Shown here in pieces: positions 1 through 44,456 of a DNA stretch of 44,456 nucleotides. The DNA is taken from assembly GCF_900113935.1 (NCBI RefSeq), contig NZ_FORF01000020.1, positions 1 to 44,456 of the forward strand, read 5' to 3'. The position numbers and the translations under genes were made by a program. Position 1 is the first letter of the stretch. Each line of letters starts with the position of its first letter. The notes under the pieces were generated by a model. It worked only from the letters and a program-made list of their open reading frames with translations, was not told where the DNA came from and made no database searches. Origin of the DNA: Aquamicrobium aerolatum DSM 21857. Its GTDB lineage: Bacteria; Pseudomonadota; Alphaproteobacteria; Rhizobiales; Rhizobiaceae.

Positions 1-235
1 TATCGCCCGCCAGTCGGCGCTTGCCGGCTTCCATGAACTCTTTCGACCAAGTGTAATAAAGGCTCTGCGCGATGCCTTCCTTGCGGCACAGTTCGGCAAT
101 GCTGTCTTCGCCGCGCAGACCATCGAGAACGATCCGGATCTTGTCTTCAGCTGAAAAGTGCCGTCGGGTCGCCCGGCGAATGTCCTTCACCACCTGCTCG
201 GCAGGCTTTTTGGTGCTCGGGGATTTAGCAGTCAT
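1..235 (-). CDS. IS3-family transposase OrfA (partial, 3' end outside the window)
   Basis: The minus-strand reading frame starts at an ATG at 233-235 behind an AAGGA ribosome-binding site and is still open at base 1, giving about 78 residues. The N-terminus is basic (MTAKSPSTKK). It is followed by a helix-turn-helix typical of IS3-family OrfA proteins, with the segments FSAEDKIRIV, SIAELCRKEGI and SLYYTWSKEF. OrfA binds the inverted repeats and is normally fused to the DDE-domain OrfB by programmed frameshifting. OrfB should lie to the left of the window. The family call rests on recognition of this N-terminal pattern; the exact IS name was not assigned. Confidence 0.82.
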   Translation of the reverse strand, partial: MTAKSPSTKKPAEQVVKDIRRATRRHFSAEDKIRIVLDGLRGEDSIAELCRKEGIAQSLYYTWSKEFMEAGKRRLAGD

Positions 236-300
236 CTTGGTTCCTTCGTCAGACGACGAGACCAAAACACTCCTTAAAGCTCAACCCTGAATCTGTGCCA
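1..300 (-). mobile_element. IS3-family insertion sequence, left-end portion only
   Basis: This is the upstream end of an insertion sequence that runs off the left edge of the window. It contains the start of an OrfA-type transposase read on the minus strand. Read on that strand, the element appears to start with TGGCACAGATTCAGGGTTG, a TG terminus as expected for IS3-family ends. Immediately to the right (from about 301) the sequence becomes the ATPase domain of an ABC transporter already in mid-domain, so the boundary at about 300 is inferred from where transporter homology resumes. The other terminus and any target-site duplication lie outside the window. Confidence 0.75.
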
Positions 301-969
301 TGGGCGCTGACGGGGAACACGCTGGCAATCATCGGAAATTCGGGTGCCGGCAAGACGACGCTCGGCAAGATGCTCGTCGGCTCAATTCTGCCGACTTCCG
401 GCAGCGTACGTCTCGACCTGATGGACCTTCGCAACTGGGACCAGCGGCAGTTCGGCGAAAATATCGGCTATCTTCCGCAGGACGTGCAGCTCTTTCCGGG
501 CACGATCAAGGCAAACATCGCACGCATGCGAGACGACGCCACGGACGAGCAGATCTTCGAAGCGGCAATGCTGGCTGATGTGCATGAGATGATCGCAAAC
601 CTTCCTCATGGCTACGAGACGATGGTGGCAGCGGACGGATCGCCGTTGTCGGGTGGCCAGAAACAGCGGATCGCGCTTGCACGGGCCTTTTTCGGCAGCC
701 CACGCATGGTCATCCTTGATGAGCCGAACTCCAATCTCGACAGCGCCGGTGACGCTGCGCTCATGCGCGCTCTGGAACATGCAAAGCAGCACAAGATCAC
801 TGTCGCCACGATCACACAGCGCCCATCTCTGCTCGCAAGCGTCGACAAGGTGTTGCTGCTGGTCAATGGCACGGTGGCTCTCTTCGGGCGACGGCAGGAA
901 GTGCTGAACGCGCTGGCCTCGCGCGGCATCAGCATCGAAACCGGCTCGTTCGGCCATCAGCTTCAATAG
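295..969 (+). pseudogene. Type I secretion ABC transporter, ATPase domain only (5' truncated by IS)
   Basis: About 224 codons encode a complete ABC nucleotide-binding domain of the PrtD/HlyB export type: Walker A GNSGAGKTT, Q-loop YLPQDVQLF, signature LSGGQKQR, Walker B MVILDEP and an H-loop region in which the usual His is Gln (TITQRP). The whole N-terminal membrane domain, normally about 300 residues, is missing because the IS element joins roughly ten codons upstream of Walker A. The only in-frame start, GTG at 295, lies in the IS terminus. A free ATPase domain could be made but could not form the export channel. The downstream hlyD-type gene shows that this was an ABC-adaptor operon. The transporter is therefore probably inactive unless a second copy exists. 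Confidence 0.8.
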
Positions 970-982
970 GAGCGGAAATCCG

Positions 983-2323
983 ATGACAACAGACTTGGCA
1001 AAGATCCAGGATCTGGAATGGTACAGCGAGGTTCCGCGATCAATCCGCAAGCAAACGATCATCGGCCTGGCCATTCTCGCAGTTTCGTTCGGTGGTTTCG
1101 GAATATGGGCGACGACCGCGCCACTGGCGGCGGCGGTGATCTCTCAAGGCAGCTTCGTCGCCACCGGCCAGAACAAGGTGGTGCAGCACTTCGAGGGCGG
1201 CATCATCAAGGAGATGCTCGTAAGCGAGGGCGACGAGGTGAAGGAGGGGCAGCCGCTTGTGCGCCTGGACGAGACGGCGGCGCTTGCCAAGGAGCGCGAG
1301 CTTTTCCTGCGCCGCTCACGGCTCGAAATTATCGTCGCCCGGCTCAGCTCGCAATTCCGCGGTGACGAGACAATGGCTATTCCCGTTCCGGTGGAGCCAC
1401 ATATTGGCGACCCTGACGTGGCGGCGATCCTCGCAAGCCAGAAGCTGCATTTCGATACCGCACGAGTGAAGCGTTCAAGCGAACTCAAGTTGCTGGAGCA
1501 GAACGTCAAGTCTCTCGACTTCCGCATGCAGGGCTATCTGCATTTGCGTGACTCGATGATCGAACAGCTGGGGCTGTTGCGCGAAGAGCATGAGGGCAAG
1601 AAGATACTGCTCAACAAGGGGCTTTTGCGCGCGACGGAAGTCAGTGCGATCCTTCGTGCAATTTCAGAGGCTCAAGGCGAGATCGGCCGGCTTGAGGCCG
1701 AAATTTCCGAGACTGGTGCGCAGATGATCAAGGCCGAGCAGGAAATTGTCGGGACCACCGACAAATTCAGGGAAGACGCGCTCGATCAGCTCCAGAACAT
1801 CCAGGGCGAACTCGAAGTGGTCCGCGAACAGTCGCGTGAGGCAGAGAGCGTTCTGCGACGCGCGACGATAAACGCGCCGGTTTCTGGCACGGTGATCCGC
1901 CTGCACTACCATACCCCGGGTGGGGTCATTGAAAGCGGAAAGGGCATCATGGAGATTCTGCCAGCCAATGTTCCGCTGATCATCGAAGCTCAGGTGCCAC
2001 GCAACGATATCGACAGTGTCACCACCGGGCAGAAGGCAACTGTTCGCCTGACTGCGCTCAACCAGCGCACCACGCCCGTTCTTGAAGGCAAGGTCTTCTA
2101 CGTTTCCGCGGACGCATTGCAGGATCAAAATACAAATTCACCCGCCGAGGTCTACGTTGCCCGCATCAGCCTGCCGGCAAGTGAACTTGGACGGGTTGCC
2201 GGCTTTTCACCCACGCCGGGCATGCCAGCGGAAGTCATGATCCAGACCGGCGAACGCACATTTTTCAGCTATCTTGCCAAGCCGATCACCGACAGCATGT
2301 CACGCGCATTCTCCGAGCGGTGA
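983..2323 (+). CDS. HlyD/PrtE-family type I secretion periplasmic adaptor
   Basis: This 446-residue protein is the membrane fusion protein of a type I secretion system, linking the inner-membrane ABC exporter to a TolC-type outer-membrane channel. It has a short cytoplasmic N-terminus, one membrane helix at about residues 26-45, a lipoyl/barrel-sandwich half (VVQHFEGGIIKEMLVSEGD), a long coiled-coil hairpin at about 110-300, the second lipoyl half (RATINAPVSGTVIRL) and a C-terminal beta-barrel. The length is normal for the PrtE/HlyD family. An AGGAG site lies just upstream, 13 bases after the truncated ABC gene, so the two were one operon. Its partner is damaged by the IS element, and no TolC gene or RTX substrate is present in the window. 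Confidence 0.93.
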   Translation: MTTDLAKIQDLEWYSEVPRSIRKQTIIGLAILAVSFGGFGIWATTAPLAAAVISQGSFVATGQNKVVQHFEGGIIKEMLVSEGDEVKEGQPLVRLDETAALAKERELFLRRSRLEIIVARLSSQFRGDETMAIPVPVEPHIGDPDVAAILASQKLHFDTARVKRSSELKLLEQNVKSLDFRMQGYLHLRDSMIEQLGLLREEHEGKKILLNKGLLRATEVSAILRAISEAQGEIGRLEAEISETGAQMIKAEQEIVGTTDKFREDALDQLQNIQGELEVVREQSREAESVLRRATINAPVSGTVIRLHYHTPGGVIESGKGIMEILPANVPLIIEAQVPRNDIDSVTTGQKATVRLTALNQRTTPVLEGKVFYVSADALQDQNTNSPAEVYVARISLPASELGRVAGFSPTPGMPAEVMIQTGERTFFSYLAKPITDSMSRAFSER

Positions 2324-2411
2324 TGGGTTCGTGCGTTCCCAATCGTTTCGGGGTTTCGCAGCTTAAAGTGAGACATTTCGCAAAGCCTCGACCTGATTGG
2401 GTTCATCATTA

Positions 2412-2552
2412 TTATTGGCCACGCGTGCGCCAATAGCGCGCAACACCACGTCGTTCGATGAGGTCATGACGCAGCTCCCACCAGAAGAAAGTCCAGAACG
2501 ATCCGGTTGAATTCACCTGGCACCGTTTGTGAGGCAGCGTGGGCAGTATCAT
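2412..2552 (-). other. Possible 46-codon tryptophan-rich small ORF or gene remnant
   Basis: In the gap between the adaptor gene and the membrane-protein gene, the minus strand holds an ATG-to-TAA frame of 46 codons with five tryptophans and the segment FWTFFWWELRHDLIERRG. The FFWWEL stretch resembles FWWWEF in the neighbouring 202-residue membrane protein. A decayed paralogue is therefore possible, but so is chance. A weak GAGG lies about 10 bases upstream of the ATG. No function is proposed. Confidence 0.2.
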
Positions 2553-2597
2553 GCTAGTGAGCCTCGCATTGGGATCGCAACACGCGCCTGTCTTGCC

Positions 2598-3206
2598 CTA
2601 TGCAATGACGTTGAAGTGCCGCGAAATCCAGTAGATCTGATAGCCAAGTTTGAAGATCACGAATGCGACATGGAACGGTTTGTTGCGTACGATCGCAGCG
2701 ATGATGCAAAGCAGGATGATGAGCGGTGTCCGAATGATATATTCAGGACCTAACGACACCAGGTAATCATTCCCTTTTATCAGTGTATCGGCGATATCCA
2801 TGACGTAGGTGACGGCCAGGGCGCCGAAGAACCAGCCTCGCCGGTCATGAAAGAATTCCGCGTAGTTTCGATAATCCTCCATGCCGTCGGGGAAAAGAAG
2901 CGCGCACAGCAGGAACAGAACGACAGCATAGCTGATGACAAAGAGGTATTTTCCGAAGGTCCAGGTCTCCACCTGGTACAATCCAAACTCCCACCACCAG
3001 AAGCTTATCAGCATCAGCAATACCGATGCGACCCAGGCGAGATGGACAAAATACAAGCTGCTTCGCTTTGGGTACTGAACGATGCGGGCCACGCCCGAAA
3101 GCAGACGGGCAACGCCCAGACCGATGACCATGCCCATGACAATACGGATATGTGGAAACAGCTCCGGCGCGGCGACGACTTGTGGTTCCAATGGTACTCC
3201 CCCCAT
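2598..3206 (-). CDS. Hypothetical six-helix integral membrane protein
   Basis: This 202-residue protein is almost entirely hydrophobic. Six membrane segments can be seen at about residues 20-40, 52-72, 82-105, 124-142, 155-173 and 176-193. Notable motifs are FWWWEFGLY after helix 2 and FPDGMEDYR after helix 3. No catalytic or transport signature was recognised. The listed start is an ATG, but a strong GGGGGGAG lies just inside the frame and is well placed for a TTG start at 3191, five codons downstream, so the protein may begin MEPQVVAAPE. It follows the autotransporter gene on the same strand, separated by an inverted repeat. Function unknown. Confidence 0.72.
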   Translation of the reverse strand: MGGVPLEPQVVAAPELFPHIRIVMGMVIGLGVARLLSGVARIVQYPKRSSLYFVHLAWVASVLLMLISFWWWEFGLYQVETWTFGKYLFVISYAVVLFLLCALLFPDGMEDYRNYAEFFHDRRGWFFGALAVTYVMDIADTLIKGNDYLVSLGPEYIIRTPLIILLCIIAAIVRNKPFHVAFVIFKLGYQIYWISRHFNVIA

Positions 3207-3232
3207 CGCATGAACAATATTCGCTGACGCTA

Positions 3233-3258
3233 AACGGATTTGGTTAAACCTATCCGTT
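3233..3258. terminator. Inverted repeat between the autotransporter and membrane-protein genes
   Basis: AACGGAT and ATCCGTT form 7-bp outer arms around a second small inverted pair (GGTT/AACC). The hairpin lies 60 bases after the end of the autotransporter gene on the minus strand and 27 bases before the next gene's start. It could be a weak terminator or an operator for the membrane-protein gene. A clear run of T is lacking. Confidence 0.35.
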
Positions 3259-3319
3259 CACATATCCACGCTTCCAGCGTTGTCGCTGTGTCCCGTTTCG
3301 AAAAGCGAACCTTGCACGA

Positions 3320-5374
3320 TCAAAAACTGATCCGCATGCCCACACTCAGGGCGTGCGAGTTGGCGTTCCTTTGAAAGTTACCTTGATAGTGGGCGAACCA
3401 ATCGCGGTTCTCGCTGGTGGCCAGGTTCAGTTCGGCTCCCAGCCGCAGGATGTCGCGCCCGAGGGCCGCGCTTTGTCCTTCAATCGAGCCGCCAAGCAGC
3501 GTAACCGATGTTGCGTTGCTGAGGTCGCCGCTCAAACGTGCATAGGAAATGTCACCTGCCAGACGCAGCGAGCCGTATTCCACCTGAAGAGCCGACGATT
3601 CGATGCGAAGCCCGGCTCCGGCCTCAACCTGGCCATAGCTTGCTGCCGGCAGGGATAGATCGAAAATTCCAGCCCCGGTTTCGTAGCCGGCGCCCGTGTT
3701 TTGCCAACGCGTTGCGACTGAGAGATAGGGGGCGATCGTGAAGTCATGGGAGAGGTCGAGGCGACGGCCGGCCTGAGCGGACAGCTCGAACCCTGTCCCC
3801 GATAAATTTGAGCGCCCGACCGGGGCAAAGCTCACGCCGACAGCACCGCCAATCGCACGTCGCTCGATCGACTGGTTGAAGATGGCTGCCTGTCCCGTGC
3901 CTTCCAGGAACCAGCCTCTATCGGTCCATCCGGCATATGCGCCAAGATGGAAGGCGTCGGAACTTCCGCTGTCGTCGGCGTGGCGCGTTTCCAGCCGGGT
4001 ATTGGTGTAGCCGAGGGCAAGACCGAATCTGGCCTGATGGTTGCGAACGAAGTCTGCGCCGATGACGAGGCCACCCAGATGGCTTGTTGCACCGAAGGAC
4101 GAGGACGATTCGTTGATTGAAGCGGTACCGAATAAAGGTGCGATCCAGATGTCTGGCGTTGCAGTGTTGGGGACCGTGATGACACTGCCTGCCTGGTCAC
4201 GAAGCGTGCTGGCATAGCTGAGCAATGCGAAATCGGTGTCGAGAGACGGTTTTGGCAAATGCGGTGCCGTGAGGCGCTGTCGCAACAGTGTGCTGACATG
4301 CCCGAGCGTGGCGAAGCGCGACCACGCAGCGTTAGCAAACGTGCCCGCTGTGGCAGGCGCGGCCGTATCGACAATGTTGCCGATGTTGAGCAGGCCCCAG
4401 CCGTAGACCGGATCGATGCCGGGATCGCCGACGTCGGTTGCCGTCTGCAGGACAAGCTGCGTCAGCTCTGAACCTGTGGCTTGCGGGAACAGTTGCGCGG
4501 CAATCGCGACAGCGCCGGTGACGTGCGGCGTGGCCATCGATGTGCCGTTGATGCTGTAATATCCGCTGCCCGGCCATGAAGACCAGATGGCGTCGTTCGA
4601 TCCGTCGTCGCCATCTCCGCCTGGCCCGGCCAGACACCATGCTGCCGCGACGCCGCAGCGTTCGGCGTAGCTTGCGATGTTGCCTGTCGGCCCCACGGAG
4701 GTCACTGCAATCCAATTGGACTGGAGTTCCGGATGAAAGTAGGGCAGCGCTGAAAATACATCTGGTTGAGGTTGTTTCGAGTTGCCGGTCGCGAAGACCT
4801 GAATGATGTCGGCGCGCGTCGATTCACGAAGGGCAGTCAGCGTGTCCTGAAAGTTCTGTTCAAAGAAATCGGGGGCGACGTCTGCAACCGTCAGGGTGCG
4901 TTTCTCGCCTGTTACGGGGTCGGTGAACTTCATTCCCCAGGAATTGTTGACGACCCGGACATTTTGCGCCGTCGCCCATCTGAAACCCGCTGCGTAGCTG
5001 GAATCAGTGCGGACCGGTACGGCCCAGTTGATGCCCGAGATCATGCTTTCCGACGCAACGCCCACCTTGTGCCCTGCAATCGTTCCAGTCACATGGGTGC
5101 CGTGAAAATCGTTCCCATAGGGACCGTAGGGAGTTCCATCAACGTTGAAGCCGCCAACCCAGCGGTCGCCAAATTCCGGATGGTCCGGTTGCGCCCACTC
5201 ATCCATCACACCGATATGAACGCCGCGGCCACGCAACCCGTTTTCCCACGCCTTGCCGACGCCGATCATCGACATGCCCCACAGCCGCTCGTCGATTTGA
5301 GCGTGCGCATGGTCTATCGACGCCGCCATTGTTGCCAAAGTCAGCGCGCCAGCTGTCGCGAGAATATTCTTCAT
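3320..5374 (-). CDS. S8 subtilisin-type serine protease autotransporter
   Basis: This is a 684-residue self-secreting protease (type Va). A signal peptide (MKNILATAGALTLATMAAS, probable cleavage after AHA near residue 25) is followed by a subtilase domain to about residue 340. Its catalytic set is D58 (GVMDEWAQPD), H91 (NDFHGTHVTG), N198 (FATGNSK) and S279 (INGTSMATPH). The C-terminal 270 or so residues form an autotransporter beta-barrel ending in the expected aromatic residue (GMRISF). The Asp motif is unusual: D58 is followed by Glu-Trp instead of the common Ser/Thr-Gly. The other motifs are textbook. The gene is divergent from the Slam/cargo unit across a 425-base gap. Substrate unknown. 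Confidence 0.93.
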   Translation of the reverse strand: MKNILATAGALTLATMAASIDHAHAQIDERLWGMSMIGVGKAWENGLRGRGVHIGVMDEWAQPDHPEFGDRWVGGFNVDGTPYGPYGNDFHGTHVTGTIAGHKVGVASESMISGINWAVPVRTDSSYAAGFRWATAQNVRVVNNSWGMKFTDPVTGEKRTLTVADVAPDFFEQNFQDTLTALRESTRADIIQVFATGNSKQPQPDVFSALPYFHPELQSNWIAVTSVGPTGNIASYAERCGVAAAWCLAGPGGDGDDGSNDAIWSSWPGSGYYSINGTSMATPHVTGAVAIAAQLFPQATGSELTQLVLQTATDVGDPGIDPVYGWGLLNIGNIVDTAAPATAGTFANAAWSRFATLGHVSTLLRQRLTAPHLPKPSLDTDFALLSYASTLRDQAGSVITVPNTATPDIWIAPLFGTASINESSSSFGATSHLGGLVIGADFVRNHQARFGLALGYTNTRLETRHADDSGSSDAFHLGAYAGWTDRGWFLEGTGQAAIFNQSIERRAIGGAVGVSFAPVGRSNLSGTGFELSAQAGRRLDLSHDFTIAPYLSVATRWQNTGAGYETGAGIFDLSLPAASYGQVEAGAGLRIESSALQVEYGSLRLAGDISYARLSGDLSNATSVTLLGGSIEGQSAALGRDILRLGAELNLATSENRDWFAHYQGNFQRNANSHALSVGMRISF

Positions 5375-5799
5375 GTTGTCCCCGGTGCATCGAACGACTT
5401 CGAATCGCCTAGCTTCCAGTAATTACATGAAAACGCCGTCGCGCTAGCAGGTTTTGCCGAATTTGTCGTTTTTTGAGACATGCTTCGAGCGGTCAGGATT
5501 GCATGCGAGGTTGGATCGGCTCGCGCCAACTGGCGGACGCATCGAGACCTTTCCTCTCGAAAATTCATACGCCTTTTCACGCTGTCTGATAACGGATCTG
5601 CTGATCAAAATAAGCTTCAGTAGTTGTTGAAGCGGCTTGCGACAATTCAACCGTCCGGGAGTTTATTCCCCGTCAGTCTGGCGTTTTGCTATCGATCATT
5701 TCGACCGCGGAGCAATGCGCACTGGCAGGCTTTTCTTGCCGATGTACAGTATACACTGGACAAACAATATCATGAGTCATAGTTTGACCGCATTTTGGC
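5375..5799. promoter_or_regulatory. Divergent intergenic region between autotransporter and type XI secretion unit
   Basis: These 425 bases separate two divergent surface-protein units and must hold promoters for both. An inverted repeat (GCTTCA at 5614-5619 and TGAAGC at 5628-5633) is visible, as is a short dyad around TGTACAGTATACACTGGACA near 5743. No convincing Fur, Irr or RirA box, and no clear -35/-10 pair, could be identified by eye. The region is less GC-rich than the flanking genes. Short ORFs here were not considered coding. Confidence 0.4.
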
Positions 5800-6906
5800 T
5801 TGGAGGGGCTGGGTATTTCTATTCGTTCTTATGCGGCCGGTATGGCTATCGCCCTGCTGACTGGTTCTGTGGCACAGGCAACACAATTTTTCGTCGGCGT
5901 TGATCCCAGCAACCCTGGGCGGCTAGGGTTTTCGCCATCTGCGTCTCCGGACCGGCCTGCAGACGGCAGCGCTATTCCGGCAAATACGCCGTCGCTGGAA
6001 ATCCTCAGGTCAAGGATTGATCAGCTTTCCTCAAGCGGTCACTTCCCCTCCGCAGGCCAGCAGCCGAGTCTGACGCCTGAACAGATTGCGGATGTTGTGG
6101 CCGCGATCTTGAACCCCACTCAACCGGACGGATCAGTCACCAGCGACGTTCCCGCGTGGGTAGCGGATGCTCTTGCCCGAGTTCCTGATCGCAGCTCTTC
6201 CGATGAAGCCCAGGCGGCACTTCGGGACATGCTTGGGCTTGATGGCGCGACGGGTGCAGGATCGGAAGGTGATCGGCGCACTGATGCCGAAAGGGCTGCG
6301 CATGAGCGTCTCCTCAGGGCTCGCCAACAAGCTCTACAGGCTGAACGGATAGCCGCCCTCGAACAGCAGCGACTGGATAGGTCTCGCCAGGAGGAGGAGA
6401 AGGAACGTCGCCTGGCTGAATTGATCCGCAAGCACACGGAAGCACGGGCGCCAGATCCAGAGCCAGACCCGCTGCCGCAGCCTGATCGCTTTGAGAACTA
6501 CCCGTTTTCGTTTGCGCAAGACTATACGCTGGACCTTGACACGGACATCACGCGCAGCGGCGAATATCACGGATTTGCCAGAGGCATGGACTTTGCCGAC
6601 AATGAGATTGACGGTGCGGTGTCACTGACGTTCGATCTGGCCACAGCAGCCCTTTCCGGCAGGTTCGATTTTGGTTCCACGGGATTGCTGCATGTCAGCG
6701 GCAACGTTGATGCCGGTGCCCTCAATATGGAGCTGGACCGTTCCCAAACGTCGTCCTTTGGCGGATTTGAGCTTGATCCCGCATCTGCAGCATTTGATGG
6801 CGTCAGTTTCTTCGGCCCTACAGGCGAAGAGATCGGCGGCTACTGGGGTATTGACATTGAGCAGGGCACTGCCTGGGGCCAGTTTGTCACGGCGAGGCAG
6901 CCGTGA
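5800..6906 (+). CDS. Secreted TbpB-like barrel protein, probable type XI secretion cargo
   Basis: The protein has about 363-368 residues. An N-terminal signal peptide (SYAAGMAIALLTGSVAQA) has no cysteine at its end, so this is not a lipoprotein, and I see no cysteine in the protein at all. A Pro/Ser-rich segment follows, then an Arg/Glu-rich predicted coiled coil at about 155-220. A C-terminal domain of about 130 residues matches the TbpB-type small beta-barrel pattern: YHGFARGMDF, GAVSLTFDL, LSGRFDFG and finally FFGPTGEEIGGYWG. Such barrels are the standard cargo of Slam translocators, and the next gene encodes one with a GTGA overlap. The ligand is unknown; haem or metal binding is only a possibility. 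The start is uncertain: TTG at 5800 has no ribosome site, GGAGGGG at 5802-5808 points to ATT at 5815, and an ATG lies at 5842. Confidence 0.8.
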   Translation: MEGLGISIRSYAAGMAIALLTGSVAQATQFFVGVDPSNPGRLGFSPSASPDRPADGSAIPANTPSLEILRSRIDQLSSSGHFPSAGQQPSLTPEQIADVVAAILNPTQPDGSVTSDVPAWVADALARVPDRSSSDEAQAALRDMLGLDGATGAGSEGDRRTDAERAAHERLLRARQQALQAERIAALEQQRLDRSRQEEEKERRLAELIRKHTEARAPDPEPDPLPQPDRFENYPFSFAQDYTLDLDTDITRSGEYHGFARGMDFADNEIDGAVSLTFDLATAALSGRFDFGSTGLLHVSGNVDAGALNMELDRSQTSSFGGFELDPASAAFDGVSFFGPTGEEIGGYWGIDIEQGTAWGQFVTARQP

Positions 6907-8249
6907 AGGGGCGTCTTCTTGCCAGCTTGACGGCTGTGGCTCTGCTGGGTGCGGCCACAAGCGCATATGCCCGCATCAATGATGGTGCCGCGTCGACGCC
7001 GGACCCCCGCGCCGTGCTTGCTGCGGCTGAATTTCTTCGGGCGGGTCGTGCGGTGGAAACCTGCATGTTGCTCGACGTCGCCGCAGGACCACAGACATCC
7101 TATGTTCCCGCGCTGGTGCTTTACGGCCAGTGCCATCTGGATCAGGGACATATCTCGGATGCCGAGGTGTATTTTACGCGGGCACTGAAAATTGAGCCGC
7201 AAAATGGGATGCTTCGCAAGCGCGTCGAGCTTGTACGCGCAATACGCGAGTTTGTTCTGGCACCGGAGCCGGCCATCCGCCCGTCGGCGCGCCGGGTTGC
7301 CGAAAAGCTGCCAGCGCTGGTGGCAGAGCCACGCCCTGTGGCAATGCAGCCAGCGCCAAAGCGTGCGCCGCGTCTGAGTCAGTCGGTCACAGTCGCGCGC
7401 GGCTACGACAGCAACGTCAATAGCGGCACTTTTCAGACTTCTGTCGACGCTCTGATCGGGGGCGTAACCGTTCCCCTGACATTGACACCTGGCTCCAGGG
7501 CGCAGGGCGATGCGTTCACCCGACTGCGCAGTGATTTCGCGTTGATGCAACCGTTCTCCAGCAATAGTGCCGGGCAGCTGGTGGCATCTGTCGACGCTGT
7601 CGTGCACGACCGGTTGTCTGAATATGACAAGCTCGGCTTTGCTCTTTCTGCAAGATATTTGCGGTTGGGGCGTGAGTGGAGCGTCAGCTTCGGTCCGAAT
7701 TTGTCCTATGAGCTTTCAGGCAGCAATCTGAACAAGGGAACGGTGGGCGGCACAGTCTTTGCCCGTCATGCGCTCAGCCGGCAGTTCGAGCTTCAGGGCC
7801 AGCTGGATTTGCGGCACGAATTCTATCCAGGCAGCGCCAGTGGCAACTCAAACGCTGCGACGACCCGCCTGGGCTTTTCCTATGAGCTTGGGAATGACTG
7901 GAAGCTCGGAGCATGGCTTGAAAATCGCCTGATGGACCGGTCGACGCCGTCGCGCAGTTTTGCGGGTGCCGGCGGCCGCCTTTTCCTGCGCGGGCAATTG
8001 AGCGAAGATCTCGCGCTTCAGGCCAGCTATTCCGTAATGCGAGATGCCTATAAGGCGGGGCTTGCCGCGTTCCCGCAGGATCGCATCGACATCGAGCAGG
8101 CAGCAAGCATCGGGCTTGACTGGAGGCTTCCTACGACCGAGGGGCTGAGTCTTCTGACCAGCTACAGCTTCCAGTCGATCGATTCGACGATTGATGCCTA
8201 TGACGCGAAGCGACACGTCATCTCGACGGGGCTGCGTCTCGCCTTTTGA
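6903..8249 (+). CDS. Slam-family outer-membrane translocator (type XI secretion)
   Basis: This 448-residue protein has a signal peptide (MKGRLLASLTAVALLGAATS, cleavage near AYA). A periplasmic TPR-like region covers about residues 35-110 (YVPALVLYGQCHLDQGHISD, EVYFTRALKIEPQNG). From about residue 155 to the C-terminal Phe (GLRLAF) it is a transmembrane beta-barrel, opening with the characteristic VARGYDSNVNSG. TPR plus a barrel of about 290 residues is the architecture of Slam (DUF560/SlipAM), which moves TbpB-like proteins across the outer membrane. The GTG start overlaps the cargo stop codon (GTGA) and has GCGAGG five bases upstream, so the two genes are translationally coupled. Family assignment is by architecture and motif, not by a search. 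Confidence 0.82.
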   Translation: MKGRLLASLTAVALLGAATSAYARINDGAASTPDPRAVLAAAEFLRAGRAVETCMLLDVAAGPQTSYVPALVLYGQCHLDQGHISDAEVYFTRALKIEPQNGMLRKRVELVRAIREFVLAPEPAIRPSARRVAEKLPALVAEPRPVAMQPAPKRAPRLSQSVTVARGYDSNVNSGTFQTSVDALIGGVTVPLTLTPGSRAQGDAFTRLRSDFALMQPFSSNSAGQLVASVDAVVHDRLSEYDKLGFALSARYLRLGREWSVSFGPNLSYELSGSNLNKGTVGGTVFARHALSRQFELQGQLDLRHEFYPGSASGNSNAATTRLGFSYELGNDWKLGAWLENRLMDRSTPSRSFAGAGGRLFLRGQLSEDLALQASYSVMRDAYKAGLAAFPQDRIDIEQAASIGLDWRLPTTEGLSLLTSYSFQSIDSTIDAYDAKRHVISTGLRLAF

Positions 8250-8423
8250 AGGCTGGGGCAGTGGACTTGGCGGTGCTCCTTTTGAGGGTGAACCGCCGAG
8301 CCTTGCTGCCAGCAGGTCGCTTTTCTCACATTATCTGGGTGTAACATTGCCGGGAGAGTGCTAGGCGGTGCCACCACCGCGCTGATTTTGCGTAGGGTGG
8401 TTGCACAGAGGCCGCCGACTACA

Positions 8424-8525
8424 GCATGTCTCCCGAACGTGGGAACCGGTTCCGGGATAAGACATGCGTAAAACAAGGAGCTAAAGCGCTGGGAGCGAAT
8501 CTGAAAGATCGCGACGCGTTTTAGC
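8424..8525. repeat. Dispersed palindromic repeat, copy A
   Basis: This unit of about 100 bases begins GCATGTCTCCCGAACGTGGG and ends in a hairpin made of GCTAAAGCGC (8480-8489) and GCGTTTTAGC (8516-8525), with one G-T pair. Its central ATCTGAAAGATCGCGACGCG is nearly identical to a stretch of the copy at 41477-41633. It lies 15 bases before the glycosyltransferase gene and so would be part of that gene's 5' leader. It resembles the mobile palindromic units common in Phyllobacteriaceae and Brucellaceae genomes. Confidence 0.75.
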
Positions 8526-8540
8526 CGGGATGATAGGGCA

Positions 8541-9275
8541 ATGAACATCCAGATTTACGCAATCAACCTCGATCGTTCTGTCGACCGATGGAATGCGTTG
8601 TCGCGGCGCGCCGAAGAGTTTCAACTTCCGATCGTTCGTGTGTCCGGCGTTGATGGCACCCAGACGCCACCGGAGCAGCGCGTTGACTGCGACATTGCCG
8701 CGTTCGAATTCAAGAACGGGCGGACCATGTTGCCGGGCGAGTACGGGTGCTACCGCAGTCACCTGAAAGCGCTGACGCAATTTCTTGCAAGCGGCGACGG
8801 CCTTGCGGTCATCGTTGAAGACGACATTGTCTTGCCTGCCGATCTTCTCGATCGCGTGCGCGCGGCCGTGGCAGCTGTTCCGGATGCAGATGTCATCAAG
8901 TTCTTCAATCACCGGGTGGTTGCGTTCCGAAAGATTGCGACGTCCAGTCTGGGCGATGAAATCGGACGCGCTGCGCATGGTCCGCTGGGCTCATCGGCCT
9001 GCTATGTAGTCTCGCGCAGCGGTGCACAGCGCTTGCTGGAGGGGATGCAGGTAATGGAATTTCCGCTCGACATGGCGCTGGAGCGGGGGTGGGCGTCGGG
9101 CGCCAGCATCTATATCACGCGCTTGAATGTTGCCGAGCCGACACGCGAGCCGTCGACGATCGCCTCGCGAACAATCTATAAGACCAACAAGTTCCCGTGG
9201 TGGAAGCGCCTTGGAACTCTGGCCACGCGAACCGCAGAAGCGGTCAGGCGGACGGCCTATGCGTTGAAGGGCTGA
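8541..9275 (+). CDS. Glycosyltransferase family 25 (LPS/polysaccharide biosynthesis)
   Basis: This 244-residue protein has the GT25 layout: an N-terminal nucleotide-sugar region starting IYAINLDRSVDRW (the typical INLDR.. motif), GEYGCYRSHLKAL at about 66-78, the metal-binding acid cluster VIVEDDIVLP with E93-D94-D95, and a later SSACYVVSRSGAQRLL segment. GT25 enzymes, such as LgtB/LpsA-type galactosyltransferases, add a sugar to lipooligosaccharide cores or to other glycans in the cytoplasm. The acceptor cannot be told from sequence. The ATG lies just after repeat copy A. The gene converges on the O-antigen ligase-like gene with a 6-base gap, and both probably act on the same surface glycan. 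Confidence 0.88.
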   Translation: MNIQIYAINLDRSVDRWNALSRRAEEFQLPIVRVSGVDGTQTPPEQRVDCDIAAFEFKNGRTMLPGEYGCYRSHLKALTQFLASGDGLAVIVEDDIVLPADLLDRVRAAVAAVPDADVIKFFNHRVVAFRKIATSSLGDEIGRAAHGPLGSSACYVVSRSGAQRLLEGMQVMEFPLDMALERGWASGASIYITRLNVAEPTREPSTIASRTIYKTNKFPWWKRLGTLATRTAEAVRRTAYALKG

Positions 9276-9281
9276 GACGCG

Positions 9282-10556
9282 TCAGGCAGCGATTGCCTGA
9301 TGGTCGTTGCTGCTGTCGAGGCGTCGGATTCTCTTGCGTTCAGTTGCCAGCACGCCGACGAAAACGAGCACGATTGCGGCCACGTTGCGGTCACCAAGCA
9401 GCAACCCGTGCAGCGAGCCGTAAAGCAGGAGCAGTGCAAGAAATATCGCCATGTTCACCCGCATCGGGTGGTCGGTGGTTCTGAAAATACGGGTGAAAAC
9501 GACCGCAAACAGCCCGATGAGAAACACCAGTCCCACGATCCCCCGGTCACGCATCTCGTCCAGTGCGAAGAAGTGGACATGCACGAAATCGGCATAGAGG
9601 CTAGCGTTCGGATCGGGGATATTCTGCTTGATCCGCTCCATGCTTTCCTTGCCGCCGACACCCAGAAGTGGGTATTCGCGCACGACGTCGATCGTACCCT
9701 TCCAAAGATTGATCCGGATATCGAGGCCCGTGGTTTCCTTGTCCGACGGTCCTGTCAGATTGCCCATTTCAAGCATCGTATAGGCGATGCGACTGGAGAC
9801 GATGTCGCGTGTTTCATAGGCACCGGCCGCGATGACGACCAGACCGGCAGCGCCTGCAACTGCCAGCCGCCGCGCGCCCAGTTTTCTTGCGGCGGTGAAA
9901 AGTTCAGTCCGCAGTTCGATGATGTCGATGATTGCCGCGATGACAAAGATCGGCAGCACGCTTCGTGTTCCTGTCATCAGGACGGGAATGATCGCGAAAT
10001 AGAACCACGCACGGCTGTTCGGCAGGTATTTCGGCGCATTGCTGGCATGGAAGCGAGCCATGACCGCCAGAACGCAGATGACGAAGGCGGCATTTGCAGC
10101 GTTGCCGCCGAGGCCTATGCGCGTTTCGCCCATGAAGCTCTCGAAAAGCGCCATCCCGACCGTCAGGATGAGCCCGACGCGTGCACCGAGTGCCATCTGC
10201 CGTACCGGGTTCCTGATCAGGACGAAGCCAACGAAGAGCGCGATGCCGAGCGAAAAATAAAGCGGCAATCCGATCCATCGGAGATTTTCGATGACGTTGC
10301 CATGATAAAGGCCGATCGCAACAGCGACCCCGCCATAGGCGAGACTGGCAGCCGCATAGTGTGGATCGATCAGCTGGCGCGAACGATGCCATCCGCAGAT
10401 GAGATAAATTCCGACGCCGCCGAAAAACGCCAGGAGGACTGTGTCGAGGCCCAGCTTGATCGGAAAGCAGGCGACGGCAATCGACAGAAGGATCGGGTCG
10501 ACAGAACGCCGCCACAGCAACAGCCGATGCATCAAGCCTGGCTTTGGCGACTGCAC
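9282..10556 (-). CDS. O-antigen ligase/polymerase-like membrane protein
   Basis: This is a multispanning inner-membrane protein of about 424 residues with roughly ten to twelve hydrophobic segments. One long periplasmic loop near residues 245-320 contains the R/H-rich Wzy_C-type region, including RINLWKGTIDVVREYPLLGVGG and then FVHVHFFALDEMRDRGIVG. That loop pattern is characteristic of WaaL ligases and Wzy polymerases, which handle undecaprenol-linked glycans on the periplasmic face. Ligase and polymerase cannot be separated without structure or genetics. The start was chosen at the GTG at 10556 because AAGAGGGG lies seven bases before it; an in-frame GTG at 10598 would add 14 residues. The next genes (GT25, flippase) are of the same pathway type. 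Confidence 0.85.
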   Translation of the reverse strand: MQSPKPGLMHRLLLWRRSVDPILLSIAVACFPIKLGLDTVLLAFFGGVGIYLICGWHRSRQLIDPHYAAASLAYGGVAVAIGLYHGNVIENLRWIGLPLYFSLGIALFVGFVLIRNPVRQMALGARVGLILTVGMALFESFMGETRIGLGGNAANAAFVICVLAVMARFHASNAPKYLPNSRAWFYFAIIPVLMTGTRSVLPIFVIAAIIDIIELRTELFTAARKLGARRLAVAGAAGLVVIAAGAYETRDIVSSRIAYTMLEMGNLTGPSDKETTGLDIRINLWKGTIDVVREYPLLGVGGKESMERIKQNIPDPNASLYADFVHVHFFALDEMRDRGIVGLVFLIGLFAVVFTRIFRTTDHPMRVNMAIFLALLLLYGSLHGLLLGDRNVAAIVLVFVGVLATERKRIRRLDSSNDHQAIAA

Positions 10557-10999
10557 GGAGTGCCCCTCTTTTTTTCGCGGCAACAGGTTGTTTGTCACGT
10601 CTGCCTACTGGGAAAGAGTAGATTGGTGTCGGGAAATAAGAACGAGAGGCACGAGGGCTTCGCTCTGATCTGGGCACAGTCGTGAAAGATGTCGCTGCTT
10701 CCTGTGGTTGTGGCGATAAACATTCATCACTGTTGCGTCAAGTATACCGATGGGTTCATGCTACGTACTTTGGTGATGGTGCATTCGGTTCAGCCTGGCG
10801 CGGCGGTTCCGTCATTTGCTCGATTCGAACAAATGACGGGTGGCCACGTAGTCTCGTGTCAGCAAGAGAGACGTCAATCAACTTGCCCGAACCCATCCTT
10901 GATTGATGGCGGTCGCACCCGTGCCGTTTCCGGCAGGCTGTGCTTACCCCACCTTCAATCCGATTGACATCCATATTGCGCAGCTCTCGCTGGCGATAT
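10557..10999. other. Gene-free stretch with a perfect 10-bp inverted repeat
   Basis: No convincing gene was found between the two minus-strand genes. The main structure is CCGTCATTTG (10809-10818) and CAAATGACGG (10830-10839), separated by 11 bases that themselves contain CGATTCG. It has no T-run on either side, which suggests an operator or a remnant of a mobile element more than a terminator. Short ORFs on both strands lack ribosome-binding sites and recognisable protein features. Confidence 0.4.
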
Positions 11000-11878
11000 T
11001 CACGGGGCAGGCGGGAACTTGGCCGTGCTGACGACGGGCCGTTCGATCGCAAAGCGCTCTGCCAGCGGCTTGCGCAGCAGATAGATGGCAATCGCAAGGC
11101 CTGCGAACAGTGCCCATGTCAGGGGGGTGGCGCGCAGATCCGGCGTGTTCAGCCACCAGGTGCCCGTCGACACATCGATCACTTCCGTGCGGCGCAGGAA
11201 GACCTTGGATCCGAGCAAGCCGCTGTGGACCGCCACGGCGCACCAGAACGAGCCGGTGACCAGATAGGTAACGCACAGCAGTATTCCCAGCAGGAACAGC
11301 CCCACGAACAGCATCGCGTCCTCAGGCTGGAACCACGCCAGCGGGTCGGTCAGATTGTGAACCGAGGCAAAAACGAAGGACGAGAACAGCACCGCCCCGA
11401 TCGTCACCGCCTTTGACGTGTTCCACCGCAGATAGCGCATGAGGAAAACACGGAACATCAGCTCTTCGGTCACGGCAAGCACGAGGACGACCAGGAGGGC
11501 AACAAATGTCCGGCGCGCAACGCGCCACGTCATTTCGTCCCATGCTTCCTGCGACCATTGAACATAGCCAAGTGCGCCCATCACCAGATAGGCGGCGATG
11601 ACGATGGCCCAGGCGATGGCCAGCATGGTGAAGAAGCCACGCAGCGCGACTCGCCAGTTGCGCAGATAGAGCATGAAGAATTCGCGCACATTATCCCGAG
11701 CGACCAGCGTGACATAGCCCAGCACCATGACGATGACGGTGAACAGCATCGAGACCTGGCCGATGCCGCGTGTGTCAAAAATCGACAGACCACTGCCGCT
11801 GACACGATATACGGTCTCAAGAAGGGCGAGCGGTAGAGGCAGGAACACCAGAAACAGGCAGATGTAGAGGTAGCGCAT
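11000..11878 (-). CDS. CPBP-family (CAAX-type) intramembrane metalloprotease
   Basis: This 292-residue polytopic membrane protein has about eight hydrophobic helices. The three CPBP motifs are present: E138-E139 with R143 (VTEELMFRVFL), H174 (FVFASVHNL) and H218 (CAVAVHSG). Together these form the glutamate/histidine metal site of Rce1-like intramembrane proteases. The typical bacterial member has an unknown substrate; some confer bacteriocin self-immunity or process lipoproteins. Here the gene stands alone, divergent from the acyl-CoA ligase gene, with no bacteriocin precursor visible nearby. The ATG start at 11878 was kept because it opens directly into the first helix. Confidence 0.87.
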   Translation of the reverse strand: MRYLYICLFLVFLPLPLALLETVYRVSGSGLSIFDTRGIGQVSMLFTVIVMVLGYVTLVARDNVREFFMLYLRNWRVALRGFFTMLAIAWAIVIAAYLVMGALGYVQWSQEAWDEMTWRVARRTFVALLVVLVLAVTEELMFRVFLMRYLRWNTSKAVTIGAVLFSSFVFASVHNLTDPLAWFQPEDAMLFVGLFLLGILLCVTYLVTGSFWCAVAVHSGLLGSKVFLRRTEVIDVSTGTWWLNTPDLRATPLTWALFAGLAIAIYLLRKPLAERFAIERPVVSTAKFPPAP

Positions 11879-12078
11879 GAGGGTCCAGACGTGAGGGGCG
11901 AGATGAGCCGGGGCCGAAAATCGGATGGACTATTGTCGAAGGTGGGTGATTACCCGCTTGGATCATCAAGCGCAACGTTTGGAACGTTCACGACCTCTGG
12001 CGTCTCTGGGGCGCTTTCTGATACCGCTATGCGGTTGCGCAGTGCCGGAGGATGGCGCGCGCGAGGGAGTTCACATTC

Positions 12079-13710
12079 ATGCTGAAACAGCAGGAAAGCT
12101 ACGATGCGCTCTACGAGACCTTCCGATGGGACGTCCCGGAGCGCTTCAATATCGGTGTCGCGGTCTGCGACCGTTGGGCCAGTCGTGAGCCGGATCGGAT
12201 CGCGCTCTATCATTATGACCCTGGCAGTGCGCCACAAACGCTGACTTATCAGGAGCTTGCCGCGCGCTCGAACGCACTTGCCAACGCGCTGCGTGCCTGC
12301 GGGGTGGCGCGCGGCGATCGTGTTGCGCTGCTGCTGCCGCAATGTTTCGAAACGGTCATTGCGCATGTCGCGATTTACAAGCTGGGCGCGATAGCGGTGC
12401 CTCTGGCGCTCCTGTTCGGGGTCGAGGCACTGGAGTACCGGCTTGAGACGGCTGGGGTGAAGGCGCTTGTGACCAACGAGGCTGGTCACGAAAAAGTGCG
12501 GGGCCTGCGCGCGCGGTTGCCGTCGCTGCAATGCGTTATCAGCGTTGATGGCGCAACTGGCGGAGCGCTCGGCTTTGACGAACTGGTGGCGCGCCATGCG
12601 TCGATCTTCGAGGCGGAGGACACCGCTTCAGATGATCCCGCGATGATGATCTTCACGTCGGGAACGACCGGCCCGCCCAAGGGCGCGCTGCATGGACACC
12701 GGGTGCTGCTGGGGCATTTGCCGGGCGTACAGATGGCGCATGAATTTCTGCCACAGCCTGACGACCGGCTCTGGACTCCCGCCGACTGGGCCTGGGCCGG
12801 CGGTCTGCTCAACGTTCTTCTGCCGGGGCTGTATTTCGGCGTTCCGGTGGTGTCAGGCCGTTTCGAACGGTTCGATCCGGAGATGGCGCTTGCCCTGATG
12901 GAGAAGATGGCGGTGCGCAATGCGTTCATTCCGCCGACAGCCTTGCGCATGTTGAAGGCAGTGCGGGGGATCAGGTCGCGCTACAAGCTCCAGCTTCGCA
13001 CCGTTGGGTCCGGTGGCGAGGCTTTGGGCCGCGAAACCTATGATTGGGCAAAGGCGGAACTTGGCCTGACCATCAATGAATTCTACGGCCAGACCGAGTG
13101 CAATCTGGTGCTGTCGTCCTGTGCGGAGCTTGGTGTCAGTCGCGGCGGCGCCATCGGCAAGCCGGTGCCCGGTCATCAGGTCGCGGTGATCGACGGCGAG
13201 GGGCGTCCGGTCGGCGTCGGTGAGGCGGGCCAGATCGCGGTGCGCCGACCCGATCCGGTGATGTTTCTGGAATATTGGCAGAACCCCGAAGCAACAGCGA
13301 AAAAATTCATCGGCGACTGGATGGTCACCGGCGACCAGGGGGGTCTTGATCCCGATGGCTACATTCATTTCTTCGGGCGCGACGACGATGTCATCACCTC
13401 CGCCGGCTATCGCATTGGCCCCGGCGAGATCGAGGACTGCCTGACCGGGCATCCCGACGTGGCGCTGGCTGCCGTTGTCGGCAAGCCCGATCCGCTGCGC
13501 ACGGAAATCGTCAAGGCCTATGTCGTACTCAAGCCGGGCGTCGAGCGCCACGAAGAGCTGGCGGGTGACATCAGCCTGTGGGTTCGCGAGCGTCTTTCGG
13601 CGCATGAATATCCGCGCGAGGTCGAGTTCGTCGATTCGATCCCGCTGACGACGACCGGCAAGGTGATCCGCCGCATTTTCCGTGACCGGGCGCGCGCCGA
13701 GGCGTCATGA
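12079..13710 (+). CDS. AMP-dependent acyl-CoA synthetase/ligase
   Basis: This 543-residue ANL-superfamily enzyme activates a carboxylic acid with ATP and joins it to CoA. The motifs are in order: P-loop MIFTSGTTGPPKG at about 190-202, GSGGEALG, NEFYGQTE, TGDQGGLDPDGY, the hinge GRDDDVITSAGYRIGP and the catalytic C-terminal lysine in TTTGKVIRR. The overall sequence is nearest to medium-chain acyl-CoA or acetyl-CoA synthetase-like proteins (Acs/MACS group); the substrate is not determinable here. The start at 12079 (MLKQQESYD) has GGGAG about ten bases upstream; a longer frame from 12052 has no such site. The 3' end overlaps the convergent acyltransferase gene by six bases. Confidence 0.9.
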   Translation: MLKQQESYDALYETFRWDVPERFNIGVAVCDRWASREPDRIALYHYDPGSAPQTLTYQELAARSNALANALRACGVARGDRVALLLPQCFETVIAHVAIYKLGAIAVPLALLFGVEALEYRLETAGVKALVTNEAGHEKVRGLRARLPSLQCVISVDGATGGALGFDELVARHASIFEAEDTASDDPAMMIFTSGTTGPPKGALHGHRVLLGHLPGVQMAHEFLPQPDDRLWTPADWAWAGGLLNVLLPGLYFGVPVVSGRFERFDPEMALALMEKMAVRNAFIPPTALRMLKAVRGIRSRYKLQLRTVGSGGEALGRETYDWAKAELGLTINEFYGQTECNLVLSSCAELGVSRGGAIGKPVPGHQVAVIDGEGRPVGVGEAGQIAVRRPDPVMFLEYWQNPEATAKKFIGDWMVTGDQGGLDPDGYIHFFGRDDDVITSAGYRIGPGEIEDCLTGHPDVALAAVVGKPDPLRTEIVKAYVVLKPGVERHEELAGDISLWVRERLSAHEYPREVEFVDSIPLTTTGKVIRRIFRDRARAEAS

Positions 13711-14982
13711 GCGTTTCAGCGCCTGCTGGATTCTCTGGCGTACGATGCGCGCCATGTTGCGTGTCTGTTTCTCGCGGTGAAGCTGGGTCGCAGCGCGGCG
13801 CGTTGCACGATCCGACCCGGCGCTCAGTCCGACGACCATCGTGCCGATGGGGCGCCGCTCTTTCCATAGTCGGCTGACGATCGGGTGATCCGGTACCGCG
13901 CAGGAATCGGTGATAGCCACATTCGGATCGAGCAGATGCGTGTGCGTCACCTCGATCATCAGCAGGGTGCCGGGCGAGAACCGCGCGTAGTTTTCATCAT
14001 AGGCTGTTTTCCATGTATAGGCGACGCCGGCTTCGACAAACACGATCAGGCTGGCGATCACCTCTCCATTCAGATGCAGCGCGTGGACCCGGCACTGGTC
14101 GTTTTCAGCCAAACGTTGAGCGGCCTCGCGAGCGAAGGCGGCGCGGTAGCGGTCGACGGCCATGGCCGAGCCTTCGCGTCCCTTCCAGCCTGAAGCTTCC
14201 AGCGCGAGGAAATCCTCCACCGCCTGCCGCACGTCGTCGGGCTGGCGTGCGATCCGGTACTCCAGCGTTCCAAGATCGGCGAGCCGTCGCTTCAGACGCT
14301 GATATTCACGCAGATGCCGTCGGCTGATCGAGTGGTCGAGATAGTCCTCGGGCAGAAGCTCGCTCTGCAGGTGGGGGCGTTGCACGCGATTGGTGATTTC
14401 GAGCGGCAGACCGCGGCTTTCCGCGAAGCGGTGCATCATCGCGGCAAAAGTTCCGTCAAGACGTACATCCGGCATGACGAATATCCCGGGCAGCTTCAGA
14501 TGGGGTCGCGCCAACATGCTGAAGAAGTCGTCGATAACGCCTTCCGGGTCGTCAGGATCGACGAGCGGCGTGCCCAGCGGCCCGAACGGGCTCGACCAGG
14601 TTCGCATGATCGAAGTGCCAAACAGCGGCAACCGTTCGACGGTGAACGGGACAAGAAGGCGCAATCGGCTTTTCAGGTCGTCGCCGTCCCGGATCACTGC
14701 AAGGCACACTTCCCTGTCCTCCAGCCGCGGCATTGCCGGTGCCAGAAAGCGTGGATTGAAGAAGACATTCGGGTCGATCGCGCGGGCGCATAAATGGCTG
14801 AGTTCGTCCACCAGTTCGAAACCTGCCGATGCGGCATAGATCGCCAGTTTGCGCGGTGGCCGCTTCTGCATCTCCTCCAGCACTGCGGGCAGAACCGCTT
14901 CGGACGCGTAGTCGGCAAATTCCCCGATCATGCGACCGGAGGCGCTGCCGCTCAGCTCTTCGATGATGGGATTTGCGCCCAT
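13705..14982 (-). CDS. GNAT/BioF2-type acyltransferase, polysaccharide-associated
   Basis: This 425-residue protein has a C-terminal half that fits the BioF2-like (Acetyltransf_6, CelD/FemAB-related) GNAT fold. Indicators are AVEDFLALEASGWKGREGSA, then QCRVHALHLNGEVIASLIVF, then AYTWKTAYDENYARFSPGTLL. Such proteins transfer acyl or aminoacyl groups and often sit in exopolysaccharide clusters. The N-terminal 150 residues are less conserved (AIYAASAGFELVDEL, MPRLEDREVCLAVIRD). The start is the ATG at 14980-14982, whose first base is also the last base of the flippase stop codon (TGATG), so translation is coupled to the flippase. A longer open frame to 16122 only overlaps the flippase gene and was not accepted. 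Confidence 0.82.
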   Translation of the reverse strand: MGANPIIEELSGSASGRMIGEFADYASEAVLPAVLEEMQKRPPRKLAIYAASAGFELVDELSHLCARAIDPNVFFNPRFLAPAMPRLEDREVCLAVIRDGDDLKSRLRLLVPFTVERLPLFGTSIMRTWSSPFGPLGTPLVDPDDPEGVIDDFFSMLARPHLKLPGIFVMPDVRLDGTFAAMMHRFAESRGLPLEITNRVQRPHLQSELLPEDYLDHSISRRHLREYQRLKRRLADLGTLEYRIARQPDDVRQAVEDFLALEASGWKGREGSAMAVDRYRAAFAREAAQRLAENDQCRVHALHLNGEVIASLIVFVEAGVAYTWKTAYDENYARFSPGTLLMIEVTHTHLLDPNVAITDSCAVPDHPIVSRLWKERRPIGTMVVGLSAGSDRATRRAATQLHREKQTRNMARIVRQRIQQALKRS

Positions 14983-16427
14983 CAGACGGTCTCCTGACGA
15001 CGGGGCAGGCGGGCGTTTGGAACGATCATGACGATGCCAAGCCTCTTCCATACGGTGAAAGCGAGCAGGGCGGCTTCGCAGCTCAGCGCCACCGCCATTG
15101 CAATTGATGCGCCCCAAAGGCCGTGGAGCGGGATGAGGATGAGATTGAGGACGACGCTTATGCTGAGTGTCAGCCCATAGACCAGAGCGCAGATGTTCTG
15201 GTTGCCGGTCATCGTCAGCAGGCTTTCCGCCGGGCCTACCGACGAGCGGGCAATGACGCCGACAACCAGTACGAACAAAAGCGGATAACCGGCCTCGAAG
15301 CCGGGTCCAAACATGCTCAGCAGGGGTTTGCCAAGGAGTAGCACCGCGCCTGCCATCACCAGGGAAGGCCAGAAGGTCCAGGCGACTGTCTCGCGCGCGA
15401 AATCCGCCAGTTTTGCGGAATTCCCATCCTGCGCATAATGGGCATAGCGTTGCGCGACACCTGCCTTCACGGCGAAATAGACGAAATGTACCAGCGCCAG
15501 AATCTTCGTGGTCGCGAAATACACCGCCACGTCGCCAGGCGGCATGAAGTAGCCGACCAGCAGCACGTCGGCATTCGTCAGCATGAAATAGAAGCCTTCG
15601 ATCACGAAGATCGGCAGCGACACCATCAGCCATTGGCGATGGTGGTATTTTGGGCGCACCTGGCGCAAGCCGGCGCGCGTGCGCGGCACGATGGTGACGA
15701 TCTGGAACAGTGCCGTCAGCAACGTGGCGATGATCGCGGCGATGACTGCGGTCTGCCCGGTGGCGGGATAGCCAAGCTGCAGCGCCAGCCCCATCAACGC
15801 CAGAATCAGCAGGGGGCGCAACAGGTAGATTGGCCCCAGACCTAGAGCTGCCCAGGAATGCGCCCGCGCCGTGCCTTCCAGAGTGTCTGACAGCGCGATG
15901 ATCGGCAGGCAGGCGATCCCCAGATAGAACGGCAATACGTAATAGCTCTCGACCGCGTCTGAAAACAGCCAGACGCCGGCAATGCCGAGGGCCGCGATCA
16001 GCGTCGATGTGGCCAGCACGAATATCTTGCTGGTCGCCATGATGCCGCGCAATTCGCCCAGTCGCCCGCGGGCGCGATATTCGGGGATGAAGCGGATGAT
16101 CGATGTGTGAAAGCCAAGGCACGAAAGGTTGCCGGCAATCACCATGACCGTCCAGACCATGACAAAGATGCCGTAGTCGAAGCTGCCGATCCAGCGGGCA
16201 ATCAACACCTGGCTGACAAGGGCAATGACGGCGCTGAGGACACGAATGAGAAACGCGATCAGCGAAGCGCGTCCCGCGCTGCCGTGTCGATCACCGGAGG
16301 CAAAGAGTAGGGCATCCAGATTGGTGAGGCCCGGACGTGCGCGCGCCGCAAGAAAGCTGGGCAAGAGCCGGTCAGCGGTCGCAGCAGCGGAAAATCGCAC
16401 ACACAAAATCCGTTTCCCCACAAACAT
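14982..16427 (-). CDS. Polysaccharide flippase/export protein (Wzx/MATE-like)
   Basis: This protein of about 481 residues has 12-14 membrane helices and the repeated charged-turn pattern of the MVF/MATE polysaccharide-transport family. Examples are ARWIGSFDYGIFVMVWT, IIRFIPEYRARGRLGELRG and the helix pair around LVGYFMPPGDVAVYFATTKI. These proteins flip lipid-linked oligosaccharides across the inner membrane. The start is uncertain: ATG at 16427 is used, but GGGGAAACGG just inside the frame could serve a GTG near 16400. The longer frame to 16619 overlaps the promoter and start of the divergent LuxR gene and reads as non-coding. It is coupled to the downstream acyltransferase gene by a one-base overlap. 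Confidence 0.86.
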   Translation of the reverse strand: MFVGKRILCVRFSAAATADRLLPSFLAARARPGLTNLDALLFASGDRHGSAGRASLIAFLIRVLSAVIALVSQVLIARWIGSFDYGIFVMVWTVMVIAGNLSCLGFHTSIIRFIPEYRARGRLGELRGIMATSKIFVLATSTLIAALGIAGVWLFSDAVESYYVLPFYLGIACLPIIALSDTLEGTARAHSWAALGLGPIYLLRPLLILALMGLALQLGYPATGQTAVIAAIIATLLTALFQIVTIVPRTRAGLRQVRPKYHHRQWLMVSLPIFVIEGFYFMLTNADVLLVGYFMPPGDVAVYFATTKILALVHFVYFAVKAGVAQRYAHYAQDGNSAKLADFARETVAWTFWPSLVMAGAVLLLGKPLLSMFGPGFEAGYPLLFVLVVGVIARSSVGPAESLLTMTGNQNICALVYGLTLSISVVLNLILIPLHGLWGASIAMAVALSCEAALLAFTVWKRLGIVMIVPNARLPRRQETV

Positions 16428-16581
16428 GGGTGAAACATAGCGCGGAGTCTTTAAGAAACACTGGATGGTGGGAGGTCGCCTTGGCACGACACCACCGCAT
16501 TTTCGGCGTTCTTGCGTTTTACCCGGTGATCTCCTAGCATTCCGGCAGTTCGCAAACTTGATTTCTGCTTGGGGAGGATCG

Positions 16582-17667
16582 ATGGCGAAGGTCGATCCAT
16601 CAATGCTTATCGACAGCATCTATGAGGCGTCTATCGTCCCTGAGTTGTGGCCAGATGTCCTTGAGCAGATCTCGCGACTTTCCAAGACAGCATGGACCGT
16701 CGCGGTGGCGGTGCGGGAGGATGAGCCGCACTGGATTCTGTCAGAATCGACGGCGCATGATGCCGTGGCGGCGCATTATGATCTTTATCCGGGCAATCAG
16801 CGAACCAGCCGTCTGGCGGCGGCCGAGCCCTATGGATTTGTCACCGACTACGATCTCCTGACCCAGGAAGAGATTGATCGCGAGCCGCTCTATCAGGAAT
16901 TTCTGATTCCCAATGGCTTCGGCTTTGCAGTCGGAACCAAGCTCGCCTTGCCAGATGGGGACATGGTGGTGGTGCACTCCGAGGGACACTACGGTGACGG
17001 CCCGGTCTCGTCCGATGTGGTGCGCCAGCTCGACATGATCAGGCCGCATCTGGCCCGCGCCGCGCTTCTGTCAACGCGACTGTCGTTTGAGCGCACGCGA
17101 ACCGCCGTCGAGACGCTCGAGGCGATAGGCATGGCGGCGTGCGGGGTTTCCAGATCGGGCTCGGTGTTGATTGCCAATCGGATTTTCAACGACGAGAGCC
17201 AGTATCTGACGACGCGCGGCAGCGATCGTGTTGCGCTGCACGATGCGCGTGCCAATCTGCAGCTGGAGCAGGCTTTGGCGCAAACGCTCAATGCAGGTGT
17301 GCAGTCCATCCCGGTATTGAGCGGGACGCCGGACGGCCTGCCAGCGGTGCTGCATGTCGTGCCGGTTCGCAAAAGCGCGCGCGACGTGTTCAATCAGGTT
17401 TCAGCGATCCTGATCCTGACCAAGGCCACACAGAACCCGATTCGCTCGAATTCGCTTCTTCAGGTGTTGTTCGATCTGACGCCGATGGAGGCCTCGCTTG
17501 CAGCGCGTATTGCCTCGGCTCAGAGCATTGAAGAGATCGCGCTTGAGGATGGCAAGACGCCGGGCACTGTTCGCACCCAGCTCAAGGGCGTGTTCGCCAA
17601 GACCGGTTGTCACCGGCAGGCGGAACTGGCGCGTCTTCTGACCCAGATCGTTCCTGCCGGAATGTGA
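16582..17667 (+). CDS. LuxR-family transcriptional regulator
   Basis: This 361-residue protein has a C-terminal LuxR/FixJ-type DNA-binding domain at about residues 290-355: LTPMEASLAARIASAQSIEE, then TVRTQLKGVFAKTG. The N-terminal 280 residues show no recognisable autoinducer pocket or receiver domain and may hold a divergent PAS-like sensor. The ATG at 16582 follows an excellent GGGGAGG. The gene is divergent from the flippase and convergent with secA. Its position suggests, without proof, control of the adjacent polysaccharide genes. No luxI-type synthase is present, so it is a solo regulator in this window. Confidence 0.85.
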   Translation: MAKVDPSMLIDSIYEASIVPELWPDVLEQISRLSKTAWTVAVAVREDEPHWILSESTAHDAVAAHYDLYPGNQRTSRLAAAEPYGFVTDYDLLTQEEIDREPLYQEFLIPNGFGFAVGTKLALPDGDMVVVHSEGHYGDGPVSSDVVRQLDMIRPHLARAALLSTRLSFERTRTAVETLEAIGMAACGVSRSGSVLIANRIFNDESQYLTTRGSDRVALHDARANLQLEQALAQTLNAGVQSIPVLSGTPDGLPAVLHVVPVRKSARDVFNQVSAILILTKATQNPIRSNSLLQVLFDLTPMEASLAARIASAQSIEEIALEDGKTPGTVRTQLKGVFAKTGCHRQAELARLLTQIVPAGM

Positions 17668-17672
17668 GCACC

Positions 17673-17703
17673 CTACGCTGATGAACCGGGTCCATCAGCG
17701 TAG
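17673..17703. terminator. Bidirectional hairpin between luxR-type gene and secA
   Basis: CTACGCTGATG (17673-17683) and CATCAGCGTAG (17693-17703) form a perfect 11-bp stem with a 9-base loop, placed exactly in the 50-base gap between two convergent genes. It starts 6 bases after the luxR-type stop codon. The flanking T-run is poor, so termination efficiency is uncertain, but position and symmetry fit a shared terminator. Confidence 0.75.
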
Positions 17704-17717
17704 CAGATAGCCCGATA

Positions 17718-20441
17718 TCAGCCGAATGCGCCGTGGCAGTGCTTGAACTTCTTGCCTGAGCCGCATGGGCAGGCTTCGTTGCGCCCGACCCGGCCCCATG
17801 TCGATGGGTTCTCCGGATCGCGCTCTTCGGCTGGCACGACGCGATTGTCTGCCAGCGCCACGCCACCTTCGTTGAAGTCGTCTTCGCCGGTCGTGGCGTC
17901 GATATGCTGGCCGCGCATGTCGGACGGGGCCTGCGGCGGCGGGGCATCGGCAGCCTCGCGCACCAGTTCAACGCGCATCAGCTGCGAGGTGACGACCTGG
18001 CGCAGATTGCCAAGCATCGCCTGGAACAGCTCGAACCCTTCGGTCTTGTATTCCTGCAGCGGGTCGCGCTGGGCGTAGCCGCGGAAACCGACCACCGAGC
18101 GCAGATGGTCGAGATTGACCAGATGTTCGCGCCACAGATGGTCGAGCGCCTGCAAGACGATCGATTTTTCGACATAGGCCATCACGTCCGGGCCGAAGCG
18201 CTCGGCGCGGTCGGCGGCAGCCGCGTTGGCGGCCTGCGTCACGCGCTCGTGGATCTGCTCTTCGTCGATGCCTTCCTCGGCTGCCCATTCGTGCACAGGC
18301 AGGTCGAGGTTGAGGTTGGTGACAACCGCTTCCTTGAGGCCGTCAAGATCCCACTGCTCGGCATAGGCCGTTTCCGGGATGAACTTGGCGATCATGTCGT
18401 CGATGACGTCCTGGCGCATGTCAGCGACGGTGCCGCTGAGATTGCCGCCGTCCATCAGCTCAAGACGCTGCTCGAACACGACCTTGCGCTGGTCGTTCAT
18501 CACGTCGTCATATTTGAGCAGGTTCTTGCGGATGTCGAAGTTGCGCGCCTCGACCTTCTTCTGCGCCTTTTCCAGTGCCTTGTTGATCCAGGGGTGGATG
18601 ATGGCTTCGTCTTCCTTGAGACCGAGCTTCTGCAGCATCGAATCCATCCGGTCGGAACCGAAAATGCGCATCAGATCGTCCTGCAGCGACAGGAAGAATT
18701 TCGAGCGGCCGGGGTCACCCTGACGGCCGGAGCGGCCGCGCAGCTGGTTGTCGATGCGGCGGCTTTCGTGGCGTTCGGTGGCGAGAACATAAAGTCCGCC
18801 GGCGTCGAGCGCCTTCTGCTTCAGTTTGGCGATATCGGCGCGGATTGCCTTTTCCTTGGCATCGCGCTCTTCGCCTTCCGGCAGGTCCGCCAGTTCCTGC
18901 GCGATCCGCATGTCGGCGTTGCCGCCGAGCTGGATGTCGGTGCCGCGGCCTGCCATGTTGGTGGCGATGGTGATCGCGCCGGGACGCCCTGCCTGGGCGA
19001 CGATGGAAGCTTCCTGCTCGTGGTGGCGAGCGTTCAGCACCTGGAAGTCGTTGAAGCCTTCATTGCGCAGGCGGTCGGCCAGATATTCCGATTTTTCAAT
19101 CGAGGTCGTGCCGACCAGGGTCGGCTGGCCCTTGGCGTGGGCTTCCTTGATTTCGCGAATGATCGCGCGGTACTTTTCTTCGACCGTGCGATAGACCTCG
19201 TCGTCCTCGTCGATACGCGCAATCGGCACGTTGGTCGGGATTTCGGAGACTTCAAGACCGTAGATGTTGCCGAATTCCTCCGCTTCCGTCAGCGCCGTAC
19301 CAGTCATGCCGGCCAGCTTCTTGTACATGCGGAAGTAATTCTGGAAGGTGATCGACGCCAGCGTCTGGTTCTCTGGGTGGATCTTGACGTGTTCCTTGGC
19401 TTCCAGCGCCTGATGGAGACCTTCCGAGAAGCGACGCCCTGGCATCATGCGGCCGGTGAATTCGTCAATGATGACGACTTCGCCATTGCGCACGATATAG
19501 TCCTTGTCGCGCTGGAACAGGCGATGGGCCTTCAGCGCGTTGTTGACGTGGTGGACGATGGCGACATTCTCGATGTCGTAGAGCGACTCGCCGCGCAGAT
19601 GGCCTGCGTCGCGCAGCATGTTTTCCATCTTCTCGGTGCCTTCTTCGGTGAAGATGGCAGTGCGCTGTTTTTCGTCGACTTCGTAGTCCGCCTCGACCAG
19701 ATGCGGCATGAAGGCGTCAATCGTGTTGTACAGTTCCGAGCGGTCTTCAAGCGGGCCGGAGATGATCAGCGGCGTACGCGCCTCGTCGATCAGGATCGAG
19801 TCCACCTCGTCGACGATGGCATAGTTGTGGTTGCGCTGAACCATCTGCGCACGATCATACTTCATGTTGTCGCGCAGATAGTCGAAGCCAAGCTCGTTGT
19901 TCGTGGCATAGGTGATGTCGCAGGCATAGGCCGCCTTGCGCTCTTCGTCCGACATGCCGTGGACGATCACGCCGGTGGTCAGGCCAAGGAAGCCGTAAAG
20001 CTTGCCCATGGTGGCAGCGTCGCGGCTGGCCAGATAATCGTTGACGGTCACGACATGAACACCGTCGCCGGCGAGCGCATTGAGATAGGTCGGCAGCGTG
20101 CCGACCAGCGTCTTGCCTTCACCGGTGCGCATTTCGGCAATAGCGCCTTCATGCAAGACCATGGCGCCGATCAGCTGAACGTCGAACGGGCGCAGGCCCA
20201 GGGTCCGCTTGGCAGCTTCGCGCACGGTTGCAAAGGCAGGCACCAGCAGGTCGTCGAGGGACTTGCCTTCCGCGAGTTCCTTTCGGAAGGCGTCGGTACG
20301 CGCCCGCAGTGCTTCATCGGACAGTGCTTCGAGTTCTTTTTCCAGCGCATTGATTGCCTCTACGCGAGGACGGAAGCCCTTGATGCGGCGATCGTTGGAA
20401 GAGCCGAAAATCTTGCGGGCAAATGCGCCAAAGCTGACCAT
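17718..20441 (-). CDS. secA: Preprotein translocase ATPase SecA
   Basis: This 907-residue motor ATPase of the Sec pathway binds SecYEG and drives unfolded preproteins across the inner membrane. Features in order are Walker A MRTGEGKT (about 104-111), the [15 protein letters not shown] Walker B region, the preprotein cross-linking domain, [10 protein letters not shown] in the second motor domain, [11 protein letters not shown], and the C-terminal zinc/SecB-binding tail with C891, C893, C902 and H903 ([14 protein letters not shown]). The length is normal for alphaproteobacteria. The start [13 protein letters not shown] at 20441 has AAAGGA upstream; the longer frame to 20492 has no support. It is monocistronic by appearance and divergent from the parvulin gene. 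Confidence 0.98.
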
Positions 20442-20697
20442 GAAAGGTCCTTTCAGAATGAAACACCGGACGTTGCGCCGGTAACAACCCACAAACCGTG
20501 CCTGCGCGGGCTTTTTGCAACCAAGGAAAGCGCTCCAAAATCGCTTCTGGACGCCAAGTCGAAGGACAGATAAGAGGGGGCACCGGCGATGTCAACGCTG
20601 TGCGTCCAGTCCCGGGCGAGCGGAAAATCGCCACATTTTGGCTGGTTTGAACGTGGGTCGCCGCTTTGCCGGCAGTCCTCGACCTGGAGATCATTCA

Positions 20698-21591
20698 ATG
20701 AATAACCCGTTCCGTCGCATGTCGATCGTTGGTATCGGCGCGGCTACCGCCATGACTTTGCTGGCAGGTGTCGCGCTCGCGCAAGGTGACAAGGTGGTCG
20801 CCACCATCAACGGCAATGCGGTGACGGAAACAGATCTTGAAATCGCACTGACGGATCTGGACCAACAATTTGCTCAGTTGCCGCAGGAGCAGCGCCGCGC
20901 TGCCGCGCTGTCCGCGCTCATTGAGATCCGTCTCCTGTCGGCCGAAGCCGAAGCCAAGGGCCTTGCCGACACGGATGATTTCAAGCGTCGCATGGAAGTG
21001 CTGCGCCAGCGTGCGCTGCACAGCGCCTATATCGAGCAGGAAGTTGCCGCCAAGGTCACCGACGAAGCGGTTCGCGCGGAGTATGACAAGCAGGTCGCCG
21101 CGATGACACCCGCCAAGGAGGTGCGCGCACGACACATTCTCGTGCCGACCGAGGAAGAGGCCAAGGCGATCATCGCCGATCTCGACAAGGGCGGCGACTT
21201 CGAGGCGATCGCCAAGGAAAAGTCGCAGGACGGCGCTGCTGCCAATGGCGGCGATCTGGGCTATTTCGGCGCCGGCCAGATGGTCCCGGATTTCGAGACG
21301 GCAGCTTTCGCGCTCAACGCTGGCGAATATTCCAAGGAGCCGGTCAAGACGCAGTTCGGCTTCCACGTCATCAAGGTTGAAGACAAGCGTGACCAGCAGC
21401 CGCCTGCATTCGAGCAGGTTCAGGGCCAGTTTCGTTCGCTCCTGCTGCGCCAGTCCTATTTCGAGGTCGTGACCAATTTGCGTGAAGCCGCAAATGTGGA
21501 AATTACCGATCCTGCGCTGAAGGCTGCTCTTGAGCCCGCTGACGAGGGCGAAGACGGCGGCGAGGCCGAAGACGGCCACGATCACGAATAA
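20698..21591 (+). CDS. Periplasmic parvulin-type peptidyl-prolyl isomerase
   Basis: This 297-residue protein has an N-terminal signal sequence ([20 protein letters not shown], cleavage near ALAQ). A SurA/PrsA-type N-terminal chaperone region follows ([20 protein letters not shown]). A parvulin PPIase domain spans about residues 135-230: [33 protein letters not shown] and [10 protein letters not shown]. The C-terminus is acidic and ends in a His/Asp/Glu tail. It would help fold exported proteins in the periplasm, which fits its place beside secA. The start at 20698 has GGAGATC upstream; a second ATG at 20719 is possible. A 28-base gap leads to argJ. Confidence 0.92.
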
Positions 21592-21619
21592 TCATCTGAA
21601 TTCACCGGAACCAGCAGCC

Positions 21620-22861
21620 ATGTCCGACGCCATTTCTCCTCTTGCGCCCAAGAAGCAACCAAAAATGCCCGCCATCGACGGCGTGCGCATCGCGACCGCG
21701 CAAGCGGGGATCAAGTACAAGGGTCGGACAGACCTGCTGGCCATGGTGTTCGATGAGGGCACGACTGCGGCGGGTGTCTTCACCCGTTCGCTGTGCCCCT
21801 CGGCCCCAGTCGATTTCTGCCGCCAGAACCTGACCGGCGGCAAAGCGCGCATTCTCGTGGTGAATTCCGGCAACGCCAATGCGTTCACCGGCAAGAAGGG
21901 TCGCGAGACGACTGCTGCGACGGGCAAGGCGGCCAGCAAGGCGGCAGGTTGCGGCGAGAGCGAGGTTTTCCTTGCTTCCACCGGCGTGATCGGCGAGCCG
22001 CTCGACCCGGCAAAGTTCTCCCACCTGCTCGAAGGCATGGTGAAAGAGGCCGATGCGACGGGCTGGGCCGAGGCCGGCAAGGCCATCATGACCACCGACA
22101 CCTATCCCAAATATGCGACCGCCAAGGTCATGCTGGGCGATGTCGAAGTCACCATCAACGGCATCGCCAAGGGTGCCGGGATGATCGCGCCGGACATGGC
22201 GACGATGCTGTCCTTCGTTGCCACCGATGCGCCGATCGATGCGCCCGCGCTTCAGGACATGTTGTCGAAGGGCGTTGGCAAGACCTTCAATTCGGTCACC
22301 GTCGACAGTGACACATCCACCAGCGATACGCTGATGCTGTTTGCCACCGGGGCTGCCGAAAAGCGTGGCGCGCCGCGCATCAGCGACCCCAAGGACGCAA
22401 GGCTGGCTCAGTTCCGCCGCGCGCTCAACAAGATGCTCAAGAACCTTGCCCTGCAGGTGGTTCGCGACGGCGAGGGCGCGCGCAAGCAGGTGGAGATCAC
22501 CGTCACCGGCGCAAAGTCGTCGCGTTCCGCCAAGCGCATTGCGCTGTCGATTGCAAATTCGCCGCTGGTCAAGACCGCCGTTGCTGGCGAGGACGCCAAT
22601 TGGGGCCGCGTGGTGATGGCTGTCGGCAAGGCAGGCGAACCGGCTGACCGCGACCTTCTCGACATCTGGTTCGGCGACATTCGCGTTGCACATCAGGGCG
22701 AGCGCGATCCGGCCTATTCGGAAAACGCAACGTCCGACTATATGAAGCGCGACGAGGTCGTCATCCGGGTCGATATCGGGCTTGGCCGCGGCAAGGCCAC
22801 GGTCTGGACCTGCGACTTGACCAAAGAATATGTTGCCATCAACGGCGACTACCGGAGCTGA
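21620..22861 (+). CDS. argJ: Bifunctional ornithine acetyltransferase/N-acetylglutamate synthase
   Basis: This 413-residue ArgJ recycles the acetyl group of N-acetylornithine onto glutamate in arginine biosynthesis; many members also use acetyl-CoA. The self-cleavage site is intact: [14 protein letters not shown], with T195 as the nucleophile that becomes the N-terminus of the beta chain. Other signatures are [11 protein letters not shown] near residue 81 and [13 protein letters not shown] after the cleavage site. The length is typical. The start [12 protein letters not shown] at 21620 was chosen over a frame that begins inside the preceding gene. Genes for a GNAT protein and MutT follow closely, a conserved rhizobial order. 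Confidence 0.97.
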
Positions 22862-22873
22862 CGCATCGGCTCG

Positions 22874-23659
22874 ATGACCCATCGTACCCAAAATGGCCCC
22901 AGCCTGGCTACCGTCCGTCGCTTCGAGGCGGCGGGCGCGCGCGCATGGCCGGCAACGTCGGTGTTCTATGACGGCGCTTGGGCGATCCGCCTGACGGCGG
23001 GGCTTCCCGCCAAGCGCCTGAATTCCGTCAACCCGCTCGATCCGGGCGATCAGGGCAATCTTGCCGACCGCATCGAACGTCTGGGCCGTCGGTTTGAATC
23101 CTTCGGGCGCCCACTGACCTTCCGGATGTCGCCGCTGGCGGGAGGACAGATCGATGCGCATCTGGACGCGCTTGGCTGGCGGCGCTTTTCGCAATCGCTG
23201 GTTATGGCGGTGCGCCTCGATGAAGAGCTGCTGCACGACGCGCTGCACCAGATCCCGATGCAGGACACCGGCAGGTTTATCAGTGCCGCCATCTCGATCG
23301 GAAATCTGCCGCCTGAGCATCGCCCCGGCCTTTCGGAAGTCATCGGCACGATCCAGTCGCAAAAGGGTCTGTTCGTCCACGAGCAGGCCGGCGTGCCGAT
23401 TTCGACTGCCATCTGCGTGCGCGACGGCGACCTGGCGGGGCTGTTCGAAGTCGCTACCGACGCCAACCAGCGTCGGCGCGGCTATGGCCGGCGCACTCTG
23501 CTGTCAGCGCTCAAATGGGCTTTTACACAAGGCGCGCGTCGCGCGTGGCTGCAGGTCGAAGCCGACAACGAAACCGCCATCGGGCTCTATCGCTCGATGG
23601 GTTTTTCAGAAATCTACCGCTATCATTACCGCCAGCCGGTGACCGGAGAGAGCCAATGA
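22874..23659 (+). CDS. GNAT-family N-acetyltransferase
   Basis: This 261-residue protein has a clear C-terminal acetyl-CoA-binding GNAT core: AGLFEVATDANQRRRGYGRR (motif A, with the RRRGYG pyrophosphate loop) followed by QVEADNETAIGLYRSMGF (motif B). The N-terminal half (FEAAGARAWPATSVFYDGAW) looks like a degenerate second GNAT-like domain. The substrate is unknown. It starts 12 bases after argJ and overlaps mutT by four bases (ATGA), so the three genes are probably one transcript. Confidence 0.88.
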   Translation: MTHRTQNGPSLATVRRFEAAGARAWPATSVFYDGAWAIRLTAGLPAKRLNSVNPLDPGDQGNLADRIERLGRRFESFGRPLTFRMSPLAGGQIDAHLDALGWRRFSQSLVMAVRLDEELLHDALHQIPMQDTGRFISAAISIGNLPPEHRPGLSEVIGTIQSQKGLFVHEQAGVPISTAICVRDGDLAGLFEVATDANQRRRGYGRRTLLSALKWAFTQGARRAWLQVEADNETAIGLYRSMGFSEIYRYHYRQPVTGESQ

Positions 23660-24084
23660 GCATCGACGAGCCGACCTCACAACCCCGCAAGCTGTTGCTG
23701 GTGGCCGCCTGCGCGCTGGTCGATGCCGATGGCCGTGTGCTGATCGCCCAGCGCCCTGAAGGCAAGCAGCTTGCCGGCATGTGGGAGTTTCCGGGTGGCA
23801 AGGTCGAGGCCGGCGAGACGCCGGAAGAGACCGTCGTGCGTGAACTGGCCGAAGAGCTTGGCATCGAGACCAAGACCGCCTGTCTTGCGCCACTCACCTT
23901 CGCCAGCCACAGCTATGAGGGCTTCAATCTTCTCATGCCGCTGTTTGTCTGCCGTCGCTTCTGGGGCACGCCGCAGCCGCTCGAGCATCAGGCGCTGAAA
24001 TGGGTGCGGCCCAACAAGCTGCGTGACTACGACATGCCGCCAGCCGACGCGCCGTTGATTCCGTTCCTGATCGACCTGCTCTGA
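23656..24084 (+). CDS. mutT: MutT-type 8-oxo-dGTP diphosphatase (Nudix)
   Basis: This 142-residue Nudix hydrolase would remove oxidised dGTP from the nucleotide pool. The Nudix box is complete from G48 to I70: GKVEAGETPEE, then RELAEELGI, with E63, E66 and E67 as metal ligands. IAQRPEGKQLAGMWEFPGG is typical of MutT proper. The start is the ATG at 23656, overlapping the GNAT stop codon. The assignment as MutT and not another Nudix enzyme rests on the full-length pattern and on the argJ-GNAT-mutT context. Confidence 0.92.
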   Translation: MSIDEPTSQPRKLLLVAACALVDADGRVLIAQRPEGKQLAGMWEFPGGKVEAGETPEETVVRELAEELGIETKTACLAPLTFASHSYEGFNLLMPLFVCRRFWGTPQPLEHQALKWVRPNKLRDYDMPPADAPLIPFLIDLL

Positions 24085-24162
24085 CCGGTTCTGCCGTATC
24101 GTTAAGCAATCCTTCAACAGATGGTGAAAGATTGAATTATCGAGGCTCAGGCGGGGTTGGAC

Positions 24163-24489
24163 ATGGCATTGCGTGACGACTGGGAGCACCCGCGCGCGCG
24201 GCGCGGCTGGAACCTTGGTGGTGCTGGCATGGGCGTTCTGCGCCTTACTCTGCTGTTTGGTTCGATTGCCATCGCGATGGCGCTTTTCCTCACACCGTTT
24301 CTCGACAACCAGACCCGTCGTATTGCGCATTCCGGCCAGCCTTTTCCCGCTGGCGTTGATATGATGAGCACCGGATCGATCGGTCCGCGCAACGGCAACC
24401 ATTATGTCGTTCGCCGCAGCGTTCTGCAGTCGTCACCAAGCTCCGTCTGCATCATCCGTGAAAACGGCATGCGCTCCGGGGATTGCTGA
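24163..24489 (+). CDS. Hypothetical single-span membrane protein
   Basis: This 108-residue protein has a basic N-terminus (RDDWEHPRARRGWN), one membrane helix at about residues 26-46 (VLRLTLLFGSIAIAMALFLT) and a hydrophilic tail that would be periplasmic, ending SSVCIIRENGMRSGDC with two cysteines. The ATG at 24163 has GCGGGG six bases upstream; a TTG two codons earlier is less likely. About 60 bases upstream is TTAAGCAATCCTTCAAC, one mismatch from a CtrA-like TTAA-N7-TTAA site, which is only suggestive. No family was recognised. Confidence 0.65.
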   Translation: MALRDDWEHPRARRGWNLGGAGMGVLRLTLLFGSIAIAMALFLTPFLDNQTRRIAHSGQPFPAGVDMMSTGSIGPRNGNHYVVRRSVLQSSPSSVCIIRENGMRSGDC

Positions 24490-24495
24490 GTGCCA

Positions 24496-24582
24496 AAGCA
24501 ATTCCAGCAAAAGTGCGAAGCGGTTTTGCGTCCGGAATTGCGGATAAACAAAGCGATTCTAGCAAAAGCGGACAATCGCTAG
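24496..24582. repeat. Rhizobial palindromic repeat (nested inverted repeats)
   Basis: GCAATTCC (24498-24505) pairs with GGAATTGC (24534-24541), with an inner GCAAAA/TTTTGC pair. A second hairpin follows, AGCGATT (24552-24558) with AATCGCT (24574-24580). The form, with GCAATTCCAGCAAAAGTGCG at its start, matches a repeat that is widespread between genes in rhizobial chromosomes. It lies between the small membrane protein and the Flp pilin genes and could act as a transcript-end structure. Confidence 0.7.
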
Positions 24583-24671
24583 GAATGCACGGATTGCATT
24601 AACCTTTCCTCATCGCTTGCCCAGTAGCCTTTCCAAAACGTGCGGGTGAACCCGAACAGGGGAATTGGCCG

Positions 24672-24827
24672 ATGATGAAACGGTTTCTGCGTGATGAGAG
24701 CGGCGCGACCGCGATCGAATACAGCCTGATCGGGACATTGGTTTCGCTCGCGATCATCGGTGTCGTCACGATCCTCGCCGGCAATCTCAGCGAAATCTTC
24801 GTCAATGTCGAAGCGGCGCTTCCCTGA
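24672..24827 (+). CDS. Flp/Fap-type IVb pilin (orphan)
   Basis: This small protein of 51 residues has the full type IVb prepilin pattern: a short basic leader MMKRFLRDESG, a processing site before ATAIEY with the conserved Glu at mature position 5, a hydrophobic helix (SLIGTLVSLAIIGVVTILAG) and a short tail. It would be cut and assembled by the Tad/Cpa machinery into adhesive pili. AGGGGA lies about eight bases before the double ATG. No tad/cpa genes are in the window, so it is an orphan pilin that depends on a locus elsewhere. Confidence 0.88.
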   Translation: MMKRFLRDESGATAIEYSLIGTLVSLAIIGVVTILAGNLSEIFVNVEAALP

Positions 24828-24845
24828 CTGATCCTGTCAGCCGTC

Positions 24846-25718
24846 CTATTCTTCTTCCGGCTTGAGGCTCAGAATTTTAGCCAGTGATACTTTCGCGCTG
24901 CCCGGTTCGAGCGGCTTTTGCTGCGACGCGTGGGGTGCCCAGCCCGACAGCCAGATCGTCGAGAAGGTGGCGCGAACCCGCCCGTCCGGGTCGGAGAAAC
25001 GTTCCGCGTAAATCTCTGCGGCGCGCAGGAACAGCGCCTTGCTTGCGGGCTTCCGGCTTCGTGCCAGCAGGCTGTTGGTCGCCCCCATCGCACGCAGGTC
25101 ACGGATCAGCGCAAACATCGAATCGTAGCGTACCGTGACGCTTTCGCTGTCGGTCACCGGCAGCGCAAATCCCGCCCGCTGCAACAGGCCGCCCATGTCG
25201 CGGACATCGGCAAAGGGGAAGACGCGCGGGCTGGCGCCGCCATAAAGCTCTGTCTCCGCCGCCAGCAGAGCTTCGCGCAGTTCGCCAAGCGTGCCCGCGC
25301 CGGCAAGGCACCCGAGAAACAGTCCGTCAGGACGCAGCGACCGTCGAATCTGGATCAGCATACCCGGCAGATCATTGGCTTCCTGCAGGGCGTAGAGCGA
25401 GATGACGAGGTCGACGCTTTCAGGTTGAAGTGGCAGGATTTCATCCTGTGCAACCAGCCCGTCACCGTCCAGCAGAGCAGCGTCGGTTTCGACGCGGAAG
25501 ATGTTTTCGACCTTGCCGGACTGCTGCAGCATCCTTTGCGCTGCGTCTGTCTGCGACAATACGCTGGCGGCGGTGCCAAAGCTGCGCTGGACCGTCGACA
25601 GGCGGTCGGCAACGTCTTCTGCTGCCCGCTGCATGAGGAAGTGAGCGCCCCGGTCGTCAATGCGACGCGCGCGACGCTTGCGCGCCACCAGGCTTTGCAG
25701 ATCAAATACAGGTTCCAT
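24846..25718 (-). CDS. Class I SAM-dependent methyltransferase-like protein (NDUFAF5/BioC-like)
   Basis: This 290-residue protein begins MEPVFDLQSLVARKRRAR, an N-terminus seen in alphaproteobacterial relatives of the mitochondrial complex I assembly factor NDUFAF5. Methyltransferase features are LQPESVDLVISLYALQEAND (motif IV/V region) and LIQIRRSLRPDGLFLGCLAG. The usual glycine-rich SAM motif I is not evident: where GxGxG is expected the sequence reads ASVLSQTDAAQ. Catalytic competence is therefore uncertain. The start at 25718 has GGGGAG five bases upstream. The gene is divergent from comF. A much longer minus-strand frame reaching 26603 is an overlap with comF and was rejected. Confidence 0.8.
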   Translation of the reverse strand: MEPVFDLQSLVARKRRARRIDDRGAHFLMQRAAEDVADRLSTVQRSFGTAASVLSQTDAAQRMLQQSGKVENIFRVETDAALLDGDGLVAQDEILPLQPESVDLVISLYALQEANDLPGMLIQIRRSLRPDGLFLGCLAGAGTLGELREALLAAETELYGGASPRVFPFADVRDMGGLLQRAGFALPVTDSESVTVRYDSMFALIRDLRAMGATNSLLARSRKPASKALFLRAAEIYAERFSDPDGRVRATFSTIWLSGWAPHASQQKPLEPGSAKVSLAKILSLKPEEE

Positions 25719-25778
25719 GCAACTCCCCGGCGTATCCTGATGCCGATTGGCCGGCATCTGTGATATGGTGCCGGCAGG

Positions 25779-26576
25779 GTGGGATGTCTCGTGAACGATC
25801 GCGTCGTCAAGTTCAAGGGGCTGTTCGTCGCTGGATCGCAATGGGCAGCGCGAACGCTCTTCCCGCCCGTCTGTGGCGGGTGCCGCCGGCTGGTCGATGC
25901 GCCCGGCACCCTGTGCGCGGCCTGCTGGCCGACGCTGCGCTTCATCGAGCGTCCGTTCTGCGAGATATTGGGCACGCCCTTCCTCTATGACATTGGCGAC
26001 GGCGTGGTCAGCGCCGATGCGTTGGCGAGCCCGCCACCCTTCTCGCGCGCGCGGGCGGCTGTCTCCTATTGCGGTGTTACGCGGCAGATGGTCCAGAATT
26101 TCAAGTTTGGCGACCGCACCGAAATGGCGCCGTGGATGGCGCGCTGGATGATGCGCGCAGGCGGCGATCTGATCCACGACGCGGATTTGATCGTCCCGGT
26201 CCCGCTCCATCGGCGTCGCTTCTTCCTGCGCCGGTTCAACCAGTCGGCGGAGCTGGCGCGTGCGCTCTCTCATCTTTGCGGCAAGCCGTTCGAGCCCGAC
26301 GCGGTGCAGCGTATTCGCTTCACGCGCAGCCAGGTGGGGCTTGGTGCACGCGAGCGGGCAGACAATGTGCGCGGAGCATTTCGCGTGCCAGAAAGCCGAC
26401 GCAGCCTTCTGCACGGACGCCGCGTGCTCCTGATCGACGATGTCTACACCACCGGCACGACGGTTTCGGCTGTCACAAAGGTGATTTTGGCCGCTGGCGC
26501 GCAAGGCGTGGATGTGCTCACCTTTGCACGGGTGTTGCCTGGGGACTTCCTGTCTGATGATCCCGAGACTATATGA
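25779..26576 (+). CDS. ComF-family phosphoribosyltransferase-like protein
   Basis: This protein of about 261-265 residues has an N-terminal double CxxC zinc-finger-like motif (C32, C35, C46, C49; VCGGC and CAAC). Its C-terminal PRTase domain carries the PRPP-binding motif VLLIDDVYTTGTTVSA and the upstream VPVPLHRRRFFLRRFNQS. ComF proteins are linked to DNA uptake in competent bacteria; in alphaproteobacteria the role is unproven. The first in-frame start is GTG at 25779, and GTG at 25791 is an equally plausible alternative behind GGGTGGG. The glutaredoxin gene follows after 25 bases. Confidence 0.9.
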   Translation: MGCLVNDRVVKFKGLFVAGSQWAARTLFPPVCGGCRRLVDAPGTLCAACWPTLRFIERPFCEILGTPFLYDIGDGVVSADALASPPPFSRARAAVSYCGVTRQMVQNFKFGDRTEMAPWMARWMMRAGGDLIHDADLIVPVPLHRRRFFLRRFNQSAELARALSHLCGKPFEPDAVQRIRFTRSQVGLGARERADNVRGAFRVPESRRSLLHGRRVLLIDDVYTTGTTVSAVTKVILAAGAQGVDVLTFARVLPGDFLSDDPETI

Positions 26577-26601
26577 GACGGATAACAACCGGACGGAATT
26601 C

Positions 26602-26862
26602 ATGGTCGACGTTACAATTTACACACGCATGATGTGCTCCTACAGCACGGCAGCCAAGCGCCTGCTCGAGAGCAAGGGCGTTGAATTCACCGAGCACGAC
26701 GCCAGCTTTTCGCCGGAACTGCGCCAGGAAATGATTACGCGCGCCAACGGCGCGTCGACCTTTCCGCAGATTTTCATCGGCGATGTGCATGTCGGCGGGT
26801 CGGATGACCTGCATGCACTGGAACGCGAGGGCAAGCTCGACGCCCTGCTGAACCAGGCCTGA
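26602..26862 (+). CDS. grxC: GrxC-type glutaredoxin with a CSYS (monothiol) active site
   Basis: This 86-residue protein has a glutaredoxin fold along its full length: VTIYTRMMC at the start, the TFPQIFIGDVHVGG cis-proline and glutathione-binding region, and DDLHALEREGKL at the end. Most GrxC proteins have CPYC or CGYC. Here the codons TGC TCC TAC AGC give C12-S-Y-S15, so the resolving cysteine is a serine. The extra cysteine common after HVGG is also a serine (GGSDD), leaving a single cysteine in the protein. It should work only by the monothiol (glutathionylation) mechanism, or bind Fe-S. The start at 26602 is the only sensible ATG. It lies between comF and the nitrilase gene. Confidence 0.9.
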   Translation: MVDVTIYTRMMCSYSTAAKRLLESKGVEFTEHDASFSPELRQEMITRANGASTFPQIFIGDVHVGGSDDLHALEREGKLDALLNQA

Positions 26863-26876
26863 GCAAGGATTATGTG

Positions 26877-27728
26877 ATGAGCAGTTTCAAGGTTGCCGCC
26901 CTGCAGATGCGCTCGACGACCAGTCTGGAGCGCAATGTCGCCGCGTTTGAGGAACTGGTGCGCAACGCAGCCGCGCAGGGCGCGATCTATGTGCAGTCGC
27001 CTGAGATGACCGGCGCTTTGGTGCGCGACAAGGAATCGCTGAGAGCGATGTTGCGCAGTGAGGCGGAAGACCCGGTGGCTCTCAAGGCCGCCGCGTTGGC
27101 GCGTGAGCTTGGCATCGTCGTTCATGTCGGCTCGACAGCTATTGCGCGCCCCGACGGCAAGGTCGCCAACCGTGGGCTGTTGTATGATGGCGCTGGCGTC
27201 AAGCTCGCGAGCTACGACAAGATCCACATGTTCGACGTTGATCTCGACAATGGCGAGAGCTGGCGCGAATCGGCAACCTACCAGCCGGGCACGCGCGCGG
27301 TCGTTGTCGATCTTCCGTTTGCGCGTCTTGGCATGGGCGTCTGCTACGATGTCCGTTTCCCGCAATTGTTCCGCGCCCAGGCGCTGGCCGGTGCGCAGAT
27401 CCTCACCATGCCGGCGGCGTTCACCCGCCAGACCGGCGAGGCGCATTGGCATGTCTTGCAGCGTGCCCGCGCGATCGAGAATGGCGCGTTCGTCATTTCT
27501 GCCGCGCAAGGCGGGTTGCATGAAGATGGCCGCGAGACCTACGGCCATTCGATCATCGTCGATCCATGGGGGCGCGTCCTTGCCGAAGCGGATCACGCTG
27601 AGCCTGCCGTCGTGGTGGCGGAAATTGACATTGCGGCCTCTCCACAGGCGCGCAGCAAGGTTCCCAACCTGAAGAATGCGCGTGAATTCGAGGTTGAGTT
27701 GATACGCGTACCGGAGATTGCGTCATGA
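26877..27728 (+). CDS. Carbon-nitrogen hydrolase (nitrilase superfamily, Nit-like)
   Basis: This 283-residue enzyme has the Glu-Lys-Cys triad E43 (SPEMTG), K115 (YDKIHMFDVD) and C156 (GMGVCYDVRFPQL). The DKIHMFDVD segment and overall sequence fit the Nit1/Nit2-like amidase branch, whose known role is hydrolysis of deaminated glutathione. That would suit the neighbouring glutaredoxin gene, but this is an inference. The ATG at 26877 has AAGGA about eight bases upstream; a GTG one codon earlier is also possible. Its stop overlaps the start of the DUF1178 gene (ATGA). Confidence 0.9.
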   Translation: MSSFKVAALQMRSTTSLERNVAAFEELVRNAAAQGAIYVQSPEMTGALVRDKESLRAMLRSEAEDPVALKAAALARELGIVVHVGSTAIARPDGKVANRGLLYDGAGVKLASYDKIHMFDVDLDNGESWRESATYQPGTRAVVVDLPFARLGMGVCYDVRFPQLFRAQALAGAQILTMPAAFTRQTGEAHWHVLQRARAIENGAFVISAAQGGLHEDGRETYGHSIIVDPWGRVLAEADHAEPAVVVAEIDIAASPQARSKVPNLKNAREFEVELIRVPEIAS

Positions 27729-28150
27729 TCCGTTTCTCGCTCATTTGCGACGCGGAACACAAATTCGAAGGCTGGTTCCGCAACAGCGAAGACTTTGACA
27801 CCCAGAAAAAGCGCGGATTCGTCGCTTGTCCGGTCTGTCACTCGGCAAAGGTCGAGAAGGCGTTGATGGCTCCAGCTGTGTCGACCGGGCGCAAACAGGA
27901 AACAATTGCGCTGGCGATGGGTGAAGAGCAGCGCAAGGCTTTGGCGCAACTCAGAAAGCTGGCCGAGAAGGCACGCGAAAACGCCGATTATGTCGGCGAC
28001 AAATTCGCCGAGGAAGCCCGCAAGATCCATTTCGGAGAGACAGAAGCGCGTGGCATCTATGGCGAGGCGACTGTCGAAGAGGCAAGTGCGCTCGTCGAGG
28101 ATGGTGTCGAGTTCATGCCGCTTCCCGTTTTTCCCGACGACAAGAATTGA
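27725..28150 (+). CDS. DUF1178 family protein
   Basis: This 141-residue protein has the DUF1178 opening MIRFSLICDAEHKFEGWFRN and a CxxC pair in FVACPVCHSAKVEKALMAP, suggesting a small metal-binding site shared with C8. The C-terminal half is charged and helical (LAQLRKLAEKARENADYVGD, then KFAEEARKIHFGE). The family is widespread in alpha- and betaproteobacteria and has no established function. Translation is coupled to the nitrilase gene by a four-base overlap. Grx-nitrilase-DUF1178 is a conserved order in Hyphomicrobiales. Confidence 0.9.
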   Translation: MIRFSLICDAEHKFEGWFRNSEDFDTQKKRGFVACPVCHSAKVEKALMAPAVSTGRKQETIALAMGEEQRKALAQLRKLAEKARENADYVGDKFAEEARKIHFGETEARGIYGEATVEEASALVEDGVEFMPLPVFPDDKN

Positions 28151-28188
28151 CCTTTCGTGGTTGAGACGAGAGGCGAGGGGTGCTCCAC

Positions 28189-29076
28189 ATGAATCTGCTG
28201 TGGCACTCCGCTATCAGTCTTCTCGTTGTCACCGGAGCGCTGTTGGGACTGACCTTGCCGCTCGGCAAGCTGGCAGCTGCCGCCGGCGTCGCGCCGACCG
28301 TCTGGTCGCTGCTGATTTCAGCAGGTGCCGGGCTGGTGCTGCTGGCTGCCTTTACCCTGCGGGGTGGTCGCCTTGGCCTTTCGCCCGGACATCTTCGCTA
28401 TTATTGCGTGGTGGCGGCGCTTTCCTATGCCATTCCCAACCTTCTGATGTTTTCGGCCATGCCGCATCTGGGTGCCGGCTATGTCGGCATCATGTTCACG
28501 ATGACGCCGATGCTGACCATGGTGATCTCCATCGCCATGCGCGTGCAAAAGCCCAATGCGCTGGGAATAGCGGGCATTGTGGTGGGCTTTCTTGGGGCAT
28601 TGCTGGTGGCGATGACGCGCGGCGAGGCGGGTCAGCCGGCGTCGCTTGGCTGGGTAGCCATGGGCCTTGCGGTGCCGGTATTCCTGTCGATGGGCAATGT
28701 TTATCGCACCTGGGACTGGCCCAAGGGTGCTGATCCGATCGAGCTTGCGGCAGGAAGCCATCTCGCCTCCGCTTCGATGCTGCTTCTCTTGGCGCTGGTC
28801 ACCGGGACTGCTTCATCCATCCCGGCCATTGCCGACGTTCCGGCACTGTCACTGATCCAGGTAATTTCCGCAGCCAGCATGTTTGCGTTCTTCTTCCGCC
28901 TGCAGGCGGTTGGAGGGCCGATCTATCTAAGCCAGATCGGCTATGTCGCCGCTGCCGTAGGCCTCATCTCCGGAACGCTGTTTCTGGGCGAAAGCTACCA
29001 CGTGCTGACGTGGCTGGGCGCGGTGATCGTCTGCGCCGGCGTAGCCATGACCACGCGGGCGCAGATCAGGGCCTGA
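28189..29076 (+). CDS. DMT-superfamily (EamA) transporter
   Basis: This 295-residue membrane protein has ten predicted helices formed by two EamA repeats of five. Typical signatures are SYAIPNLLMFSAMPHLGAGY in repeat 1 and the final repeat around LFLGESYHVLTWLGAVIVCA. Members export amino acids, metabolites or drugs; the substrate is not known. The ATG at 28189 has GAGGGG eight bases upstream and was preferred to the GTG at 28180. It converges on ubiG with a four-base gap. Confidence 0.88.
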   Translation: MNLLWHSAISLLVVTGALLGLTLPLGKLAAAAGVAPTVWSLLISAGAGLVLLAAFTLRGGRLGLSPGHLRYYCVVAALSYAIPNLLMFSAMPHLGAGYVGIMFTMTPMLTMVISIAMRVQKPNALGIAGIVVGFLGALLVAMTRGEAGQPASLGWVAMGLAVPVFLSMGNVYRTWDWPKGADPIELAAGSHLASASMLLLLALVTGTASSIPAIADVPALSLIQVISAASMFAFFFRLQAVGGPIYLSQIGYVAAAVGLISGTLFLGESYHVLTWLGAVIVCAGVAMTTRAQIRA

Positions 29077-29085
29077 CGCGTCAGG
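29072..29085. repeat. Perfect 14-bp palindrome spanning two convergent stop codons
   Basis: CCTGACGCGTCAGG is its own reverse complement. Its left TGA is the stop codon of the DMT transporter and its right TCA is the stop of ubiG on the other strand. It has no loop or T-run, so termination is doubtful. Confidence 0.5.
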
Positions 29086-29830
29086 ATGCGAGTTTTTCGG
29101 CCAGAACCATGTAATTGACGTCGAGGTCGCTGGATTTCGCCCAGCGGTCGGTCAGCGGGTTGTAGCTGACGCCGGCGCGGTCGGTGATGGTCATGCCGGC
29201 AGCGCTCAGCGCCTTCTCCAGCTCTTCCGGGCGCACCAGCTTGTTATACTGGTGGGTGCCGCGCGGCAGCCAGCGCAGCACATATTCGGCCCCGAAGATC
29301 GCCAGCCCGAGCGCCTTGAGCGTGCGGTTGATCGTCGCGATGAACATCATGCCGTCCGGCTTCACCATCTCGGCGCAGCGGCTGACGAAGAAATCGACAT
29401 CGGCGACATGCTCGACGACTTCCATGTTGAGGACGACGTCGAACTTCTCGCCGGCATCGGCGAGCGCTTCGGCCGTGGTGGCGCGATAGTCGATCGAAAC
29501 GCCGACCTCGGCTGCATGAAGTTTTGCAACTTCGATGTTCGTGTCGGAAGCGTCAGCGCCGACAACCTCTGCGCCAAGACGCGCCATCGGCTCGCACAAC
29601 AGGCCGCCACCGCAGCCGATGTCGAGGATGCGCAAGCCTTCAAATGGCTTGGCTGCCCGCGGGTCGCGGCCAAAGCGCGTTGCCACACTGTCGCGGATAT
29701 AAGCGAGGCGGACGGGATTGAACTTGTGCAGCGGACGGAATTTTCCGGTCGGGCTCCACCATTCAGCGGCCATTGCTGAGAAACGTTCGACTTCCCCTGC
29801 ATCGATGGTCGTACGTCGAGCTTCGGTCAT
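29081..29830 (-). CDS. ubiG: Ubiquinone biosynthesis O-methyltransferase
   Basis: This 249-residue enzyme performs both O-methylations of ubiquinone synthesis. The N-terminus is diagnostic ([20 protein letters not shown], then [14 protein letters not shown]). SAM motif I is [20 protein letters not shown] at about 68-87, followed by [20 protein letters not shown] and [11 protein letters not shown]. The length and all motifs are normal. The start at 29830 ([13 protein letters not shown]) is standard. It is divergent from the aspartokinase gene. Confidence 0.96.
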
Positions 29831-29942
29831 GCGATGGTCTCCTTCGATGCCTTGAAGTCGTGGAGGGCGCGCAGAATGTCAAGCTCCAACCATGCGCTCG
29901 CTTGCGCATCAAATCAGATTTGTCTATGGAACCCCCGCATTC

Positions 29943-29963
29943 GCACCTCGCGTCGCGGGGTGC
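29943..29963 (+). promoter_or_regulatory. Hairpin in the lysC leader
   Basis: GCACC and GGTGC enclose an inner CGCG/CGCG pair and are followed by ATTTCTTTG. This could be a leader hairpin or weak attenuator about 60 bases upstream of the aspartokinase start. No lysine riboswitch consensus and no lysine- or threonine-rich leader peptide was seen. Confidence 0.25.
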
Positions 29964-30023
29964 ATTTCTTTGAATCTCCCGTGGTGTTCTCACCCCGGCT
30001 GGCTTGCAAGGACTGTCGCTCTC

Positions 30024-31298
30024 ATGGCGCGCATTGTGATGAAATTCGGTGGGACCTCGGTCGCCGACATCGCCCGCATCCGCAATGTGGCGCGGCACGT
30101 CAAACGCGAGGTCGACGCGGGCCATCAGGTCGCAGTCGTTGTGTCAGCCATGGCCGGCAAGACCAACGAGCTGGTCGGCTGGGTCCATGAAGCATCCAGG
30201 GCCGAAGGCTCGTCGCTGAACATCTACGATGCGCGCGAATACGATGCGGTCGTTGCTTCCGGCGAGCAGGTCACATCCGGCCTTCTGGCGCTGGTGCTGC
30301 AGTCGATGGGCGTTCACGCCCGTTCGTGGCAGGGCTGGCAGATCCCGCTCAAGACAGACAATTCCCATGGTGCCGCGCGCATCGAGGATATTGATGGCTC
30401 GTTCCTCATCCAGCGATTCGAGGAAGGCCAGGTTGCGGTCATCGCCGGCTTCCAGGGCATTGCGCCGGACAACCGTATCACCACGCTTGGCCGTGGCGGC
30501 TCCGACACCAGCGCGGTGGCACTTGCCGCAGCGGTGAAGGCGGATCGCTGCGATATTTATACCGACGTCGACGGCGTCTATACTACCGACCCGCGCATCG
30601 AGCCGAAGGCACGCCGCCTTGGCAAGATTTCCTTCGAGGAAATGCTTGAAATGGCGTCGCTGGGTGCGAAAGTGCTGCAGGTCCGGTCAGTTGAACTGGC
30701 AATGGTGCACAAGGTGCGCACATTCGTCCGCTCTTCGTTTGTGGAGCCGGATGCGCCGGGTATGGGCGATTTCGACAATCCGCCCGGAACCCTCATTTGC
30801 GACGAGGAAGAAATCGTGGAACAGCAGGTCGTCACCGGTATCGCTTACGCCAAGGACGAGGCGCAGATTTCGCTGCGTCGTGTCGCCGACAGACCCGGCG
30901 TTTCCGCAGGGATCTTCGGGCCACTGGCCGAAGCCTCGATCAACGTCGACATGATCGTCCAGAACATTTCCGAGGACGGTGGCACCACCGACATCACCTT
31001 CACCGTGCCTTCGGGCGACGTGAAGAAGGCGCTGTCCGTGCTGGAGAAGGTGCGTGAGACCATCGGTTTCGACGCCATTCAGCACGATGACGGCATGTCG
31101 AAAGTGTCGGTGATCGGCATCGGCATGCGCAGCCATGCCGGTGTGGCAGCGTCCGCGTTCCGGGCGCTTGCCGACAAGGGCATCAACATTCGTGCGATCA
31201 CGACCTCGGAGATCAAGATCTCGATCCTGATCGACGGTCCTTACACGGAACTTGCAGTTCGCACTTTGCATTCCGTTTACGGACTGGATAAGCAGTAA
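30024..31298 (+). CDS. lysC: Aspartate kinase
   Basis: This 424-residue enzyme phosphorylates aspartate as the first step to lysine, threonine, methionine and diaminopimelate. The kinase domain opens MARIVMKFGGTSVADI and contains VVVSAMAGKTNELV, TLGRGGSDTSAVALA and DVDGVYTTDPR. Two ACT domains follow from about residue 265 (ISLRRVADRPGVSAGIFGPL and VSVIGIGMRSHAGVAASAF), the sites for feedback inhibition. The start at 30024 was chosen because the protein family begins here; an in-frame extension to 29892 has no family support. It lies 93 bases upstream of ptsP. Confidence 0.97.
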   Translation: MARIVMKFGGTSVADIARIRNVARHVKREVDAGHQVAVVVSAMAGKTNELVGWVHEASRAEGSSLNIYDAREYDAVVASGEQVTSGLLALVLQSMGVHARSWQGWQIPLKTDNSHGAARIEDIDGSFLIQRFEEGQVAVIAGFQGIAPDNRITTLGRGGSDTSAVALAAAVKADRCDIYTDVDGVYTTDPRIEPKARRLGKISFEEMLEMASLGAKVLQVRSVELAMVHKVRTFVRSSFVEPDAPGMGDFDNPPGTLICDEEEIVEQQVVTGIAYAKDEAQISLRRVADRPGVSAGIFGPLAEASINVDMIVQNISEDGGTTDITFTVPSGDVKKALSVLEKVRETIGFDAIQHDDGMSKVSVIGIGMRSHAGVAASAFRALADKGINIRAITTSEIKISILIDGPYTELAVRTLHSVYGLDKQ

Positions 31299-31391
31299 GC
31301 GAGTTCGGCAATGTCGAATTCGCGAACGGCGGCCTGAAGCACAAGCCCACATTCTTGCGTTGGCCGCTCTTGTGGGAGAAAGAGAAGCGCC

Positions 31392-33662
31392 ATGCGTGAT
31401 ACAGCCGCTGGCCCGCGTCTATTGCTGCGACGGCTTCGCGAGCTCATGGCGGAAGCGCTGGAGCCGCAGGACCGTCTTGATCGCATCGTTCACCACATTG
31501 CCCAGAACATGGTTGCGGAAGTCTGCTCGCTGTATGTCTTGCGGGCGGATTCGATTCTTGAGCTCTACGCGACAGAGGGTCTGAACCCCAGCGCGGTACA
31601 CCAGGCGCAGTTGCGGCTGGGGCAGGGTCTGGTCGGCACCATTGCTGCCAGTGCGCGTCCCTTGAATCTCTCCGAAGCTCAGAAGCATCCGGCCTTCGCC
31701 TATCTGCCGGAAACCGGAGAAGAGATTTACAATTCGTTCCTCGGTGTGCCGGTGCTGCGCGCCGGACGCACCCTCGGTGTGCTGGTCGTCCAGAACAAGA
31801 CGATGCGGCAATATCGCGAGGATGAGATCGAGGCGCTTGAAACCACGGCGATGGTGATCGCCGAGATGATCGCTTCCGGCGATCTGGCGCGTTTGACGCG
31901 GACTGGGCTGGAGCTGGACGTTTCGCGCCCCGTGACCGTGCGCGGCATGCCGTTCAACGAGGGCGTGGGTCTTGGCCATGTGGTTCTTCACGAGCCGCGT
32001 ATCGTTGTCACCAATCTCTTCAACGAGGACAGCGAGCAGGAAGTCGCCCGGCTCGAGCACGCGCTCGGTTCGTTGCGCCTTTCCATCGACGACATGCTGG
32101 AGCGCCGCGAAGTTGCCTTCGAAGGCGAACATCGCGAGGTTCTGGAAGCCTACCGGATGTTCGCCAATGATCGCGGCTGGGTGCGCCGGCTTGAAGAGGC
32201 GATCAATAACGGCCTGACCGCCGAGGCTGCCGTCGAGAAGGTCCAGAGCGACATGCGTGCGCGCATGATGCATATGTCGGACCCTTATCTGCGCGAGCGG
32301 ATGAGCGATTTCGAGGATCTCGCCAATCGCCTTTTGCGCATGCTCATGGGTCGCGGCCCTGAAGACATCGCGTCCGTTTTGCCGCGCGATGCGATCATCG
32401 TTGCGCGCTCGATGGGCGCGGCCGAACTTCTTGACTACCCGCGCGACAAGCTGCGTGGCCTTGTCATCGAGGAAGGCGCGATCACCAGCCATGTGGTGAT
32501 CGTTGCCCGCGCCATGGGGATACCCGTCGCCGGCCAGATGAAAGGCGCCGTCTCCATGTCGGAGAATGGCGATCCCATCATCGTGGATGGCGAAGACGGT
32601 GTGATGCATCTGCGTCCGCAATCCGACGTGGAGGCCGCCTATGCCGAGAAGGTCCGGTTCCGTGCCCGCAAGCAGGAGATGTACCGCGAGCTTCGCGACA
32701 AGCCTTCGGTGACCAAAGACGGTGTGTCCGTCGACCTGATGATGAATGCCGGTCTGGTGGTCGACATTCCGCAGCTTGCCGATTCGGGTGCAGCCGGTAT
32801 TGGCCTGTTCCGCACCGAGCTTCAGTTCATGGTCGCCGCGACCTTCCCGCGCGCCGAGGCCCAGCAGAAGCTTTATCGCGATGTTCTGGAAGCAGCAGGC
32901 GGCAAGCCGGTGACGTTCCGCACCATCGACATCGGTGGTGACAAGGTGCTCCCCTATTTTGATTCCAACGTGCAGGAGGAAAATCCCGCGCTTGGCTGGC
33001 GCGCGATACGCCTGACGCTTGATCGTCCGGGTCTGTTGCGCACGCAGGTGCGGGCCTTGCTCAAGGCTGCCGGTGGACGCGAATTGCGCATGATGCTGCC
33101 GATGGTCACCGAGATTTCGGAGATCCGTCAGGCGCGCGCCATCATCGACAAGGAAGTGCGGCATCTGGCGCGGTTTGCGCATCATCTGCCGAATACGCTA
33201 AAGCTCGGCGTCATGATCGAGGTGCCCTCGCTGCTCTGGCAGCTTGAAGAGGTGATGGATACGGTCGATTTCGTGTCGGTCGGGTCCAATGATCTGTTCC
33301 AGTTCGTCACGGCAACGGACAGGGGCAGCACGCAGCTTGCAGGTCGCTTCAACCCGATCTCGGCCCATTTCCTGCGCCTTCTGCGCCACATCACGCGCAC
33401 CAGTGAGCAAACCGGAACGCCAGCCACCTTGTGCGGAGAGCTGGCTGGCCGGCCATTGTCAGCGATGGCTCTTCTGGGTGTCGGCTTCCGCTCAATCTCG
33501 ATGGCACCGGCGGCAATCGGCCCGGTCAAGGCGATGCTGACGGAATTGCCGTTGGAAAAACTGACCGGCGTGATGAATGAAACTCTTGACGGGAAGTCAG
33601 CAGAGACCGACATCGTCGCATTGCTGACGGCTTTTGCGGCCGAACACGACATTCCTCTCTGA
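31392..33662 (+). CDS. ptsP: Phosphoenolpyruvate-protein phosphotransferase, nitrogen PTS (EI-Ntr)
   Basis: This 756-residue protein takes phosphate from PEP and passes it to NPr in the regulatory nitrogen PTS. An N-terminal GAF domain (about 15-155; [20 protein letters not shown]) distinguishes it from sugar-PTS enzyme I and is the site at which glutamine is sensed in related proteins. The phospho-acceptor histidine is H367 in [20 protein letters not shown]. The PEP-binding TIM barrel follows, with [20 protein letters not shown] and [20 protein letters not shown]. The ATG at 31392 is 10 bases after GGGAGAAAGAG. prfA follows after 10 bases. Confidence 0.96.
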
Positions 33663-33672
33663 CAGGCGTCCC

Positions 33673-34752
33673 ATGATCGAATTGCCGCGCGACCGGATGA
33701 ACCAGGTCCTGAAACACTTTGAGCTGCTCGAAGTGCAGATGGCTGCCGGGCCGGAACCGGACGCCTATGTGAAGCTGGCGTCCGAATATTCCGAGCTTCA
33801 GGATATTGCCGCCAAGATCCGCGAACTCCAGTCGGCGGAGGCCGAGCTGGCAGACCTGCAGGTCATGCTCAATGACAAGAGCATGGACGCAGACATGCGC
33901 GAGCTTGCCGATGCTGAAATCCCCGGCGTCGAGGACCGTCTGGAAGCCTTGCAGAAGGACATTCAGATCCTGCTTCTTCCCAAGGATGCGGCTGACGAGA
34001 AGAACGCCATTCTGGAAATTCGCGCCGGTACGGGCGGCGACGAGGCGGCGCTGTTTGCCGGCTCTCTCTATCGCATGTACGAGCGCTACGCCGCCTCGCG
34101 CGGCTGGCGCATCGAGGTCGTTGCCGCCAGCGAAGGCGATGTCGGCGGCTTCAAGGAAATCATTGCCTCCGTGTCGGGCAAGGGCGTGTTCGCCCATATG
34201 AAATTCGAGTCCGGCGTACATCGCGTCCAGCGCGTGCCGGAGACCGAGGCCGGTGGCCGCATTCACACGTCTGCTGCCACGGTCGCAGTGCTGCCCGAGG
34301 CAGAGGACGTCGATATCGAAATCCGCAACGAGGACATCCGCATCGACACGATGCGCGCATCGGGCGCTGGCGGACAGCACGTCAACACCACCGACTCCGC
34401 CGTGCGCATCACCCATATCCCGACCGGCATCATGGTCGTGTCGGCGGAAAAGTCCCAGCACCAGAACCGTGCCCGCGCGATGCAGATTCTGCGTGCGCGT
34501 CTTTATGATATGGAGCGCGAGAAGGCGGCGGGCGAGCGCTCGGAAGCGCGGCGGCTGCAGGTTGGCTCGGGCGACCGCTCAGAGCGCATCCGTACCTATA
34601 ATTTTCCGCAAGGCCGTATCACCGATCACCGCATCAACCTGACGCTCTACAAGCTTGATCGGGTGATGGAAGGCGAACTCGATGACATCATTGATGCGCT
34701 GATCGCCGATCACCAGTCCAAGCTTTTGCTGGAATATGGCCGGAATGACTGA
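33673..34752 (+). CDS. prfA: Peptide chain release factor 1
   Basis: This 359-residue RF1 reads UAA and UAG stop codons. The GGQ motif falls at residues 233-235 ([15 protein letters not shown]), the same positions as in E. coli. The codon-reading tripeptide is PxT with Glu in the middle ([15 protein letters not shown]). The start [13 protein letters not shown] at 33673 was preferred to an in-frame extension into ptsP. The 3' end overlaps prmC, whose product methylates the GGQ glutamine, so the pair is functionally and translationally coupled. Confidence 0.97.
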
Positions 34753-35623
34753 TCCGGCGCCGTCGCAGCTCGGCGCGCTGGTTCGCCATGTGCGCGCCGC
34801 GCTTGAGGCTGCCGGAAAGCCGGATGCCGCGCTGGACGCCCGGCTTCTCGTTGAACATTTCACCGGCACGTCGCGCACCGAGGCTGTGACCGATCCGCAC
34901 CGGGCCGTAACTCCGGCGCAGGTTGACGACATTATCTCCGCACTTGCCCGACGTCTGGCTGACGAGCCGCTCCACCGCATCCTTGGCGCGCGCGATTTTT
35001 ACGGCATGACATTGTCGCTTTCGCGCGAGACGCTGGAGCCGCGACCTGACACCGAGGCGCTTGTCGATCTCGTGCTGCCGTCGGTTCGCGCATTTGCCGA
35101 CACCACCGGGTCATGCCGTGTGCTTGACATGGGCACTGGCACCGGCGCGATCGTACTGGCACTGCTCAGTCAGGAGCCGCGGGCGCAGGCGCTTGCAACG
35201 GATATTTCTGTCGATGCCCTTGCGACAGCGCGTGCCAATGCCGATATGCTTGGCGTTGGTGATCGTTTGCAGACTTGTGCGTCACATTGGTTCGACGCAA
35301 TTGACGAACGATTTGACGTCATCGTCTCAAATCCGCCCTATATCCCCAGCAGGGATATTGCGTTACTGGCGCCCGAAGTGAGGAACTACGATCCTCTTGC
35401 GGCGCTCGATGGCGGCGAGGACGGGCTGGATGCTTATCGCGCTATCGCAGAAGGATGCGTTTCCCGCCTGGCGGACAGCGGCGTGATCGCCGTCGAGATC
35501 GGACATGATCAGGAAGCTGATGTAGTGTCTATCTTTGAAGATCAGGGTCTGCGCCATGAACAATCGGCGCGAGACCTTGGCGGTGTCATGCGGGCAATGT
35601 TGTTCAGTTTGGCGAATGCCTGA
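34736..35623 (+). CDS. prmC: Peptide chain release factor N5-glutamine methyltransferase
   Basis: This protein of about 295 residues methylates the glutamine of the release-factor GGQ motif. It has an N-terminal helical domain ([10 protein letters not shown]), the SAM motif [16 protein letters not shown] and the catalytic NPPY in [14 protein letters not shown]. It overlaps prfA by 17 bases if the first ATG (34736) is used, or by 8 with the ATG at 34745. Both starts are plausible. The following 286 bases up to the DUF4167 gene hold no gene I can support. Confidence 0.95.
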
Positions 35624-35909
35624 AAGAACATGCAGAAAGTGCTTGGCAAGTCTCATGTTTGGCGATAGTTTCCGGTCACCGGATGAGACGAAGCAGGCAG
35701 TGCTGTTATCGATTCGGTTCCCTTAGGAACAAGCTGCCCTGTAAGTGAGTATCTCACCTTCGCGCGGGGTTCGTCCGGACTAGATACGAGCCGAAATGGG
35801 AAACGACGTGGCAAAGGCGCGGTTCTAGCGGCTGGTTGCCAACATGGAACGCGAAGCAGGCTTATTGTGACCTGCTCCCCAGGATATTCCTCAACATGAA
35901 GAGTTACGA

Positions 35910-36698
35910 ATGAGGCCACAGCAAAACAGGCGCATGCGCGGGCGCGGCGGCAACAATAACAACAGCGGTAACAACAATAACAACAATAGTGGCCGCAAAG
36001 GTCCAAATCCGCTGACGCGCAGCTATGAAAGCAACGGGCCTGACGTCAAGATCCGTGGTTCGGCGCAGCAGATCGCAGAAAAATACACCACGCTGGCGCG
36101 TGACGCACAGACGTCCGGCGACCGCGTGATGGCTGAGAACTATCTTCAGCATGCGGAGCACTACAACCGCATCATTCTGACGGCGCAGGCCCAGATGCCG
36201 CAGCCGCAGGTGCGTGACACTCGCGATGACGATGACATCGACGATGACAGCGAAGAGAATTTCAACACGCAGTCGCACGATCATCAGCAGCCTCAATCGC
36301 AGCAGCCGCAGCGCAACCAGCAGCCGCGCGACCACGGAACCGGCCCGCAGCCGGTCATCGAAGGTGTGCCGGCCGAGGTGGTGCTGAAGCAGCAGGAGCT
36401 TTCCGAGCAGGGTGCCGAGGCTGAGGCCGACGCACAGCCGGAAGCGCGCAAGGAGCCGGCGCCGCGTCCGCGTGGCCGTGGTCGCCCGCGAGCCGAAGCT
36501 GCCCCGGAGCAGCCGCAGGCAGAAGCCGCCACCGCAAGTGAACCGGTTGCAGAAACCGGCGATGCGCCATCGGCTGAAGAGGCGGCAGCGGAGCGCAAGC
36601 CGCGCCGTCCACGTCGTCCCCGTCTCAAGGCTGGCGAGGAGGCAACTCCCGAAGGCGATGCACCTGCTGCCGAAACGGTTGTCGAAGCAGCGCAATAA
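35910..36698 (+). CDS. DUF4167 domain-containing protein
   Basis: This 262-residue protein has an Arg/Asn-rich start (RRMRGRGGNNNNSG, then a second run of six Asn). The conserved DUF4167 core follows at about residues 30-95 (LTRSYESNGPDVKIRGSAQQ, then MAENYLQHAEHYNRI). The tail is long, low-complexity and rich in Glu, Pro, Ala and Gln, with an RPRGRGRPR stretch that resembles an AT-hook or RNA-binding motif. DUF4167 proteins are confined largely to alphaproteobacteria and are of unknown function; nucleic-acid binding is an inference from composition. A clear terminator follows. Confidence 0.93.
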   Translation: MRPQQNRRMRGRGGNNNNSGNNNNNNSGRKGPNPLTRSYESNGPDVKIRGSAQQIAEKYTTLARDAQTSGDRVMAENYLQHAEHYNRIILTAQAQMPQPQVRDTRDDDDIDDDSEENFNTQSHDHQQPQSQQPQRNQQPRDHGTGPQPVIEGVPAEVVLKQQELSEQGAEAEADAQPEARKEPAPRPRGRGRPRAEAAPEQPQAEAATASEPVAETGDAPSAEEAAAERKPRRPRRPRLKAGEEATPEGDAPAAETVVEAAQ

Positions 36699-36721
36699 GC
36701 GCCGATGCGTCAATATCTGCG

Positions 36722-36748
36722 AACGGCGGGCCTTGGTCCGCCGTTTTT
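36722..36748 (+). terminator. Rho-independent terminator after the DUF4167 gene
   Basis: AACGGCGG (36722-36729) and CCGCCGTT (36738-36745) form a GC-rich 8-bp stem with an 8-base loop, followed by TTTTTC. It lies 24 bases after the stop codon. Confidence 0.88.
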
Positions 36749-36800
36749 CATTTCAGCGCTGCGTCAGCACCAAATTTTGTCTTGCGCAGAGGCTGGCGAT

Positions 36801-36828
36801 CTTGAGGCGTGGGAAATAATACCCATAT
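36801..36828 (+). promoter_or_regulatory. RpoH (sigma-32) heat-shock promoter of clpB
   Basis: CTTGAG at 36801-36806 and ACCCATAT at 36821-36828, with 14 bases between, closely match the heat-shock consensus CTTGAA-N13/15-CCCCATNT. It lies between the upstream terminator and clpB, predicting a 5' leader of roughly 110 bases. RpoH control of clpB is well established in proteobacteria. Confidence 0.75.
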
Positions 36829-36943
36829 CCGCTTCGTCAGGATCTGCCGTCACGGCCATTGATTTGCGTCATTGCCCAGGGGGTCCGTCACCACAATTCT
36901 GACCGATGCCGCCAAGCGGGTCGGTGAGGGAACGGAGACATAA

Positions 36944-39544
36944 ATGAATATCGAAAAATATTCCGAGCGCGTTCGGGGTTTCATCCAGTCTGCCCAGACC
37001 ATGGCCCTGTCGCGTAACAATCAGCAGTTCATGCCGGAGCATCTGCTCAAGGTTCTGATTGACGACGAGGAAGGTTTTGCCGCCTCGCTGATCGACCGGG
37101 CCGGGGGCCGTTCGAAGGATGCGCGCCTGGGCGTCGAGGTTGCGCTTGAAGCATTGCCGCGTGTCGAAGGTGGCAATGGCCAGCTCTATCTTTCCCAGCC
37201 GCTCGCCAAGGTTTTCTCGACCGCCGAGGAACTGGCCACCAAGGCCGGCGATTCCTTCGTCACCGTTGAGCGTCTGCTCACCGCGATGGCCGTGGAGAAG
37301 TCCGCCAAGACCGCCGACATTCTGGCCAAGGCCGGTGTCACGCCGACCGCGCTCAACCGCGTCATCGAGGAAATTCGCAAAGGCCGGACCGCCGATTCGG
37401 CGTCCGCTGAGCAGGGCTATGATGCACTGAAGAAATATGCCCGCGATCTGACCGCCGACGCGCGCTCGGGCAAGCTCGATCCGGTCATTGGCCGCGATGA
37501 CGAGATCCGCCGCACCATCCAGGTTCTGTCGCGCCGCACCAAGAATAACCCGGTCCTCATCGGCGAGCCCGGCGTCGGCAAGACGGCGATCGCCGAAGGG
37601 CTGGCGTTGCGCATCGTCAATGGTGACGTGCCGGAGTCCTTGAAGGACAAGCAGCTGATGGCGCTCGACATGGGCGCGCTGATTGCCGGTGCCAAATATC
37701 GCGGCGAGTTCGAGGAGCGGCTCAAGGCCGTGCTCAACGAGGTCACCTCGGCAGATGGCGGCATCATCCTGTTCATCGACGAGATGCACACGCTGGTCGG
37801 TGCCGGCAAGGCGGACGGCGCGATGGATGCGTCCAACCTCCTCAAGCCCGCGCTGGCGCGCGGCGAGTTGCACTGCGTTGGCGCAACCACGCTGGAGGAA
37901 TATCGCAAGCACGTCGAAAAAGACGCTGCGCTGGCACGCCGGTTCCAGCCGGTCTTTGTTACCGAGCCGACCATCGAGGACACGATCTCGATCCTGCGCG
38001 GTATCAAGGAGAAGTACGAGCAGCACCACAAGGTGCGCATCCAGGACTCCGCGCTGGTGTCGGCGGCGACGCTGTCGAACCGCTACATCACCGACCGTTT
38101 CCTTCCGGACAAGGCCATCGACCTGATGGACGAGGCGGCCTCGCGCCTGCGCATGCAGGTCGATTCCAAGCCGGAAGAGCTGGACGAGATCGACCGCCGC
38201 ATCATGCAGCTGAAGATCGAGCGTGAAGCGTTGAAGCTTGAGAAGGACGATGCCTCGCGCGACCGTCTGGTGCGGCTCGAAAAGGAGCTGACCGATCTTG
38301 AGGAAGAGTCGACCGAGATGACCGCCAAATGGCAGTCGGAAAAGCAGAAGCTTGGTCTGGCCGCCGACCTCAAGAAGCAGCTTGAAGATGCGCGCAACGA
38401 ACTGGCGATCGCCCAGCGTCGTGGCGAATTCGCCAAGGCTGGCGAGATGGCCTATGGCCGCATCCCCGATCTGGAGAAGCAGCTGGCTGTTGCAGAAGCG
38501 CAGGACAGCCGCGGCTCGATGGTCGAGGAAGAAGTCACGCCAAGCCACGTCGCCCAGATTGTCTCGCGCTGGACCGGCATTCCGGTCGACAAGATGCTCG
38601 AAGGCGAGCGTGACAAGCTGTTGCGCATGGAAGACGAGATCGGCAAGCGTGTCGTTGGCCAGGGCGAAGCCGTGCAGGCCGTGTCCAAGGCGGTGCGCCG
38701 CGCGCGTGCCGGCTTGCAGGATCCGAACCGGCCGATTGGCTCGTTCATGTTCCTCGGGCCGACGGGCGTTGGCAAGACCGAGCTGACCAAGGCGCTGGCG
38801 AACTTCCTGTTCGACGACGAGACCGCAATGGTGCGCATCGACATGTCGGAATATATGGAGAAGCACTCCGTTGCCCGTCTGATCGGCGCTCCTCCCGGCT
38901 ATGTCGGCTATGAGGAGGGCGGCGCTCTGACCGAGGCCGTGCGCCGTCGCCCGTATCAGGTGATCCTGTTCGACGAGATCGAGAAGGCGCACCCCGATGT
39001 CTTCAACGTGCTGCTGCAGGTGCTGGACGATGGTCGCCTGACCGACGGTCAGGGCCGCACGGTCGACTTCCGCAACACGCTGATCATCATGACGTCCAAT
39101 CTTGGCGCCGAATATCTGGTTTCTCTTGGCGAGGATCAGGATGTCGATGTCGTGCGCGACGAGGTCATGAATGTCGTGAAAGCGTCGTTCCGCCCGGAAT
39201 TCCTCAACCGCGTGGACGAGGTGATCCTGTTCCATCGCCTGCGTCGTCAGGATATGGGCCAGATCGTTGCGATCCAGCTCAAGCGCCTGGAAGCCCTGCT
39301 TGCCGACCGCAAGATCCATCTTGATCTCGATCAGGATGCGGTCGAGTGGCTGGCCAACAAGGGTTACGATCCGGCCTATGGCGCACGGCCGCTGAAGCGT
39401 GCGATGCAGAAGGAACTGCAGGATCCGCTGGCCGAGCGCATTCTTCTGGGCGACATCCTTGACGGCTCCATCGTCAAGGTTACGGCTGGCTCAGACCGGC
39501 TGAACTTCAAGCCGAAAGGCCGTATTGTGGAGGAAGCTGCTTGA
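36944..39544 (+). CDS. clpB: ATP-dependent disaggregase chaperone ClpB
   Basis: This 866-residue Hsp100 protein rescues aggregated proteins together with DnaK. It has an N-terminal Clp_N double repeat (1-145), a first AAA+ domain with Walker A GEPGVGKT at 207-214, the coiled-coil middle domain at about 400-525 ([20 protein letters not shown]) that marks ClpB and not ClpA, and a second AAA+ domain with GPTGVGKT at 605-612 and [15 protein letters not shown]. The length is normal. GGAACGGAGA lies upstream of the ATG. The preceding sigma-32 promoter fits stress induction. Confidence 0.98.
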
Positions 39545-39567
39545 TCTGAACGACGAGGGTAGGGCGC

Positions 39568-39927
39568 GTGACGCTGGACGAATATAACGGCTTCTGCGCC
39601 CTCCTTCCGCACACCACGCATGTCGTTCAGTGGGGCGGAGCACATGTCTGGAAAGTCGGCGGTAAGGTGTTCACACTGGGTCGCGCTGACAATGGCGATG
39701 CGCTGGGCGTCACCTTCAAATGTTCCTGGATGAGTTTCGAGTTGTTGAAAGACAGTCCCGGCGTCCGGCCCGCGCCCTATCTGGCGTCGCGCGGCATGTC
39801 ATGGCTCCAGCGCTATGCCGACACGTCGATGGATGACGTGACGTTGCAGGATTATCTGCGTGAAAGCCATCGGCTTGTTGCCAGCGGCCTGCCACGCAAG
39901 GTTCGCATTGATCTCGGCATCGCCTGA
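39568..39927 (+). CDS. MmcQ/YjbR family protein
   Basis: This 119-residue protein belongs to the MmcQ/YjbR group, small proteins with a CyaY-like fold. Diagnostic segments are CALLPHTTHVVQWGGAHVWK, then VGGKVFTLG, and the C-terminal helix LRESHRLVASGLPRKVR. Function is not established; a DNA-binding role has been suggested from structure. The start is GTG at 39568 behind AGGG, 24 bases after clpB, so it may be read with clpB. Confidence 0.88.
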   Translation: MTLDEYNGFCALLPHTTHVVQWGGAHVWKVGGKVFTLGRADNGDALGVTFKCSWMSFELLKDSPGVRPAPYLASRGMSWLQRYADTSMDDVTLQDYLRESHRLVASGLPRKVRIDLGIA

Positions 39928-40025
39928 AACGTGCCATCTTCATGTCCGGTTCATATCGCATGAGGCATGATCGGACATGCTTGTTTGAGCTACTTGAATT
40001 TACGGAAAGCGCGGGACGAACACGA

Positions 40026-41465
40026 ATGATCGGCAGAATTCTCTCGTTGACGGTTGCGGCGATGATCGGGCTGTCTGCGGAAGCGGGCGCGCAGGGACGC
40101 GACGTCGAGGTCTATTACGACCGCTACGGTCGCGAGGTCCTGGTCGACGTCTATACCGGCGAGGTCATCGAGGTTCGTGAGCCGCGCGGCTCGGTCCGGC
40201 GTTATGGTGAACAGCGTCCGCGCCGCGAAGATCGTGGCCAGGACCGCTATTATCTCGACGATCCCGAGGATGTCGCCCGCCTTCGCCGTGAACAGCGCCG
40301 CGAGGAGCTGGGACGTGACGGCTATTCCTATCGCGAACGCTTCCCCGAATATGACGACTATCGCGTCGAGCCGGATTATCGCCGCGACGACGGCTATGGC
40401 GGCGGCTTCCGCGACCAGCCCACTTATGAGCCGCCCTATCAGGGTGAGAATCGCTTCGAGCCGGGCGGTATCGAGCGCGCACCGCTCGGCGATCCATCGG
40501 GTGATTCCTCGATCGCAGCTATCCCCGGCCCGGACGCACCACAGGACGGCGTGATCATTGAGGATCAATCGCCTACGGCAGTGCCGGACATCAACAATGT
40601 TCCGAATGTCGCCCATCGCGGTGCCACCGAGGAAGTCGCCAAGATTCAGATTCTGCTCGACCGCGCCGGTGCATCGCCTGGCGTGATCGATGGACGCATG
40701 GGCGACAACGTCAACAAGGCGATCTCGGCCTACCGCGATCTCACGGGTCAGGCGCTGCGCACCTACGACACCGCGTTCATCGATGAACAGCTGGCGGCAA
40801 CCGGCGGCGATCCGTTCCAGACATATGAAATCACTGCGCTCGACGTGGCTGGCCCGTTCGTTGCCTCCATCCCGTCCGACTATGGCGAGAAGGCGAAGCT
40901 GGAGCGCATGAGCTTCACGTCGGTGGTTGAAATGCTGGCCGAGCGTTTTCACATGGACGAGCGCTATCTGCGCGATCTCAACCCCGGTGTAAGCTTCGAT
41001 CGGCCGGGAACGCGCCTGCGTGTCGTCAATGTGCCGCGCGTGCGCAAGGGCGAGGTCATGCGCATCATTGCCGACAAGGGGCGTCGTCAGGTCCGCACCT
41101 ATGATGCTGCCGGCAAGTTGCTCGCAATCTATCCTTCAACCATCGGTTCGGCGGCAACCCCATCGCCGACCGGCACCCATACGGTCAAGCGCGTCGCGAT
41201 CAATCCGGAATATACCTACAATCCGAAGATCAATTTCCAGCAGGGCAACAACACGCGCATCCTGACCATTCCGCCTGGCCCCAATGGCCCGGTCGGCACT
41301 GTCTGGGTCGGCCTGTCGAAGCCAACCTACGGTATTCACGGCACGCCGGAACCGTCCAAGATCGGCAAGACCGAATCCAATGGCTGCATCCGCCTGACCA
41401 ATTGGGACGCGCAGGAACTGGCCAAGATGGTGAAGGTTGGCGCAACCGTCGAATTCGTCGACTGA
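40026..41465 (+). CDS. L,D-transpeptidase with peptidoglycan-binding domain
   Basis: This 479-residue periplasmic protein has a signal peptide MIGRILSLTVAAMIGLSAEA cut near AGAQ. A Tyr/Arg/Asp-rich linker at about 30-150 follows, then a PG_binding_1 domain (KIQILLDRAGASPGVIDGRM, then VNKAISAYRDLTG). The C-terminal YkuD catalytic domain has H438 (YGIHGTPEP) and C454 (SNGCIRLTNWD). YkuD enzymes make 3-3 peptidoglycan cross-links or anchor outer-membrane proteins to peptidoglycan. Rhizobiales rely heavily on such enzymes. The start at 40026 was preferred to 39942 because it opens directly into the signal peptide. Confidence 0.95.
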   Translation: MIGRILSLTVAAMIGLSAEAGAQGRDVEVYYDRYGREVLVDVYTGEVIEVREPRGSVRRYGEQRPRREDRGQDRYYLDDPEDVARLRREQRREELGRDGYSYRERFPEYDDYRVEPDYRRDDGYGGGFRDQPTYEPPYQGENRFEPGGIERAPLGDPSGDSSIAAIPGPDAPQDGVIIEDQSPTAVPDINNVPNVAHRGATEEVAKIQILLDRAGASPGVIDGRMGDNVNKAISAYRDLTGQALRTYDTAFIDEQLAATGGDPFQTYEITALDVAGPFVASIPSDYGEKAKLERMSFTSVVEMLAERFHMDERYLRDLNPGVSFDRPGTRLRVVNVPRVRKGEVMRIIADKGRRQVRTYDAAGKLLAIYPSTIGSAATPSPTGTHTVKRVAINPEYTYNPKINFQQGNNTRILTIPPGPNGPVGTVWVGLSKPTYGIHGTPEPSKIGKTESNGCIRLTNWDAQELAKMVKVGATVEFVD

Positions 41466-41476
41466 TAACTGCGACC

Positions 41477-41633
41477 GCATGTCTCCCGAAAGTGGGAACT
41501 GCTTTCGGGATAAACACATGCGCAAAGACAAGCATGTCTCCCGAAACCGGTTCCCACTTTCGGGAGACATGCGTGAAAACAACAAGCTGAAGCGCGAGGA
41601 GCGAACCTGAAAGATCGCGACGCGCTTCAGCTT
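41477..41633. repeat. Dispersed palindromic repeat, copy B (larger, with perfect hairpins)
   Basis: It contains a GCATGTCTCCCGAAAGTGGG unit, then a perfect 15-bp inverted repeat, GCATGTCTCCCGAAA (41532-41546) with TTTCGGGAGACATGC (41558-41572). A perfect 13-bp pair follows, AAGCTGAAGCGCG (41584-41596) with CGCGCTTCAGCTT (41621-41633). Its last part repeats copy A at 8424-8525. It fills the gap between two convergent cell-wall genes, so it may also end both transcripts. It looks like a partly duplicated or composite unit. Confidence 0.85.
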
Positions 41634-41735
41634 GCGGAATGACCGACGCGTCTGTCCGGTCGCAGCCGGATCAGGCAAAGACGATTGCCATCGGATCGTG
41701 TTGATTGCGTCCCCTGGCAGTATCAGATCAAAAAA

Positions 41736-43694
41736 TCAGGTTTTGGGCTTGTCCGCGCTGGCCATGCGCAAGGTGGGCTCATCATCTTCAAGCAGATCAT
41801 CGATCCGCTCGCGCTCGCGCAGGAAGGCTTCCAGTTCGGGGCCCTTGAGCGCGCGCTCCACCGGCAGGCGCACCCGCATCGGGTCGACCTTGGTGCCGTT
41901 GACGATCAGCTCGTAGTGAAGATGGTTGCCGGTCGAAAGCCCGCTGGAGCCGACATAGCCAATGACCTGACCCTGACGGACGCGTGCGCCTTCGGTGACG
42001 CCATCGGCGATCGCGTTCTGATGGCTGTAGGATGATTTGTAGCCGTTGGCGTGCCGGATGATGGTCTGGCGTCCATAGCCGCCACTCCAGCCCGCCTTTT
42101 CGACCACGCCATTGCCGGACGCGATGATCGCTGTTCCGCGCGGTGCCGCCCAGTCGACGCCGGTGTGCATGCGCGTATAGCCAAGCACCGGGTGGCGTCG
42201 GCCACCAAAGCCCGAGGTAAATCGTCCGTTGGGCACCGGGTTGCGCAGCAGGAACTGGCGCGAGCTGCGGCCTTCCTCGTCAAAATAGTCGATCGCGCCG
42301 TCTTCCATCTGGAAGCGATAGAAGGTGCGGATATTGCCGGCGAAGTTCGATTGCACATAGAGCAGTTCGGACGTTTCGGTCGGCTGGTTGTCCTCGTTGG
42401 GTTGCGAGAAGAACACTTCGATGCTGTCCGTCGGGCTCAGGCGGGCCTGGAAGTCGACGTCCGAGGCAAGGAGCTTGACCAGCTGGCGCGTCATCGGTCG
42501 CGACATGCCGTAGGAAAACGCCGCGCGGTAGATCCCGTCATAGATGGTCGGCAATTCACCGCGCGTGCGCACCACTGGCGGTGTGCTGTCAAAAGCGGTC
42601 AGGACCGCCGGGTTGGGCTCGGGCTCGCTGCCGCGCACATATTGGTCCTTGTCGTCGAGCGCGACTGTCAGGAGATGATTGCGCCCATTATAGACGCTGC
42701 CGCGTACGATGCGGCTGAAATTGTCGTCCGTTTCGATGCCGAGACGGATCACATGCCCCGGCTTCAGCGCGGTCACATTCAGCAGCCTGGCGAATGATTG
42801 CGCCATGCCGGTGGCGTCCGCACCGCTATAGCCGGCCTCTTCGAGCGCTTCTTCAATCGGACGCTCAACCGGGAACGGAATGATATCTTCGGCATAGTCG
42901 CGGCCGAGTTCCCGATCGCTGTCGCGCGTCGCCACCGACACGTTTTCCGGCACGATGCGGATGCCATAGGAGGCGCTGAGCGTCTGGGTTGCCAGCGTGT
43001 CGCCAAATCGTTGCGGATCGACATAATGGAGCGCGGCCACCTGCACGTCGCCATCGGTCAGGATCGCGCCAATATTGCGCACCACGGTTTCGACTTCTTC
43101 TGCCGACAGGGCGCTGTTTTCATCGAACGACGCGGTGTCGATCGGAAAGTCTATCGACCGCAGGCTGACTTCACTTTCGATCTTGGCGCCATAAATGACG
43201 CCAGTCGTCTGGGCCGCGACAGCCGGCGCATTATCCTCGGCGAAAACTTCGAGCGGATCGAACGCGCCATAGGTGCGGCTGGTGGTGTGACCGGCCGCCA
43301 GCGCCATCTTCACCTGCATGAAGGGCAGGGTGCGGATCACCTCGCGGTCGCCCACCTTGGTCATGGTGGAAACTTCCATGCGGCGGCGATCATTGGTGCG
43401 GCGCAATGTGCGCTGTGGAACGACGCGCGCCGTCTTGATGATCTCGGTTCCTGCGGTGCCATTATTCATGGCGGCGAGGTTGAGAATTTCCGGCGGGGTT
43501 GCCAGCATCTCGCGACCGTTGAGGGCGGCAAACAAGGCCACGCCCATCAGGACGCTGGACGTAATGCCGGTCAGGAAGGTGCCCGACAGCCAGCGTGCCG
43601 ACACTTCTCGCCGGTCGGGCGGTCCCGCGCGTCCATCGGCGACGATCGGTGGTTCGTTGCCAAGCGCTGTAATGGTGTCGTCGATCGGCTGCAT
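41736..43694 (-). CDS. M23-family peptidoglycan endopeptidase, membrane-anchored
   Basis: This 652-residue protein has a cytoplasmic N-terminus of about 35 residues, one membrane helix (FLTGITSSVLMGVALFAALN), a long periplasmic region with an LysM/OapA-like segment near residues 300-340 (NVTALKPGHVIRLGIETDDN), and a C-terminal LytM/M23 zinc peptidase. The metal ligands are H510 and D514 (HTGVDWAAP) and the HLHYEL pair at 591-593. All are present, so it should cut cross-linking peptides during wall growth. The architecture is like MepM. It converges on the L,D-transpeptidase gene with the palindromic repeat between them. Confidence 0.94.
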   Translation of the reverse strand: MQPIDDTITALGNEPPIVADGRAGPPDRREVSARWLSGTFLTGITSSVLMGVALFAALNGREMLATPPEILNLAAMNNGTAGTEIIKTARVVPQRTLRRTNDRRRMEVSTMTKVGDREVIRTLPFMQVKMALAAGHTTSRTYGAFDPLEVFAEDNAPAVAAQTTGVIYGAKIESEVSLRSIDFPIDTASFDENSALSAEEVETVVRNIGAILTDGDVQVAALHYVDPQRFGDTLATQTLSASYGIRIVPENVSVATRDSDRELGRDYAEDIIPFPVERPIEEALEEAGYSGADATGMAQSFARLLNVTALKPGHVIRLGIETDDNFSRIVRGSVYNGRNHLLTVALDDKDQYVRGSEPEPNPAVLTAFDSTPPVVRTRGELPTIYDGIYRAAFSYGMSRPMTRQLVKLLASDVDFQARLSPTDSIEVFFSQPNEDNQPTETSELLYVQSNFAGNIRTFYRFQMEDGAIDYFDEEGRSSRQFLLRNPVPNGRFTSGFGGRRHPVLGYTRMHTGVDWAAPRGTAIIASGNGVVEKAGWSGGYGRQTIIRHANGYKSSYSHQNAIADGVTEGARVRQGQVIGYVGSSGLSTGNHLHYELIVNGTKVDPMRVRLPVERALKGPELEAFLRERERIDDLLEDDEPTLRMASADKPKT

Positions 43695-44087
43695 CGCGAG
43701 TGGCGATATCCCTTCGGGCGGCTGCTTCTGTCATCAGCGCCATGACAATTGCCTGTCATGAGGCTGCAAGTCAACGAACGGTCTGGCTTCAATAGCGCCA
43801 AATCGGTGGACGTCGCCATCCACGATCGCGGATCGGCGCGGTTTATCACCGTCATCCACCGGGCCGCCTTGCGTCCAAAACACCGAAACAACCTCCTCCA
43901 GCACGGCGTTTTGTCAGCGCCTATATATAGAGCGTGGTAATCGGGTCGTTTGACGCCCGGCTGAGAGCCATTGCGTTGGTCGCGTGGGTAGGCAGTAAAT
44001 CGGGCTGCTTTGTGTCCGCCATGTCCGCGCACACAAACCGGGCAAGCAGTTGATTTGCCTCTAAAACAGGCTGTCATCGATTTGTCA
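43695..44087. other. Gene-free stretch between the M23 gene and the rRNA promoter
   Basis: No credible gene is present. The region must include the promoter of the divergent M23 peptidase gene, for which no clear -35/-10 pair was identified. A TATATATAG stretch at about 43923 stands out but has no matching -35. Short ORFs in all frames lack ribosome sites. Confidence 0.5.
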
Positions 44088-44146
44088 GAAATAATTCAAA
44101 AAACTGCAAAATAGCGCTTGACCCTTTTAGGAGTGGGGCCTATAAC
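44088..44146 (+). promoter_or_regulatory. rRNA operon promoter with UP element
   Basis: TTGACC (44118-44123) and TATAAC (44141-44146) are separated by exactly 17 bases. An AT-rich tract (AAATAATTCAAAAAACTGCA and beyond, 44088-44113) lies directly upstream, as an UP element should. The GC-rich CCCGC after the -10 element resembles a stringent-control discriminator. The sequence downstream is a typical rrn leader. Confidence 0.85.
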
Positions 44147-44456
44147 CCGCTCACCAACGACGGCGGCGACGCTGCTGGCGAGCGGGACGGTTTGTCCCTG
44201 ACTTGCTGAGTTGGGCGAGATTTCAGAGTGACGCGCAAGTGAAGCTCGATGGGTTTGAGGCCGGAAGGCTGAGGCTCGTGACACGGTTCAGTGTCTGTTC
44301 TTTGACAATTGCATATAGAAGAAAGAGAAACGTGGGCGGCAGAGGCTCGCGGAACTCGGAAAGCTTTCGGGCTTGAAGGGTTCCTTACAGAGACTTTGGC
44401 GGACACGTTTTCTTGAGAGAATATAGTCTACCAGGGCGTTGATTGTCGCAAGATGA
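44147..44456 (+). ncRNA. 5' leader of a 16S-23S-5S rRNA operon transcript
   Basis: These bases match the form of Hyphomicrobiales rrn leaders: a boxA antitermination element TGTTCTTTGACA at 44296-44307, then the segment AAGAAAGAGAAACGTGGGCG, and GACTTTGGCGGACACGTTTT further on, which would pair with sequence after 16S for RNase III processing. The mature 16S start (AGAGTTTGATC) is not reached, so it should lie within roughly a hundred bases of the right edge. Confidence 0.8.
44296..44307 (+). promoter_or_regulatory. boxA antitermination site of the rRNA leader
   Basis: TGTTCTTTGACA is one or two bases from the general boxA consensus TGCTCTTTAACA and lies about 150 bases after the promoter. 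It would recruit NusB/NusE for antitermination. Confidence 0.75.

What the first reader, a model, noticed from the sequence alone, without database searches (positions are those of the whole stretch)
5800..8249. Probable type XI secretion pair: a non-lipidated TbpB-like cargo coupled to a Slam translocator
The sequence shows a signal peptide without a lipobox, a coiled coil, a small barrel ending in FFGPTGEEIGG, and a GTGA-coupled TPR plus beta-barrel outer-membrane protein. Slam proteins are known mainly for surface lipoproteins of Neisseria and relatives and for a few soluble haemophores. A free secreted cargo with a long Arg/Glu coiled coil in a rhizobial-type genome is unusual, and its ligand is unknown. 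It may be a new cargo class.
Basis: partly seen in the sequence, partly recalled or inferred. Interest (0 to 1): 0.78.

Follow-up and report, generated by a model that had tools for sequence, protein, structure and literature searches.

The report
Divergent type 11 secretion gene pair
Two overlapping genes in a rhizobium-like bacterium very probably encode a free, unanchored protein and the outer-membrane channel that releases it, a distant member of a known secretion system that standard family models miss; what the released protein does is unknown.

Summary
The OMP (6903-8249) scores under Pfam's SlipAM cut-off, but its barrel alone scores 59.4 bits against 15 SlipAM OMPs of the same family that have a cargo gene nearby (best of 500 shuffles 4.8) and 2.0 against BBP2 porins. 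A modest AlphaFold2 model shows TPR-like helices and 14 strands. The cargo (5800-6906) has no cysteine, so it cannot be a lipoprotein; its last 142 residues score 32.2 bits against 14 cargo barrels of relatives (best of 2000 shuffles 11.4). The nearest relative found, an alphaproteobacterial MAG, has the same gene order and 4-base overlap, and a TbpB_B_D cargo over cut-off. The "coiled coil" is a 60-residue charged helix candidate with a poor heptad pattern. Soluble cargo and charged-helix cargo are both in print, so this is a very divergent member of a known kind, seen only in its own genome among 8 of its genus. A bolder lead: the OMP falls in a branch whose recognisable cargos all lack a lipobox, FecR-domain proteins included. 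Ligand and secretion are untested; the cargo fold prediction failed.

The parts
5800..6906 (+). Cargo gene: N-terminal signal peptide without lipobox, Pro-containing N-terminal part, charged helix candidate, C-terminal TbpB_B_D-like barrel (start codon uncertain)
5802..5808 (+). GGAGGGG, a Shine-Dalgarno-like stretch 6 bases before ATT 5815
   Evidence: sequence; its role is inference
6271..6450 (+). 60-residue Pro/Gly-free, R/E-rich helix candidate (cargo residues 158-217)
6526..6903 (+). TbpB_B_D-like barrel of the cargo (about residues 243-368), with FFGPTGEEIGGYWGI
   Evidence: Pfam E 0.013, below cut-off; 32.2 bits against 14 related cargo barrels, 0 of 2000 shuffles
6903..6906 (+). GTGA overlap of the cargo stop and the OMP start
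6903..8249 (+). T11SS/Slam-type OMP: signal peptide, TPR domain, 14-strand barrel, terminal F
7062..7133 (+). C-x22-C in the TPR domain (OMP Cys54 and Cys77); in the aligned columns only L058 and L069 of 44 other OMPs share both

Best explanation
The two genes are a divergent type 11 secretion pair. The cargo is exported by Sec, processed by signal peptidase I, kept unfolded in the periplasm (probably by Skp), recognised through its C-terminal 8-strand barrel by the TPR plus 14-strand-barrel OMP, and passed through it. It folds outside and, having no lipid anchor, is released or stays loosely bound. The N-terminal part and charged helix are the effector or a rod-like spacer. Shown here by sequence: the family of both proteins, the gene coupling, the absence of a lipid-anchor cysteine. 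Inferred from the literature: route, chaperone, recognition, release. Unknown: the ligand.
For: OMP: 81.6 bits (E 3.1e-24 in a search of 1116 ORFs) with a profile of 25 PF04575 hits that leaves out the relatives found with the window; 200 shuffles and the reverse reach 2.3. Three of those 25 then proved to be BBP2 porins; a strict profile of 15 OMPs with a cargo gene nearby gives the barrel alone 59.4 bits (best of 500 shuffles 4.8) against 2.0 with a profile of 20 BBP2 porins (shuffles reach 6.3); hhalign 97.4% against 1.2%. Model: TPR-like helices plus 14 strands, 10 of them in the better part; the Foldseek list has CymA at rank 1 and OmpG at rank 10 (TM by target 0.71), which I know as 14-strand barrels. 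Cargo: 32.2 bits against 14 barrels and 22.9 against 34, 0 of 2000 shuffles each; hhalign 93%. Window plus L058 barrels against 16 same-family cargos: hhalign 97.5%. Pairwise panel of 17 cargos: summed Z 5.7, 0 of 500 shuffles. Context: of 30 OMP ORFs examined, 17 (window and L058 included) have a barrel cargo directly upstream on the same strand, gaps -4 to 156 bases, C-termini judged by eye. No cysteine in the cargo. Published: HrpB-dependent release of soluble HrpC; Skp-aided passage of unfolded TbpB through Slam1.
Against: Neither protein reaches a Pfam cut-off, and PF04575 finds nothing in the window's own genome. The narrower profile of 16 same-family cargos gives the window cargo only 3.5 to 4.6 bits, and some shuffles beat it; hhalign with the window alone against those 16 gives only 16.8%, although above all 200 shuffles. 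In the pairwise panel 10 of 17 single comparisons have Z under 2. The cargo fold prediction failed. The OMP model has pLDDT under 50 over residues 173-256, and BcsC and PelB, TPR-barrel glycan exporters, are in the Foldseek list. The pair was seen only in its own genome, so its conservation cannot be tested. No experiment.
Confidence: 0.87

Rival explanations
1. The OMP is a TPR plus barrel exporter of exopolysaccharide (BcsC, PelB or EpsL-like) or a BBP2 porin, and the upstream gene is an unrelated periplasmic protein. Polysaccharide genes (GT25, O-antigen ligase) lie just downstream.
For: Sub-threshold hits to BBP2_2 (E 0.077) and EpsL (0.087) equal that to SlipAM (0.092); BcsC and PelB in the Foldseek list; GT25 and Wzy_C genes at 8541-10598.
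Against: A BBP2 profile of 20 same-family proteins scores the barrel at 2.0 bits, within its own shuffles, while the SlipAM profile scores 59.4 (BcsC, PelB and EpsL profiles were not built). The neighbour carries the T11SS cargo barrel. L058 repeats the pair, and by eye no glycan gene stands beside it.
Confidence: 0.06
2. Within the T11SS reading: the cargo is a haemophore or metal-binding protein feeding a TonB receptor, like haemophilin.
For: Same soluble, single-barrel layout as haemophilin and HrpC.
Against: Pfam scans of 26 ORFs of the window (not every ORF) found no TonB-dependent receptor or haem gene; no beta handle was recognised before the barrel; binding residues could not be tested.
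Confidence: 0.12
3. Within the T11SS reading: the cargo is a surface or matrix adhesin or spacer. The charged helix acts as a rod like that of Pls, and the barrel is mainly the export signal.
For: A charged helix before the barrel recurs in 2 of 44 other barrel proteins scanned, L161 and L159, both with a lipobox-like cysteine, and in Pls-like cargo.
Against: No lipid anchor here, so retention at the surface is unexplained; the helix candidate is short (60 residues).
Confidence: 0.35

Closest known systems
TXISS-1B: HrpB with soluble cargo HrpC, and haemophilin (PMC8406197: abstract, section 4 part 1 of 2, and passages seen)
   Same: DUF560 OMP next to a soluble, single-TbpB_B_D cargo with a type I signal peptide
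   Different: No TonB or haem gene among 26 window ORFs scanned; cargo N-terminus has a charged helix candidate; both proteins fall below Pfam cut-offs
Pls-like T11SS cargo with TepS (PMC12282271: abstract, sections 15 and 16 seen)
   Same: Long charged alpha-helix before a C-terminal barrel; T11SS-dependent surface exposure shown there
   Different: The tested Pls is a 525-aa lipoprotein with helix repeats; the window cargo has no cysteine, no clear repeat, and little room for a pedestal
Cluster 3 T11SS of marine Rhodobacteraceae and Roseobacteriaceae (PMC12282271: sections 17 and 18 seen)
   Same: Alphaproteobacterial OMP with a barrel cargo beside it
   Different: The cargos described there are lipoproteins in a locus with thymidylate synthase, glyoxalase and DUF1194 genes, none of which was among the 26 window ORFs scanned
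L058/L075, MAG IP29b_bin.162 (contig JANQPL010000004.1)
   Same: Cargo-OMP order, 4-base overlap, C-x22-C in the TPR domain, no lipobox, OMP similar over nearly its full length (23%, E 2e-11)
   Different: Cargo ORF is 985 aa, with a large N-terminal part that looks helical and a beta-looking region before the barrel (by eye)

Membership tests
T11SS (SlipAM/DUF560) outer-membrane protein | SlipAM barrel by sequence profile | tested here: met
   Below the Pfam cut-off (12.7 of 22 bits), but 59.4 bits with a strict profile of relatives against 2.0 with BBP2
T11SS (SlipAM/DUF560) outer-membrane protein | N-terminal TPR domain plus 14-strand barrel | tested here: met
   TPR_2 E 2.2e-5; 14 strands in a model of mean pLDDT 58.7, four of them low. 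That Slam barrels have 14 strands is the finding's claim and my recall
T11SS (SlipAM/DUF560) outer-membrane protein | Gene next to a cargo gene | tested here: met
   GTGA overlap; cargo barrel
T11SS (SlipAM/DUF560) outer-membrane protein | Moves its cargo across the outer membrane | not testable with these tools
   needs a secretion assay
T11SS cargo (TbpB_B_D barrel) | C-terminal 8-strand barrel by sequence | tested here: met
   Pfam E 0.013, below cut-off; 32.2 bits, 0 of 2000 shuffles; but some shuffles beat it with the 16-cargo profile
T11SS cargo (TbpB_B_D barrel) | 8-strand barrel in a predicted structure | tested here: inconclusive
   pLDDT 38.3
T11SS cargo (TbpB_B_D barrel) | Sec signal peptide | tested here: inconclusive
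   Looks so by eye and hydropathy; no signal-peptide program on hand and the start codon is uncertain
Slam-dependent surface lipoprotein | Lipobox cysteine | tested here: not met
   No cysteine in the cargo
Haemophilin-like haemophore | TonB receptor or haem genes nearby | tested here: not met
   None among 26 window ORFs scanned
Haemophilin-like haemophore | Binds haem | not testable with these tools
   needs a binding assay
BBP2 porin | BBP2_2 profile | tested here: not met
   2.0 bits, within shuffles

The most novel reading that the evidence does not exclude
The window pair belongs to a separate alphaproteobacterial T11SS branch specialised for free, non-lipidated cargo of new classes: proteins with helical N-terminal parts (window, L058) and FecR-domain proteins carrying a C-terminal T11SS-like barrel (L062, L063, L168, L170). 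In a 45-OMP tree the window lies in a 9-row group (96/98). By one explicit lipobox rule 27 of 27 cargos labelled lipidated outside the group pass and 0 of 5 labelled soluble inside it do, and one change on the tree explains this. Long branches are present, 13 rows are unlabelled, and no signal-peptide program was run.
Probability: 0.35. Interest if true: 0.6.

Novelty: new member of a known kind. Interest (0 to 1): 0.4.

Why it matters
It shows a T11SS pair in which both proteins fall below the Pfam cut-offs and that is recognised only by joining two weak signals, so counts of cargo per OMP in Alphaproteobacteria may be too low. PMC12282271 left open whether marine cargos have below-threshold similarity, lie elsewhere or are gone. 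It also offers a small soluble cargo with an unstudied effector part for secretion assays, and points to a possible soluble-cargo branch.

Tried and rejected
Close relatives: the OMP alone in genome contigs gave 28 pattern matches, 0 confirmed; with L058 aligned, 92 matches and 1 confirmed, L058 itself again. The OMP in plasmids gave 4 weak hits (E 0.09-0.2), the one opened lying in a kinase gene; the cargo in plasmids gave none, and in 385 class genomes hit only itself. PDB sequence search: the OMP profile matched 182 sequences, and the 60 shown match its TPR part; the cargo profile matched none. A cargo profile from same-family lipoproteins alone was not enough. My first 25-row OMP profile proved impure: L061, L064 and L065 score 286-372 bits as BBP2 porins, so I rebuilt it with 15 rows. 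Coiled coil: not supported by heptad count. Synteny with congeners: the GT25-like genes of G172 and G587 are parts of larger ORFs; the surroundings in G172 look different by eye, and for G587 I saw ORF lengths only, so no empty site was identified. Promoter scan: 1 found, 1.1 expected; terminator scan: 6 found, 3.3 expected. NCBIfam gave nothing over a cut-off; PHROGs one weak hit to the cargo (E 0.013, phage scaffolding protein, residues 130-235) which I put down to helix composition. 16S of the genome was not found, so the genus is not named. PMC5192318 and PMC5498481 (passages only) did not bear on T11SS.

Full report
What is there. ORF 5800-6906 (+, 368 aa) and ORF 6903-8249 (+, 448 aa) overlap by GTGA. 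To the left lies a subtilase autotransporter on the other strand; to the right a GT25 glycosyltransferase and an O-antigen-ligase-like protein. SecA of the window is 75.9-77.7% identical to the Sinorhizobium, Shinella and Rhizobium records listed, which puts the genome in or near Rhizobiaceae. Its name is not given to me.

The OMP. Pfam gives TPR_2 at E 2.2e-5 and only sub-threshold SlipAM (E 0.092) and BBP2_2 (E 0.077), so the family had to be decided otherwise. A PF04575 search hit 25 of 199 genomes of the family, the window's own not among them. A profile of 25 such OMPs, without the window and without the two relatives found by the window, scores the window OMP at 81.6 bits; 200 shuffles and the reverse reach 2.3. 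Three of those 25 turned out to be BBP2 porins, so I repeated the test with 15 OMPs that have a cargo gene nearby (directly upstream in 14, about 1 kb downstream in L039). The window barrel alone then scores 59.4 bits (best of 500 shuffles 4.8) and 2.0 bits against a profile of 20 BBP2 porins (best shuffle 6.3); hhalign gives 97.4% against 1.2%, and 99.6% against 4.6% when L058 is added. A two-sequence AlphaFold2 model (mean pLDDT 58.7; 58-87 per ten residues from residue 261 on, under 50 at 173-256) shows TPR-like helices and 14 strands. The Foldseek list has CymA at rank 1 and OmpG at rank 10, but also BcsC and PelB.

The cargo. Pfam gives TbpB_B_D at E 0.013 over residues 266-361, below its cut-off, and 0.006 when the first 114 residues are left off. 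A profile of 16 same-family cargos does not separate it from shuffles by HMMER: 3.5 bits with 1 of 500 shuffles higher, 4.6 with several of 1000 higher. hhalign puts it above all 200 shuffles (25.3 against 16.6), though at a probability of only 16.8%. A pairwise panel of 17 cargos gives a summed Z of 5.7, 0 of 500 shuffles, with 10 of the 17 single comparisons under Z 2. An alignment-based OMP search over 385 class genomes (48 hit at E 1e-6, the window's own included, some in the TPR part only) led to further pairs; I fetched 35 of these places. Against a profile of 14 cargo barrels (13 from there plus L058) the window barrel scores 32.2 bits, best of 2000 shuffles 11.4, hhalign 93%; against all 34 cargos 22.9 bits, best shuffle 13.3. 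Of 1156 other ORF C-termini from the fetched loci and the window, six score higher with the first profile and nine with the second; by eye they look like further cargos. The profiles contain nothing of the window cargo, but their loci were sampled by OMP kinship. The cargo has no cysteine, so it cannot be lipidated. Residues 158-217 are rich in R and E but have a poor heptad pattern. Its fold prediction failed (pLDDT 38.3).

Gene order. Of 30 OMP ORFs examined, 17 (window and L058 included) have a barrel cargo directly upstream on the same strand, judged by eye from the C-terminus. L058, from MAG IP29b_bin.162, is the nearest relative found: OMP 23% over nearly the full length, SlipAM 43.1 bits and TbpB_B_D 26.9 bits, both over cut-off, a 4-base overlap, and a C-x22-C in the TPR domain which, in the aligned columns of 45 OMPs, only the window, L058 and L069 share.

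Distribution. With the window OMP as query 3 of 199 family genomes hit, the own one included; the other two match only part. Of 385 class genomes 8 hit, own included; L058 matched residues 13-444 and L069 12-355, the rest short parts. In the genus, 8 of 8 genomes have some match to the six-OMP profile, but only the window's own is near full length; the sister G172 has a different SlipAM. Third-position GC is 0.58 in the cargo and 0.66 in the OMP, against 0.68 in the autotransporter, 0.70 in the GT25 gene and 0.74-0.79 in secA, lysC, ptsP and clpB, which fits a late arrival or fast evolution.

Branch and cargo type. In a tree of 45 OMPs the window sits in a 9-row group (96/98) and, less surely, with L058 and L069 (93/93, long branches). 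I labelled 27 rows as having lipidated cargo and 5 (window, L058, L062, L063, L170) as not; one change on the tree explains this. A later check by one rule, a cysteine after G, A, S or C behind a hydrophobic stretch, agrees for 32 of 32. Thirteen rows were left out because no cargo was seen or the case was unclear; among them L168, in the same group, whose partner also lacks a lipobox by eye, and L157 and L158, in the group, whose downstream partners I could not show to be cargo. L147 and L148 were labelled lipidated although each locus also holds a further barrel protein whose signal type is unclear. The partners of L062, L063, L170 and L168, and of L174 outside the tree, carry FecR domains and barrel scores of 22.6-35.2 bits. 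The main text of PMC12282271 does not contain FecR, and a library search found no paper holding both 'FecR domain' and DUF560 or T11SS (6 papers listed); supplements were not read.

Mechanism. Sec export, a periplasmic holdase, recognition of the C-terminal barrel and passage through the OMP are inferred from published T11SS work: PMC9090332 (passages), PMC8406197 (abstract, section 4 part 1, passages), PMC12282271 (abstract, sections 15-18, passages). Nothing about transport was shown here. No TonB receptor or haem gene was found among 26 window ORFs scanned with Pfam, so a haemophore role has no support from context. I lean to a secreted rod or adhesin-like protein (0.35).

Novelty. Soluble cargo and charged-helix cargo are both in print. 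The main texts of the two T11SS papers hold no 'rhizob', but their supplementary tables were not seen, so rhizobial members may be listed there. The pair is an unusually divergent member of T11SS; the possible soluble-cargo branch with FecR proteins is the bolder lead.

Noticed in passing
L062:2216-4987, L063:5730-8390, L170:1178-2992, L168:6866-9988, L174:7384-9768: FecR-domain proteins (Pfam over cut-off) without a lipobox by eye and with a T11SS-like C-terminal barrel (22.6-35.2 bits) lie directly downstream of SlipAM-like OMPs; similar-looking partners by eye at L163, L169, L171, L177 and L179, three of them with what looks to me like a GAF-type gene upstream (not tested).
   Followed up: partly
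window 5800-5860: No good ribosome site serves TTG 5800 or ATG 5842, but GGAGGGG lies 6 bases before ATT 5815, which would give a neat signal peptide; a rare AUU start is possible.
   Followed up: no
window 3320-5374 (-): Subtilase with autotransporter barrel (Peptidase_S8 E 2.2e-44, Autotransporter E 1.3e-36), next to the T11SS pair on the other strand.
   Followed up: no
window 295-2323 (+): ABC ATPase followed by a HlyD-type protein.
   Followed up: no
L061, L064, L065: PF04575 hits at or near its cut-off in this family that are really BBP2 porins (286-372 bits with a BBP2 profile); the SlipAM model cross-reacts.
   Followed up: yes
L161:4151-5716 and L159:4538-6421: Putative T11SS lipoprotein cargos with long charged helices; L161 has ETRAEQA-type repeats and a weak Alanine_zipper hit.
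   Followed up: partly
L147, L148: One SlipAM OMP with cargo genes on both sides, two per locus with long Pro-Thr repeats, resembling the Sphingomonas surface proteins of PMC12282271.
   Followed up: no
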